Shown: positions 1-64,000 of the stretch, one piece after another
How the letters are laid out: each line of letters begins with the position of its first letter
Position numbering within the stretch: position 1 is the stretch's first letter
Source of the DNA: Deltaproteobacteria bacterium
GTDB taxonomy: Bacteria > Desulfobacterota > Syntrophia > Syntrophales > UBA8958
DNA length: 64,000 nt
NCBI GenBank assembly: GCA_029553375.1
Contig: JAKPCH010000095.1
Coordinates: 49,491-113,490, forward strand
Direction of reading: 5' to 3'
Notes under the pieces: model-generated
Told to the model about the DNA's origin: nothing
The model's input: the letters and a program-made list of their open reading frames with translations, nothing else
Databases searched by the model: none
Translations under genes and position numbers: made by a program

Positions 1-80
1 CTTGATGTATCTTTATGGGAGCTTGAATTTCAAACCGTTCTTCACTATAGAGTCAAGGGAAAAAATGTCGTAGATAACGG

Positions 81-725
81 ATGAAAAAAATAGATCTTTT
101 TCTCTTCGATCTCGACGGCACCCTCGCCGACACGGGACGGGACATCGCCGCCGCCGTCAACTACGCCCTTGGGGCCCTCAATCTCAGGCCCCTGGCCCCG
201 GAGCGGATTCTCACCTACGTGGGCGACGGCGTGGGAGAGCTCATCAGGCGCTGTCTCGGGCCGGAAAACGAGGGCATCTTCGACGAGGTCCTCTTCGTCT
301 TCAAGGAATACTACGACCGGCACCTCCTCGACACGACGGTCCTTTACCCGGGGGTGAGGGAGAGCCTGGCTGCCTTCCGAAACAAGAGGAAGGCCGTCTT
401 GAGCAACAAGGGACACCATTTCGTCCTCAAGGTCCTGGCGGGTCTCGGCATCCGGGACTTTTTCGACGCCGTCATCGGGGGGGACGTCTTCCCCTACAAG
501 AAACCCGATCCCCGCGTCGTCCTTCCCCTCCTTGACCGTTGGGGAGCACCCCCCGACAGGACCGTCATGGTCGGCGACGGCCGCAATGACATCCTCCTCG
601 CCAAAGAGACGGGGATACTCTCCTGCGCCTTCCTCAACGGTCTGACGAGGCGGGAGGACCTGCTGGCCCTGGGTCCCGATTACACCTGCGAGGACATGGG
701 GGAGCTGACGAGGATCTTCTGTTGA
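81..725 (+). CDS. gph: HAD-family phosphoglycolate phosphatase-like hydrolase
   Basis: ORF with HAD motif I (FLFDLDGTLADT) and motif III/IV (KKPDPRVV...MVGDGRNDI). Confidence 0.85.
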   Translation: MKKIDLFLFDLDGTLADTGRDIAAAVNYALGALNLRPLAPERILTYVGDGVGELIRRCLGPENEGIFDEVLFVFKEYYDRHLLDTTVLYPGVRESLAAFRNKRKAVLSNKGHHFVLKVLAGLGIRDFFDAVIGGDVFPYKKPDPRVVLPLLDRWGAPPDRTVMVGDGRNDILLAKETGILSCAFLNGLTRREDLLALGPDYTCEDMGELTRIFC

Positions 726-2146
726 AGAGGCGTCTGTGCAGGGGCGGCCCCCTGGTCGCGCGCGTGGCGAGGACTATAGAGGAGAACGCCATGCTCGGGC
801 GGGGGGACCGGGTCGTCGCGGCCGTCTCGGGGGGGGCCGACTCCGTGGCCCTCCTCATGATCCTGACGGACCTCGCCCCCTTTTGGGATTGGGAGATCGT
901 CGTCGCCCACCTCAACCACAGCCTCCGTCCTGAGGCGGAAAGGGAAGAGGCCTTCGTCCGTGATCTGGCCGCCTCCCTCGGTTACCCCTGGGAGGTGAGG
1001 CGGGTCGCGACGGCGGAGCACGCCCGCCGGGAGCGGATCGGCCTGGAGGCGGCGGGCCGGGAACTGCGCCGCTTGTTCCTGGAGGAGACGGCCCGGAAGG
1101 TCGGGGCGCGCCGGATCGCCCTCGGTCACCATCGGGGCGACCGGGCGGAGACGGTCCTGATGCATATCCTCAAGGGCACCGGCGTCTCGGGCCTGGCGGC
1201 CATGGCGCCCGTCCACGGGGACCTCTATATCCGCCCCCTTCTGGACTGCACCCGTGACGAGATCCTCGCCTACCTCGATACCCGGGGGATCGCCTACGTG
1301 ACGGATCCCTCCAACGCCTCAAGAGTCTTCCTCCGCAACCGCATTCGCCACGACCTCCTCCCCCTCCTTCGGGAGGGTTTCAACCCCCGCGTGGAGGAGT
1401 CCCTCGCCCGGCTCGCCGCCGTCGCCGGCCGGGAGGACGATTACCTCGCCGCCGTCGCCTCCTCCGTCCTGGCGGAGGCGTCGTTACCGGCGGAGCCCCC
1501 GGTGGTGCGTCTTTCTTTGACGGTCCTGAGGGGCTGCCACGGGGCCGTCCTCCACCGTGTCCTCAGGGAGGTCCTGCGGCGCTTCACACCCCGGGGACAG
1601 GGGGTCCTCTTTCGCCATGTCGAGGCGGCGGCGGCCCTCGTCGGCGCCGCCAAACCGTGCGGGACTCTCAAGATGCCCTTCGGGGTGACGGTTGAAATCA
1701 GGGGGGAGGTCGTCGTCATCGGTCCCTCGTCCCTGGCACCGGACGAGGGGCGAGGGGAGGCGGACTATGCCTATCCTTTGACGATCCCCGGGGAGGTCCA
1801 GGTCCCCCAGGCGGCCCTGAAGGTCCGTCTCACCCTGGAGGAAAGGGAGGGCGGCGAGGAGGCCGAGGCGGACGCGGCGGGTCGTTTCATGGATCTCGAC
1901 GCCCTCGTCCCGCCTCTCGTTGTCAGGAACCGGAGGCCGGGCGACCGTTTCCGTCCCCTGGGGGCCGGGGGTTCGAAAAAACTCCACGACTTTTTCATCG
2001 ACCTCAAGGTGCCCCGGGGGGAAAGGTCGGTCTTGCCCCTGATCGCTGACCGCGGGGGGATCGTCTGGGTGGGGGGGCTGCGGATCGACGAGCGGGTGCG
2101 GCTGACGGCGGCGACACGGAGGGTTGTGAGGGCAGAAATCGTTTGA
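722..2146 (+). CDS. tilS: tRNA(Ile)-lysidine synthase
   Basis: PP-loop SGGADSVALL, HHRGDRAETVLMHILKGTGVSGLAAM, C-terminal TilS domain ([27 protein letters not shown]); precedes ftsH as in many bacteria. Confidence 0.95.
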   Translation: MKRRLCRGGPLVARVARTIEENAMLGRGDRVVAAVSGGADSVALLMILTDLAPFWDWEIVVAHLNHSLRPEAEREEAFVRDLAASLGYPWEVRRVATAEHARRERIGLEAAGRELRRLFLEETARKVGARRIALGHHRGDRAETVLMHILKGTGVSGLAAMAPVHGDLYIRPLLDCTRDEILAYLDTRGIAYVTDPSNASRVFLRNRIRHDLLPLLREGFNPRVEESLARLAAVAGREDDYLAAVASSVLAEASLPAEPPVVRLSLTVLRGCHGAVLHRVLREVLRRFTPRGQGVLFRHVEAAAALVGAAKPCGTLKMPFGVTVEIRGEVVVIGPSSLAPDEGRGEADYAYPLTIPGEVQVPQAALKVRLTLEEREGGEEAEADAAGRFMDLDALVPPLVVRNRRPGDRFRPLGAGGSKKLHDFFIDLKVPRGERSVLPLIADRGGIVWVGGLRIDERVRLTAATRRVVRAEIV

Positions 2147-2204
2147 ATTCACGGCGACGTTATTGTAAAAACGCCCGCAGGAAAGGAAGGAGCATTACAA
2201 TACC

Positions 2205-4025
2205 TTGAATCCCCTCCAGAAAAACATCGCCCTGTGGCTCGTGATCAGTCTGGTGTTCGTCATGGTCTACCACCTGTTCACCCAGCCCAAGACAACCCAG
2301 GAGAGCATCGTCTACAGCGATTTTCTCGGGTACGTGCAACGCGGCCAGGTGCGGGAGGTGACCATCCAGGGCGACAACATCACCGGTAAATTCACCGACG
2401 GTAAGGGCTTCAAGACCTTCATGCCCAAAGACGCCGATCTGGTGCCCACCCTCGTGAAGAACAACGTCCGCGTCGCCGCCAAGCCCGTCGAGGAATCCCC
2501 CTGGTACATGACGATCCTCATCTCCTGGTTCCCCATGCTCCTCCTCATCGCTGTGTGGATCTTCTTCATGCGCCAGATGCAGAGCGGCGGCGGCAAGGCC
2601 ATGGCCTTCGGAAAGAGCCGGGCCCGCCTCCTGACGGACAAGACCAAGAGGGTCACCTTCGCCGACGTGGCGGGCATCGACGAGGCGAAGGCGGAACTGG
2701 AAGAGGTGATCGAGTTCCTGAGGGACCCCAAGAAATTTACCCGCCTGGGCGGGCGGATCCCCAAGGGCCTCCTCCTCGTCGGCCCCCCGGGCACGGGCAA
2801 GACCCTCCTGGCGAGGGCCATCGCCGGGGAGGCGAACGTGCCCTTTCTCACCATCAGCGGCTCCGATTTCGTCGAGATGTTCGTCGGCGTGGGGGCCTCC
2901 CGCGTGCGGGACCTCTTCAACCAGGGCAAGAAGAACGCCCCCTGCATCATCTTCATCGATGAGATCGACGCCGTGGGCCGTCACCGGGGGGCCGGTTTGG
3001 GGGGCGGCCATGACGAGCGTGAGCAGACCCTCAACCAGCTCCTCGTGGAGATGGACGGTTTCGAGTCCAACGAGGGTGTCATCCTCGTCTCGGCTACGAA
3101 CCGCCCCGACGTCCTCGACCCGGCCCTCCTGAGGCCCGGCCGCTTCGATCGGCAGGTCGTGGTCCCCCTCCCCGACGTCAAGGGGCGGGAGAAGATCCTC
3201 GAGGTCCACGCCAAGAAGCTTCCCCTGGCCGAGGATGTGGATTTCCAGCTCATCGCCCGGGGGACCCCCGGTTTCTCCGGGGCGGACATCGAGAACCTCG
3301 TCAACGAGGCGGCCCTCTACGCCGCCCGGAACAACAAGGAAAAGGTCTCCCTGAGCGACTTCGAGTATGCCAAGGACAAGGTCCTCATGGGGGCGGAGCG
3401 GAAGAGCATGGTCATCAGCGAGGAGGAGAAGCGCCACACGGCCTACCACGAGGCGGGTCACGTCCTGGTGGCCCGCATGCTCCCCGGGACGGACCCGATC
3501 CACAAAGTGACCATTATCCCCCGGGGCCGGGCCCTCGGCCTGACGCAGCAGCTACCCATCGACGAGAAGCACACCTACCCCCGGGGCTACCTCCTCAACA
3601 GCATCGCCATCCTCCTCGGGGGGCGGGCGGCGGAGGAACTGATCCTCAACGACTTCACCACCGGTGCGGGAAACGACATCGAGCGGGCCACGAACCTGGC
3701 CCGGAAGATGGTCTGCGAATGGGGGATGAGCGAGGAGATGGGCCCCCTGAGCTACGGCAAGAAGGAGGAACAGATCTTCCTCGGCCGGGAATTCGCCGTC
3801 CACAAGGATTACAGTGAGGACACGGCCCGGAAGATCGACCGGGAGGTGGCGAGGATCGTCAACGAGGGCTACGATAAGGCCCGCCGCATCATTCAGGAAA
3901 ACCTGAACCGTCTCCACCGCCTGGCCGCGGGACTCCTGGAGAAGGAGGTCCTCAACGCCGCCGAGATCGACGAGATCCTGGGTATTGCCGAGGATCGAAC
4001 GGAAAGGGACGTGGGGACCGCTTGA
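2205..4025 (+). CDS. ftsH: ATP-dependent zinc metalloprotease FtsH (TTG start)
   Basis: Two N-terminal TM segments, AAA+ Walker [14 protein letters not shown] zinc motif. Confidence 0.97.
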
Positions 4026-5239
4026 GGGCCATGAACCGCCGCGTCCGCTTCCTCGCCCTGGAAGACGAGCACGAGTGCCGTGTCCACCTCGAGCGGATCG
4101 GTGTCGATCCCTACGGCGTCCGGGCCATGCTCCCCAAGACGCGACACCTCAAGATCCTCGTCGAGGGGGTGCCCTGCAAGGTCGCCAACATCCTCAAACA
4201 GGAGATGCTGTCCCTGGGCGGGGACGCCGCCGTGGCGAGACAGTCCGTTTCCTGTTCCATACCCGAGACGGACTGTCTCCTCATGGGGACCAGGAAACAA
4301 CTCGACCGCCTCTTGGGCAAGCTCAGGTCCCAGCCCTTCGGGATGGAGGAGTTGGGCCGGGCGATCGAGGACCTCATAAGAAACGTGGAGGCCCCCCTGG
4401 CGGAACTCGTCACCGCCCGGCGCCGCCTCGTCGTCGGGGACCGGACCCTGGTGATGGGGATCCTGAACGTGACGCCCGATTCCTTCTCCGACGGCGGCCG
4501 CTATTACACCCCGGCGGAGGCGGTGGCGAGGGGCCTGGAGATGGCGGCGGAGGGCGCGGACCTCATCGATGTCGGGGGTGAGTCGTCGCGGCCCGGGGCC
4601 GACCCCGTCCCCGAGGATGAGGAACTGAGGCGGATCATCCCCGTGGTGGAGGGCCTCGCGGCGGGGACGGACGTCCCCCTCTCCATCGACACGACGAAGG
4701 CCGCCGTGGCCCGGGCCGCCCTCGCCGCCGGCGCGGAGATCATCAACGACATCAGCGCCATGACCTTCGACCGGGACATGGCGAAGGTCGCCGCCGAGAC
4801 GGGCGCGGGCGTCATCCTCATGCACATGCGGGGCCGGCCCAAGGACATGCAGGCAGGCGATCTCGCCTATGAAGACCTCCTGGGTGAGATCATCGGTTTT
4901 CTCCGGGAGAGGATCGCCGCGGCCGGGGAGGCGGGGATACCGGAGGAGGCCCTCGCCGTAGACCCGGGGATCGGTTTCGGCAAGACGGCGGGACAAAATC
5001 TCACGATCCTGAAGAGGCTGAGCGAGTTCCGCTCCCTCGGGAGGCCCGTCGTGGTCGGTGTCTCGAGGAAGTCCTTCCTCGGCGCCGTAACGGGCGAGAC
5101 GGAACCGGCCGAACGCCGGGAGGAGACCTCGGCCGCCGTTGCCCTCGCCGCCGCTCTCTGCCCCTGCATCGTGAGGGTCCATGACGTGGCGGCGGGGAGG
5201 AAGGCCGCCGCCGTCGGCGATGCCGTGAGGAAGGCTTGA
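4022..5239 (+). CDS. folP: Dihydropteroate synthase with about 120-residue N-terminal extension (start TTG 4022 or ATG 4031)
   Basis: [35 protein letters not shown] motifs; overlaps ftsH stop. Confidence 0.93.
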
Positions 5240-5629
5240 ATGATCCTGGGCGTGGGTATTGACATCGTCGATATCGAGCGGATGGAGAGGATCCTGGCGC
5301 GCCGGGGCGAAAGGTTCGTGAGGCGGGTCTTCACGCCGTCGGAGGAGAGGTACTGTTCAGCCGCCCGCCGCCCGGCCTTGCACTTTGCCGCCCGTTTCGC
5401 CGCCAAGGAGTCCCTCCTCAAGTCCCTCGGCCGGGGCCTGGGGGCAGGGGGGTTCAGGGAGATCGAGGTGGTCAGGGAGAAGGGGGGGCGGCCGGCGATC
5501 CGGCTCTCCGGGAAGATCAGAGACGTCGCCGTCGCGGCGGGCGTCGAGGTCTTCCACCTGAGTCTCTCCCACACGGACACCTCCGCCGTGGCCATGGTGA
5601 TCGCCGAAGGGGGCGGGGGGGAGTCGTGA
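5240..5629 (+). CDS. acpS: Holo-[acyl-carrier-protein] synthase
   Basis: GVGIDIVDIERME and FAAKESLLKSLGRG motifs. Confidence 0.95.
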   Translation: MILGVGIDIVDIERMERILARRGERFVRRVFTPSEERYCSAARRPALHFAARFAAKESLLKSLGRGLGAGGFREIEVVREKGGRPAIRLSGKIRDVAVAAGVEVFHLSLSHTDTSAVAMVIAEGGGGES

Positions 5630-6099
5630 GGAGGGTCTTCCGTACCGACGGCCCCGCCGCCACGGTGGAGCTGGGGAGGAAAATCGGTGCGAGACTGACG
5701 GCGGGGGACGTCGTGGCCCTCATCGGCGACCTGGGGACGGGCAAGACGTGCCTCACCGAGGGCATCGCCCGGGGTTTGGGGGTGCCGGAGTCCTTTCCCG
5801 TCACCAGCCCGACCTTCACCCTCGTCAACGAGTACCCGGGGCGGTTGACCCTCTATCACCTGGACCTCTACCGCCTCGGGGGCGTCGCCGACCTGGAGGA
5901 GATGGACTACGAGGAATACATATACGGGGAAGGGGTGGCCGTCATCGAGTGGGCGGAGAAGATCCTGGCGGTCCTGCCGCGGGACACGGTGTTTATCCTC
6001 TTGGAATACATAGACGAGAGCATACGCGATCTGACCTTTCAGGGTTCCGGGGAACGGGCGAGAAAGGTCATATCGGCCATCGGGAATGGAGGTTGTTGA
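5626..6099 (+). CDS. tsaE: tRNA threonylcarbamoyladenosine biosynthesis ATPase TsaE (GTG start)
   Basis: [19 protein letters not shown] Walker [18 protein letters not shown]. Confidence 0.93.
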
Positions 6100-6103
6100 G
6101 TTT

Positions 6104-7327
6104 ATGGGTTTAGTGGTGCAGAAGTACGGCGGGACCTCCGTGGCCAATCTGGAGAAGATCAAGAACGTGGCCCGGAAGGTCATCAGGGCGAAGGAGGAAG
6201 GCAACGACGTGGTGGTCGTCCTCTCCGCCATGGCGGGGGAAACGGACCGCCTCATCGGCCTGGCCTTCCAGGCGGCGGAGGACCCGGACAGGCGCGAATA
6301 CGACGCCCTCATCTCCACGGGCGAGCAGGTGACGGTGTCCCTCCTCGCCATCGTGTTGAACGGTATGGGCTACCGGGCCCGGTCCTTTCTCGGCTACCAG
6401 GTGAAGGTCCACACGGACCAGGCCTACACGAAGGCCCGGATCCTGAAGGTGGACACGCGGGTCATAAGGGAGGAGCTGAAAAAGGGATCCATCGTGGTCG
6501 TCGCGGGTTTCCAGGGCGTGGACATGGAAAACAACATCACGACCCTCGGACGAGGGGGGTCGGATACGAGCGCCGTGGCCCTCGCGGCGGCCCTGCGGGC
6601 CGATGTCTGCGAGATCTACACGGATGTGGACGGCGTGTACACCACCGATCCCAACGTCTACGACAAGGCCAGGCGCCTGAAGAGGATAAGCTACGACGAG
6701 ATGCTCGAGATGGCCCGGGCGGGGGCCAAGGTCCTGCAGCCCCGGTCGGTGGAGATGGCGAAAAAATACGAGGTGCCGGTGTACGTCAAGTCGTCTTTTA
6801 CCGACGAGGGCGGAACGCTGGTGACGAAGGAGGATAAGGAGATGGAAAGAGAAGTGGTGTCGGGGGTGACCTACGACCGGGACCAGGCGAAGATCACCGT
6901 GGTCCACGTGCCCGACCGGCCGGGGATCGCCGCCCGTCTGTTCACCCCCCTGGCGGAGCACAATATCCCCGTGGACATGATCATCCAAAATGCCAGCATG
7001 GACAATTACACGGATCTGAGCTTCACCGTTTCCCGCAAGGACGTCAAGGAGGCCTACCGTTTGGCCCAGGAGGCGGCGAAGGACGTGGGGGCCACGTCCG
7101 TCGAGGTGGATGAGAACGTGGCCAAGATCTCCATCATCGGCGTCGGCATGATCAGTCACGCCGGTGTGGCCGCCAAGATGTTCACGACCCTCGCGAAGGA
7201 GGGGATCAACATCATGATGATCAGCACCTCGGAGATCAAGATCTCCTGCGTCGTCCAGGCGAAGTACACGGAACTGGCCGTGATGGTCCTCCATGACGCC
7301 TTCGAGCTGGACAAGAGAGAGGATTAG
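6104..7327 (+). CDS. lysC: Aspartate kinase
   Basis: [12 protein letters not shown] start, [17 protein letters not shown]-terminal tandem ACT; ATG 6104 fits the family N-terminus better than 6086. Confidence 0.95.
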
Positions 7328-7958
7328 GAATTACCGCGACATATTGAGGAGGCAGGTTGTGGGTCTGGCCTGCCTTTCCCTCGTCGGGATCGCCGTCTCC
7401 CTCGTGGGGGCGGCGTTCTTTCTGGAGAAGCGAGCCCAGGTCGATATACCCCTCTGGACGGAAGGGGAAAAGGGGGTGATCGTGGAGGTGTCCGGTTTTC
7501 AGGACCGCGACGGTCTCTATCGGCTCCCCGAGGGTACGACGGTGTCTTCGTTCATAGCCGCCCTGAAGCCGAACGCGGCGGGGGAGGTCATCGTCCCCCC
7601 TTACCTGGGGGTCCTGCCCCTCCGGCCGGGCTGGTCCCTCCGGAGGGGAGAGGATGGGATGATCGGGCTCGGGGAGATGGGGGCCGCCAAGAAGATCGCC
7701 CTGGGTTTGCCCCTCGACGTCAACAACGCGACGAAGGAGGAATTGATGCTCATACCGGGTGTGAAGGAGGCCACGGCGGAAGCGATCGTCCGGTTCCGCC
7801 GCGACGCCGGGGGCCGGGTCCGGGACCTGGAGGAGCTCCTCGGGGTAAAGGGCATCAAGGAAAAGAGACTCGCCCACCTCAGGAAGTACCTGTACGCGGG
7901 CCCGGGAGTCCCCACCCGCCGGGCGGTCCTGGGGGATGATCGCTCTTACCGACGTTGA
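7293..7958 (+). CDS. ComEA-like membrane-anchored helix-hairpin-helix protein (GTG 7359 with GAGGAGG RBS is a plausible alternative start)
   Basis: TM segment then [29 protein letters not shown] ... [19 protein letters not shown] HhH motifs. Confidence 0.8.
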
Positions 7959-7971
7959 CGGACCGGCGGGG

Positions 7972-8571
7972 TCAGTTGGCCAGACGGTAGGTCCTCAGGT
8001 AGCTCAGCACCCGGTTGACGTATTCCCGGGTCTCCCGGTAGGGAGGGATGCCGTTGTACCTGATGACGGCGTTTTCCCCGGCGTTGTAGGCCGCCAGGGC
8101 CAGGGGCAGATCACCCCGGAACAGCCTCAGGAGATAGCGGAGGTAACGGGTGCCGCCCTCGATGTTGTCCTCGGGGTGAAAGGAGTCGTCTACCTGGAGG
8201 GCCTGGGCGGTGGAAGGCATGAGCTGCATGAGGCCCCGGGCGCCCTTCGGCGAGACGGCGCGGTGGTTGAAGTTGGACTCCGCCTTGATGATCGCCTTGA
8301 TCAGGGCCGAGTCCACGTTATACTTCTGGGCCGCCTTGTTGATGAGGCCGTCGTATTTGGCCACGTCCGCGGGCCTCATTTGGAAGAGGACCCGCTTTTC
8401 CCGATAGACCAGGACGTAATTGACATTGGGGTCCGAGGGGACGTTGGTGAGGTGGATGACCCCCTTTTTGTCCACGTAACGGTAGATGTCCGCCCCCGCC
8501 GGCGGGGGGAGGAGGAGGGCGGCGAGGACCGTGATCAGGACCGCCGCGATGACCGCAGGAGATGCTCTCAT
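7972..8571 (-). CDS. Soluble lytic transglycosylase-like (SLT) protein
   Basis: Signal peptide; IKAIIKAESNFNHRAVSPKGARGLMQLMPSTA, ALAAYNAGENAV. Confidence 0.9.
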   Translation of the reverse strand: MRASPAVIAAVLITVLAALLLPPPAGADIYRYVDKKGVIHLTNVPSDPNVNYVLVYREKRVLFQMRPADVAKYDGLINKAAQKYNVDSALIKAIIKAESNFNHRAVSPKGARGLMQLMPSTAQALQVDDSFHPEDNIEGGTRYLRYLLRLFRGDLPLALAAYNAGENAVIRYNGIPPYRETREYVNRVLSYLRTYRLAN

Positions 8572-8768
8572 GGTGATCGTCGACCTTTTCCTAGGCCTTC
8601 CATAAGAGATGGGGCGGCGGATTTCAAGCCCTTTTTGATACCCTGAAGGCCTCGCAAGGGAAGGGGACGAGTCACTCCGCTCCGACGGGGATCGGGGCTG
8701 AGTTCGGTCTTGACAAGGCCTTTTTATGGTGATAGACGGTCCCCATTGTTTTCCTGCCCATTATCGGT

Positions 8769-8845
<77 letters not shown>

Positions 8846-8855
8846 TGAAAATCGA

Positions 8856-8887
8856 GGGGTTACGGATCGTGGCCGTAGCCCCTTTTT
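8856..8887 (+). terminator. Rho-independent terminator downstream of tRNA-Pro
   Basis: GGGGTTACGG/CCGTAGCCCC stem (one G-U) followed by TTTTT. Confidence 0.75.
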
Positions 8888-9552
8888 CGTATTACCTCGC
8901 CGGGGCGACCGCGGCCGGGGAGATAGACGAAGGGTTGGGCCTCCAGGTCCTCGGCGAGGCACCGGATCAGCGGGTTGGGTGACGTCTCCGACACTCTGAG
9001 GGTCTCTCGGTATGCCTCCTCCAGGAGGGGCCGGATCTCCGTCCCGCCGGCCTCGTACGCCGCCCTGAGACGGTGGGCTTTGAAGAGGAGGAGGAAAGGG
9101 GCGAGGGAGGAGCCGGGGTTCCGCTTCAGCCACCCATCGGCGTGATTCGCCTCTCGAAGCGGCCCTTCCACGGCCCCCTCCCACTCGGCCGCGAGGGGCA
9201 GCTCCGCCACGAAGGCCGCCGCCTCGGCACGGACCTCCGGGCCGAGGATGGCGGCCATTTGTTCCACGAGACGGTTTTTCCTTGGCGGGACGGCCTCTTC
9301 GGCGGAGGCGGCGACCCGGGGTGTCGATGGGCCCGGCCCCGGGGCTACGGCGGCGAGATACATCCGCAGGCACTGAAGTCTCCATGGGGGATAGCGGGAA
9401 AGGTCCGACCCCGAAGGCGCCGGTGAGCCCATGAAGACGATCTCCGTGAGGGAGGGGGGTTGAGAGGGGTATCCTTCCCCCCCATGGCCGTGCCCCCCGT
9501 TCAAAAGAATTGCAAGAACAGCGGCGATAAGATAGCGATACAGAGGTGTCAT
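8860..9552 (-). CDS. Hypothetical secreted protein
   Basis: ORF with N-terminal signal-like MTPLYRYLIAAVLAILLNGGHG; no family recognised. Confidence 0.6.
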   Translation of the reverse strand: MTPLYRYLIAAVLAILLNGGHGHGGEGYPSQPPSLTEIVFMGSPAPSGSDLSRYPPWRLQCLRMYLAAVAPGPGPSTPRVAASAEEAVPPRKNRLVEQMAAILGPEVRAEAAAFVAELPLAAEWEGAVEGPLREANHADGWLKRNPGSSLAPFLLLFKAHRLRAAYEAGGTEIRPLLEEAYRETLRVSETSPNPLIRCLAEDLEAQPFVYLPGRGRPGEVIRKRGYGHDP

Positions 9553-9669
9553 GGTTAAAAGGGGGCAGGGTGACCGTTTTTGTCCTGTAAATCATTCACG
9601 GAAACGATGTGTTGCAGGTCAATAATGGCCCCTGTTAAACGATGATGTCAAGGGCCAGGAGAAGGCGTC

Positions 9670-11574
9670 ATGGGAGACAGGCGGGATAGAGAGGGCCGGG
9701 AAGTTGCCTGGCAGGGAAAGATCGTGAAACCGGAGGAGGTCCTGGAGAGGATCGAGCCGGGGATGACCATCTTCCTCGGAACGGGCGTCGCCGAGCCCCG
9801 GACCCTCGTCAAGCACCTGACCGCATCCATGGCCTCCAACCTCCAGGATCTGGAGTTGATCCAGATGGTCAGCCTCGGAGACGCCGTGTCGGTGGACGAG
9901 CGTCATTCCCGGAAGTTCCGCCTCAAGACCTTCTTCTCCGGCTGGATCGCCAGCGAGGCCATCAGCCAGGGTCGGGTGGACCTCATACCGAGTCGTTTCT
10001 CCCGCATCCCCAGCCTTCTCAGGACAGGGGTAATCCATGTAGATGTCGCCTTTGTCCAGATCACGCCCCCCGATGCCTCCGGGTACTGCAATCTGGGCAT
10101 CGGCGCCGACGTCAGCCGTCAGGCCATGGAGGCGGCCAAGCTGGTCGTGGGGGAAATAAATCCCGAGGTCCCCGGGACCCTGGGGGACACCATCGTCCAC
10201 GTGAACGACTTCGACCTCCTGGTGGAGTCCACGGAACCACCCTTCTTCATTCCCCGTTGGCCCTATGACGAGACGTATCTCCAGATCGCGTCCCATATCG
10301 CCTCGGTGGTGGAGGACGGGAGCTGTATCTCTTTCGCCATCGGGCCCCTCTACGAGGCCCTGGGTCAGGCCCTGGCCAAGAAGCGGAACCTCGGGGTCCA
10401 CTCCCCCTTCTTCACCGACGCCCTCATGGACCTCATCAAGAGCGGCGCCGTAACGAACAGGAACAAGACCGTCTTCAGGGGCAAGTCCGTGGCCTCCTAC
10501 GTCCTCGGCACGAAGGAGCTGATGCGCTGGCTCGACCGCAACCCCCTGGTTGAGTTTCAGCCCGTCGACGTCGTCATGGACCCGAAGGTCATCGGGATGA
10601 ACGACCGGACCGTCGCCATCCTCCCCGCCCGCAAGGTGGACCTCACGGGCAACGTGGCCCTGCGGACGGGAAAGAGAAACGTGACGGCGGGTCCGGGGGC
10701 GGTCCAGGAGCTCTTCATGGGTGCCGCCCTCTCGAAGAAGGGACGCACCCTCTTCGCCCTCCCCAGCCGCAACCGCCAGGGGGAGCCCAACATCGTCCTC
10801 TCCGTGGACGGCCTCTCCTACCAGTTCTCCAACCGGGAGTCCCTGGATCTCGTCGCCACGGAGTACGGCGTGGCCTATCTCATGGGCCGGACCCTGAGGG
10901 AGCGGGCCCTTGCCCTCATCGACATCGCCCACCCCGACGACCGGATGGAACTGGTCCGTCAGGCCAAGGAGGCCAAGATCCTCTATGCCGACCAGATCTA
11001 CTTCCCCGAGACGGGGCGTCTCTACCCCCATCACATCGCCTACACCCACACCTTCAAGGGCAACCTGACGGTGCGCTTCCGGGCCATCAAGCCCTCCGAC
11101 GAGGAGGAGATGCGCCGCCTCTTCTATCGTTTTTCCGATCAGGCCGTCTATTACCGCTACTTCAGCCCCGTCAAGACGATGCCCCACCAGAAGATGCAGG
11201 AATACGTCAACGTCGATTATCGGCGGGTCATGTCCGTTGTGGGGGTCATCGAGGAGGGGGGGGTGGAGAGGATCATCGCCGAGGGCCGCTACGTGAGAAA
11301 AGCGGAGAGCGCTTACGCCGACACGGCCTTTGTCGTGGACGAGGCCTACCAGGGCCTCGGCATCGCCACCTATCTCTTCCAGATGCTCGTCCGCCTGGCC
11401 AGGGAAGAGGGGATCGAGGGCTTCACGGCGGACATCCTCGCGGCGAACAAGGCCATGCTGCGGGTCTTCGAAAAATCCGCCTTCCCCATCAAGGCGGCCC
11501 TCTCCGGCGGCAGTTATGAAATCACCCTAACTTTTGAAGAACAAAAGGAAAAGAAAGAGGGAAAAGGGGCATAA
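9670..11574 (+). CDS. Acetyl-CoA hydrolase/transferase family protein fused to C-terminal GNAT acetyltransferase
   Basis: CoA-transferase regions (ALPSRNRQGEPNIVLSVDG, VATEYGVAYLMGRTLRERA) followed by GNAT segment (AFVVDEAYQGLGIATYLFQMLVRLAREEGIEGFTADILAAN). Confidence 0.9.
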   Translation: MGDRRDREGREVAWQGKIVKPEEVLERIEPGMTIFLGTGVAEPRTLVKHLTASMASNLQDLELIQMVSLGDAVSVDERHSRKFRLKTFFSGWIASEAISQGRVDLIPSRFSRIPSLLRTGVIHVDVAFVQITPPDASGYCNLGIGADVSRQAMEAAKLVVGEINPEVPGTLGDTIVHVNDFDLLVESTEPPFFIPRWPYDETYLQIASHIASVVEDGSCISFAIGPLYEALGQALAKKRNLGVHSPFFTDALMDLIKSGAVTNRNKTVFRGKSVASYVLGTKELMRWLDRNPLVEFQPVDVVMDPKVIGMNDRTVAILPARKVDLTGNVALRTGKRNVTAGPGAVQELFMGAALSKKGRTLFALPSRNRQGEPNIVLSVDGLSYQFSNRESLDLVATEYGVAYLMGRTLRERALALIDIAHPDDRMELVRQAKEAKILYADQIYFPETGRLYPHHIAYTHTFKGNLTVRFRAIKPSDEEEMRRLFYRFSDQAVYYRYFSPVKTMPHQKMQEYVNVDYRRVMSVVGVIEEGGVERIIAEGRYVRKAESAYADTAFVVDEAYQGLGIATYLFQMLVRLAREEGIEGFTADILAANKAMLRVFEKSAFPIKAALSGGSYEITLTFEEQKEKKEGKGA

Positions 11575-11583
11575 AGGACTTGC

Positions 11584-11616
11584 AAGGGGCCGGTAATTGG
11601 TATAGAGGCCCCTTTT
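11584..11616 (+). terminator. Rho-independent terminator after CoA transferase-GNAT gene
   Basis: AAGGGGCC/GGCCCCTT stem, followed by T residues. Confidence 0.65.
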
Positions 11617-11629
11617 CAAACTTTGGGCG

Positions 11630-11658
11630 TTGACATCGCAGGTGCCCGTGCATATAAC
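11630..11658 (+). promoter_or_regulatory. sigma-70-type promoter of tRNA-Leu
   Basis: TTGACA-N17-TATAAC ending 10 bp upstream of the tRNA. Confidence 0.85.
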
Positions 11659-11668
11659 CCTAACGACT

Positions 11669-11753
11669 GCGAGAGTGGCGGAACTGGGAGACGCACTGGA
11701 CTTAGGATCCAGCGGTTTACACCGTAAGGGTTCAAATCCCTTCTCTCGCACCA
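11669..11753 (+). tRNA. tRNA-Leu(TAG), CCA encoded
   Basis: Acceptor GCGAGAG/CTCTCGC, anticodon stem CTGGA/TCCAG with loop CTTAGGA, long variable arm, GGTTCAAATCC, ACCA. Confidence 0.95.
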
Positions 11754-11798
11754 TTTAGGAAAAGATAAACAGAATAACATATAAGGAGTGGCGACAAA

Positions 11799-13130
11799 GT
11801 GAGCGAGACACGTCCGGCCGTGACCGTCGAGGACATCAGCCCCGTCAAGAAGAAATTGTCCATCGCTGTCCCCTGGGAGGAAACGAAGCGAGAGCTGGAA
11901 AGCAATTACAAAATCGTGGCCAGAAGCGCGAAGATAAAGGGTTTCCGCCCGGGCAAGGCGCCTCGCCCCCTGGTGGAGTCCGTTTACGGGGAGTTTATCG
12001 AGGAAGAGACGATCAAAAAGCTCGTGAACAGGTTTTTCTGGGATGCCGTCGAGGAACGGTCCTTGAAACCCCTGGAGAGCCCGGAAGTGGAGCCCGGGGT
12101 GATAGTCCAGGGTCAGGATTTCACCTTCTCGGCCACCGTGGAGGTGGAACCGCTGATCGAGCCCCAAAACTACATGGGCCTGGAGTTGGAAAGGGAGGAC
12201 GACACCGTCACGGATCAGGACGTCCAGGAGCGCCTCGATAAGATAAGGGACATGTACGCCACCCTCGAAGACGTCGCCGAGGACCGGGGAGTGAAGGCCG
12301 GAGACGTCTGTATCATCGACTTCCAGGGCTTTATCGACGGTGTGGCGAGGGAGGACATCAAGGCCGAGGGACACGTGTTGGAGCCCGGGTCGCGGACCTT
12401 CGTCCCCGAATTCGAGGACGCCCTGTACGGAATGAAGAAGGGTGAGACGAAGGAGCTGGATGTGAACTTCCCCGAGGACTACCACCACAAGGAGATGGCG
12501 GGCAAGACGGTCCGTTTTTCCGTGACCCTCAGGGAGATAAGAGAGAAGAAGGTCCCGCCCCTGGACGAAGATTTTGTTAAGAACCTTGAACGTTTCAACA
12601 CCCTCGAGGAACTGACCGAGGAGGTCCGCAGGGGCCTAGAGGAGGAGCGACGCAACCGGGCCGACGCGAATCTCCGCAAGGCCTTGATAGAAAGACTACT
12701 CGAGGATAACGACTTCGATGTCCCGGACTCCCTCGTCAAACGCCGTTTGGTCGAGATGATGTTCGACGTCCACATGAAAATGAGGAGCGCCGGCATGAGA
12801 AATGACCAGGTGGAGGCCGTCATCGACAAGAACATTGCCTACATGAGCGGGGAGGCAGCCCTGGCCGTCAAGACCTCCCTGCTTCTCAAGGCCATCGCCG
12901 CCCGGGAACGGATAGTGGTGGAGGACGAGGAAGCGGAGGGACGAGTCCGCGAGATGGCGAGGCAGAGGGGCCAGGACGAGGAGGCCCTGCTGAAAAAATA
13001 CCAGGACGAAGGCTTGATCGAGCAGGTGAAAGGTGATCTCCTGGCGAGAAAGACCCTCGATTTCATCGAGTCCCATGCCAAGATCCGCGTGGCGGCCCGG
13101 GACGAGAAAACCGCCGGGGAGGTGTCATAA
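11799..13130 (+). CDS. tig: Trigger factor
   Basis: [14 protein letters not shown], PPIase domain ([16 protein letters not shown]), position directly upstream of clpP. Confidence 0.95.
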
Positions 13131-13131
13131 G

Positions 13132-13716
13132 ATGCCCCTGATTCCTATGGTGGTGGAACAGGACAGCCGCGGGGAGCGGGCCTTCGACATCTATTCCCGG
13201 CTCCTGAAGGACCGGATCATCTTCCTGGGCACGGCCGTCGACGACACGGTGGCCAATCTCGTCATCGCCCAGATGCTCTACCTGGAGTCGGAGGACCCGG
13301 ACAAGGACATCTACTTCTATCTCAACACCCCCGGCGGGCACGTCAGCTCCGGCCTGGCCATTTACGACACCATGCGCTACATCCGCCCCCCCGTGAACAC
13401 CTTCTGCATGGGCCAGGCGGCAAGCATGGGGGCCCTCCTCCTAGCGGCGGGGACGAAGGGGAAGCGATACGCCCTCCCCCATTCCCGGATCCTGATACAT
13501 CAGCCCCTGGGCGGTTTTCAGGGCCAGGCCACGGATATTGACATCCAGGCCCGGGAGATACTAAGATTAAAAGACGAGCTGAACTCCATCCTCGCAGAGC
13601 TGACGGGTCAACCTCTGGCCAAGATCCAAGCAGACACGGAGAGGGATTACTATATGGATCCTCGTCAGGCCAAAGAATACGGTCTGATCGACGAGATCAT
13701 AACGAAGAGGCAATAG
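13132..13716 (+). CDS. clpP: ATP-dependent Clp protease proteolytic subunit
   Basis: [48 protein letters not shown] active-site Ser; [10 protein letters not shown] His. Confidence 0.97.
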
Positions 13717-13724
13717 AGGTTTCA

Positions 13725-14984
13725 ATGGTAAGAAGAAGAGAGCATAACGACAGGGGACTCCTCCACTGCTCATTCTGCGGCAAGAACCAGAACGAGGTGA
13801 AGAAACTCGTCGCCGGTCCGACGGCCTACATCTGCAACGAGTGCATCGAGCTGTGCCGCTGTATCGTCGCCGAGGACGGGGAGGGCCACCTCCCCGAAGA
13901 GGTCACGCGCAAGGGGATCCCCGAACCGAAAGAGATCAAGAAGTTTCTCGATTCCTACGTCATCGGCCAGGAAAGGACCAAGAAGGTCCTGTCCGTGGCC
14001 GTGTACAATCACTACAAGCGTCTCTTGAGCGCCGTCAACATGGACGGCGTGGAGATCCAGAAGAGCAACGTCCTCCTCATCGGTCCCACGGGTTCCGGCA
14101 AGACCCTCCTCGCCAAGACCCTGGCGAAGATGCTCAAGGTCCCCTTCGCCATCGCCGACGCCACGACCCTCACGGAGGCCGGCTACGTGGGGGAGGACGT
14201 GGAGAACATCATCCTTTCCCTCCTCCAGAATGCGGATTACGATGTCGAGCGGGCCTCCAAAGGGATCGTCTACATCGACGAGATCGACAAGATCGCCAAG
14301 AAGTCGGGCAATCCCTCCATCACCAGGGACGTTTCCGGTGAAGGCGTCCAGCAGGCCCTCCTTAAGATCATCGAGGGGACCCTCGCCAACATCCCCCCCA
14401 AGGGGGGACGGAAGCACCCCCAGCAGGAGTTCATCCAGGTGGACACCACCAACATCCTCTTCATCTGCGGCGGGGCGTTCAACGGCCTGGAGGACATCAT
14501 CGCCCGCCGGGTGGGGCACAGCGCCCTCGGATTCGGCGCCGAGATCAGGAGCCGCCAGAACAAGAAGGTGGGGGAACTCCTCGCCCAGGTCCAGCCGGAG
14601 GATCTCCTCAAGTTCGGCATGATCCCTGAGTTCGTCGGCAGGCTCCCCGTCGTCGCCACCCTCAACGAGCTCACGGAGGACGAGATGGTGAAAATCCTCG
14701 AGGAGCCCAAGGATGCCATCATCAAGCAGTACCGGAAACTCTTCGAGATGGAGGGGGTAAAGCTCAAGTTCACCGACGGGGCCCTGAGGGCCGTCGCGAG
14801 GCTGGCCATCGAGCGCAAGACGGGGGCGCGGGGCCTGCGTTCCATCCTGGAAAACACCATGCTCGACATCATGTACGAGCTGCCCTCGCGGCGGGACATG
14901 AAGGAGTGCGTCATCAGCGAAGAGGTGGTTCTCAACCGGGAGAAACCGATCCTGATCTTCGAGGCCAAATCGGAGACGGCCTGA
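13725..14984 (+). CDS. clpX: ATP-dependent Clp protease ATP-binding subunit
   Basis: C4 zinc-binding N-domain ([30 protein letters not shown]), [15 protein letters not shown]. Confidence 0.97.
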
Positions 14985-14994
14985 AAGGACCATC

Positions 14995-17391
14995 ATGTTC
15001 GAATTCATGAAGAGTAAGGACAAGCTCCTCCAGCTCCCCCTCCTGCCCCTGCGGGACGTGGTGGTCTTCCCCCACATGATCGTCCCCCTCTTCGTGGGGA
15101 GGGACAAGTCCGTCGCGGCCCTGGAGACGGCCATGAAGATGGAGAAGGGGATCTTCATGGTGACCCAGAAGAGCGCCCAGAAGGACGACCCCCTCGAGGA
15201 CGATCTTTACAGGGTCGGGACCGTGGGCTTCATCATACAGCTCCTGAGACTGCCCGACGGCTCCGTCAAGATCCTCGTGGAAGGCAAGAAGAGGGGGTTG
15301 ATAAAGAAATACCTGTCGACGAAGGAGTATTTCTCCGTCGAGGTAGAGGAGGTCGAGGAACTGGGTTCCGATGACGCCCTCAAGACGGAGGCCCTCGTGC
15401 GGAGCCTCAAGGAGGCCTTCGAGCAGTACGTGAAGCTCAGCAAGAAGGTTCACGTTGAGATGATCGGGACCGTCGCCACCATCGAGGACCCCTCCAAGCT
15501 CGGGGACGTCATCTGCTCCCACCTCGGGGTGAAGATCGAGGATAAGCAGCGGATCTTGGAGATCTTCAAGCTCAACGCCCGCCTGGAGGCCATCTACGAG
15601 CTCATCCTCGGGGAGATAGAGATCCTGCAGATCGAGGAGAAGATCAAGCGCCGGGTCAAGAAGCAGATGGAGAAGACCCAGAAGGATTACTATCTCAACG
15701 AGCAGATGCGGGCCATCCAGAAGGAGATGGGCGAAAAGGACGACTTCAAGAGCGAGATCCAAGAACTCGAAAAGAAGCTGAAACAGAAGAAGCTGTCCGA
15801 GGAGGCCCACAAGAAGGTCAAGGCGGAGATCAGGAAGCTCCAGATGATGGCCCCCATGTCCGCCGAGGCCACGGTGGTGAGGAATTACATCGATTGGATC
15901 CTCGACCTCCCCTGGGGGGAGAAGACGGTGAACAACTACACCCTCAAGGAGTCGGAGGCCATCCTGGAGGAGGATCACTACGGCCTGAAACAGGTCAAGG
16001 AGCGGATCATCGAGTACTTGGCCGTCCAGAGCCTCGTCAAGAAGAACAAGGGCTCCATCCTCTGCCTCGTCGGCCCCCCCGGCGTCGGGAAGACCTCCAT
16101 CGCCAAGTCCGTGGCCCGGGCCACGAACAGGAAATTCGTCCGCTTCTCCCTCGGCGGGGTGAGGGACGAGGCGGAGATCCGGGGCCACCGGCGCACCTAC
16201 ATCGGCGCCCTGCCGGGAAAGATCATCCAGCTCATGAAGAAGGCCGGGACGAGCAATCCCGTCCTGTGCCTCGACGAGGTGGACAAGCTGAGTTCCGATT
16301 TCCGGGGCGACCCGTCGGCGGCCCTCCTCGAGGTCCTGGACCCGGAGCAGAACAACGCCTTCAACGACAACTACCTCGAGGTGGACTACGACCTCTCGGA
16401 CGTCATGTTCATCACGACGGCCAACGTCCTCCAGACCATCCCGGCGCCCCTCCAGGACCGCATGGAGGTGATCCGCATCGCCGGTTACACGGAACAGGAA
16501 AAGCTCAACATCGCCCAGCGTTTCCTCGTCGCCAAGGAGATGGAGGCCAACGGCCTGACGAAGGAAAACATCAGCTTTTCCACGGGCGCCATTCTGACGA
16601 TCATCCGCCAGTACACGCGGGAAGCGGGGGTGAGGAACCTGGAGCGCGAGATCGCCTCCATCTGCCGCAAGGTGGCCAAGCAGATCGTTTCCGAGGGGAT
16701 CAAGGAACAGATTCGCATCACCTCTCGGGTGGTGCCGAAGTACCTCGGCGTCCCCAAGTACCGCCACGGGGAGACGGAAGGAAAAGATCAGGTGGGCCTG
16801 ACGACGGGCCTCGCCTGGACCGAGGTGGGGGGCGAGCTCCTGGCCATCGAGGCCATGGTCATGAGGGGGACCGGCAAGATGGTGATGACGGGAAAGCTCG
16901 GCGACGTCATGCAGGAGTCCGTCCAGGCCGCCCTCACTTACGTCCGGGCCAGAGCGGACGAGTTCGGCCTCCCGGAGGGTTTCTACAAGGATATGGACAT
17001 CCATGTCCACGTCCCCGAGGGGGCCATCCCTAAGGACGGACCCTCGGCGGGCATCGCCATGGCCACGGCCATCGCCTCGGCCCTGACGAAACGCAAGGTC
17101 CGCGGGGACGTGGCCATGACGGGCGAGATCACCCTGAGGGGACGGGTCCTGCCCGTCGGCGGTATCAAGGAGAAGCTCCTGGCCGCCCATCGGGGGAACG
17201 TCAAGACCGTCATCATCCCCAAGGAAAACGAGAAAGACCTGGCGGAGGTACCGTCCAACGTCCTCAAGGCCCTGGAGATCGTCTTTGTCGAGTCCGTGGA
17301 CGAGGTCCTGAAGGTGGCCTTCGTCCGGGAGGAGCCGCCGGACAGACGGGGGGAGGTCATGCTCGGGGCACCCATGGCCGTCAGCGCTTAA
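14995..17391 (+). CDS. lon: ATP-dependent Lon protease
   Basis: LON substrate-binding domain, [29 protein letters not shown] catalytic Ser. Confidence 0.97.
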
Positions 17392-17407
17392 GAAGGCAGG
17401 TTTTCTC

Positions 17408-17436
17408 TTGACAAGGGCGTCCACAGTTGATAGTTT
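17408..17436 (+). promoter_or_regulatory. sigma-70-type promoter for tRNA-Val/tRNA-Asp
   Basis: TTGACA-N17-TAGTTT. Confidence 0.6.
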
Positions 17437-17463
17437 CCGTCGTCGCCGGGAATAGGCGACGAT

Positions 17464-17539
17464 GGGCGGGTAGCTCAGTTGGGAGAGCGCCACGCTTACA
17501 CCGTGGAAGTCACAGGTTCGAGTCCTGTTCCGCCTACCA
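17464..17539 (+). tRNA. tRNA-Val(TAC), CCA encoded
   Basis: Anticodon stem CCACG/CGTGG with loop CTTACAC; acceptor GGGCGGG/TCCGCCT with terminal G-U pairs. Confidence 0.93.
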
Positions 17540-17640
17540 GATGGAAGATCCGGGTCGCCTTCCAGGGTGTGGCGATGGAGCGGCGCCCTGGGGGAGGGGA
17601 GAAACCCGCAGCTTAGATCAAAAGAAAAAAGTCGTATTTC

Positions 17641-17717
17641 GGGGTCGTAGTTAAGTTGGTTATAACGCCGGCCTGTCACGCCGGAGGGCGAGGGTTCAAG
17701 TCCCTTCGGCCCCGCCA
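17641..17717 (+). tRNA. tRNA-Asp(GTC), CCA encoded
   Basis: Acceptor GGGGTCG/CGGCCCC, anticodon stem CCGGC/GCCGG with loop CTGTCAC. Confidence 0.95.
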
Positions 17718-17726
17718 AATATGTCA

Positions 17727-17758
17727 GGGGGTTGGCCATCGCGGTTAACCCCCTTTTT
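17727..17758 (+). terminator. Rho-independent terminator after tRNA-Asp
   Basis: GGGGGTT/AACCCCC stem followed by TTTTT. Confidence 0.85.
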
Positions 17759-17772
17759 GCTTACATCCACGT

Positions 17773-18645
17773 ATGAAGTATGAAGGAATCATTATAAGAC
17801 CACCGAGTGAGGCTTCGAGCCTCCTCCTCCAGGTGACCGTCGGTTGTTCCCACAACCGATGCACCTTCTGCCCTACCTACAAGGGGGTGAGGTTTCGCAT
17901 CAAGTCCCGGGAGGAGATCGAGGAAGACATCTTGGAGGCGAGTCGCTTCCGGCGCGTCGAGAGGGTCTTCCTGTGCGACGGCGACGCCCTGATCGTCCCC
18001 CAGGGGCGCCTGGTCGAGATCTTGGCATCCATCGGGAAGAACATCAGGGGCGTCCGCAGGATCGGTCTCTACGGCAACGCCAAGAGCATCCTGAGAAAGA
18101 GCGTGGACGACCTGAAGGAACTGAGGCGTCTGGGCCTGGGGATCGTCTATCTCGGCGTGGAGTCGGGGAGCCGTGGCGTCCTGGCGGCCGTCCGGAAGGG
18201 TGTCACCTATGAAGAGATGGTGGAGGCGGGCAGGAGGGTGAAGGAGGCTGGGATCACCCTCTCCGTGACGGTCCTGTTGGGTATCGGCGGGCGCGAGGGG
18301 AGCATGGAACACGCCGAGGGGACGGCGAGGATCCTCACGGAGATCGACCCGGATTACGTCGGGGCCTTGACGGTCATGGTCGTCCCCGGGACGCCCCTTT
18401 ACGAAGACTACGCGGCCGGCCGTTTCGAATTGCCCGACACCTTCGGATTCTTGAAGGAACTGGGGGTCATGATCGGCAAGAGCAATTTCACCGACTGTTT
18501 CTTCACCTCCAATCACGCCTCGAATTACCTGCCCCTGAGGGTCCGTCTCCCCGAGGGCAGGGAAAGGGCCCTGACGATGCTCGACGAGGTGATCGCGGCG
18601 AAGGACGAGAGGATCCTGCGTCCCGAGTACCTCCGCGCCCTCTGA
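17773..18645 (+). CDS. Radical SAM protein
   Basis: CSHNRCTFC (CxxxCxxC) cluster motif; YLGVESGSRGVL; oxygen-independent coproporphyrinogen oxidase/Elp3-like layout. Confidence 0.88.
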   Translation: MKYEGIIIRPPSEASSLLLQVTVGCSHNRCTFCPTYKGVRFRIKSREEIEEDILEASRFRRVERVFLCDGDALIVPQGRLVEILASIGKNIRGVRRIGLYGNAKSILRKSVDDLKELRRLGLGIVYLGVESGSRGVLAAVRKGVTYEEMVEAGRRVKEAGITLSVTVLLGIGGREGSMEHAEGTARILTEIDPDYVGALTVMVVPGTPLYEDYAAGRFELPDTFGFLKELGVMIGKSNFTDCFFTSNHASNYLPLRVRLPEGRERALTMLDEVIAAKDERILRPEYLRAL

Positions 18646-18658
18646 GGGAGGATCTTCC

Positions 18659-19486
18659 ATGAAAAAGAGGATGAAGGCGCTCTTCAAGGGGATCTTCCCC
18701 AGCCGTGACTCGGACCGACTCGAGAAGGAGATCCAATCCATCATCGATGCGGGTGAGGAGGAGGGACTGATCGACCCCCAGTCGGGGGAGATGATCCAAA
18801 GCATCCTCGAGTTCCGTGAGACCGTCGTCCGGGAGATCATGATTCCCCGGACCCAGATCGTGGCCGTGCCCGTAAACGCCCCCATCGAGGAAATCATCGA
18901 GATGGTCTCCCGCCACGGCCATACGAGGATGCCCGTCTATCGGGGCAATATCGACAACATCGTCGGTATTCTAAACGTCAAGGATCTTCTCAAATTCTGG
19001 TCGCGGCCCGTCACGGAGGCGGACATCGAAGGGCTCTTGAGAAAGCCCTACTACATCCCCGAGACCCAGAACACCCACGTCCTTCTCCATAATCTCAAGG
19101 CCCGCAAATACCACATGGCCATCGTCATCGACGAGTACGGTGGGACGGCGGGGCTCGTGACCCTCGAGGACCTCATCGAGGAGATCGTAGGCGATCTACC
19201 CGACGAGCACGACGGCCAGGAGCCACAATTCACTGATCTCCCCAACGGAGGCGTCCTCGTCGACGGCCGGGTGGAGATCGAGAAGATCGAGGAGCGTTTC
19301 GGGGTGGAATTCGCGGAGGGGAAGTTCGAGACCCTGGGCGGCCTGATCCTGAGCACCATCGGACGCATCCCCACGACGGGCGAGGTCCTGGAGATCGAAC
19401 CCTTCGAGATGACAATCGAAGAGGCGGACGATCGTTCCATCAAGAAGGTCAAGATCAGGAAAAAGGAAGAGGAGAGGGAGGAATAG
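18659..19486 (+). CDS. corC: CorC/HlyC-family CBS-domain protein
   Basis: [16 protein letters not shown] pair, [28 protein letters not shown]-terminal transporter-associated domain; adjacent to lnt. Confidence 0.9.
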
Positions 19487-19522
19487 CCTTCGGGCTGGCC
19501 CTCCCGCCTGAGTTCCAGCACC

Positions 19523-21076
19523 ATGGGAAGCCGGATCTCAATCCCTTTCCGTATTCCGCCGGGAGCGGCTTCGGCATCTCTCTCCGGTCTTCTTCTTTTC
19601 CTCTCCTTCCCGAAATTCGGTTCCGGTCTCCTCGCCTGGGTCAGCCTCGTCCCCCTGTTCGTCTCCCTCCGTGACCGTACGGAGAAAGAGGCCTTCCGCC
19701 TGGGATGGCTCGGCGGGCTCGTCGGTCATCTCGGCATCATGTACTGGATCGCCACGGTGGTCGTCACCTACGGCTATCTTCCCCCGGCGGTGGGCGTGGG
19801 GGCCGTCTTCCTCCTTTCCCTCTATCTCTCCCTCTATACGGCGTTTTTCGCCTGGGGTTGCGCCTGGTCGACCCGCCGCGGCGTCCCCTTGGCCGCCGCC
19901 GCCCCGCCCCTCTGGGTCCTGGGAGAGTTCGTCAAGTCCAAGGTCCTGACCGGTTTCCCCTGGGAGAACCTCGGCTGTTCCCAGTACCTGTACCCCCCCC
20001 TCATCCAGATCGTCGAGTACACGGGTGTCTACGGCCTGAGCTTTATCGTGGTCCTCGTCAACGCCCTGCTCTTTGCGGCCCTGGTTTCGGGGGCCACGAG
20101 GGTCGGCAGGGCCCTCGCCTATCTGGGGGCCGTCTCTTTCCTCTTGGCCTCCCTTACGGTGTTCGGTCTTTGGCGCATGGAGACCGTGCAGGAGGCCGTG
20201 AGAAAGGCACCCGAGCGGGAGATGAGCCTCATCCAGGGTAACGTGGACCAGAGCGTCAAATGGGACCCCCGGTACCAGCAGGCGACCATGGCGACCTACA
20301 CGGGTCTGACACGGGCCCACGCCCCGCGCCCCGGGGGTGTCATAGTCTGGCCCGAGACGGCGGTCCCTTCCTTCTTCCAGGACGTGGACGACATCCATCG
20401 GGCCATGATCGCCCTGGCGAGGGAAACGGGGGCATGGCTCCTCTTCGGGAGCCCCAGCTACAAGGAGGAGGAAAACCGCCGCACCCTTTACAACAGCGCC
20501 TATCTTCTCCGGCCGGACGGGTCGTTGGCGGCCCGTTACGACAAGGTCCACCTCGTCCCCTTCGGGGAATACGTGCCCCTGCGCCGCCTCTTCCCCTTCA
20601 TGGGCAAGATGGTCCCGGGCGTGGGTGATTTCGGTACAGGACCCGATTACCGTCCCCTGGACATGGACGGGGTTGCCGTGGGCGTCCTCATCTGCTACGA
20701 GGGGATATTCCCCGAGGCGGCGAGACGGTACCGGCAAAACGGGGCTGAAATCCTCGTCAACATCACCAACGACGCCTGGTTCGGCGAGACCTCGGCCCCG
20801 TACCAGCATCTCTCCATGACGGTGTTCCGGGCCGTGGAAAACCGCCTCTTTCTGGCCCGCGGGGCCAACACGGGAATCACGGCCATCATCGACCCCCTGG
20901 GACGGATAACGGCCCGGACGGGGCTCTTCCGAACGGAGGCCTTGAAGGGAAGGGTAAAATTGATGAAAAGCGAGACATTCTATGTTAAGCACGGAGACGT
21001 TTTCGCTTTTGTCTGCATCGCCCTGAGTGTGATCGGGGCAATATACGCTTGGAAAAGGAGTCGGGGACATGATTGA
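19523..21076 (+). CDS. lnt: Apolipoprotein N-acyltransferase
   Basis: Multi-TM N-terminus plus nitrilase domain ([31 protein letters not shown]). Confidence 0.95.
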
Positions 21077-22176
21077 GGGATGGTCGGATCAGACGGAGGA
21101 GCTAAGGAAGAGGATCGAGCAGTTAGGGGTGTGTCTTTGACGTAGCCGCGAAGGAAGCGGAGATCGAGACCTTGGAAAAGGAGGCGGCCCGGGCCGATTT
21201 CTGGGACGATCCGAACCGGGCGCGGGAGGTCTTGAAACGGCAGAGCGCCCTCAAAGAGACGATCTCACGCTGGCAGGGCCACAAGAAGGCCCTCGAGGAC
21301 CTGGAGAGCCTCTATGATCTGGCCCAGGACGAGGAGGATCTCGGCGTCGTTGAAGACATCCGGAAGGATCTCGAACGCCTGAAGACGGCCGTCCGCCGGG
21401 AAGAGCTGGATCTCATGCTCGGCGCCCCCGAGGACCGTCTGAACGCCATCATGGCCATCAACGCCGGCGCCGGGGGGACGGAGGCCCAGGACTGGGCGGA
21501 GATGCTCCTCAGGATGTATCTCCGCTGGGCGGAGAGGAGGCGTTTCAAGACGACCATCATCGACTACCTGCCCGGGGAGGAGGCGGGCATCAAAAACGTC
21601 TCCTTCACTCTGGAAGGGGAATTCGCCTACGGTTACGCCAAGGCCGAGGTGGGCATCCACCGCCTCGTGAGGATCTCCCCCTTCGACGCCGGGGCGAGGA
21701 GACACACCTCCTTCGCCTCCGTCTTCGTTTATCCCGAAGTCGAGGACGATATCGTCATCGAGATCAACGAGAACGATCTCCGCATCGACACCTACCGATC
21801 CACGGGGGCGGGGGGGCAGCACGTGAACAAGACCGACTCGGCCGTCCGCATCACCCACCTTCCGACGGGGATCGTCGTCCAGTGCCAGAATGAGCGGTCT
21901 CAGCACAAGAACAGGGCCATGGCGATGAAGTACCTCCGAGCCCGTCTCTACGAACTGAAGCTCCAGGAACAACGGGAGAAGATGGAAGAGGTTCACAAGA
22001 GCAAGAAGGAGATCGCCTGGGGGAGCCAGATCAGGTCCTATGTCCTTCATCCCTACAAGATGATCAAGGACCACCGCACGAACGTCGAAGTGGGAGATGT
22101 GGAACGGGTCCTGGACGGGGAGATCGACGATTTCATCGAGGCTTACCTGCTTATGAATCCCGCCTTCCGGGCTTGA
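21069..22176 (+). CDS. prfB: Peptide chain release factor 2, expressed by programmed +1 frameshift: join(21069..21137,21139..22176)
   Basis: ATG 21069 reads to in-frame TGA 21138-21140 in TTAGGGGTGTGTCTTTGAC; +1 shift gives D-VAAKEAEIETLEKEAARADFWDD; GGQ motif (GAGGQHVNKTDSAVRI) downstream. Confidence 0.95.
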
Positions 22177-22266
22177 GGGCTCCATAGAGGCGGGATTTGT
22201 CGTTGATTAGGCGTTCGCGAAAGGGGGAGGAGCAGCGCGAGACCCTCCCCCGGATCAGGAGTGAAG

Positions 22267-24108
22267 ATGAAGAGAATTGGCCGATCGGTGTTTGTGCTGT
22301 GTTTATCCCTTGTTTTGCTGGCGGGGTTCCCCGGATGGGCCAAGGCCGAAGGCATGGGGGATTCTCTCCGGGCGGAAGGGGCGTCTAAATCCGCCCCCGC
22401 CGCAGGCGAGAAACAAGGAGTCGCCGCCGGCACGGAAAAGAGGGCCGGGAAGAGGTTCGCGGCCCGGGACGAACAGGAGATCATGGAGCAGGCCCTGGCC
22501 CTCCTGGACGCCTCCCGGGAGTACTGGGAGCAGGGAAACGTGGAGAACGCCCTGGAGATGCTGGACCAGGCCTACAGCCTCATCATCGAAACCAACGGTG
22601 ACCAGGCCGTCTCCAGGCAGAAGGACGACCTGCGCCTCCTCATCTCCAAGCGGATCCTCGCCATCTACAGCGCCATGCAGACAAAGACAAAGGGCAAGAG
22701 GGGAGAGATCCCCCTGGTCATGAATGCCGACGTGGAGAGGGAGATCCGGTCCTTCCAGGGGGTGGAGAGGGATTTCTTCATCGCCGCCTACCAGCGGTCC
22801 TTTACCTACCGGCCCATGATCCTAAAGGAATTGAAAAAGGCCGGCCTCCCCGAGGAACTCTCGTGGCTGCCCCTCGTAGAAAGCGGTTTCAAGATCACCG
22901 CCCTTTCCCGGGCGAGGGCCCTCGGCCTCTGGCAGTTCATCCCCTCGACGGGTTACAAGTACGGCCTCGACCGGGACGACTGGATCGACGAGCGAATGGA
23001 TTGGGAGAAATCCACCCGGGCGGCCATTGCCTATCTGAGGGAGCTTCATGACATGTTCGGCGACTGGCTTACCGTCCTGGCCGCCTACAACTGCGGCGAA
23101 GGACGGGTCATGAGGGTCATCTCTGGTCAACACATCAACTATCTCGACCGTTTCTGGGACCTCTACCAGCGTCTTCCCTACGAGACGGCCCGCTATGTCC
23201 CCCGCTTCCTCGCCACCCTCTTCATCATCAGGGATCCGAAGAAATACGGCCTGGACCTGGGGGGTGAGCCCCAACCCCTCTTCCCCATGATGTACGAAAC
23301 GGTAAAAACGGGCAAACCGATGCGTCTGGAGGACATCGCCGCCCGCCTGGCCGTCTCCGAGGAGACCCTCCATGGCCTAAACCCCGAGCTCCGTCACAAG
23401 ATCACCCCCGAGCGGGAATACACCTTGCGCCTGCCTGTCGGTACAGGGGAGGCCTTCGCCAAGGTCGTCGATGAGATCCCGCGCTGGGAGAAGCCCCTGC
23501 CCGTGCCCAAGGAACGCCCCGTCTTGGTCGTCCACCGTGTAAAGCGAGGGGAGACCGTCGAGGTCCTGGCCCGGAAGTACGGGGTGTCCCAAAATGCCAT
23601 CAGGAAGTACAACCACCTTGGGAAAAAGGTGGCTCTCAAGACCGGTCAGGCCGTGAAGATACCCATCAGTCCCTCCCGGGACACCCGCAGGGCCGCTGTG
23701 AAAGGTGGGGGAGAAAAACCTGCCCCGGAGGCCCGTGCTTACTACAGGGTGAAGAGGGGGGACACCCTGGCTTCCATCGCCAAGCGTCACGACACGACGG
23801 TAGCGGAACTGAAGAGGATCAACAAGTTGAAGGGCGAGAGGGTCGTGGTCGGCCAGACCCTGCAGCTGGCGGCAAGAGATCTGGAGCGGAAAGACGACGT
23901 TGCCAAGGAGCGGAGGAAAGGGGGAGGGAAGGGTGCCCAGACCGCCGATGTCAAGAAGGCCACCAAGACCTACTTGGTCAAGAAGGGGGACACCCTCGCC
24001 AAGATCAGCCGCCGGCACGACGTCAGCATCGCCCGCCTCAGGGAACTCAACGGTATAAGGAAAGGAGACGAGCTCCTCAAGGTGGGGCAGGTCATCGTGG
24101 TGGAGTGA
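22267..24108 (+). CDS. mltD: Membrane-bound lytic murein transglycosylase D-like with LysM repeats
   Basis: Signal peptide, SLT (LPLVESGFKITALSRARALGLWQFIPSTG), three C-terminal LysM repeats. Confidence 0.93.
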   Translation: MKRIGRSVFVLCLSLVLLAGFPGWAKAEGMGDSLRAEGASKSAPAAGEKQGVAAGTEKRAGKRFAARDEQEIMEQALALLDASREYWEQGNVENALEMLDQAYSLIIETNGDQAVSRQKDDLRLLISKRILAIYSAMQTKTKGKRGEIPLVMNADVEREIRSFQGVERDFFIAAYQRSFTYRPMILKELKKAGLPEELSWLPLVESGFKITALSRARALGLWQFIPSTGYKYGLDRDDWIDERMDWEKSTRAAIAYLRELHDMFGDWLTVLAAYNCGEGRVMRVISGQHINYLDRFWDLYQRLPYETARYVPRFLATLFIIRDPKKYGLDLGGEPQPLFPMMYETVKTGKPMRLEDIAARLAVSEETLHGLNPELRHKITPEREYTLRLPVGTGEAFAKVVDEIPRWEKPLPVPKERPVLVVHRVKRGETVEVLARKYGVSQNAIRKYNHLGKKVALKTGQAVKIPISPSRDTRRAAVKGGGEKPAPEARAYYRVKRGDTLASIAKRHDTTVAELKRINKLKGERVVVGQTLQLAARDLERKDDVAKERRKGGGKGAQTADVKKATKTYLVKKGDTLAKISRRHDVSIARLRELNGIRKGDELLKVGQVIVVE

Positions 24109-24132
24109 AGGCCAACTCCCGCACCTGAGCGG

Positions 24133-25500
24133 TCATTTATCGACGTCCAGGGAACGAGCGGCCTCCCTGAGGCGTCCCTCGACGTAAGCCCTGATTTCCC
24201 GCAGACGTTCCTCCGTTTCCGCCTCGAAACGGAGGACGAGGACGGGCTGGGTGTTGGAGGCCCGTATAAGTCCCCAGCCGTCGGGGAAGGGGATCCTCAC
24301 CCCGTCGATGTCGATGACGGGATACTCCTTGGCGAGGCGGTCCCTGACCGCGGCGACGACACTGAACTTGACCTCGTCGGGGCAGTCCACGCGGATCTCG
24401 GGGGTGGCGACCGTTTGCGGGACGTCGGCGAGGAGGTCGCTGAGGGTCTTCCCCGAACGGGAGACGATCTCCAAGAGACGCACGGAGGCGTAGACGGCGT
24501 CGTCGTAACCGAAGTAGCGGTCGGCGAAGAAGAGATGGCCGCTCATCTCCCCCGCCAGGAGGGCCTTTTCCTCCTTCATCTTCCCTTTGATGAGGGAATG
24601 GCCGGCCTTCCACATGATGGGGCGCCCCCCGTGGGCGGCGATATCGTCGTAGAGCTTCTGGGAACACTTGACCTCCCCGATGATGGCGGCCCCGGGATTC
24701 GCCGCGAGGATGGAGCGGGAGAACAGGATCAGGAGCTCGTCGCCCCAGAGGATGCGGCCCTTCTCCGTCACGACCCCCAGGCGGTCGGCATCCCCGTCGA
24801 AGGCCAGGCCCAGGTCGGCCTTGATGGCGTCCACTTGGGCGATGAGGTCGTTGAGGTTTTCCGGGACCGTCGGGTCGGGGAAGTGATGGGGGAACCGGCC
24901 GTCGGGCTCGCAGTACAGGGCCGTGACGAGGCACCCGAGGCGGCGGTAGATGGGCAAGGCGAAGAGACCCCCTGTCCCGTTACCCCCGTCGACGACGATC
25001 CTGAGACCCTCCCGCACCGAGACGTTGTCCACGAGGAAGTCCTCGTAGGCCCCGGCGATGTCTTTCTCGTCCCCTCTCCCCTTACCTTCTTGGTAAACGC
25101 CACCCTCGATGATGCGGCGGAGCTCCTGGATCTCGTCGCCGTAGATCGTGTCGGGGCCGATGCAGATTTTGAAACCATTGAAATCGGGAGGATTGTGGCT
25201 CCCCGTGACCATGACGCCCCCGTCGGTGGCGAGGTGGCGGATGGAGAAATAGAGCATCGGCGTCGTGGACAGACCGATATCGACGGTGTCGATACCCGCC
25301 TTCCTCAGACCCTCGGCCATGGCCGCGGCGAAGGAGGCCGAGCTGAGGCGGCAGTCCCGGCCCACGGTCATGGTCCTGAGGCCCAGGTTGCGGGCTTGGG
25401 TGCCGATGGCCCGGCCGAGGGTGGTGACGATGTCCTCCGTCAGGTCCCGGCCGACGATCCCCCTTATGTCGTACTCGCGAAAGATGGCTGGATTGATCAT
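24133..25500 (-). CDS. Phosphomannomutase/phosphoglucomutase
   Basis: FREYDIRGIVG, VTGSHNPPDFNGFK active Ser, AFDGDADRLGVV. Confidence 0.95.
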   Translation of the reverse strand: MINPAIFREYDIRGIVGRDLTEDIVTTLGRAIGTQARNLGLRTMTVGRDCRLSSASFAAAMAEGLRKAGIDTVDIGLSTTPMLYFSIRHLATDGGVMVTGSHNPPDFNGFKICIGPDTIYGDEIQELRRIIEGGVYQEGKGRGDEKDIAGAYEDFLVDNVSVREGLRIVVDGGNGTGGLFALPIYRRLGCLVTALYCEPDGRFPHHFPDPTVPENLNDLIAQVDAIKADLGLAFDGDADRLGVVTEKGRILWGDELLILFSRSILAANPGAAIIGEVKCSQKLYDDIAAHGGRPIMWKAGHSLIKGKMKEEKALLAGEMSGHLFFADRYFGYDDAVYASVRLLEIVSRSGKTLSDLLADVPQTVATPEIRVDCPDEVKFSVVAAVRDRLAKEYPVIDIDGVRIPFPDGWGLIRASNTQPVLVLRFEAETEERLREIRAYVEGRLREAARSLDVDK

Positions 25501-25540
25501 CGTGTTATCTCAAATACCCTTTCGTTTTGTTGCGGGCCTC

Positions 25541-26278
25541 CTACCACAAACGGTTCCGGTCATCAAACCCTTTTGCTGTCGATTCGTGGTCGATTGAGAC
25601 GAGGGGTAAGAGGTCCCGGAGGTCCGCGATCACAGCCTCGGCGCCCGCCTCCCTTAGTTGGCCCTCGTCCGCCGTCCCGCTCAGGACGCCCACCGTTTTC
25701 AGCCCCACCCTCCGCCCCATGGTGATGTCCATGGGGTGATCCCCCACCATGACGCCCCGGGAGGCCCCGCAGCCCAGGGCGGCCATGGCCCGCCGGAGGT
25801 GGTAGGGGTCCGGTTTGACCAGGGGGGTGTCATCCCTGGTAATGACCACATCCAGGAGGTCCCTCACGTCGGGGAAGACCCTTTCCACCGCCGCCGTGCA
25901 ATTGCGGGTCAAGACGGCGGTTTTCACACCTTTTAGTCTCAGTGCGGTCAGGACCCCCCGGGCACCCGGCAGGAGTTCCCCCTTCGCCGCGGCCTCCAGC
26001 TCGATCTCCCTCACGGCCTCGAAGGCCTCCCCGTGGAACAGGCGTGCCTTTTCTTGGTCCCGGGCGGCGATGACCCGTGTGCCTTCCGCGATCATTTCCA
26101 GGACGTAGGGCGCCGTCAAATCCTCCCTCAGGACCCCGTAACGGTGGAGGATTTCAATGACCGTCCGTCTCATGGCGGGGAAATCGATGTTGAGGACCGC
26201 CAGGGTCCCGTCGAAATCGAAGAAGACGGCCCGCGGCGTTCGTCCGTCGAAGAGGGCCTTGCTTCCCAGTTCAGCCAT
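25541..26278 (-). CDS. HAD-superfamily phosphatase
   Basis: VFFDFDGTLAVLNIDF, MVGDHPMDITMGRR. Confidence 0.88.
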   Translation of the reverse strand: MAELGSKALFDGRTPRAVFFDFDGTLAVLNIDFPAMRRTVIEILHRYGVLREDLTAPYVLEMIAEGTRVIAARDQEKARLFHGEAFEAVREIELEAAAKGELLPGARGVLTALRLKGVKTAVLTRNCTAAVERVFPDVRDLLDVVITRDDTPLVKPDPYHLRRAMAALGCGASRGVMVGDHPMDITMGRRVGLKTVGVLSGTADEGQLREAGAEAVIADLRDLLPLVSIDHESTAKGFDDRNRLW

Positions 26279-27137
26279 GGCCGCCCTTCAGGTAGTCGAG
26301 GCGCAGGCTGCGCCGTCGTTGCCTCTTGGCCCCCAGGCCGGGGGGAGTGAATCCCCAGACGGTCCTCAGGAAGTTCATGACGATGAAGAACGTGGCCCCC
26401 CAGAGGATCTCCTCCGTGCCGTCTGTGTCCTCGTGGAGGAAGCAGGGGAAGTCCCAGGGGCCTTCATCGGGGGTGGGCAGCCGCGGATCGGCCTCGATGG
26501 TGTAGCGGGCGTAGCGCTTCTCCTCGAAGAGATTCTCGATCGGGATCTCCACGATCTTGGCCACTTCCTCGTTGGGCCTGTAGAAGAGGCCCCCCTTGAC
26601 CCATCCCACCAGGGGGAAGATGGTCCTTCTGAACATATGGAGGGAGTAAGTGGGCAGGGGGCCGAGAAAACGGACGAAGGCGGGGTTGAGGCCTATCTCT
26701 TCCCACGTCTCCCGGAGGGCGTTGGCGAAAAACGTCGTGATGAGGCGGTAGGAGAAGCGGTCACGGGCCCGGGCTTGTGCCTTCGCGGGTCCCCCGAAGA
26801 AGGGGAAGGGGAGATAACGCATGAGAAAACCGAAGGCGCCGTCGGCCGCGGGATTCAGAATCCCCCCGGGACAGCTGAGGTCGCCGCCCTGGGGCACCAG
26901 GTCCGATCTCTTGATCAATTGGAGGGCCGGCCTCGCCTTTCCGACTACGTCCGGACCGGTCCCGGCCGTGAGGAGCAGGAGGACGCCGGCGGCGCTGTGG
27001 GACCGCCCCGCGGCGTTATCCTCACCGATGAGCCGCCGCTTGGCCGCGTAGTCGAGGGGTGATCGACCCAGCCTCTCCCGGACAAGCTGGGGGATATCTC
27101 CTTCCCGCGGCAGGATGCCGTCAGTGGGCTCGATCAT
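26271..27137 (-). CDS. Nudix hydrolase, CoA pyrophosphatase-like
   Basis: Nudix-box region NALRETWEEIGL preceded by C-PGG segment (SCPGGILNPAADG). Confidence 0.8.
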   Translation of the reverse strand: MIEPTDGILPREGDIPQLVRERLGRSPLDYAAKRRLIGEDNAAGRSHSAAGVLLLLTAGTGPDVVGKARPALQLIKRSDLVPQGGDLSCPGGILNPAADGAFGFLMRYLPFPFFGGPAKAQARARDRFSYRLITTFFANALRETWEEIGLNPAFVRFLGPLPTYSLHMFRRTIFPLVGWVKGGLFYRPNEEVAKIVEIPIENLFEEKRYARYTIEADPRLPTPDEGPWDFPCFLHEDTDGTEEILWGATFFIVMNFLRTVWGFTPPGLGAKRQRRRSLRLDYLKGGHG

Positions 27138-28110
27138 GACGGCCCTCCGCTTCCCGAGCGAACAGGTCCTCCATCAATTCCTCGTGCAGGCAAGGGGAGG
27201 GGAAGCGCATAAAGAAACCGCAGTGGCCCCCGAAGGTGGTGACGATGATCCGCAGGAGGGGGTGGGGTCGGAGGTCTTGAAACTCATCTGCGTCGATGAT
27301 GGGGTCGTCGGCGGAGGTGATGACCGTCACGGGCGTTCTGAGAGAGGCGAAGAACGAGTCTTTGATGGTGTAATGGCCGAAGTAGTGGCGGTAATCGCGG
27401 AACTGGGGGAAGTAGGGAACGATGTTCTCCGTCAGGGCCATGCAGGTGTCGTGTTTCATCAGGGATTTGAAGTCGTAGAGATGGGGGAACAAGCGTTCCT
27501 TCCTGCGGAGGGAACGCTTCCATTTTTTCAGGAAATACCGGCGATAGACGAAACTTTCGTCGATGGCCAGGGTCGCCTTGAGAGGGTCCAGGGCGGGGCT
27601 TACGGCGACGACGTGTCTGAGACCCGCGATCGGCTCGTCGGCGTCCCGGGCGGCGACGCGGAGGGCGAAATTGCCCCCCAGGGAGAAACCGACGAGGAAA
27701 CTGGGGAGGTCATCCGCGAAGTTGGAGGCGATCTTGACGGCCTGGTAGGTCTCCTCGGTGAGGGCGCCGTGGAAGAGACCCTCGTTGAGATGGTGGGTGT
27801 CGCCGTGATCGCGGAGGTTCATCCTAAAGACGCGGAAACCCGCCTTGAGGAGACGCCCCGCCAGAGAGCGGATATAGGAGGAGGCCGCGCTCCCCTCCCA
27901 GCCGTGAAGGAGGATCGCGAGACCCTTGGCCTTTCCCGCCGGCTCGTTCAGGTATCCCATGAGGCGGGCCCCCGTCTCCGTCTCCACGATCCGGCGCACG
28001 GCCCCGGCCAACAGCCGGCCGATGCCGACGGCCCGGAGGCGGCTGCTGCCAAGGATGGTCTGGACATGGGGATTGCGGAGCAGGAGGCTCGGTCGATAAC
28101 GTGAATCCAT
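27121..28110 (-). CDS. YheT-family alpha/beta hydrolase
   Basis: NPHVQTILG, LLHGWEGSAASSYIRSLAGRLLKAGFRVFRMNLRDHG, LVGFSLGGNFALR nucleophile elbow. Confidence 0.9.
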   Translation of the reverse strand: MDSRYRPSLLLRNPHVQTILGSSRLRAVGIGRLLAGAVRRIVETETGARLMGYLNEPAGKAKGLAILLHGWEGSAASSYIRSLAGRLLKAGFRVFRMNLRDHGDTHHLNEGLFHGALTEETYQAVKIASNFADDLPSFLVGFSLGGNFALRVAARDADEPIAGLRHVVAVSPALDPLKATLAIDESFVYRRYFLKKWKRSLRRKERLFPHLYDFKSLMKHDTCMALTENIVPYFPQFRDYRHYFGHYTIKDSFFASLRTPVTVITSADDPIIDADEFQDLRPHPLLRIIVTTFGGHCGFFMRFPSPCLHEELMEDLFAREAEGRHDRAH

Positions 28111-28117
28111 TGCCGCT

Positions 28118-28146
28118 TATGTAATGCGACCGGATTGTCTTGTCAA
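28118..28146 (-). promoter_or_regulatory. sigma-70-type promoter of the hydrolase-Nudix-HAD operon
   Basis: TTGACA (28146-28141) N17 TACATA (28123-28118) on the minus strand. Confidence 0.8.
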
Positions 28147-28336
28147 CGCACTAATTGACCGATTGGGGTCGGGTCTGGAAATTGGCGTCCTAGACAAGAT
28201 GGTCGCCCGGATAAGCGTTCGAGCGCCCCGGACTGGCCCGATGGGGACCGAAAGAAAAGAACCTTCCGATTCGCTTCTGTGGCCCGTGGCGCGAGATGGA
28301 CGGAATCCCGGAAGGACCGCCATGACAGGAATTTTT

Positions 28337-28510
28337 ATCATTGACGATTACTCAATGATTTCATATGGATGACCTGTATGGGAACTCCGATATCCCCCTC
28401 CGGGGGGTCCTTAAGTCGGCGTTAACGCCGCCGACTGAGGGGCGCACCGACCATGATCGTCATCCCCAATTTCAAAAGAAAAAGCCCTTAATTTATAAGG
28501 GCTTTTTCTT
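28337..28510. other. Structured intergenic element, possible small RNA
   Basis: Dyad ATCATTGA-N7-TCAATGAT (28337-28359); nested stem GGATGAC..TATGG / CCATG..GTCATCC (28367-28465) enclosing two hairpins (28392-28408, 28414-28436); terminator at 28476-28510. Confidence 0.45.
28476..28510. terminator. Bidirectional Rho-independent terminator
   Basis: AAGAAAAAGCCCTTA-ATTTA-TAAGGGCTTTTTCTT, perfect 15-bp inverted repeat with T-rich 3' side on both strands. Confidence 0.9.
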
Positions 28511-28537
28511 ATATTTCACTTTTTCCGGGTGATCTTT

Positions 28538-28614
28538 TGGTGGCGGTGCAGGGAATCGAACCCCGGACACTACGGATATGAGCCGTATGCTCTGACCTGC
28601 TGAGCTACACCGCC
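28538..28614 (-). tRNA. tRNA-Met(CAT) (or Ile2 CAT), CCA encoded
   Basis: Reverse complement GGCGGTGTAGCTCAGCAGGTCAGAGCATACGGCTCATATCCGTAG...CACCGCCACCA. Confidence 0.93.
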
Positions 28615-28635
28615 GCAGTTTGGGAATGTCGGTAC

Positions 28636-28664
28636 CATATATTACAGGGACGCCTCTTTGTCAA
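28636..28664 (-). promoter_or_regulatory. sigma-70-type promoter of the CAT tRNA
   Basis: TTGACA-N17-TATATG on the minus strand. Confidence 0.8.
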
Positions 28665-28668
28665 CCCC

Positions 28669-30432
28669 TTACTGAACGGTTATCTTGTACGAGGCGATGA
28701 CGCTGCTTTTGCCGAAGACAGAACCGCCGGGGACAACCAGGGCCATGACCACCTCATTTTCTCCGTCGTTGTCGGCGTCCTTGATCTGGTAGTCAGCCAC
28801 GTAGCCGCTCATCTTCCGGGTGTGCCAGTTCTCTACGAACCCCATCTGGTCCCATTCAAGATTGTAGAACTCGCTGGCCGTAAAGATCCTGACATTTTTC
28901 ATGTATCTGCCGACGCTCGAGTGGTTTCTCACGACGATCAACTCCCGCCGGCCGTCCTTATTGGTGTCGTAGGGGATGATGCGGCTGTTCAGGTAGGTGT
29001 AGTAGTTCGTGACGTCATCCCCGTAATTGTCCATGCCGATGACCTCCACGTAGAGGTTGCTGCCGCCGAAGACCTCCTCGGACGTGTAGAGGAGTTCCTT
29101 GCTCCCCATGACCGCTTTGATCCGGGTGAGGTCCTTGTCCGTCTCCTCATAGACGACGAGGCGGTCGTATTCGTTGTAGGTGATGATCTTTTCCCTCCCC
29201 GATCCCAAGTTGTCAAGGGCGAGGCCGAAGATACAGACCCCAAGCGGTATCTTGAGTCGCTGACCCTCGGTGATCTTCCCGGCGCGGACGGTCATTTCAT
29301 AGATTGGTGTGTCGAAGGGCCTGTTCATGCCCCCCGAGGAGTCGATCTTCTGTCCCAGGAGCCTCACACCGCCGTCCTGGGTGGGAATGGCCCTAAACAG
29401 CCAGGGGAGGTCTGTCTCCATGACCTGAAACTTGCCCTCCCGATATTCGATCACGAAGGAGGAGACGGTGTTGATGACGGATTCCGTTCCCCTGTTGACG
29501 ATGATGTTGGAGACGAGAATCTCTTTGGCGGCGTCACCCCGTATATCGATGATGTCCACCCCGACGTAGTTGTTGTAGGCCTTGCCGGTGATCTTTTGGA
29601 GGAGGACCAGATCTTTGCCCTTTTTCTGGAAGATGTAGACACTGTTTCTGTCTATGGCCACGATCTCGTTCTTGCCGTCGCCGTTGACGTCACCGACATC
29701 CATGCCCCTGAACTCCGTCGGGTAACGCTGGCTCATCCAGAAACCCCTCTTGTCCATGGGTTGACCGCCGCTGAGGAAATCGGGGTTGATACCCGCCGTC
29801 AGGGTCCCCCTCTTACCGGTGCGGATGCCGGCGATGATCTGCGCCTCCCTTCCCGTGGCCGGCTGGGGGGAGGCTGCCGACCCGGTTCCGGACGCCACGG
29901 GGGGCGCGGCCGTTGACGGCTCCGCCCCCGCAGGGGTCCCCTTGCCGCTGATGTGGGCATCGATACTCTTGGCAAAATCGTTGATCTTGGCGATGACGTC
30001 GTCCATGCCCTGGGACTGGGTGAAGATACCGACCCCCGTCTTGTAGGAGGCCACGTCCAGGAGCTTCGCGTCGATGCTGATGCTGTTGCCGATCTTGGTG
30101 ATGCTGCCCCAAACGGCATAGTCGGCGTTGAGGGTCTTGCCGATACCGTAGACGTCGGCCAGGGTCAGCTCTTTCGTTTTGACTTGTTTGACGGCGTCGA
30201 GAACCTTTTCCTTGGGGATCACGTCGGTGTTTTCAGCGGCGGCGATGCGGGAGGTGAGCATGTCCCAGATGCCGTGCTGGACGTAATCTATGTTCTCGGC
30301 GCTGTTGACCCCGAAGGGGAGGACGGCCACCACTTTTTTGCCTCCTCCCTGGACGGCTTCGCCCCGGCCGACGGTCCCCAGGAGGGCGACGGCCAAGAGG
30401 CAGCAAAGGGCTACGGAACTGATTTTTTTCAT
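28669..30432 (-). CDS. Secreted FG-GAP/VCBS repeat-containing protein with CsgG/FlgO-like N-terminal domain
   Basis: Signal peptide MKKISSVALCCLLAVALLG; VVAVLPFGVNSAENIDYVQHGIWDMLTSRI; DVGDVNGDGKNEIVAIDRNSVYIF; likely start M at 30432. Confidence 0.8.
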   Translation of the reverse strand: MKKISSVALCCLLAVALLGTVGRGEAVQGGGKKVVAVLPFGVNSAENIDYVQHGIWDMLTSRIAAAENTDVIPKEKVLDAVKQVKTKELTLADVYGIGKTLNADYAVWGSITKIGNSISIDAKLLDVASYKTGVGIFTQSQGMDDVIAKINDFAKSIDAHISGKGTPAGAEPSTAAPPVASGTGSAASPQPATGREAQIIAGIRTGKRGTLTAGINPDFLSGGQPMDKRGFWMSQRYPTEFRGMDVGDVNGDGKNEIVAIDRNSVYIFQKKGKDLVLLQKITGKAYNNYVGVDIIDIRGDAAKEILVSNIIVNRGTESVINTVSSFVIEYREGKFQVMETDLPWLFRAIPTQDGGVRLLGQKIDSSGGMNRPFDTPIYEMTVRAGKITEGQRLKIPLGVCIFGLALDNLGSGREKIITYNEYDRLVVYEETDKDLTRIKAVMGSKELLYTSEEVFGGSNLYVEVIGMDNYGDDVTNYYTYLNSRIIPYDTNKDGRRELIVVRNHSSVGRYMKNVRIFTASEFYNLEWDQMGFVENWHTRKMSGYVADYQIKDADNDGENEVVMALVVPGGSVFGKSSVIASYKITVQ

Positions 30433-30502
30433 TTTACCTCCCTGGAACACTCAGGAATGGCCCGACTCCTAACACCGGCGATCGGCAAATTCAAGGTCGT
30501 TT

Positions 30503-31285
30503 TTAACGGGGGAAAAGGCCCTTGACCTTCAGCCACAGGATGCCCAGGGATTCATGGACGGCCCGCTCCGCGTTCAGGAGATAGTAGGGATCGGGGAAGT
30601 AATCCCGGGGGTGATACCTCTTTTTGAGCTTGATGACATGATCCGCCGGGGCCGGGACGGGGTTGAGGCCGACCATGCGGAAGGCGAGGACGGAGCGGGG
30701 CATGTGGAGGGCCGAGGTGACGAGAAAGAACGGTTCCCCGCCCAGGATCGGTTTCAAGAGCCTGGCCTGATCTTCCGTGTCGAGGGAACGGGTCTCGCGG
30801 ATCAGATCTTGGTTTTGGACCCCCATGTGGAGGGCCGTCTGGGCCATGATGTCCCCCTCCTTCGCCTCGTCGAAATAGGCGCCCCCCGAGACGATGAGAC
30901 GGGAGCCGGGGAGGCTGCGATGGAGACGGATCCCCTCGAAGAGCCTCCCGAGGGCCTCGCGGGAGAGACGGCTCCCCGGGGGCAGCGAGGGGTCGTCGTC
31001 GGCCCCACCGCCCAGAACGACGATGTAGCGGACCTTGCCGATATAGGGACTCGGGTCGGCGACGGCGGGGTATTGGCCCTCCAGGTAGCCGATGGGTCCC
31101 CGGGCGAAGAAGCCGTAACTCGCCACGATGAGGATCAACAGGGCCGCAACGAGGGTCCAGCGGGCCGCCCGTGAGGGTTTGCGTCTCATCAGGAGGAAGA
31201 GGGTGACGATGAGAAGGACCACAACGACCGTCAGGGGATAGAAGAGGGGGGTCAGGACCTTCTTGACGAGAAACAGGTATTCCAT
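30503..31285 (-). CDS. YdcF/ElyC-family (DUF218) membrane protein
   Basis: Two TM segments, VVLGGGADDDPSLPPGSRLSREALGRLFEGIRLHR, LIVSGGAYFDEAKEGDIM, ETRSLDTEDQA. Confidence 0.88.
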   Translation of the reverse strand: MEYLFLVKKVLTPLFYPLTVVVVLLIVTLFLLMRRKPSRAARWTLVAALLILIVASYGFFARGPIGYLEGQYPAVADPSPYIGKVRYIVVLGGGADDDPSLPPGSRLSREALGRLFEGIRLHRSLPGSRLIVSGGAYFDEAKEGDIMAQTALHMGVQNQDLIRETRSLDTEDQARLLKPILGGEPFFLVTSALHMPRSVLAFRMVGLNPVPAPADHVIKLKKRYHPRDYFPDPYYLLNAERAVHESLGILWLKVKGLFPR

Positions 31286-31424
31286 GGGTCCCTCGTATCA
31301 GAACCATCCGGGGAAGGCAAGATTTCGTTTAATCCTCAAAGGTCTTGACATCGGGCGGCGAAACTGACTAAGCAAGGTGGCGCGGCCTCCCGCCGCGACC
31401 CGAGACCCCGAGGAGGAGCAGACC

Positions 31425-32726
31425 TTGATACCCCGCTACAGCCGGGAACGGATGGCCGCCATCTGGTCCAGCGAGAACCGTTACCGTAAATGGCTCGAGA
31501 TCGAGATCCTGGCCTGTGAGGCCATGGCGCGAAAGGGGCTGGTCCCTGAGGAGGCCCTGAAGGTCATCAAGGAACGGGCGGGTTTCGACGCGGCGAGGAT
31601 CGACGAGATCGAGAGGGTCACCAAGCATGACGTGATCGCCTTCCTGACGTGCGTCAACGAGCGGGTGGGCGAGGCGGGACGCTTCCTCCACATGGGGCTC
31701 ACCTCCTCCGACATCCTCGACACCTCCCTCGCCGCCCTCCTCAGGGAGGCGGCGGACATACTCCTCGAGGATCTCGACGAGCTTCTGGGGGTGATCAAGC
31801 GGAGGGCCTTCGAGCACAAGCATACCGTCATGATCGGTCGATCCCACGGTATCCACGCCGAGCCCATCACCTTCGGTCTGAAACTGGCCGTCTGGTACCA
31901 GGAGACACTCCGCAACCGCCGGCGCCTCGTCAGGGCCAAAGAGGTCGTCAGCGTGGGGAAGATCGCCGGCGCCGTCGGCACCTATTCCTTCGTCGATCCC
32001 GACGTGGAGGAGTACGTCTGCGCGAGGATGGGCCTGAAGCCCGCCCCCGTCTCCACCCAGATCGTTCAGCGGGACCGCCATGCGGAATTCTTCACGGCCC
32101 TGGCCATCTGCGCCTCGTCCATAGAGAAGTTCGCCGTGGAGATCCGCCACCTCCAGAGGACGGAGGTTCGGGAGGCGGAGGAATACTTTTCCCCCGGACA
32201 GAAGGGCTCTTCCGCCATGCCCCACAAGCGCAACCCCGTCCTTTCGGAGAATCTCTCGGGCCTGGCGAGATTGATGAGGTCTTACGCCCTCGCCGCCATG
32301 GAGGACGTGCCCCTGTGGCATGAGCGGGACATCAGCCATTCGTCGGTGGAGCGGGTCATCGCCCCCGACGCCACCATCCTGCTCGATTTCATGCTCAAGA
32401 GGTTCACGGACCTCCTGGAGCGCCTTGTCGTTTATCCCGAGAGGATGAAGACCAATCTGGAGATGACCCGGGGGGTCATTTTCTCCCAGATGGTCCTTCT
32501 GAAACTGATCGAGGGGGGCATGACCAGGGAAGAGGCCTATGCCGTCGTCCAAACCCACGCCATGAGGGCCTGGCTGGAGGGGAAGGAATTCAAGGAACTC
32601 CTCCTCGCCGATCAGAGGGTCTCGTCTCTCGTCTCACCCGATGAGATGGACCGCCTCTTCCGGGTGGAAAATTTCCTCCGTTATCTCGATCACACCTATG
32701 ACCGGGTCTTTGGGGAAGAATCATGA
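31425..32726 (+). CDS. purB: Adenylosuccinate lyase (TTG start after AGGAGGA)
   Basis: [27 protein letters not shown]; signature [12 protein letters not shown]. Confidence 0.96.
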
Positions 32727-33343
32727 CGAGACGATACGGGACGGTCTTGGCTTTTCTTTTCCTCGCCCTCCTCTTTGCGGGTTGCGGGGGTTTCAAGGGA
32801 TACGTGGCCGATTACCTGGCCATCGGCCGGGAAATGGGGCTGTCGGAGGGGTATCTCGATACCCTCGGTAAATGGACGAGGGAAAAGACGGGTTATTCCC
32901 AGTTTGAAACCCGTTTTTACCTCGCCGTCACCTACCGCTCCGCCGACATGAACCGGGCCTTCCTTATGGAGCAGGCCCGTGTCCTCCAATTGACGGAAGA
33001 GGAATTAAAGGGGAAAAGACGTCTCCAGGAGGAGACGGACAGGGAGTTCACGACCTTCTTTCTCTACGCCTACACCGACGACCGCCTCGCGAACGATTTC
33101 GCCGAGAGGGGTTCCATGTGGCGGATCTACCTCGTCGACGACCAGGGAAAGAAACACGCCCCCTTGGAGGTCCGCAAGGTGGACAGGGTGACCCCCGAGA
33201 TCGAGGCCTTCTACCCCTATGTAAACCGCCATTTCGGCAGCTGTTACAACCTCAAGTTCCCCCGCCAGGGGAGAGACGATTTGAAGCTCGTCTTCACGAG
33301 CGTTCTGGGTGAGGCGACCCTGAGCTGGGGGAACGTGAAATGA
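32723..33343 (+). CDS. Hypothetical lipoprotein
   Basis: Lipobox LLFAGCGG; overlaps purB stop (ATGA). Confidence 0.7.
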   Translation: MTRRYGTVLAFLFLALLFAGCGGFKGYVADYLAIGREMGLSEGYLDTLGKWTREKTGYSQFETRFYLAVTYRSADMNRAFLMEQARVLQLTEEELKGKRRLQEETDREFTTFFLYAYTDDRLANDFAERGSMWRIYLVDDQGKKHAPLEVRKVDRVTPEIEAFYPYVNRHFGSCYNLKFPRQGRDDLKLVFTSVLGEATLSWGNVK

Positions 33344-34934
33344 CCGTGTCCCGAAGCCAGTTTTGATCGTCCGCTTCGGGATAATCGAGGTTGTAGTGGA
33401 GGCCCCTGCTCTCTTTCCTCGTCATGGCGCAGGCGATGATCAGCTTCGCCACGATGGCGATGTTTCGTAGCTCCAGCAGATCCCTCGTGACGACGAAGTT
33501 TCGATAGTACTCCTCGATCTCGCGGCCGATGAGGTCGATGCGCCTCTTTGCCCGCTCCAGGCGTTTGTCCGATCTGACGATCCCCACATAATGCCACATG
33601 CAGCGACGGATTTCGTCCCAGTTGTGGGACACGACGATGGATTCGTCGCTCTCCGTCGCCCCGCGGTTGTCCCAGGGTCGGATCGTCATGTCCGGTTCCG
33701 GGACCTTGGGGAACATCTCGGCGATCCGCAGGAAGGTCCGGTGGGCGAATACCACGGCCTCGAGGAGGGAATTGCTCGCCAGGCGGTTGGCTCCGTGGAG
33801 ACCCGTGCAGGCCACCTCGCCGCAGGCGAAGAGACCGTCGATGGTCGTCTCTCCGAAGTGGTTCACCATCACCCCGCCGCAGAGGTAATGGGCCGCCGGC
33901 ACCACGGGTATGGGGTCCACGGCGATGTCGATGCCGAACTCGAGACATTTCCTGTAGATGTTGGGGAAGCGCGACGAGAGAAAATCCCGGTCGCGGTGGG
34001 TGATGTCGAGGAGGACGTAATCGTCGCCCGATCTCTTCAGCTCCCGGTCGATGGCCTTTGCCACCACGTCGCGGGGGGCGAGGCTCTTCATGGGGTGGTA
34101 TCTCTCCATGAAGGTCTCACCGCTCTTGAGGCGAAGGACCCCCCCCTCGCCCCGGACGGCCTCGCTGATGAGAAAGGATTTGGCCTCGGGATGGTAGAGG
34201 CAGGTGGGGTGGAACTGGATAAATTCCATGTTGGCGATGAGGGCCCCGGCGCGATAGGCCATGGCGATGCCGTCCCCCGTGGCGATGTCCGGGTTCGTCG
34301 TCACCAGATAGACCTTGCCGCACCCGCCGGAGGCGAGGACGACGAAGCGCGCCCGGAAGGTATGGACCACGTTTTGGTGGTAATCGTATACGTAGGCACC
34401 CAGGCAGCGCGGCCTCTGGGTTCCTTGCTGATCCTTCAGAGACGAGGAGAGGATGAGGTCGATGGCGACAAAGTTCTCGTAGACGTGGACGGTCTTCATG
34501 CGGGAGACCTTTTCCGTCAGGGCCCGCTCGATCTCACGCCCCGTGAGGTCGCCGGCGTGGAGGACGCGGCGGTGGGAATGGCCGCCTTCCCTCCCGAGGT
34601 CATAGGTGTGACCGACCTCGATCTCCGCCCGGGTAAATTCCACCCCCCACCTCACGAGCTCCTCGATCCGAGCCGGCCCCTCCTTGACGACGAACTCGAC
34701 CACCTCGGGATGGGACAGGCCGGCGCCGCAGATCAGGGTGTCACGGATGTGGGACTCATAACTGTCCTGTTGGTCATGGACGGCCGCGATCCCGCCCTGG
34801 GCGTAGTTGGTGTTGGATTCGAATTTCTCCTTCTTGGTGACCACGGCGACGGTGCCCAGTTCGGAGGCCTTGATGGCCAGGCTCAATCCGGCTATGCCAC
34901 TACCTATGATGAGTATATCAGTGGTTATTTCCAT
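33294..34934 (-). CDS. nadB: L-aspartate oxidase
   Basis: DILIIGSGIAGLSLAIKASELG FAD motif; VPAAHYLCGGVMVNHFGETTIDGLFACGEVACTGLHGANRLASNSLLEAVVF. Confidence 0.95.
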   Translation of the reverse strand: MEITTDILIIGSGIAGLSLAIKASELGTVAVVTKKEKFESNTNYAQGGIAAVHDQQDSYESHIRDTLICGAGLSHPEVVEFVVKEGPARIEELVRWGVEFTRAEIEVGHTYDLGREGGHSHRRVLHAGDLTGREIERALTEKVSRMKTVHVYENFVAIDLILSSSLKDQQGTQRPRCLGAYVYDYHQNVVHTFRARFVVLASGGCGKVYLVTTNPDIATGDGIAMAYRAGALIANMEFIQFHPTCLYHPEAKSFLISEAVRGEGGVLRLKSGETFMERYHPMKSLAPRDVVAKAIDRELKRSGDDYVLLDITHRDRDFLSSRFPNIYRKCLEFGIDIAVDPIPVVPAAHYLCGGVMVNHFGETTIDGLFACGEVACTGLHGANRLASNSLLEAVVFAHRTFLRIAEMFPKVPEPDMTIRPWDNRGATESDESIVVSHNWDEIRRCMWHYVGIVRSDKRLERAKRRIDLIGREIEEYYRNFVVTRDLLELRNIAIVAKLIIACAMTRKESRGLHYNLDYPEADDQNWLRDTVISRSPSSGSPHPERS

Positions 34935-35023
34935 GACGCCCCCGTCGAGAAGATCGTTTACAACACCGACAAAGTCCTATATAGAATCTTCACCCCTTTG
35001 AAAAGGGAAATATCGGTTTTTTC

Positions 35024-36031
35024 ATGATTGTTTTGGGAATCGAATCCTCCTGCGACGAGACGGCGGCCGCGGTGGTGCGGGACGGGACGGTCATTCTTTC
35101 CAACGTCGTCGCCTCGCAGATCGAAGTCCACGGCCCCTACGGCGGCGTCGTGCCGGAGATCGCATCGCGCAAGCACATCGAGGCCATCGGTTTTGTCATT
35201 CGGGAGGCCCTCGACAAGGCTGAGGTGGATCGGCACGATATCGAGGGGATCGCCGTGACCCGCGGACCCGGCCTCGTGGGGTCTCTCCTGGTCGGTCTTT
35301 CCATGGCCAAGGCCCTCGCCTACGCCCTGGGGATCCCCCTCGTGGGGGTGAACCATCTGGTGGGTCACATGGCGGCCGTTTTCCTTGGCCGGGACCGCCC
35401 CGCCTTCCCATTCGTTTGTCTGATCGTCTCCGGCGGCCACACGACCCTCTGTGCCGTGAGGGATTTTGAAGATGTCTCCGTTCTTGGTCAGACGCGGGAC
35501 GACGCCGCCGGCGAGGCCTTCGACAAGGCCGCGAAGCTCCTCGGTATCGGTTACCCCGGGGGAATCGTCATCGATCGTCTGGCCCGACGGGGAGACGGCC
35601 GGGTTGTACCCTTCCCGCGGGCGATGAGGCAGAGCCTCGATTTCAGTTTCAGCGGCCTGAAGACTTCGTTGGTGAATCTCCTCAAGAGACGTGCTTGCCC
35701 CTTCACGGAGGAAGAATTGCCGGACGTGGCGGCTTCTTATCAGGAAGCCGTGGTGGAGGTCTTGGTGGAGAAGACGTTGAGGGCGGCGGAGGAGACGGCC
35801 ATGGAAAGGGTGGTGGTATGCGGCGGCGTCGCGGCCAACAGCCGCTTGCGCGACCTCTTTGCCGAGAGGGCCGCCGTCTCGGGCGTCCGGGTTTACATAC
35901 CCCCCGCCGATCTGTGCACGGACAATGCCGCCATGGTCGCCGCCGCCGGTGACTACCTGCTAAGGAAGGGGAGAAGAGACGGTTTGGATCTGAACGCCCT
36001 TTCCCGTTGGCCCCTCGGACTCGCCCTTTGA
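35024..36031 (+). CDS. tsaD: tRNA N6-adenosine threonylcarbamoyltransferase
   Basis: LGIESSCDETAAAVV; VNHLVGHMAAVFL; VCGGVAANSRLR. Confidence 0.96.
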   Translation: MIVLGIESSCDETAAAVVRDGTVILSNVVASQIEVHGPYGGVVPEIASRKHIEAIGFVIREALDKAEVDRHDIEGIAVTRGPGLVGSLLVGLSMAKALAYALGIPLVGVNHLVGHMAAVFLGRDRPAFPFVCLIVSGGHTTLCAVRDFEDVSVLGQTRDDAAGEAFDKAAKLLGIGYPGGIVIDRLARRGDGRVVPFPRAMRQSLDFSFSGLKTSLVNLLKRRACPFTEEELPDVAASYQEAVVEVLVEKTLRAAEETAMERVVVCGGVAANSRLRDLFAERAAVSGVRVYIPPADLCTDNAAMVAAAGDYLLRKGRRDGLDLNALSRWPLGLAL

Positions 36032-36480
36032 ATATCGTCAAGAAGCGTTTGCGGGAATTCTACGATCGCTGCCTCAGCCTGAGGGGAGACCCTAAAGATC
36101 TCGCCCGGGGGCTCGCCTTGGGGGTCTTTATCGGCGTCACCCCCACCATACCTTTTCACACGGCCTTGATCGTCATGATCGGTACCGCCTTCCGCCTCAA
36201 CATCACCGCCGCCTACCTGGGCTCGTGGCTCATTTCCAACCCGGTGACCATCCCCCTCTTCTATCTCTTCCAGTATCGGTTGGGCGTCGCCGTCCTGGGG
36301 ATGCCCGTGTATGACTGGGCCATCACGGAATACACCCTCTCGGCTGTCCTGTACCTGGGGGCCCACATCTTGATCCCCCTGCTGACGGGCGGGGTGATCA
36401 TGGCCCCCTTTTTCGGGATCCCGGCCTATTTCCTCGCCTATCGGTTCCTCCGCCGGGTCCGCCCCGCGGTGTCTTCATGA
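36007..36480 (+). CDS. DUF2062 membrane protein
   Basis: LARGLALGVFIGVTPTIPFHTALIVMIGTAFRLNITAAYLGSWLISNPVTIP pattern; TTG 36028 is an alternative start. Confidence 0.85.
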   Translation: MAPRTRPLNIVKKRLREFYDRCLSLRGDPKDLARGLALGVFIGVTPTIPFHTALIVMIGTAFRLNITAAYLGSWLISNPVTIPLFYLFQYRLGVAVLGMPVYDWAITEYTLSAVLYLGAHILIPLLTGGVIMAPFFGIPAYFLAYRFLRRVRPAVSS

Positions 36481-37310
36481 AAGTCGCCGGGTTACCCAAG
36501 AAACGCCTGGGCCAGACGTTTCTGAAAGAGCCCTCCCTGGCCGTCAAGATCGTCCACGCCGCCGACATCTCGGGGGAGGATACGGTGGTGGAGATCGGGG
36601 CCGGAGCGGGCATCCTGACGCGGGAGATAGCAAAACGGGCCGGGCGGGTCGTGGCCCTCGAGATAGATCCCGTCCTGGTGGACGGTCTGGAGAGGGCATG
36701 GGCGGGCGATCCCCGGGTGTTGATCGTCAGACAAGACGTCCTGAAATATGACTTCCGTGCGCCCTTCCGGGAAAGGGGCGATGAGCGGCGCCTCAAGATC
36801 GTCGGCAACGTGCCCTATTACATAACGACCCCCATCTTCTTCCGTCTGTTGGCCTTTCGGGAGGTCGTCGAGACGGCGGTGCTCATGGTTCAGAAAGAGG
36901 TGGCCCTCCGTCTGACCGCCCAACCCGGCACGAAGGACTACGGCATCCCCACGGTGATCGGGGCTGTCTTCTCGGGGATCAAGATCCTCTTCACCGTTCC
37001 CCCTTCCTGCTTCTACCCTCGTCCCAAGGTGGAGTCGGCGGTGATAAGAGTGGATTTCAATGTGCCGACGCCCGCGGCGAGAGACGAGGCGTTGTTCGCG
37101 GCGGTGGTGAGGAAGGCCTTTTCCCGCCGCCGCAAGACCGTCTGGAACAATTTGAGGGATTTCGGGGGGGGTGTCTATAGGGAGGAGGAGATAAGAAAGG
37201 CCCTGGCTGAGTCGGGTATAGACATTTCCGCCCGTGCCGAGACCGTCTCCCCTCCCCGATTCGTGACCCTTGCCAATATCTTATCCGAAAGGATGGTCGG
37301 TAATGACTGA
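36477..37310 (+). CDS. rsmA: 16S rRNA (adenine1518/1519-N6,N6)-dimethyltransferase
   Basis: KKRLGQTFLKEPSLAVKIV, VEIGAGAGILTREIA, NVPYYITTPI. Confidence 0.95.
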   Translation: MKVAGLPKKRLGQTFLKEPSLAVKIVHAADISGEDTVVEIGAGAGILTREIAKRAGRVVALEIDPVLVDGLERAWAGDPRVLIVRQDVLKYDFRAPFRERGDERRLKIVGNVPYYITTPIFFRLLAFREVVETAVLMVQKEVALRLTAQPGTKDYGIPTVIGAVFSGIKILFTVPPSCFYPRPKVESAVIRVDFNVPTPAARDEALFAAVVRKAFSRRRKTVWNNLRDFGGGVYREEEIRKALAESGIDISARAETVSPPRFVTLANILSERMVGND

Positions 37311-37656
37311 GGAGAAGAGAAGACGAACGAGGGTCAAGGGCCATTTTACAGTGACCCTCGAGATCGAGGGCAGAGCGTACCAGGTCGAGACGGTCAACAT
37401 CAGTCTCAACGGGATCCTCTGTGAGGCCTATCCCGCCATCAAGGCCGGAACTAAGGCCTACGTGGCCATCACCCTCGGCGAGGGGGCCCTCATCTCCGCC
37501 CGGGGCCGGGTGACGCGCAGTGATGAAGGAGGACTGGCCGTTTCCTTCGATCATGTCGACGAGAACGGTTTTTTCCACCTGCGCCGTTTGGTCGAATGGA
37601 ACCTCGGGGATGCCGATTTGGTAGAGCGGGAACTCAAAAAGACGGGATTTTCCTGA
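37303..37656 (+). CDS. PilZ domain protein
   Basis: RRRTR and NISLNG motifs; ATG overlaps rsmA stop. Confidence 0.85.
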   Translation: MTEEKRRRTRVKGHFTVTLEIEGRAYQVETVNISLNGILCEAYPAIKAGTKAYVAITLGEGALISARGRVTRSDEGGLAVSFDHVDENGFFHLRRLVEWNLGDADLVERELKKTGFS

Positions 37657-37667
37657 AAGGCCGGCCG

Positions 37668-38852
37668 TCACACCACCCCCGCCTTGCTAAGGGCGGTGAT
37701 CTCGTCGGGGCCGTATCCGAGGCCGGTCAGGATCTCGGCCGTATGTTGACCGAGGACGGGCGGTGGTGAAGAAGGGCCCGCCGGAGGTGTGGGAAAGGCC
37801 GAGAAGAGAACGGGAAAACTCTGCTGCAGGATCGTGCCGTCTTCCGGGTGGTCCACGGTGTACCAGGGTGGGCGATGACGCAGGCGGGGATTCGTCATGG
37901 CCTCCTGGGGGTTTATCACCGGATCGACCAAGGCCTGGGAACCATTAAAGATCTCGAGCCATTCCTCCCGGGACTTTTTTTTGAAGATGTCACCCAGGAT
38001 CGCCATCATTTCCCTTTGCCGCTCCGGTGGGGCCTCCCGTTCCGACGCCAGTTCCGGCACCCCCAGGGTTGCGCACAAATCACGCCAGAATCTATCTTCC
38101 AGACACCCCACGGCCAGGTAGCGGCCGTCTTTTGTCTCGTAGACGTTGTAACAGGCAGACCCCCCGCCGACGATGGTACGTCCCCTCTCCAGGGGGAGGG
38201 GTGACAGGAGCTGTTCGGCCATCGTCAGGGCGACGAAGGGGTTGAGACAATGCAGGAGGCTGACGTCTATCCGCTGCCCCTCGCCCGTCCTCTCCCGCAT
38301 GAGAAGGGCCGCCAGTATGGAAAGGGCGGCCTGGATGCCGCCGCCCGCACCGGCGATCTGGATGGCCGGGACGATAGGGGCGCCGTCCCTCCCCCCCAGG
38401 AGATGGAGGACACCGCTTTTGGCGAGGAGGTTAAGATCGTGGGCGGGCCGGGCGGCCTCGGGACCTTCCTGACCGTAGCCCGTGAGGGAGCAGTAGACGA
38501 GGCGCTTGTTGATATCCCTGAGGCTCTCGAATCCGAGACCCAACTTTGCCATGTATCCGGGTCGAAAGCTCTCCACGAGGACGTCGGCGGAGACGACCAT
38601 CTTCTTGAGGATGTCCCGGCCCTCTTTATGCTTGACATCGAGGGTCATCCCCCTTTTCCCCCGGTTGACGACGTGGAAGTAGGCGCCCGTCTTTCCGATT
38701 CGGGGGTGGGCCCTTCTGAATCCGTCGCCCCCTAAGGGATGTTCGACCTTGATCACGTCGGCGCCCAGATCGGCCAGTATCTGGGTGCAGAGCCCGCCCG
38801 GGAGGTGTTGTGACAGATCGATGACGCGGAGGTCTTTAAGGACATTATCCAT
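37668..38852 (-). CDS. CaiB/BaiF family CoA transferase
   Basis: [69 protein letters not shown]. Confidence 0.93.
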
Positions 38853-38864
38853 GGCCGGACACCC

Positions 38865-39839
38865 CTACAGAATCAGTCTCGCCGCCTCTTCCCTATCCAG
38901 GGGCAAGGCGAAGATCACAGACGATCCCTGCTCCGTTTCGCACCAGACCGGGACTTCCCTGTCCCGGGGGGCGCCTCCGTAGAGGGCGCAGAGGGCCGCG
39001 GCCAGGGTCCGGGTTTCGTCGTCACCCCCGCCGGGGATGAGGACGGTGGGACCGGGACGCCCCTGGAGCCTTAGAAGATCGTCGCCCGCCTCCCTGAGGG
39101 CGCCTATGGCCCGGTTGTCGGCGCTGTTGCGACCGACGACTATCGTCCTGTCCGCCGGGGCCTTGAAATGGCGGCCGTGTTTCAGGAGTTCGATCTCCCT
39201 CAGGGACGGGTCGGGACGAATGGAGAAAAGATGACGCAAGCGGCGCGAGAACATGGGATCCGTGAGGAGACAACCCCCCGCCGGCGGTTCGTAATGGCTC
39301 AAGCCGTAACGGCCGGCCAGATCCATCTGCGTTTTCCTCCCCCTCCCCTGGATGGCGAGGAGCCTGGCGCGGTCCACCAGGCCCTCTTTTTCGGGTATGG
39401 TCTCCTCGAGCAGCGCCGCGGACAGGGGGCGGAGTATCAAGCCTTCGTAGCCCGAGTTTTTGGCCACGATGTGGAGTGATTGCCTCGTCTGGGACATGGG
39501 TCTTTGACCGAGGACCTCGCCCGTGATCAAGAACTGGGATCCCGTCTCAGCCAACAGATCCCCCGCTTTTTTGAGCATCAGGGTATGGCAGTCAATGCAG
39601 GGGTTCATGTTCCTGCCGTAACCGTAGCGGGGATTCTTGAGCATCCGCAGATGATCGGGGGTAAAGTCATGGACCAAGAGGGGAAGGACGATCCGTTCCG
39701 CCGCCGCCTGGGCCTTCGCGGCACCGAAGAAGGGGGTCACGAAGGTAACCCCCGTCACGTCGATCCCCTGCTCGCGGATCACCAGGACGGCGAGGACACT
39801 GTCGAGACCGCCGGAAAACAAGGCCAATGCCCGCGTCAT
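38865..39839 (-). CDS. ThiI/MnmA-like PP-loop tRNA thiolation protein
   Basis: ALFSGGLDSVLAV PP-loop, NPCIDCHTLMLKKA, FLITGEVLGQRPMSQ. Confidence 0.8.
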   Translation of the reverse strand: MTRALALFSGGLDSVLAVLVIREQGIDVTGVTFVTPFFGAAKAQAAAERIVLPLLVHDFTPDHLRMLKNPRYGYGRNMNPCIDCHTLMLKKAGDLLAETGSQFLITGEVLGQRPMSQTRQSLHIVAKNSGYEGLILRPLSAALLEETIPEKEGLVDRARLLAIQGRGRKTQMDLAGRYGLSHYEPPAGGCLLTDPMFSRRLRHLFSIRPDPSLREIELLKHGRHFKAPADRTIVVGRNSADNRAIGALREAGDDLLRLQGRPGPTVLIPGGGDDETRTLAAALCALYGGAPRDREVPVWCETEQGSSVIFALPLDREEAARLIL

Positions 39840-41257
39840 CGGTACCTCAGCAGCTGGAAGTCCGTGTCCCCGGCGAGGGCACGGTAGAGCTCCGGTGGGA
39901 GATCGAAATCGACCAAAAAGAGGGGTCTTCCCCCCTCCGGAGCGACGCGGATGACGGGGAACACGACACGCGCCGCGTCAGCCCCTTTCTTTGAGACGGG
40001 GAAGGAGTAAGGCCCCTCTTCGTGGGGGATCCCCAGGGCCTTGAGGACCTTGACGATGGCCCTGTCGGGAGGCTCCCCGCCCGTTATGGTCACCACCTGA
40101 GTTTTCCTGGCCTTGAGGATGCTGCTGAATTGGGCGGGTAGTCTCCGTGAGACGACGATGAGCCTGTCGGCACCCTTGGCGATGAAGAGGTCGGCCCGGA
40201 TGGAGATGTTGAAACCGTCCCGGGCCATGTCGAAGACGCCGACGTCCACATCTTTTTTCGTTTCGTAGCCGAGGCGGTGGAGAAGATCTTTCAGTATCTC
40301 CCTGGGCTCTGATCCCTGGAGACGGTCCGGTTGGGAAGGCCCTGATGCGGGGGGAACCCGGTTGGGAGCGGGGAGGACCTTGTCTCCCATCATCTCCGAC
40401 ACCGTCGTTCCCAGTTCCTTGAGGTAATGAAAGACAGGGCCGGGCAGCCGTTCCTCCTCGGATTCGATGATCCTGACCACCTGGAGGGGTGTTTTTTCCT
40501 CCTTAGGGTCTTTTTTCGTGATCAGGGCAGAGGCGGTCATTCGTACGGCCGGTTTTTCCCCGATGGTGCAAGGGGCCCTTCGCGCCTTCATCGAGAAATT
40601 TTTCGTGGCGTTTACGCATTTCATAAGGGTGTCAAGGACGGATTCGTTTTCCGCCGGTACCACGAAACGGTAGGAGGGCCAGGTTTTTTCCACCAGTTCC
40701 TTCAAATGGTCCGGCAGGCGCCGGTTTGTGTCGATGAAGACGATGGTCCCGTCGTCGAAGTGCACCATGGGCACGAGGCGGCAGTCGACGACGACCTGTC
40801 CCACGTCGGGAAGGGGTAAGTAGTGGGTTCCTTGCCGATTTACGACGGCGTTCATCCGACCCAGCAGTTCCTTGAGGACGGCCATGCGATCCTCCCAGGA
40901 GGGCCCTTTGGACGTCTCGGTGAGGCCCAACCCTGGGGTTTCGGTGGCGGGAGGCTGATCGGCCTTGGCGGGGAGGATCAATCTCTGTCCCGGATAGATC
41001 TTGTTGAGGTCCTTGATGTGGGGGTTGTACCGGCGGACAAGGGATAAACGGGGCATGGCCTGTCCGTATTCACGCCTGAGGATGCCGTAGAGCCATTCAC
41101 CCTCTCGCACGACGTGGACTGTAGAGTCTTTGGGAAGCCTCGGGGTCTTGGTGAAGACGAGACGGGCCGTTTCTTCCTTTCCGAGAACGTCCGGGGGAAA
41201 GAAAAAAGGCGCCCCGAGGGCGAAGAGAAAAAGGAGAAAGATCCCCCGTGCGTACAT
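39836..41257 (-). CDS. Secreted LysM-domain protein
   Basis: Signal peptide MYARGIFLLFLFALGAPFF; VVREGEWLYGILRREYG...NPHIKDLNKIYPGQRLILP. Confidence 0.78.
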   Translation of the reverse strand: MYARGIFLLFLFALGAPFFFPPDVLGKEETARLVFTKTPRLPKDSTVHVVREGEWLYGILRREYGQAMPRLSLVRRYNPHIKDLNKIYPGQRLILPAKADQPPATETPGLGLTETSKGPSWEDRMAVLKELLGRMNAVVNRQGTHYLPLPDVGQVVVDCRLVPMVHFDDGTIVFIDTNRRLPDHLKELVEKTWPSYRFVVPAENESVLDTLMKCVNATKNFSMKARRAPCTIGEKPAVRMTASALITKKDPKEEKTPLQVVRIIESEEERLPGPVFHYLKELGTTVSEMMGDKVLPAPNRVPPASGPSQPDRLQGSEPREILKDLLHRLGYETKKDVDVGVFDMARDGFNISIRADLFIAKGADRLIVVSRRLPAQFSSILKARKTQVVTITGGEPPDRAIVKVLKALGIPHEEGPYSFPVSKKGADAARVVFPVIRVAPEGGRPLFLVDFDLPPELYRALAGDTDFQLLRYR

Positions 41258-41324
41258 ACCAACCCCCTCTGTTAGAGTAGCCTCCATAGCGAAAGAGGCA
41301 TCTTCTGTCAACGTTCCAAAAAGA

Positions 41325-41359
41325 GGAATGCCGTAACCGGCATCCGATCACGGCATTCC
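41325..41359 (-). terminator. Rho-independent terminator after acyl-CoA dehydrogenase
   Basis: GGAATGCCGT/ACGGCATTCC 10-bp perfect stem; minus strand continues TCTTTTT. Confidence 0.8.
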
Positions 41360-41386
41360 ATGGGCTGGCTTGCGATGTTTGATCGA

Positions 41387-42586
41387 TTACAGACCGCTCT
41401 TGAAGTCGTCCCTGAGAAGCTCGCGGGCGATGATCATGCGGCGGATCTCCGACGTACCGGCGCCGATCTCCCACAGTTTCTGATCCAGGAAGTGGCGGGA
41501 AATCGGGTACTCCGTGGTGTAGCCGTAGCCGCCGAAGATCTGGATGGCGTCGAGGCCGATCTTGGTCCCCATCTCACCCGTGAAGAGCAGGGCCGCTGCG
41601 GCCAGTCTGTCGAGATCGGTGCCCTTGCCGCCGGACTTGTTCTCCAGGCTGTCGCAGTAGGCGGCGGCGCTGTAGGCCAACCACTTGCCGGCCTTGTAGC
41701 CGCAGTACATGTTCGCCAGTTTCTCCTGGATGCTCTGGAAGGAGGCGATGGGTTTGCCGAACTGGACCCTCTCCTTGGCGTACTTCAGGGAGAGCTCGAG
41801 GCAGGTCCTCTGGCCGCCGAGGGTGCAGCCGGAGAGGGTGATACGCTCCGTGCACAGACCGCTCGTCAGGACGGCGACGCCCTTGTTCAGGCCGCCGATG
41901 AGCTGATCCTCGGGGATTTCCATATCCTGGAAGGTGACCAGGGCCGTGGGGGAGGTCCTCATACCCCACTTCTTGATCTTCTCGAACTTCACCGTGCCCT
42001 TCTTCTTGGGCTCCGCCGTCTCGAAGAAGAAGGTGGAGATGCCCTTGGGACCGGCCGCGGGATCGGTCTTGGCGTAGAAGACCATGAAGTCGGCGACGGG
42101 GCCGTTGGTGATGAAGATCTTGCTGCCGTTGATGATGTAGCGGTCGCCCTTCTTCTCCGCCTTCGTGGCCATGCTCATGGCGTCGGACCCGGCGTTGGGC
42201 TCCGTGATGCCGAGGCAGCCGATCCACTCACCGGAACAGGCCTTGGGAAGGACGCGCATCTTCTGCTCTTCCGTGGCGTTCCGACGGAAGTTGTCGAAGC
42301 AGAGGGTCTGGCTGGCGCCGCAGGTCATGGAGAGGGCGTTGCTTACCCGGGCGATGGTCTCGTAGACCAGGAGGGTCTCAACATAGCCGAGGCCGGCCCC
42401 GCCGTATTTCTCCTCGAACACGATCCCGTTGATGCCCAGGTTTCCGAACTCCTTGAAGAGCGTGGGGGGCATCTCGTCCACTTCATAGAGGTGCTCCATC
42501 TGGGGCTCGAGCCAGGTTGTCGCCCAGCGGTAAACCTGATCCTCAAGCATCCTTTGCTCTTCCGTAAAACTGAAATCTAACGCCAT
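41387..42586 (-). CDS. Acyl-CoA dehydrogenase
   Basis: FTEEQRMLEDQVYRWA, CLGITEPNAGSDAMSM, QIFGGYGYTTEYPISRHFLDQKLWEIGAGTSEI. Confidence 0.95.
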   Translation of the reverse strand: MALDFSFTEEQRMLEDQVYRWATTWLEPQMEHLYEVDEMPPTLFKEFGNLGINGIVFEEKYGGAGLGYVETLLVYETIARVSNALSMTCGASQTLCFDNFRRNATEEQKMRVLPKACSGEWIGCLGITEPNAGSDAMSMATKAEKKGDRYIINGSKIFITNGPVADFMVFYAKTDPAAGPKGISTFFFETAEPKKKGTVKFEKIKKWGMRTSPTALVTFQDMEIPEDQLIGGLNKGVAVLTSGLCTERITLSGCTLGGQRTCLELSLKYAKERVQFGKPIASFQSIQEKLANMYCGYKAGKWLAYSAAAYCDSLENKSGGKGTDLDRLAAAALLFTGEMGTKIGLDAIQIFGGYGYTTEYPISRHFLDQKLWEIGAGTSEIRRMIIARELLRDDFKSGL

Positions 42587-42892
42587 AATCTACCTCCCTT
42601 TCTTAAATGTGTTAATCTAACCTCCCGCGAGTATCCACAAACGGGCACTCGACGCCGTCAGGCGCCTTGCTCTTGGGAAACAACCCGCATTCCGGTTCTG
42701 TTTCTCGGATCTTAGGGTCACGAAAAAACGGCCTTCAGCATCGATGGCATGGTGAAGTTCAAAACCGGACGAGACCTATATAATAATCACCGGGAGCTGT
42801 CAAGGCATTTTACGGCGAAAATCTTGTTTGCCTCACCTCGATCGGATGATGTATGGAAGCCGAACCGGATAGATCTCAGGAGGAGGTCAAGG

Positions 42893-43114
42893 ATGGACCA
42901 GAGGGAGAAAGAGGCCCTCGTGAGGGAATTCCAGGTGCAACTCGACAAGCGCCTGCGGGAGAACGAGATAAATGTCATCGCCTACTGGCAGGGGCACCTC
43001 GCCAAGGTCCTGGCCATGAAACCGGAGGGAGTCGGGGCCCTGCAGATGCAGGTGAAGAAGGTCCACGACATGATGGCGAACAGGCTCCAGGCACTCAAGC
43101 GGGGTGTATCATGA
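42893..43114 (+). CDS. Small conserved-looking protein, unknown function
   Basis: 73-aa ORF MDQREKEALVREFQV... with AGGAGGTCAAGG RBS; overlaps next ATG. Confidence 0.7.
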   Translation: MDQREKEALVREFQVQLDKRLRENEINVIAYWQGHLAKVLAMKPEGVGALQMQVKKVHDMMANRLQALKRGVS

Positions 43115-43716
43115 AGAACCTTGCCAACTTCCTCTTCGAGGTGGGGATGCTGCAAAAGACCCCCAGGACGGGCTTCCAATTCTTGGGATCAGGTTGCGAA
43201 TCCGTGGCGGAACATATCTTAAGGACCGTCTACGTCGGCTACACCCTCTGCAAGCTCGATCCCCGGGCGGACGAGGAGAAAGTCCTGAAGATGTGTCTGT
43301 TCCACGATCTCCCCGAGGCGAGGACGGGCGACATGAACTACGTGAACAAGAAATACGTCACCGTCGACGAGGCGAAGGCCCTTCGAGACCTGACGGAGAC
43401 CCTGCCCTTCGGCGGTGAGATGGCGGGTCTGATGTCGGAATTCAACGAGAGGCGGAGCCGGGAGGCCAGGATCGCCCATGACGCGGACCAGTTGGCCTTG
43501 ATCCTTCAGCTCAAGGAATACGGCGATCTGGGAAACAAATACAGCAAGGACTGGATCGCGTTCGCCTTGAGACGCCTTTATACCGCCGAGGCGGCCGAGA
43601 TGGCCCGGGCGATACTGGAGACTGATTCCTCCGATTGGTGGTTCAAGGACAAGAGTGACTGGTGGGTGAACGGGGGCCAGGAAAGACCCGCGGACGGCAC
43701 GGGAGGAAAAGAATGA
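43111..43716 (+). CDS. HD-domain phosphohydrolase (YfbR/HDDC2-like)
   Basis: SVAEHILRTVYVGYTL, LFHDLPEARTGDMNYVNKKYV, AHDADQLALILQLKEY. Confidence 0.87.
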   Translation: MKNLANFLFEVGMLQKTPRTGFQFLGSGCESVAEHILRTVYVGYTLCKLDPRADEEKVLKMCLFHDLPEARTGDMNYVNKKYVTVDEAKALRDLTETLPFGGEMAGLMSEFNERRSREARIAHDADQLALILQLKEYGDLGNKYSKDWIAFALRRLYTAEAAEMARAILETDSSDWWFKDKSDWWVNGGQERPADGTGGKE

Positions 43717-44528
43717 TTATCGAGTCGGCGGCGAGCATCTCGGGCAAGGCTTCTCAGGTCGTGCGCCGCCTGGCGCTACCCCTTACGGCGGTTCTCTTGA
43801 GCCTCGTCTTTCTCGTTTCCTGCGGGGCCGATGCCGCCAGGAGAAAAGAGCAGGCGGGCATCCACACGGAGATAGGAAGCGCCTACATCACCTCGGGTGA
43901 TTACGCCAAGGCCTTGAAAGAGTTGTTGGAGGCTAAGGAATTGGACCCCGGGGAGCCGAAGATCCATTACTATCTCGCCATGGCCTATGCCGGTCAGGGA
44001 TTCGAACAGGAGGCCTTGAGGGAATGCCGAGAGGCCATATCCCTCAATCCCGATTATTCGGAGGCCCACAACTATCTCGGCACCCTCTATCTGGGTCGCG
44101 GGCAGGCGCAGGAGGCCATCGCCTCGTTCCGCAAGGCCCTGGCCAACATCCTCTACGAGACGCCCGCCGTCGCCCTGTACAATATGGGGAGGGCCTACGC
44201 CCAGATGAACGACTACACCATGGCGATGGACAGCTACCGTCGCGCCGCGGAAAGAGACCAGAGGGGAGACATCCTGCCCCTGATCGAGCTCGAGATGGGA
44301 CGGATCAGCTGTTTGAAGGGCGATTATCCTGAGGCCTTTCACCACCTCGCCAAGAGCCTCGATGCGGTGCCCAACTTCCTCGAGGCCCGTTATGTCCGCG
44401 CGGAGTGTTACCGTCTCCAAGGCCGCCTGGACAAGGCCCGGGAAGAATATAAGGACATAATAAAACTCGCCCCGTCATCGGAGTTCGCCAAGAAGGCCAG
44501 GGAGGTCCTGTCCGAAAGGCCGCATTAG
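43713..44528 (+). CDS. TPR-repeat lipoprotein
   Basis: LVFLVSCGADA lipobox-like; multiple TPRs (AYITSGDYAKALKELLEAKELDPGEPKIHYYLAMAYAGQG). Confidence 0.85.
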   Translation: MIIESAASISGKASQVVRRLALPLTAVLLSLVFLVSCGADAARRKEQAGIHTEIGSAYITSGDYAKALKELLEAKELDPGEPKIHYYLAMAYAGQGFEQEALRECREAISLNPDYSEAHNYLGTLYLGRGQAQEAIASFRKALANILYETPAVALYNMGRAYAQMNDYTMAMDSYRRAAERDQRGDILPLIELEMGRISCLKGDYPEAFHHLAKSLDAVPNFLEARYVRAECYRLQGRLDKAREEYKDIIKLAPSSEFAKKAREVLSERPH

Positions 44529-44627
44529 CTCTACATAAGTATAGATGACCGCACGCCCGTGGGGACATCCCGGGACGCCGGGACCCTTGTTTCTACCCCG
44601 ACGGCGGGAGCGCGGACCCCTTCTTCC

Positions 44628-44656
44628 TTGACACTTCGGGTAAAATAGCCTACAAA
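44628..44656 (+). promoter_or_regulatory. sigma-70-type promoter of the GerMN gene
   Basis: TTGACA-N17-TACAAA 29 bp upstream of ATG 44686. Confidence 0.75.
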
Positions 44657-44685
44657 CCAGTGAATTTGAGACAGAGGCCCCGTCG

Positions 44686-45309
44686 ATGGCGTCGAAGAGG
44701 CAACAACGAACCCTGAAGATCAAGAGCCGCCAGACGAAAAAGAGGATGAGAAAATCACTCTTGATCGTCTTGATGACGGCCCTGGTGGGTTTTCTGGTCT
44801 TTATGTTCCTGACGATCTTCGATTACGTCTACCCCCCCGTGGACGGGAAGGGAACGGCGGTCAAGAAGAAGGAAAAGCAGGCCGTGACCCTCTATTTCTC
44901 CGACGGGAACGAGCGTTTCCTCGTCCCGGAAAAGCGTTTCGTCCCCAAAGAGGAAAAGCCCGCCGATCAGGCGCGGGAGATCGTCCGCGCCCTTCTGGAC
45001 GGATCGAAGACGGGGCTCATCAATACCTTCCCCGACAAGGTGGAGGTCCTTTCCGTCCACATCGACGGGGATACGGCGGTGGTGAGCTTCAACAAGGCCC
45101 TGACGGCCAACCACCCCGGTGGAAGCGCCTCCGAGATGGCGTCCATCTTCTCCCTGACCAACTCTCTCGCCGAGAACGTGCCGGCGGTGAGGAAAGTCAA
45201 GATCCTGGTCTCGGGAAAAGAGATCCCCTCCCTCAAGGGTCACGTGGACACGAGGAGTCCCTTTACACCCAACAGGGACCTTATCGTCGCTTCGTCCCGC
45301 GAGGGGTAG
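44686..45309 (+). CDS. GerMN (sporulation/spore germination-type) domain protein
   Basis: [66 protein letters not shown]. Confidence 0.85.
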
Positions 45310-45319
45310 AGGAGGCTCG

Positions 45320-47356
45320 ATGGCGGCACCCTCGAAAATTTCGGCGATCAGAAACATCGGTATCGTCGCCCATATCGACGCCGGTAAGACGACGGTCACG
45401 GAGCGCATCCTGTACTACACGGGCCGCTCCCATAAGATAGGGGAGGTCCACGACGGCGAGGCGGTCATGGACTGGATGCCCCAGGAACAGGAGCGGGGCA
45501 TCACCATCACCTCGGCGGTCACCACCTGCAACTGGCGTGACCGCGAGATCCACATCATCGACACGCCGGGGCACGTGGATTTCACCATCGAGGTGGAGAG
45601 GAGCCTCCGTGTCCTCGACGGGGCCGTGGTCGTCTTCTGCGCCGTCGGCGGTGTCGAACCCCAATCGGAAACGGTGTGGCATCAGGCCGACAAGTACGGG
45701 GTGCCGAAGGTGGCCTTCATAAACAAGATGGATCGCGTCGGCGCCGACTTCGAGGGGACCCTCGCCATGATGAGGGAACGGTTCAGCTCCGTGCCCCTGC
45801 CGGTACAGATACCCTGGGGCAGGGAGGATCGTTTCCGGGGGGTTTTGGACCTGATCCGTCTCAAGGGGATCGTCTGGGATGATGAAACCCTGGGGGCCTC
45901 TTACACGGCCGTGGAGATACCCGAGGAGGAGCGGGTCGAGGCGGAGGCGCGGAGGGAGCGCCTCTTGGAGAGCCTGGCCGAGGTCGATGACGCCGTGGCG
46001 GAGAAATATCTCGAGGGTGTCCCGATCCCCGAGGAGGAGCTCTTGCAGGCCATCAGAAACGCCACCCTCTCCCTGAAGGTGGTTCCCGTTCTCTGCGGCT
46101 CGGCCCTCAAGAACAAGGGCATTCAGCCCCTCCTCGACGCCGTGGTGGATTTTCTGCCGTCGCCGGACGAGATCCCCCCCGTCCGCGGCGTCAATCCCCT
46201 TACGAACGAGGAGGAGAAACGCCTCAGCAGCCCCAAGGAGCCCCTGGCGGCCCTCGTCTTCAAGATCATGCAGGATGAGGGGCGCAAGATGTCGTACCTG
46301 CGCATTTACTCCGGCCGCCTAAAACCCGGCGACGACGTCTACAACGCCTCGAAGGGGAAGAAGGAGAAGGTGGCCCGCCTCCTCAAGATGCACGCCAACA
46401 AGAGGGAGAGGATAGACCAGGCCTCGGCGGGCGACATCGTGGCCGTCATGGGCCTCAAGGAGGCCAAGACGGGCGATACCATCTGCGACGAGAGTCACCC
46501 CATCCTCCTGGAGCCCATCGATGTGTACGAGCCGGTGATCAGCCAGGCCATAGAGGCCAAGACGCCGGCGGACCAGGAACGGGTGGCCTTTGCCCTGAAC
46601 AAGCTCCTCGAGGAGGATCCCACCCTCCGCCTGAAATACGACGATGAGACGGCCCAGACCGTCTTGTCGGGCATGGGGGAGCTGCATCTCGAGATCATCA
46701 TCGATCGTCTCGTGAGGGAGTTCAACGCCCGGGTCAACGTGGGGAAACCCCGGGTGGTGTATCGCGAGACCGTCACCAGGGCCGTCGATGCCGTCGGTGT
46801 CTTCGAGAAGGAACTGGGTGACCGCAAACACTTCGGCGAGGTGCGCCTGCGGATGGAACCCCTGCCGCGGGGCGGGGGGCTGGAGATCGCGTGGAGTGAC
46901 GATTTTTCCCTCGCCGTCCCCGAGGAGTTCAAGGCCGCCGTCGCCGAAGGGATCAGGGAAGCGGCCCTCAGCGGCGTCGTCGCCGGTTATCCCGTCGTGG
47001 ACGTCAAGGTGGTCGTCCTGGGGGGGAGCTACCGGGAGGGCGAGTCGTCGCCCCTGGGATACAAGGTGGCCGCCTCCTCGGCCTTCAAGGACGCCTGCCT
47101 GAACGGCGAGACGGTGCTCCTCGAGCCGATCATGACCGTCGATATCCTGACACCCTCGGAATTCATGGGGGAGGTGATCGGGGATATCAACGCCCGCCGG
47201 GGAGAGGTCCAGTCCATCACGCCCCGGGGCCCCATCAGCGAGGTCAAGGCGCTGGTGCCCCTCAAGGCCCTCTTCGGTTACTCGACGGATCTCCGCTCCC
47301 TGACCCAGGGCCGGGCGACTTTTTCCATGCGTTTCTCCGCTTACGACCGACTTTGA
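45320..47356 (+). CDS. fusA: Elongation factor G-type translational GTPase
   Basis: [47 protein letters not shown]. Confidence 0.93.
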
Positions 47357-47384
47357 TGCCTTCATATAGGCGGGGCCTGCAGGA

Positions 47385-48551
47385 ATGAGAGACGTTCTGA
47401 ACAGATTCGTCGCCTACTTCCACCAGCCCTTCGTTCAGGTCGCATCCTTCACCCTCCTCGTCGTGCTGTTGAGCTCCTCGTTGGTCTTCTATTTCGAGCA
47501 TGTTCACGGATCGGCCAATATCAACTCCCTCTGGGACGGCGTGTGGTGGTCCATCGTGACCATGGGGACGGTGGGCTACGGCGACAAATACCCCCTGACG
47601 GTCGGGGGGCGTATCGTAGGTATTCTATTGATTTTTTGCGGTGTGGGACTTATGTCTCTCTTCACGGCCACCGTCGCCTCGGCTTTCGTCGAGAGGCGCA
47701 TGAGGGAAGGAAGGGGATTGGAGGCGATCAAGGTGAGAGATCATGTCGTGATCTGCGGGTGGAACAATCACACGGAAGAGGTCCTCCAGGGACTGACGAT
47801 GAGGGGGACGGAAACCCGCACTTTCATCGTTCTCGTCAATGAACTCCCGTCCGACGACCTGGAGGCCCTGCGCCTGAAGTACGGGGGGACAAGGTTAAGG
47901 TTCCTGAGGGGCGATTTTACCCACGAAGAGGTGCTGATGAAGGCGAACATCGCCAAGGCCGCCGCCGTCGTCATCATGGCCGACCTGTCGGGGGATCACC
48001 CCCGCGACCGGCTCGACCAGCGGACCACCCTGGCCGCCCTGACGGTCAAATCCCTGGCACCCACCGTGAGGACCGTCGCCGAGCTCATCGATTCCCAAAA
48101 CGTGCCCCACCTCAGGAGGGCCAACGTGGAGGAGATCATCGTCCGCGGGGAATACGTGGCCTCCCTCTTGGCGGGTTCGGTGAATTCCCCGGGCCTCACC
48201 AGGGTCGTGTCGAACATCATGGGCAGCGGCGCCAAAAACAGCTTCCGGAGGGTCCCCATACCGGCCGATTACGTGGGTCGCCCCGCCCGGGATCTGATCG
48301 GCCATTTCCGCAAGGAGAACGCCCTCTTCATCGGTATCCTGAAAGAAAGGAAGGCCATGAAACTGGAGGATATCCTCACGGACGACACCTCCGTCATCGA
48401 TCGGTTCATCAGGGAGAGGCTCCGGGAGGCCAAGCGGGAATTCGTCGTCGAGAAGGACACGATGCAGGCCATCGTGAACCCCGACGACGATTATCTCGTC
48501 CAGGCGGAAGACGCGGCGATCATCATCGCCCGCGTCCCCTCCGCCAAGTGA
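47385..48551 (+). CDS. MthK-like potassium channel with RCK (TrkA-N/TrkA-C) domains
   Basis: Pore filter TMGTVGYGDKYP between TM helices; RCK HVVICGWNNHTEEVL. Confidence 0.92.
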   Translation: MRDVLNRFVAYFHQPFVQVASFTLLVVLLSSSLVFYFEHVHGSANINSLWDGVWWSIVTMGTVGYGDKYPLTVGGRIVGILLIFCGVGLMSLFTATVASAFVERRMREGRGLEAIKVRDHVVICGWNNHTEEVLQGLTMRGTETRTFIVLVNELPSDDLEALRLKYGGTRLRFLRGDFTHEEVLMKANIAKAAAVVIMADLSGDHPRDRLDQRTTLAALTVKSLAPTVRTVAELIDSQNVPHLRRANVEEIIVRGEYVASLLAGSVNSPGLTRVVSNIMGSGAKNSFRRVPIPADYVGRPARDLIGHFRKENALFIGILKERKAMKLEDILTDDTSVIDRFIRERLREAKREFVVEKDTMQAIVNPDDDYLVQAEDAAIIIARVPSAK

Positions 48552-48562
48552 GGCGGTCGGGC

Positions 48563-49072
48563 ATGGAAGCGGCGTCCATCGTCCTTAAGAAATCGGAGGT
48601 CTTCAAGAACCTGGAGGCCGAACAGATCCTCAAACTCCTCGCCATCTGTCGGCAGGTCACCTTTCCGGCCGGCAGGGACATACTGGTGGAAGGCGAGGTC
48701 GGTGACACCATGTACATCATGATGGAGGGGACCGTCGAGATCATCAAACGCTTGGTCATCACGGATGACGAGGGAAACGACGACGGAAGGAACAAGGTCT
48801 TCACCCGGCTTGACGCCTCGACCCACGCCGTCTTCGGGGAGATGGCCCTCCTCGAATCGCAGCGCCGAACGGCCACCGTGAGGGCGGTTACGGACTGCGT
48901 CCTCTTCGAGATCCGGAAAGACGATTTCCTGCGTCTGGCCGAGGAGGACAACCTCATAGGTTATCGGGTGGCATTCAATCTCGCCAGGATCGTCAGCGCC
49001 CGCCTGCGCAAAGCCGATGAGGAAACGGTAAAATTGACGACCGCCCTGAGCATCATTCTGAAAGAGATCTGA
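48563..49072 (+). CDS. Cyclic nucleotide-binding domain protein (no HTH)
   Basis: LLAICRQVTFPAGRDILVEGEVGDTMYIMMEGTVEII...HAVFGEMALLESQRRTATVRA cNMP-binding fold signature. Confidence 0.9.
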   Translation: MEAASIVLKKSEVFKNLEAEQILKLLAICRQVTFPAGRDILVEGEVGDTMYIMMEGTVEIIKRLVITDDEGNDDGRNKVFTRLDASTHAVFGEMALLESQRRTATVRAVTDCVLFEIRKDDFLRLAEEDNLIGYRVAFNLARIVSARLRKADEETVKLTTALSIILKEI

Positions 49073-49075
49073 GCC

Positions 49076-51178
49076 GTGCTCTTCACCCTCCTCGATAAGG
49101 ACAGGCTCCTGGACAGCATCTTTCGCGTCAGTCCCCTCTTGACGACGGAGGCGAATCTTTCTGAGATCCTCTCCAAGATCCTGGACGAATTGATCTACAC
49201 CTTGGGGTTCGATCGGGGGGTGATCCGTCTCTTCGACCCGTCCCGGCGCTTTCTGGAGACCCAGGTGGTGAAGAACTATGCCCCCGAGGACGAGGAGAGG
49301 GCCTTCGCCATCGCCCTCGACATGGAAAGCCACGACTGTCTCGCCACCAAGGTGGCGGGGAGCGGCGAGCTGATCGCGGTGGAGAAAGCCGCTTCGGACC
49401 CGCGTATCACGGCCACGGACCGCATGTTGACCCGTCTCGTCGACCGGGGCTCCATCATCTGCGCCCCCCTGAAGATCGGCGAGGAGGTGATAGGGACCAT
49501 CGCGGCATGGCGGGACGAGGAAACGGCCTTCTATCCCGAGGAGATCAGCCTCTTTCAGGCCTTCGCGAGTCAGATGAGCATCATCATCCATAACGCCAGG
49601 CTCTTCGAGGCGGACAAGGAGAAGATTAGGCAACTGATGGTCCTTCAGGAGGCGGTGACGGAACTAAACCTCCATCCCACCCTGGACAACCGCATCCCCG
49701 AGATCATCTTCAAAAGCGCCATGGAGATCGCCAGGGCCGAGCGGGCGCTGGTTTACTTTTGGGACGTCGAGAGGGACCGCTGTCTGATCAACGACGGGCG
49801 GGAGCTTGTGATGGAAGGGAAGGCGGCCTGCGACGAGAAGATCGGGGGGACCATCATCACCAGGGCCATCGAGGAGAACACCGTCGTGGCGGCCGACGGT
49901 GCAAAGGGGACGAAACCCCTGTTCGAGGGTTTCCCTTCCGAGATCGCCATCCCCATCATGATCAAGGACAAGTTCAAGGGGGCCCTCTACCTGGCGAAGA
50001 GGAAGGGGGGGTACACACAGGACCAGATCAACGTCCTCGACATATTGGTCAAGAACGCCGCCACGGCCTATGACAACGCCATCATGAACTCCCTTCTCCA
50101 AATGGAGGCCGAGTCCCTCAAGACGGAGGTGGAGAAACTCAAGGAGCGGGAAAGCGAGCTGCTGGGGTTTCACGACATCCTGGGCCGGTCCCGCAAGATG
50201 ATCGAGATCTTTCACGTCATCGCCGACGTGGCGGATCACAACACCAACGTCCTCATTCAGGGGGAGAGCGGAACGGGGAAAGAGCTCATCGCCAGGGCGA
50301 TTCACCGCCACAGCTCGCGGGCCGCAAAACCCTTCGTGGACGTCAACTGCGCCGCCATTCCCCCCACCCTCCTGGAGAGCGAACTTTTCGGTTACGAGGC
50401 GGGCGCCTTCACGGACGCGCGGAAGCGGAAGGTAGGCCTCCTGGAATACGCCAACGGCGGGACGATGCTCCTCGACGAGATCGGCGAGATGAACATCCAG
50501 CTCCAGGCCAAATTCCTGCGTATGTTGGAAGACGGCCATATCCGGCGTCTCGGGGGCACGGAGAACATCCCGGTGGACGTGAGGTTCATCTTTTCCACCA
50601 ACCGCGATCTCGCGGAGATGGTCAGAAGGGGGGGCTTCCGGGAGGATCTATTTTACCGAATCCGCGTCGTACCGATCATGATCCCGCCCCTGAGGGAGAG
50701 ACCAGACGACGTGATGCTCCTAGCCGAGCATTTCCTCAGGGAGTTCAACAAAAAGTTCAGCAAAAAAGTCCGGGGTTTCAACAGGGAGGCGGAGGAGATC
50801 CTCAAGGCCTACCCCTGGCCGGGCAATGTGCGGGAACTGAGGAACATCATCGAACGGGTCATGATCCTCAAGAGCGTCGGCCATTGGATCACCCCCGAGG
50901 ACCTCCCCGCCGAGGTCACCCAGGGGGGCCGGGGAGGGACGGACATCAAGATGGAACCCCTCCTGCAGCAACTCCCCCTCGACGGTATCGATTACGAGAG
51001 GGTGATCAACAAGATCGTCACGGATCTGAAGGGCCGCCTCCTGGACAACGCCCTCCAGAGGGCCCGGGGCAACAAGTCGGAAGCGGCGAAACGTCTCGGC
51101 ATCTCGCGTTTCAAGTTCATCAGGGAACAGAAGAAACTCAACCATCGTCACACCCCCGGCGCCTCGCTCGATGTGTGA
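49076..51178 (+). CDS. Dual-GAF sigma-54-dependent transcriptional activator (GTG start)
   Basis: Two GAF regions, AAA+ (GESGTGKELIARAIHRHS, GYEAGAFTDARKRKVG, GGTMLLDEIGEM), C-terminal Fis HTH (NKSEAAKRLGISRFKFIREQKKL). Confidence 0.95.
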   Translation: MLFTLLDKDRLLDSIFRVSPLLTTEANLSEILSKILDELIYTLGFDRGVIRLFDPSRRFLETQVVKNYAPEDEERAFAIALDMESHDCLATKVAGSGELIAVEKAASDPRITATDRMLTRLVDRGSIICAPLKIGEEVIGTIAAWRDEETAFYPEEISLFQAFASQMSIIIHNARLFEADKEKIRQLMVLQEAVTELNLHPTLDNRIPEIIFKSAMEIARAERALVYFWDVERDRCLINDGRELVMEGKAACDEKIGGTIITRAIEENTVVAADGAKGTKPLFEGFPSEIAIPIMIKDKFKGALYLAKRKGGYTQDQINVLDILVKNAATAYDNAIMNSLLQMEAESLKTEVEKLKERESELLGFHDILGRSRKMIEIFHVIADVADHNTNVLIQGESGTGKELIARAIHRHSSRAAKPFVDVNCAAIPPTLLESELFGYEAGAFTDARKRKVGLLEYANGGTMLLDEIGEMNIQLQAKFLRMLEDGHIRRLGGTENIPVDVRFIFSTNRDLAEMVRRGGFREDLFYRIRVVPIMIPPLRERPDDVMLLAEHFLREFNKKFSKKVRGFNREAEEILKAYPWPGNVRELRNIIERVMILKSVGHWITPEDLPAEVTQGGRGGTDIKMEPLLQQLPLDGIDYERVINKIVTDLKGRLLDNALQRARGNKSEAAKRLGISRFKFIREQKKLNHRHTPGASLDV

Positions 51179-51181
51179 TCT

Positions 51182-51198
51182 CCGCACACCATGTGCGG
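51182..51198. promoter_or_regulatory. Candidate enhancer (UAS) 1: 17-bp 6-N5-6 dyad
   Basis: CCGCAC-ACCAT-GTGCGG. Confidence 0.6.
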
Positions 51199-51259
51199 AT
51201 TTAGCACAACCTTCAATCGCCCATGAACAGCACCCTGCATCCCTGTCCAGGGGATATGG

Positions 51260-51276
51260 TGTGCGTATATCGCACA
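51260..51276. promoter_or_regulatory. Candidate enhancer (UAS) 2: 17-bp 6-N5-6 dyad
   Basis: TGTGCG-TATAT-CGCACA. Confidence 0.65.
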
Positions 51277-51403
51277 TAAATCGGGGGAGAGAGAGGGTCT
51301 CAGGTATGCCCCGTTTGGTCCCACTGTTTGCGGGCGGGCGGGAAGGCCCTTGTGGCTTGGTGATCGAGATCTCGTCCCTTGACGGTGACGGTAGTCCGTC
51401 TTT

Positions 51404-51419
51404 TGGCACGATGTTTGTA
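51404..51419 (+). promoter_or_regulatory. Candidate sigma-54 (-24/-12) promoter
   Basis: TGGCAC-GATGT-TTGTA against consensus TGGCAC-N5-TTGCW (one mismatch). Confidence 0.65.
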
Positions 51420-51449
51420 TATGTAAATGGGCGAAGGAGAAAACCTCCG

Positions 51450-51632
51450 ATGGCTGAGGAGGCGAAAAACAGGGGAGCAACCCCCCGGACAAAGAGAACG
51501 GGCGGCTCCTCAGGCGCGGAAAAGGAATTTTTCCTTTCCCTCGACAGTCCGGTCGATGGTGAGCGGGAAGAGAAAGGCGGAGACGGGGCGAGGAGAATCC
51601 CGGATCCCCTTCGAGATAGATCCCTTGAGTAA
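51450..51632 (+). CDS. Candidate 60-aa charged small protein downstream of the sigma-54 promoter
   Basis: ATG 51450 preceded by AAGGAG (51434-51439); MAEEAKNRGATPRTKRTGGSSGAEKEFFLSLDSPVDGEREEKGGDGARRIPDPLRDRSLE, TAA stop. Confidence 0.4.
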   Translation: MAEEAKNRGATPRTKRTGGSSGAEKEFFLSLDSPVDGEREEKGGDGARRIPDPLRDRSLE

Positions 51633-51640
51633 TTAATGCC

Positions 51641-51778
51641 GGCGGGTGGTTTTATTCCCTCCTTTCCACCCGCCGCCCCCCTTTGACTGCGGGCCTGAAA
51701 GGGAGAGACGGACAAAGCCCTTTCAGTTTTATATAGGCGGATGGTTTCGGTTCCCTCCTTTCCCATCCGCCTTTTTTT
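51641..51778 (+). ncRNA. Candidate sRNA or 3' UTR module with three hairpins, two homologous with C-rich loops
   Basis: GGCGGGTGG-[TTTTATTCCCTCCTTT]-CCACCCGCC; CTGAAAGGG-N14-CCCTTTCAG; GGCGGATGG-[TTTCGGTTCCCTCCTTTC]-CCATCCGCC-TTTTTTT. Confidence 0.45.
51736..51778 (+). terminator. Rho-independent terminator (third hairpin plus T7)
   Basis: GGCGGATGG/CCATCCGCC followed by TTTTTTT. Confidence 0.8.
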
Positions 51779-52871
51779 ATACGTTGAACCTGAACAGGGC
51801 GATGTCCCCGTCCTTGATCTCGTAATCCTTCCCCTCGGACCGTATCAGGCCTTTTTCCTTGGCCTGTGCCATTCCCCCCGCCGCCATGAATTCGTCGAAA
51901 TGGATGATCTCGGCCCTGATGAAACCCCTCTCCATGTCGCTGTGGATCTTTCCCGCCGCCTGGGGGGCCCGGGTGCCCCGGGGGATGGTCCAGGCCCGCA
52001 GTTCCGGCCCGACGGTGGTGTAGAAGGTGATGAGGTCCAAGAGGGAATAACCTTCCCGGATGAGTTTGACGAGCCCCGACTCCTCCAGACCCAGGTCTTC
52101 CAGGAAGGCCTGGCGTTCCTCCGGGTCGAGTTCGGCCATCTCCGCCTCCAGGTCGCCGCAGATGACCACCATGCCTGCCCCGTCCCGTGCGGCGACTTGA
52201 CGGACCTTTTCGATGTAGGTCCCTCCCCCCCTTAGTTCTTTCTCGCTCACGTTGGCGACGTACAGGACCTTTTTGGCCGTCAGGAGATGGAGGTCCTTGA
52301 GGGCCTCCCCGGCCTCTCCGCCGAGGGACAGGGTGTAGGCCGGCAAACCCCGGCCGAGGGCGTCTTTCAGGGCGGCGTAGACCTCGAGGCTCTTGGCGGC
52401 GGCCCGGTCGCCGGCCTTGGCGGCCTTCTCCGTCTTCGCGATCCGCCTCTCCAGGGTCTCCAGGTCCGCCAGGAGGAGCTCCGTCTTGACGATCTCGATA
52501 TCCCGGGCCGGGTCGATGGTCCCGTCCATGTGGACCACGTCTGGATTGTCGAAGCAGCGCACGATATGGACCACCGCGTCCACCTCGCGGATGTGCCCGA
52601 GAAACTTGTTCCCCAGGCCTTCGCCGCGGCTCGCCCCCTTGACGAGGCCGGCGATGTCGAGGAATTCCATGACCGTCGGTGTGACCCGCTGGGGCTTGAC
52701 CCTTTGGGCGATGAGTTCCAGGCGCCTGTCGGGGACGGCCACGACGCCCACGTTCGGTTCGATGGTGCAGAAGGGATAGTTGGCGACGGCCGCGCCCGCC
52801 GCCGTCAGGGCGTTGAAGATGGTGGATTTACCCACGTTGGGGAGACCGATGATACCGCAGCGGAAGCCCAT
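51777..52871 (-). CDS. ychF: Redox-regulated/ribosome-associated ATPase YchF
   Basis: MGFRCGIIGLPNVGKSTIFNALT, NYPFCTIEPNVGVV, TGS C-terminal ending DGDIALFRFNV. Confidence 0.97.
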   Translation of the reverse strand: MGFRCGIIGLPNVGKSTIFNALTAAGAAVANYPFCTIEPNVGVVAVPDRRLELIAQRVKPQRVTPTVMEFLDIAGLVKGASRGEGLGNKFLGHIREVDAVVHIVRCFDNPDVVHMDGTIDPARDIEIVKTELLLADLETLERRIAKTEKAAKAGDRAAAKSLEVYAALKDALGRGLPAYTLSLGGEAGEALKDLHLLTAKKVLYVANVSEKELRGGGTYIEKVRQVAARDGAGMVVICGDLEAEMAELDPEERQAFLEDLGLEESGLVKLIREGYSLLDLITFYTTVGPELRAWTIPRGTRAPQAAGKIHSDMERGFIRAEIIHFDEFMAAGGMAQAKEKGLIRSEGKDYEIKDGDIALFRFNV

Positions 52872-52941
52872 GGACGACCTTCCTTTCCGGCTGTTCCGTG
52901 AAGGGGAGGGTAGTTTTTTCCCCCCGCCCTGTCAAGGAAAC

Positions 52942-52970
52942 AAAAAAGGGCGCCCCCCAGGGGGCGCCCC
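52942..52970 (-). terminator. Rho-independent terminator after hppA
   Basis: GGGCGCCCCC/GGGGGCGCCC stem followed by TTTTTT on the minus strand. Confidence 0.88.
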
Positions 52971-53004
52971 GTTGTTCATGGTTTCTTGCTCAGGTTCCTT
53001 TTGA

Positions 53005-55449
53005 TCAGCCCAGCTTCTCCGTCGAGATGCGCATGGCGTAGAAGGAGCGGTAGACGAAGATCAGGGCGATGACCAAGAAGGTAACGGCAAGACCGAGCTT
53101 CAGACCGAGGTTCGTCATGGTCACGGCGATCTCGACGGCGAGGAGGCCGAAGAGGGTCGTGAACTTGATGACGGGGTTCATGGAGACGGATGACGTATCC
53201 TTGAAGGGGTCGCCGACGGTGTCGCCCACGACGGTCGCCTCATGGAGGGGCGTGTTCTTCTGCCTCAGGTCGACCTCGACGATCTTCTTGCCGTTATCCC
53301 AGCAGCCGCCGGCGTTCGCCATGAAGATGGCCTGGAAGAGGCCGAAGAAGGCGATGCCGATCAGGTAGCCGATGAAGAAGTAGGGGTTGAAGAAGGCCAG
53401 ACCCAGGGCCATGAAGAAGATGACGATGAAGATGTTGATCATCCCCTTCTGGGCGTAGACCGTGCAGATCCGGACGACTTCCTTGCTGTCCTCGATGGAG
53501 GCCTGGGCCTTGTCGAGGTTGATGTTTTCCTTGATGTAGACCACCGCCCGGTAGGCGCCGGTGACGACGGCCTGGGTGGAGGCGCCGGTGAACCAGTAGA
53601 TGACGCAGCCGCCCATGATGAGACCGAGGATGATCTCCGGCTGGACGAGGCTCAGCTTGGCGATGACCTGGCCGAACACCTTCTCCAGGAGGATGATGAT
53701 GCCGAAGACCATGGTCGTGGCGCCGACGACGGCCGTACCGATGAGCACCGGCTTGGCCGTGGCCTTGAAGGTGTTGCCCGCGCCGTCACCCGACTCGAGG
53801 TAGTGCTTGGAAAGCTCGAAATCGGGCTGGACGCCGAAGTGCTTCTGGACCACCTCGGCGGCGTCGGGGCGGGATTCGATCATGGAGAGCTCGTAGATGG
53901 ACTGGGCGTTGTCGGAGACGGGGCCAAAGCTGTCGACGGCGATCGTCACGGGACCCATGCCGAGGAAACCGAAGGCCACCAGACCGAAGGCGAAGACGGG
54001 GGCGGCGAACTTGTAGGCCGGGGGCATGATGTCCATGACCGAGGGGCTCTGGGAGACCAGGTAGGCGATGAGCATCAGCACCAAAATGACGAGGCCCTCC
54101 CAGAAGGCCGAGAAGTTACCGGCGACGAAGCCCGAGAGGATGTTCAGAGAAGGACCGCCCTGACGGGAGGCGTTGACGACCTCCTCACAGTGACGGGAGC
54201 TGGTGCTGGTGAAGATCTTGGTGAACTCCGGGATCAGGGCGCCGGCGATGGTGCCGCAGCTGATGATGATGGCCAGGGCCAGCCAGAGGGAGATCCCCCC
54301 CACATGGGGCACGTCGGCCAAAAGGACATAGCTGGCCGCGAAGGTCACGGCTATGGAAACGAGGGAGGTGATCCACACCAGGTTGGTCAGGACGTGCTCG
54401 AAGTTGAATTCCGACTTGCCGGCGAAGAGCGAGCGGCTCAGGGAGTCGTTGACGAAATAGGAGACGAGAGAGGTGAGGATCATGAGGATACGCATGGCGA
54501 AGATCCAGACGATGAGTTTGCCTCCCATGAGGGGGTTGTCGGCGAGGGCCAGGGCCAAAAAGGCGATGAGGGCCACGCCGGTGACGCCGTAGGTCTCGAA
54601 GCCGTCCGCCGTGGGGCCGACGCTGTCACCCGCGTTGTCGCCCGTGCAGTCGGCGATGACGCCCGGGTTCTTGGGGTCGTCCTCGGGGAGGTGGAAGATG
54701 ATCTTCATGAGGTCCGAACCGATGTCGGCGATCTTGGTGAAGATACCACCGCAGATACGGAGGGCGCTGGCGCCGAGGGACTCACCGATGGCGAAACCGA
54801 TGAAGCAGGGACCGGAGAGCTCCTTGGGGATGTAGGCCAGGATGAGGATCATGAAGAAGAGCTCGATGCTGACCAGAAGCAGACCGACGCTCATGCCGGA
54901 CCTAAGACAGATGTTGATGATGCTCAGGGGGTCGCCGCTGAGGGAGGCGAAGGCCGCCCGGGAGTTGGCCACGGTGTTGATCCTGATACCGAACCAGGCG
55001 ACACCGTAGGAACCGAGGATCCCCAGGATGGAGCAGACGAGGATCACCATGATCTCCCCCATGGGCATGTGGGACAGACCGCCGAAGTAGTAGACGATAC
55101 AGATGGCGATCAGGATCCACAGGGCCGTGAGGAACTTACCCTGCTGGATGACGTAGGTCTTGCAGGTCTCCCAGATGGTCTGAGAGACGTCGAGCATGGC
55201 CTGGTGGGCCGGCAGGTTCCTCGTCTGGGTGTACTGCATCCAACCGAAGATCATGCCGATAGCGCAGATGACGAGGCCCAGATTCAGGATCAGCATCCCG
55301 CTCAGGGCTCCGCCCATGAAGCTGACCTGGCTGAGGTCGGGCAATTTAATGTCCGCCTCACCGGCAAGGGCCGCCGTCGCCGACAGCAACAGCGTCAGCG
55401 CGAGGGCGGCGCATACGGAAAAAACTCTACCTTTACCTTTGAACATCAT
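53005..55449 (-). CDS. hppA: Membrane-bound H+-translocating pyrophosphatase
   Basis: Polytopic; DCTGDNAGDSVGPTADGFETYG, GGCWDNGKKIVE, VVGDTVGDPFKDTSSVSMNPVIK; GNTFKATAK Lys signature. Confidence 0.95.
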   Translation of the reverse strand: MMFKGKGRVFSVCAALALTLLLSATAALAGEADIKLPDLSQVSFMGGALSGMLILNLGLVICAIGMIFGWMQYTQTRNLPAHQAMLDVSQTIWETCKTYVIQQGKFLTALWILIAICIVYYFGGLSHMPMGEIMVILVCSILGILGSYGVAWFGIRINTVANSRAAFASLSGDPLSIINICLRSGMSVGLLLVSIELFFMILILAYIPKELSGPCFIGFAIGESLGASALRICGGIFTKIADIGSDLMKIIFHLPEDDPKNPGVIADCTGDNAGDSVGPTADGFETYGVTGVALIAFLALALADNPLMGGKLIVWIFAMRILMILTSLVSYFVNDSLSRSLFAGKSEFNFEHVLTNLVWITSLVSIAVTFAASYVLLADVPHVGGISLWLALAIIISCGTIAGALIPEFTKIFTSTSSRHCEEVVNASRQGGPSLNILSGFVAGNFSAFWEGLVILVLMLIAYLVSQSPSVMDIMPPAYKFAAPVFAFGLVAFGFLGMGPVTIAVDSFGPVSDNAQSIYELSMIESRPDAAEVVQKHFGVQPDFELSKHYLESGDGAGNTFKATAKPVLIGTAVVGATTMVFGIIILLEKVFGQVIAKLSLVQPEIILGLIMGGCVIYWFTGASTQAVVTGAYRAVVYIKENINLDKAQASIEDSKEVVRICTVYAQKGMINIFIVIFFMALGLAFFNPYFFIGYLIGIAFFGLFQAIFMANAGGCWDNGKKIVEVDLRQKNTPLHEATVVGDTVGDPFKDTSSVSMNPVIKFTTLFGLLAVEIAVTMTNLGLKLGLAVTFLVIALIFVYRSFYAMRISTEKLG

Positions 55450-56042
55450 TAAACCTCCTCTTCGAAATTACTGACGTCCTTTCTGTGATATCTGTTCATA
55501 GCCGCCTGGATTCCGTGGGTGATCATGAACGACGCCGCCTCGACGGCTGTGGTAACAACCTCGGGCAGGCGCTGTATCTCTTCCGGCGAGAAGGGGCTCA
55601 GGACGTACGAATCGACCATCGTCTTCACAGGGGGTCTGCCGATGCCCAGGCGCACCCGCCGGAAACCCTGTTGACCGAGACGCTCCATGATCGACTGCAG
55701 TCCCTTGTGCCCCCCATGACCCCCCCCTGCCTTCAGCCGCACGGCGGTGAAGGGCAGATCGAGATCATCATGGACGACTATCAAATCATCCGGGGACGGT
55801 ATCTTAAAATATTCAAAGAGCCCCGAGACGGCCTGGCCGCTCAGGTTCATGAAGGTCTGGGGTTCGGCGACGATGACTTTCTCGTCCCCGATCCTCCCCT
55901 TCCCGTAGAGGGAGGAGAATCCCTTCGTCCTCAGGTCTATGTCGAATTCCTCCGCCAGCCTCTCCACGACGAGAAAGCCGATGTTGTGACGGGTGAATCG
56001 ATATTGCCCGCCGGGATTCCCCAGTCCCACGATCAGTTTCAA
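55449..56042 (-). CDS. pth: Peptidyl-tRNA hydrolase
   Basis: LIVGLGNPGGQYRFTRHNIGFLVV, VVHDDLDLPF, GGHGGHKGLQSI. Confidence 0.96.
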   Translation of the reverse strand: MKLIVGLGNPGGQYRFTRHNIGFLVVERLAEEFDIDLRTKGFSSLYGKGRIGDEKVIVAEPQTFMNLSGQAVSGLFEYFKIPSPDDLIVVHDDLDLPFTAVRLKAGGGHGGHKGLQSIMERLGQQGFRRVRLGIGRPPVKTMVDSYVLSPFSPEEIQRLPEVVTTAVEAASFMITHGIQAAMNRYHRKDVSNFEEEV

Positions 56043-56084
56043 AGATCACCTCGGGCCGTTTGCCGTCGAGGGATGTTGCGTTGC

Positions 56085-56699
56085 CTATCGACGGCCGGCG
56101 GCGGCCTCTGCCTCCTCCATGGCCTTCATGGAGGCCCTGGTCGCGGCGATGTACACGAGGACCGTGTCCTCGCCGTCCATGACCGTCACCCCCTCCATCG
56201 CCGGAAGATCCTTGACCTTCAGGGCATCGCCGACGTTCAGGCCGGAGATGTCCGCCTCGATATGCTCGGGCATGGCGGAGGGCAGGCAGGAGACGCGCAG
56301 GGTGCGTTTCATGAGCTGCAGCTCGCCGCCGATGGCCACGCCGGGCGAGGTGCCCGTGGTTTGAATCGGGATGTCCACGGTGATCTTCGAGGCCATGTCG
56401 ATCTCGTAGAAGTCGGCGTGGATCAGGCTTCCCTTCAGGGGATGGAGGGCGAAGTCCTTGACGAGGATGAGTTTTTCGACCACTTTGCCATCTTCTTCGA
56501 CCCGGAGGTTCACGAACTTCTTCTCACCCCCCCGGGAAAGGATCTTCGTCAATTCTTTCGCGTTTACCGACAACGTCATGGGTTCCGTCTTGGGTCCATA
56601 GAGGACGGCCGGGACCATCCCTTTCAGGCGCAGGCGCCGACAGGGCCCCTTTCCCGTAGAGTTGCGGGTAAACGCCTTCAACTGTTCCGCTTCCATCAA
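56085..56699 (-). CDS. rplY: 50S ribosomal protein L25/CTC
   Basis: TRNSTGKGPCRRLRLKGMVPAVLYG; adjacent to pth and prs. Confidence 0.92.
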   Translation of the reverse strand: MMEAEQLKAFTRNSTGKGPCRRLRLKGMVPAVLYGPKTEPMTLSVNAKELTKILSRGGEKKFVNLRVEEDGKVVEKLILVKDFALHPLKGSLIHADFYEIDMASKITVDIPIQTTGTSPGVAIGGELQLMKRTLRVSCLPSAMPEHIEADISGLNVGDALKVKDLPAMEGVTVMDGEDTVLVYIAATRASMKAMEEAEAAAGRR

Positions 56700-56705
56700 A
56701 ACCTC

Positions 56706-57647
56706 CTAAATGAAGAGTGAGCTCACCGAGTCGTCGTAGTAGATGCGCCGGACCGCCTCGCTCAAGAGGGAGGAGACGGAGAGCACCTTGATGAGGTTAC
56801 AGGCCTTGGCACGCTCGTGAAGGGGGATCGTGTCCGTCACGATCACCTCCTTGATGTCCGATGCCTCCAAACGGTCGATGGCCGGCCCGGAGAGGACGGG
56901 GTGGGTGCAACAGACGGAGACGCCCAGGGCGCCCGCCTCCTTGAGGGCGTCGGCGGCCTGGACGACCGTCCCCGCCGTGTCGATCATGTCGTCGAGGATG
57001 ATGACGGTCTTTCCCTTCACGTCCCCGATGATGTTCATGACCTGGGCCTCGTTGGGACCCTCCCGCCGCTTGTCGATGATGGCCAGGCTGGCCCCGAGGC
57101 GGGTGGCGAAGGCCCTCGCCCGGACCACGCCCCCCGTGTCGGGGGAGACGATGACGGTGTTGTCGCTGTAGTGCTTCTTGATGTAGTCCAAGAGGACGGG
57201 GGTGGCGAAGAGGTTGTCCACGGGGATATTGAAGAAACCCTGGATCTGGCCGGCGTGGAGATCCATGGACAGGACGCGGTTGGCGCCGGCCGTCGTGATG
57301 AGGTCCGCCACCAGTTTCGCCGAGATGGGTGCCCTCGGCGCCACCTTGCGGTCCTGGCGGGCGTAGCCGTAATAGGGCATGACGGCGGTGATGCGGTAGG
57401 CCGAGGCCCTCTTCATGGCGTCGATCATGATGAGGAGTTCCATGAGGGTCACGTTCACGGGCGGGCAGGTGGACTGGATGATGAAGACATCCATCCCGCG
57501 GACGTTCTCGTTGATCTCCACCCGTGTCTCGCCGTCGCTGAAGGTGCTGACGTTGGCCTTCCCCAGGGGGACCCCCAACTTCTCACAGATCTTGAGGGCG
57601 AGGTCGCGGTTGGCGTTTCCCGAGAAGATTCTTATCTTTTCCAGCAT
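56706..57647 (-). CDS. prs: Ribose-phosphate pyrophosphokinase
   Basis: [46 protein letters not shown]. Confidence 0.96.
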
Positions 57648-57681
57648 CGATCGACACCCGCTGGGACGTTTTCTAATGTAG

Positions 57682-57756
57682 TGGCTGGGGCGGGAGGATT
57701 CGAACCTCCGCGTGCAAGATCCAAAATCTTGTGTCTTACCGCTTGACGACGCCCCA
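57682..57756 (-). tRNA. tRNA-Gln(TTG), CCA encoded
   Basis: Reverse complement TGGGGCGTCGTCAAGCGGTAAGACACAAGATTTTGGATCTTGCACGCGGAGGTTCGAATCCTCCCGCCCCAGCCA. Confidence 0.95.
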
Positions 57757-57807
57757 ATCCCGTATCCGCACCGCAGGACTCTCACCCGTGTGGCGTGGGA
57801 CGTTGGA

Positions 57808-58653
57808 TCAGCGCCCCTCCGTGTAGGAGCTCACCCTGAACACGTCCCAGGGATAACGCCCCCCGAGAGACCTCTCGGCCTCGATCGCCGCCTCCTCGTC
57901 CGCGAAGAGGCCGAAGACCGTCGGCCCGCTGCCGGACATCAGGGCGCCGAGGGCGCCGTGATGGAGAAGGACGTCCTTTATCTCCCCGATGACGGGGTGC
58001 AAGCGGATAGACACCGCTTCCAGGTCGTTGTGGAGCCCCGCGGCCACATCCTGGACCGTCGAAAATCGAGGGATGCTATAATGGATCGGTACGTTTGTCA
58101 ACGCTAAATTAAGGCCTTTGTAAACGAGGGGGGTGGGTAGTTCGAAACGGGGATTGACCAATAAAAAGGAAAGTTTGGGTAGGTCCGACAGGGGTTCGAG
58201 GCGATCGCCGATCCCGAAGGCCCAGGCCGTCCCCCGGCCGATGAAGAAGGGGACGTCGGCCCCCAGTTGGGCCCCCATTTTCATCAACCTAGCTTGGGGC
58301 AGGCGGTTTCCCGTCATTTCGTTAACGGCCAGGAGGGTCGTCGCCGCGTCGGAGCTCCCGCCGCCGAGGCCGGCGGCGGTGGGGATCTTCTTGACGAGGG
58401 TGATATGGAGGCCGAAGGGGGGGTCGAGGAGGTCCAGGATCTTCTTCGCCGCGCGGAAGACGAGGTTGCCCTCGTCCTCGGGGAGGCCGGAGCCGGGGCA
58501 TCTCAGGGAGACGCCCCGGCTGGTCTTCTCGAAGATCAGCTCGTCGCAGAGACTCACGCGGTGCATGAGGGTGGCCAGGTCGTGGTAGCCGTCCTCCCTC
58601 CGGCGCAGGACCTTGAGGTGGAGGTTGACCTTGGCCGGGGCAAGGCGTCTCAT
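57808..58653 (-). CDS. ispE: 4-diphosphocytidyl-2-C-methyl-D-erythritol kinase
   Basis: [55 protein letters not shown]. Confidence 0.95.
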
Positions 58654-58654
58654 C

Positions 58655-59062
58655 TCATGACGATTCCTTCACGTAGCGCATCCGGAGCTCGAAAAGGATG
58701 CCGTCGATGAGGGACTTTTCGTCGGCGTCGAGGTTCCCCTCGGTCTTGGACCTCAGCATGGCGATGGTGTCGATGGCATGTTTGGCCGCGGCCAGGTTCT
58801 TCTTGGTCTGCCCGGAGGCGGGGTCGGGGAAGTCGCCGAAGTGGAACATGGCCGTCGTGCTGAGGGACAGGATGAAGTTGGCGAAGTTGACCTCGGGGTA
58901 GAAGTAGTCCTCCGAGGCCTCTTCCCGTGGTCCCGTTTCCCTCTTCGGTTCCTCTTTGGGCCTTTCCTGTTCCCGGGGCGCCTCCTGGGTCTCCCGGGTC
59001 TCACCCTTTTCGTCGAAGATGCGGCGGTCCCGAACGACGAATCCTTTCTTTTCCTCCTCCAT
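58655..59062 (-). CDS. DUF1844 domain protein
   Basis: VNFANFILSLSTTAMFHFGDFPDPASGQTKKNLAAAKHAIDTIAML pattern. Confidence 0.85.
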   Translation of the reverse strand: MEEEKKGFVVRDRRIFDEKGETRETQEAPREQERPKEEPKRETGPREEASEDYFYPEVNFANFILSLSTTAMFHFGDFPDPASGQTKKNLAAAKHAIDTIAMLRSKTEGNLDADEKSLIDGILFELRMRYVKESS

Positions 59063-59097
59063 GGTCGGCCTCCTTCAGGTCCTCGGGGTCCCGTGCC

Positions 59098-59949
59098 TCA
59101 ATAGACGGGTCTCATGGCCCGCAGACGGGCGATCCGTTCCTCGATGGGGGGGTGGGTGCTGAAGAGGTTCATCAGGGATCTTCCCGTCAGGGGATTGACG
59201 ATGAACATGTGGGCCGTGGACGGGTTCGCGTCCATGGGGACCACCTGGGACGCCCGGGACAGCTTCTCCAGGGCCCCCGCCAGGCCGTAGGGCTTGCCGG
59301 AGATACGGGCCCCGCCCTCGTCGGCCATGTATTCCCGGGAACGGGAGATGGCCATCTGGATGATCGTGGCGGCGATGGGGGCGAGGACGGCCATCAGGAT
59401 CAGGCCGATGATATTCCCCCCGCCTTCGTCGTCGTCCCGGCTCACCCCCCCGAAGACGGCGGCCCACTGGGCCATGTTGGCCAGCATGACGACGGCGCCG
59501 GCGAGGGTGGCGGCGATGGAGCCGATGAGGATGTCCCTGTTCTTGATGTGGGTGAGCTCATGGGCGAGGACGCCCTCGAGCTCGTCCCGGTCCAGGATGC
59601 GGAGGATGCCCTCCGTCACGGCCACCACGGCGTGCTTCTCGTCTCTCCCCGTGGCGAAGGCGTTGGGCGTGTCCTGGGGGATGATGTAGACCCGGGGCAT
59701 GGGCAGGCCCGCCCGCGCCGCCAGGTCGGCCACCATCCGGTAGAGTTCCGGGGCCTCGTCGGGCGTCACCTCCTGGGCGCTGTACATGCTCAGGACGATG
59801 CGGTCGGAGAACCAGTAGGCCCCGAAGTTCATGATCAGGGCAAGGACGAAGGCGACCACCACCCCACCCTTGCCGCCGACGAGACCGCCGATCAGCATGA
59901 GGAGGCCCGTCAGGGCCCCGAGCAGCAGAGCGGTACGGAACGTGTTCAT
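59098..59949 (-). CDS. htpX: Zinc metalloprotease HtpX
   Basis: [37 protein letters not shown]. Confidence 0.95.
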
Positions 59950-59978
59950 ATACTCCTCCTTTTTGTTTCTCTACACTT

Positions 59979-62576
59979 TTAAGCGCCCTCCTTGCGGGAG
60001 AAGGCGAGTTCTCCCCCGGGGGCGAGGTCAACGACGATGGAATCCCCGTCCTTGAAGGTGCCGTCGAGGATCTTCATGGCCAGGGGGTCCAGGACCAGCT
60101 TCTGGAGGGCCCTTTTCAGGGGCCGGGCCCCGTAGACGGGGCTGTAGCCGACGGAGGCAATATAATTTTTCGCCTCTTCTGTCAATTCCATGGTCATCTT
60201 CCTCTCCGCCAGCCTCCTGGCGATGAGGCGGATCTGGATCTCCACGATCCTCTCGATGTCGCCGCGGCTGAGGGAGCGGAACATGATGATGTCGTCGATC
60301 CGGTTGAGGAACTCCGGCTTGAAGGTCGCCTTCAGGACCTCGAAGGTCCGCTCCCGTTTCTCCTCCTCGTCGAGGGAGAAGTCCTGGATCCACTGGCTGC
60401 CCACGTTCGAGGTCATGATGACCACCGTGTTCTTGAAATCCACGGTCCGGCCGTGGCCGTCCGTCAACCTCCCGTCGTCCAGGATCTGGAGGAGGATGTT
60501 GAAGACGTCGGGGTGGGCCTTCTCGATCTCGTCGAAGAGGAGGACGGCGTAGGGCCTCCGGCGGACGGCCTCCGTGAGGTAGCCGCCCTCGTCGTAGCCG
60601 ACGTACCCGGGGGGCGCCCCGATGAGGCGCGCCACGGCGTGTTTCTCCATGTATTCCGACATGTCGATGCGGATCATGGCCTGTTCGTTGTCGAACATGA
60701 ATTCCGCCAGGGCCCTGGCCAGTTCCGTCTTACCCACCCCCGTGGGGCCGAGGAAGATGAAGGAGCCGATGGGCCGGTTGGGGTCCTGGAGGCCCGAGCG
60801 GGCCCGCCTCAGGGCGCTGGAGACGGCGGCGATGCCCTCGTCCTGGCCGATGACCCTTTCCTTGAGACGTTCCTCCATGTGGATGAGTTTCTGGACGTCG
60901 CTCTCCATCATGCGGGCCACGGGTATGCCCGTCCACTTGGCGACGACCTCGGCCACGTCCTCGGCGTCCACCTCCTCCTTGAGCATCTTGCGCTCCCTCT
61001 GGATCTCCTCGAGGCGGCGCTGCTCCTCCTCCATGGCCCGGTTGAGGGCCACGAGCTTCCCGTACCTGATCTCCGCCGCCCTGGCGAGGTCACCTTCCCG
61101 CTGGGCGTTCTGCTCCTCCAGCTTGAGCTGCTCGATCTGGCCCTTGAGGGACTGGATCTGTTTGATGGCCTCCTTCTCCCGGTTCCAGTGGGCCTTCATT
61201 TCCTCCATGGAGGCCCGCAGCTGGGCGAGTTCCTCGTCGATCTTGGCCAGGCGGTCCAGGGAGGTCTTATCCGTCTCCTTCTTCAGGGATTGACGCTCGA
61301 TCTCCAGCTGGAGGATCCTCCTCTCCACGGCGTCGATCTCGGCGGGGAGGCTGTCCAGCTCGATCCTCAGCCGCGAGGCCGCCTCGTCGATGAGGTCCAC
61401 CGCCTTGTCCGGGAGGAAGCGGTCGCTGATGTAGCGGTTCGAGAGGGTGGCGGCGGCGATGATGGCCGCGTCCTTGATCCGCACGCCGTGATGCACCTCG
61501 TAACGTTCCTTGAGACCCCTGAGGATGGCGATGGTGTCCTCCACCGTGGGTTCCCTGACCAGGATCGGCTGGAACCTCCGCTCGAGGGCCGGGTCCTTTT
61601 CGATGTGCTTGCGGTACTCGTTGAGGGTCGTCGCACCGATGCACCTCAACTCACCCCGGGCGAGGGCGGGCTTGAGCATGTTCGAGGCGTCCACGGACCC
61701 CTCGGCCGCGCCGGCCCCCACGACGGTGTGGATCTCGTCGATGAAGAGGATGATCTCCCCCTCGGCGTCCGTGACCTCTTTGAGGACGGCCTTGAGGCGT
61801 TCCTCGAACTCGCCCCGGTACTTGGCCCCGGCCACGAGGGCGCCGATGTCGAGGCCCACGACGCGCTTGTCCTTCAGGTTCTCCGGGACGTCGCCGTTGA
61901 CGATCCGCTGGGCCAGACCCTCGACGATGGCCGTCTTGCCGACGCCCGGCTCCCCGATGAGGACGGGGTTGTTCTTCGTCCGGCGGGAGAGGACCTGGAG
62001 GATCCGGCGGATCTCGTCGTCCCGGCCGATGACGGGGTCGAAGGCCCCCTTCGCCGCCAACTCGTTGAAGTCTTTGGCGAACCTCTTGAGGGCCTGGTAT
62101 TTCTCCTCGGGGTTGGGGTCCGTGATGCGGCTCTTGCCCCGGATCTCCATGAGGGCCTTGAGGAGGGCCTCCCTCGTCACCCCCCACTTCTTGAAGAGGC
62201 GGGCCGTCTCTCCCCCTTTTTCTTCGGCGAAGACGAGGAGGAGGTGCTCCGAGCTGACGTACTCGTCCTTCATGCGGGCCGCTTCCGTCATGGCGTTGTC
62301 GAGGGCCCGGTTGAGGCGCGGCGTGATGTAGATCTGGCCGCCCGCGGCCCCTTCCACCCGGGGGAGTCTCTCCAGGGCCTTGGCGAGGTCGGCTTCCATC
62401 GCCGCCGGGTCGGCGCCGGTCTTCTTCAGGACGGCCCCGGCGATGCCCTCCCGCTGGCGGAGGAGGGACAGAAAGAGGTGCTCCACGTCTATGCCTTGAT
62501 GTCCGTAAGTGCCCGCCAGGGTCTGGGACTCCTGCAGGGCCTCTTGGACCTTGAGGGTCATTTTGTCGAAACGCAT
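59979..62576 (-). CDS. clpB: ATP-dependent disaggregase ClpB
   Basis: N-domain, [19 protein letters not shown], middle coiled coil, [16 protein letters not shown]. Confidence 0.97.
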
Positions 62577-62596
62577 ATGTTATATATCCTCCGTAA

Positions 62597-63460
62597 TTAT
62601 GTCGGTTTTTCGATGCTGACCATGATCATGCCGTTCTTGAACACGGTGACGTTTCCCGTCGATTCCGAGAGGACGACCGCCGTGGCCTTGGTGACGCTCG
62701 TGACGCCGGCGGCGGCGATGTGGCGGCTCCCGAGGCCCTGGGGGAAATCCTTGCTGTCGAGGGCGGCGCTGAGATGGCGCCCCGCCGTGATGAGGGTGCC
62801 GTCGTTCCGCAGGACGAAGGCCCCGTCCAGGGCCGAGAATTCCTTGATCGTCTCCTTCAGGTCCGGGTTCAGGATGTTCCGCTCCTCGTCGCTGTAGCCC
62901 AAAAAGGGGTTGATGATCATCTGCCGCGAGAGCTGCAGCACCTTCTCGTGATCCCCGATGATGAAGGTCGTGCCCACCTTGCGGCCCTCGCGCCCCTGGG
63001 CGGCCAGTTCCAGGGCCAGGTTGATCACCGCCCCGAAGACCTCGGGGTAGACCTCCTGGCTGATGTCGGTGAAGTGCTCGGAGGTGAGGATCTCGAACTC
63101 CTTACCCACGTCGATGACGAAGATGCTGTCCACGTAGCCGAAGCGGGGGACGCCGCTGAGGCAGACGAGCTTGTCGCCCTTCGCGAACATGCCGGCGGCG
63201 ATGCCCTTGATGACGGCGATCTTGATCTGCCCCATCCGGGTGAGGGTCACGTTGGGGACCGTCACGACCCGGCATTTGTTCACGAACCGCTCGGGTATGT
63301 TGTTGTCCTTCGTCACCAGGACCAATTCGAAGGGGCATGAGTCCTCCAGCCCCTCCGGCAGTTCCACGGCGGTGTTGGCGTAAATCAGCATGGCCTTCGC
63401 CTCGACTTCTTTGGCGAGGCCGCAGGCCGTGTCCAAGATGGCCCTGTTGATGGTCTTCAT
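62597..63460 (-). CDS. DisA_N-type diadenylate cyclase with N-terminal pyruvate kinase C-terminal-like domain
   Basis: DAC motifs LDGAFVL and GLGSRHIAAAGVT; N-terminal TACGLAKEVEAKAMLIYANTAVELPEGL. Confidence 0.85.
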   Translation of the reverse strand: MKTINRAILDTACGLAKEVEAKAMLIYANTAVELPEGLEDSCPFELVLVTKDNNIPERFVNKCRVVTVPNVTLTRMGQIKIAVIKGIAAGMFAKGDKLVCLSGVPRFGYVDSIFVIDVGKEFEILTSEHFTDISQEVYPEVFGAVINLALELAAQGREGRKVGTTFIIGDHEKVLQLSRQMIINPFLGYSDEERNILNPDLKETIKEFSALDGAFVLRNDGTLITAGRHLSAALDSKDFPQGLGSRHIAAAGVTSVTKATAVVLSESTGNVTVFKNGMIMVSIEKPT

Positions 63461-63495
63461 TGTTCTCCTCTTTCAACCTGTTTATTTTCTTCGCT

Positions 63496-63524
63496 AAGCT
63501 AAGCACGGGGCGGGAAACTGTCAA
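63496..63524 (-). promoter_or_regulatory. sigma-70-type promoter of the diadenylate cyclase gene
   Basis: TTGACA-N17-TAGCTT on the minus strand. Confidence 0.55.
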
Positions 63525-63638
63525 GGAGACGCCTTTATATCCGTTGACGGTCCGACGCGGTTCGTGTAATCAGGAAAAAGACGCGCTAAGGACCCTCGAG
63601 GGGAGCCCTTCGACGCACGTATCGGGGAGGCGGCGGAG

Positions 63639-63896
63639 ATGACGTTGAAATTTTGGGCGGCCATCGCCCTTGTGGCTTTGATCGTGATCTTCACCCTCCA
63701 GAACGTCGCCCCCGTGGAGGTGTCGTTCTTCTTCTGGCATTTTTCCCTCTCCCGGGCCCTCCTCATCTTTTTCGTCTTCCTCGGCGGTGTCGCCACGGGT
63801 TGGTCTTTTGCCGCCTGGTTCTCTTACCTCCGGGCGAGGAGAGTGATGGCGGGCGAAAAAGAGGCCCGCGGCCGCCGGGCCGTCGATAAACCTTGA
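63639..63896 (+). CDS. LapA (DUF1049) domain membrane protein
   Basis: VIFTLQNVAPVEVSFFFWHFSLSRALLIFFVFLGGVATGW. Confidence 0.85.
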   Translation: MTLKFWAAIALVALIVIFTLQNVAPVEVSFFFWHFSLSRALLIFFVFLGGVATGWSFAAWFSYLRARRVMAGEKEARGRRAVDKP

Positions 63897-64000
63897 CAAA
63901 AGAAGGCGGACCGTCGTCGGGGGCGTCTGAAAATCCGGGGATAATACCGGAAATCACAGAGATAATTCTCCAATGAAGGCCTCCGTATATCCCCTCACGG

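Follow-up and report, generated by a model that had tools for sequence, protein, structure and literature searches.

Which protein reads the inverted repeats that lie directly behind the stop codon of an enhancer-binding protein (EBP) gene in a member of the Syntrophales, and what would they control? The repeats are found in a 64,000-nt stretch of assembly GCA_029553375.1 (contig JAKPCH010000095.1, Deltaproteobacteria bacterium, Syntrophales), here called the window, whose positions serve as coordinates throughout. An earlier note on this DNA had described two 17-bp dyads at this place and had read them as upstream activating sequences (UAS) of the NtrC-family type. To follow this up, orthologues of the product of 49076-51178 were gathered from 60 Syntrophales genomes and from Syntrophus sp. 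GWC2_56_31. The DNA 3′ of each activator stop codon was compared across the orthologous loci, of which 42 (order Syntrophales) were usable, and the window's own genome (2.4 Mb) was scanned by sequence pattern.

The proposed activator gene and its neighbours

The EBP gene, the proposed activator, occupies 49076-51178 on the plus strand and encodes GAF domains, an AAA+ domain with the motifs GAFTDA and GESGTGKE, and a Fis-type helix-turn-helix (HTH), with Pfam matches to Sigma54_activat (2.6e-68), GAF_2 and HTH_8. Its orthologues are 48-70% identical across the order and conserve the HTH core LGISRYKFIREQKK, and in 42 of 44 loci GAFTDA replaces GAFTGA. The protein falls below the NCBIfam cut-offs for every listed equivalog, NifA and NtrC included (375.8 bits vs 528.85 for NifA, 329.7 vs 558.6 for NtrC and 248.7 vs 763 for GlrR, also known as QseF). 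Upstream on the same strand lie a gene for a K+ channel/RCK-domain protein (47385-48551; Pfam Ion_trans_2 and TrkA_N), which is found 5′ of the EBP gene in many relatives, and a gene for a cyclic-nucleotide-binding-domain protein (48548-49072; Pfam cNMP_binding), whose place is likewise supported by synteny. The pair at 47385-49072 accompanies the activator gene in many relatives, which suggests a possible link to the signal that the activator senses, and nothing beyond such a hint.

Three conserved sites behind the activator gene

Both dyads of the earlier note are present exactly as described, dyad 1 being CCGCAC-ACCAT-GTGCGG (51182-51198) and dyad 2 TGTGCG-TATAT-CGCACA (51260-51276). Measured from their centres, the dyads are separated by 78 bp and precede a -24 element at 51404 by 214 and 136 bp; CGCACACCAT (51183-51192) is indeed the exact reverse complement of 51256-51265 (ATGGTGTGCG). 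A perfect 6-N5-6 dyad is by itself unremarkable, the window holding 27 against about 22 expected from composition; what exceeds chance here is the sequence. The two-site parse did not survive comparison, as the orthologous loci display three sites: A (51172-51188, TGTGTG-ATCTC-CGCACA, 11/12 match), which overlaps the EBP stop codon in a position kept in orthologous loci, B (51192-51208, TGTGCG-GATTT-AGCACA, 11/12 match), which starts 20 bp after A, and C (51260-51276, TGTGCG-TATAT-CGCACA, 12/12 match), 68 bp after B. Dyad 2 is a genuine site, namely C. Dyad 1, which had been grouped with it by its 6-N5-6 architecture, is inside-out relative to dyad 2 and is no separate site, consisting of the right half of A and the left half of B. 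With cores 15 bp long and starts 20 bp apart, the facing halves of A and B always leave a 5-bp gap and read as an inverted repeat; the long inverted repeat CGCACACCAT/ATGGTGTGCG arises because the same half-sites are involved.

The consensus across orthologous loci reads (T/C)GTGCG-N5-CGCAC(A/G), with a near-invariant core GTGC-N7-GCAC around an A/T-rich spacer. Conservation is 94-100% at most core positions and 76-94% at the fourth base and the base opposite it in the palindrome, whereas linkers and 5-bp spacers drift. The half-sites, whose covariation among orthologous loci the earlier note proposed as a check, keep their GTGC/GCAC cores and show no arm-to-arm covariation, symmetric pairs being observed as often as expected; missing arm covariation is usual for protein-binding sites. 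In most loci A and B stand in tandem just past or overlapping the stop codon with C further on, and this arrangement is clear in 33 of the 42 loci, incomplete in four (L036, L037, L039, L040) and absent in five (L020, L022, L042, L023, L041). The spacing is as constant as the sequence: from start to start, A and B are separated by 20 bp in 29 of the 33 clear loci and by 18-19 bp in the others, and B and C by 66-70 bp in all 33. Scored as a spaced triple, the window reaches 34 of 36 at 20 + 68 bp (maximum among dinucleotide shuffles 21), and the clear loci reach 27-34 of 36 against shuffle maxima of 19-22. Where an EBP locus lacks the triple, an RNA copy of the kind described below lies elsewhere or further downstream in the genome, or just one site is recognisable.

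The genome-wide scan proposed in the earlier note gave a single copy of TGTGCG-N5-CGCACA in the 2.4-Mb genome, and sites with at most one mismatch are confined to A, B and C, all within 90 bp; as no further such site exists, the activator appears to serve a single promoter there. A search of the 60 relatives for the spaced triple, blind to gene and RNA, returned 31 matches vs 0 for the reversed control, of which 23 lie by their coordinates at the EBP gene, six at unlinked RNA copies and two elsewhere. At the last two (L193 and L194, family f18) the triple and a -24/-12 element are present, and what follows is a lone 5′ helix of the GGGCCTTTGAATG...CATTCAAAGGCCC type; the C-rich hairpin described below is absent from the DNA examined at both, and they are possibly a second kind of target.

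A candidate sigma-54 promoter and its transcript

Downstream of C, a candidate sigma-54 -24/-12 element is found on the plus strand at 51404-51419 (TGGCAC-N5-TTGTA), matching TGGCAY-N5-TTGCW at 10 of 11 positions. It begins 144 bp from the start of C, and in relatives this distance falls into two classes, 80-99 or 144-187 bp. The best match per locus reaches 10-11 of 11 in most relatives, which have TTGC at the place where the window has TTGT in the -12 region. The genome encodes rpoN (PF04552, 3.7e-67), and a promoter scan around the site found no sigma-70-like promoter. An IHF site between UAS and promoter is common, not essential, in sigma-54 EBP systems; here, IHF sites between C and the promoter showed no enrichment over shuffles.

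The proposed transcript runs on the plus strand from about 51428-51429, a start placed about 12 nt past the -12 element, to a U run at 51782 (51428-51782, about 350 nt). The order of elements downstream of the promoter is conserved among relatives, which share a module of an optional 5′ helix, a small ORF, hairpin I with a C run, a small stem, and hairpin II with a U run. The 5′ element, GAGACC...ACCTTT...AAAGGT...GGTCTC just past the -12, was seen at L010-L012, L014-L016, L024-L026, L031, L033 and L036; its outer GAGACC...GGTCTC helix is obvious by eye, and its RNAalifold consensus from the automatic alignment is weak.

In the window the small ORF (51451-51633, plus strand) encodes 60 aa with an EFFLSLDS motif, and homologous small ORFs with FFLS/FFLPE motifs recur in distant relatives and in unlinked copies. 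Among related copies dN/dS is mostly 0.14-0.53, one very close pair with seven changes giving 1.43, and by this sequence measure the ORF is under purifying selection. Proteins of this kind, of 60-80 aa, highly charged and with one or two motifs, were seen in the window, at L003-L007, L010, L011 and L017, and further at L166, L167, L181-L183, L187 and L188; they are probably disordered. Most RNA copies contain the ORF, while several, for example L019, L027, L029, L030, L169 and L170, lack it and retain the promoter and hairpin I. The ORF belongs to no Pfam or NCBIfam family, the ORF of one relative giving a weak Pfam match below cut-off.

Hairpin I (51640-51675, plus strand) is formed by CGGCGGGUGG-UUUUAUUCCCUCCUUU-CCACCCGCCG with the loop UUCCCUCCUUU and is followed by a C run; in the alignment 99.1% of cells are paired and two-sided changes occur at three pairs. 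A small stem, CUGAAAGGG...CCCUUUCAG (approximately 51687-51725), and hairpin II (51736-51778), both on the plus strand, likewise have a consensus fold with two-sided changes. Hairpin II carries the same C-rich loop followed by U7 and is the likely terminator, and relatives usually have the same loop and U run at this point; when the full transcript of the window is folded to minimum energy, it is not set apart as a simple terminator. The loop sequence UUUNNNUUCCCUCCUUU, which occurs twice, is among the most conserved parts. The minus-strand reading, in which the loops would read GGA, was considered and is disfavoured by the direction of the promoter, the U run and the tolerated G-U pairs. Judged from its sequence, the transcript would have the traits of a trans-acting small RNA, with its own promoter, a terminator and conserved structure. 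No Rfam match reached gathering score in 20 loci, the best matches in the window being far below gathering and at chance level, and the RNA and the small protein are in no family of Rfam, Pfam or NCBIfam. Other C-rich hairpins in the own genome were sought, and none was convincing.

Distribution of the RNA and its unlinked copies

The distribution of the RNA was followed with a covariance model, R1, built from hairpin I, which matches the window hairpin and 46 of the 60 relatives. In the class as a whole 86 of 155 genomes have a match, and in a draw of 395 genomes across the phylum only seven do, all from Syntrophales, so that the RNA occurs in none of the sampled genomes outside the order. 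It tracks the EBP orthologue, being present in 42 of 43 genomes with the orthologue vs 3 of 16 without it (Fisher p = 1.8e-9, shared ancestry ignored); for this count an orthologue was scored as present at a best E <1e-140, and one genome with a fragment only was left out.

In several genomes, further copies of the RNA stand apart from the activator gene. Seven unlinked copies (L166, L167, L169-L171, L173, L174) have the triple at 20 + 65-69 bp and a -24/-12 element upstream; five hairpin hits (L168, L177, L179, L185, L186) have no upstream triple. The copies at L166 and L167 are extra RNA genes of one genome (G005) with their own enhancer, and those at L169-L171 (genus g9), which have no small ORF, precede their EBP gene by about 8.5 kb. 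In genus g22 the activator gene is without adjoining sites, and distant RNA copies carry one or two A/B-type sites and the promoter, C not being recognisable. In genome G044, which is a single contig of 3,179,300 bp, the activator orthologue (L195:1383-4852) is interrupted by an insert with a plus-strand ORF of 412 codons, judged by eye to resemble a transposase, and a distant RNA copy retains A/B-type sites and the -24/-12 element.

Discussion

We propose a model in which the EBP controls, from an enhancer directly behind its own gene, the transcript that begins further downstream. Dimers of the EBP would bind the three 17-bp sites (A at 51172, B at 51192, C at 51260). A and B are placed two helical turns apart on one face of the DNA, which suggests side-by-side dimers on that face, and C about 6.5 turns further. 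An EBP oligomer activated by its signal would then loop to sigma-54 RNA polymerase at 51404-51419, and transcription would begin near 51429. The resulting transcript would encode the small, probably disordered FFLS/FFLPE protein and end in two hairpins sharing the loop UUCCCUCCUUU, of which hairpin II would act as terminator. The sites and their spacing, the promoter element, the hairpins and the conservation of the ORF rest on comparison among loci; from these we infer that the EBP binds and loops, where transcription starts, that a signal is involved, and how RNA and peptide act. That A-C serve the adjacent EBP as upstream activating sites is near certain by this comparison, their binding being predicted, and to the joint reading of enhancer, promoter and transcript we assign a probability of about 0.86. 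What the earlier note had seen as NtrC-family-type UAS thus holds as to their nature, that of activating sites of the adjacent EBP correctly placed for a sigma-54 promoter, and fails as to their number.

Two other accounts of the sites can be set against this model. As dyad 1, CCGCAC-ACCAT-GTGCGG, stands right behind the stop codon and could form a stem, the dyads might be RNA hairpins that terminate or stabilise the activator operon transcript at its 3′ end, and not protein sites. We hold this to be extremely improbable: fixed spacing of 20 and 66-70 bp, conserved GTGC/GCAC and absent arm-to-arm covariation are the behaviour of DNA sites, there is no T run after dyad 1 and nothing there in a terminator scan of the plus strand, and the triple also stands before RNA genes that have no EBP gene in front. 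It is also very improbable that the sites belong to some other regulator, NtrC- or CRP-like, although the 6-N5-6 shape is common to NtrC sites and the gene directly 5′ of the EBP encodes a cyclic-nucleotide-binding protein. The latter has no DNA-binding domain by Pfam, the motif is GTGC-N7-GCAC whereas NtrC arms run the opposite way round, and both the triple and the RNA track this EBP orthologue, whose HTH is conserved.

Accepting the EBP as activator, its product could be read in other ways. The transcript may do no more than encode the small FFL-motif protein, with hairpins that are simply 3′-end structures, and the conserved ORF (dN/dS mostly 0.14-0.53), recurring in distant relatives and unlinked copies, would agree with this; we nonetheless think it rather unlikely, given that several ORF-less copies retain promoter and hairpin I and that the loop is highly conserved and present twice, whereas a terminator would not need a loop sequence. 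A sponge resembling CsrB or CrcZ, in which the hairpin RNA would titrate an RNA-binding protein instead of pairing with mRNAs, could account for near-identical loops repeated in one transcript and for the several gene copies in some genomes, yet the loops, with UUUNNNUUCCCUCCUUU a C/U stretch, are without the GGA that CsrA needs, and we judge a sponge unlikely. We favour instead a small RNA in the hairpin part whose loops would pair with the purine-rich Shine-Dalgarno regions of mRNAs. This is favoured by analogy with LhrC, discussed below, and by the likeness of CCUCCUUU, contained in the loops, to the end of 16S rRNA (anti-Shine-Dalgarno); the 16S-end pattern was found in 0 of 4 genomes searched, and we put such pairing at slightly under an even chance. 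If it holds true, targets should be enriched for AAAGGAGGG near their start codons.

Several known systems resemble this circuit in part. Sites of NtrC and NifA, which also have a Fis-type HTH, are palindromes of about 16-17 bp, NifA reading TGT-N10-ACA, and the arms of NtrC sites stand in the opposite order to GTGC-N7-GCAC here. In Vibrio the sigma-54 EBP LuxO drives Qrr, a multi-copy small RNA family, under a quorum-sensing two-component input and with an RNA unrelated to ours. A likeness in kind is seen in QseF (GlrR) and glmY of Enterobacteriaceae, where three UAS and a sigma-54 promoter control a small RNA that adjoins the regulator genes (PMC6075780). As is predicted here, three UAS, a sigma-54 promoter and a small RNA lie beside a regulator gene; QseF is in contrast a two-component regulator with UAS of TGT-N12-ACA, as against TGT-N11-ACA here, IHF assists it at glmY and was not detected here, and the present RNA has no Rfam match. 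In Desulfovibrio vulgaris, also of the former Deltaproteobacteria, the genes of the EBPs DVU0653 and DVU0679 each have a sigma-54-dependent ncRNA directly downstream (PMC4641369), an order of EBP gene and sigma-54 RNA that in our case is predicted from sequence. Those EBPs are two-component response regulators with GAFTGA/GAYTGS, whereas the EBP here has GAF sensors and GAFTDA, and the hairpin is confined to the order among the sampled genomes of the phylum. Finally, loop UCCC motifs of Listeria LhrC act against the region before the start codon (PMC4132741); LhrC is an unrelated RNA of an unrelated organism and is under the two-component system LisRK. Literature searches in an open library turned up nothing relevant on small RNAs of Syntrophus, whether sigma-54-driven or not, an absence from that library that is not proof. 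As far as the libraries searched show, the RNA, the small protein and the 20/66-70 geometry would be new.

Taken at its widest, the model describes an order-wide system in which a GAF-domain EBP and a rigid three-site enhancer control only a dual-function transcript, FFL protein plus tandem-hairpin RNA mimicking the anti-Shine-Dalgarno, that is multi-copy in some genomes and would broadly tune translation in slow-growing syntrophs; we offer this version tentatively, as something that may well prove otherwise. In the window's own genome, the EBP seems to be devoted to a single promoter, from which it would switch on a post-transcriptional regulator. Its product is probably a new regulator of this kind, under sigma-54 control and conserved across the order, and the rigid 20/66-70 bp geometry may serve as a natural comparative data set for EBP oligomers on enhancers. 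Largely uncultured syntrophs would thereby gain a testable circuit, with activator, three sites, promoter and product contained in about 2.7 kb.
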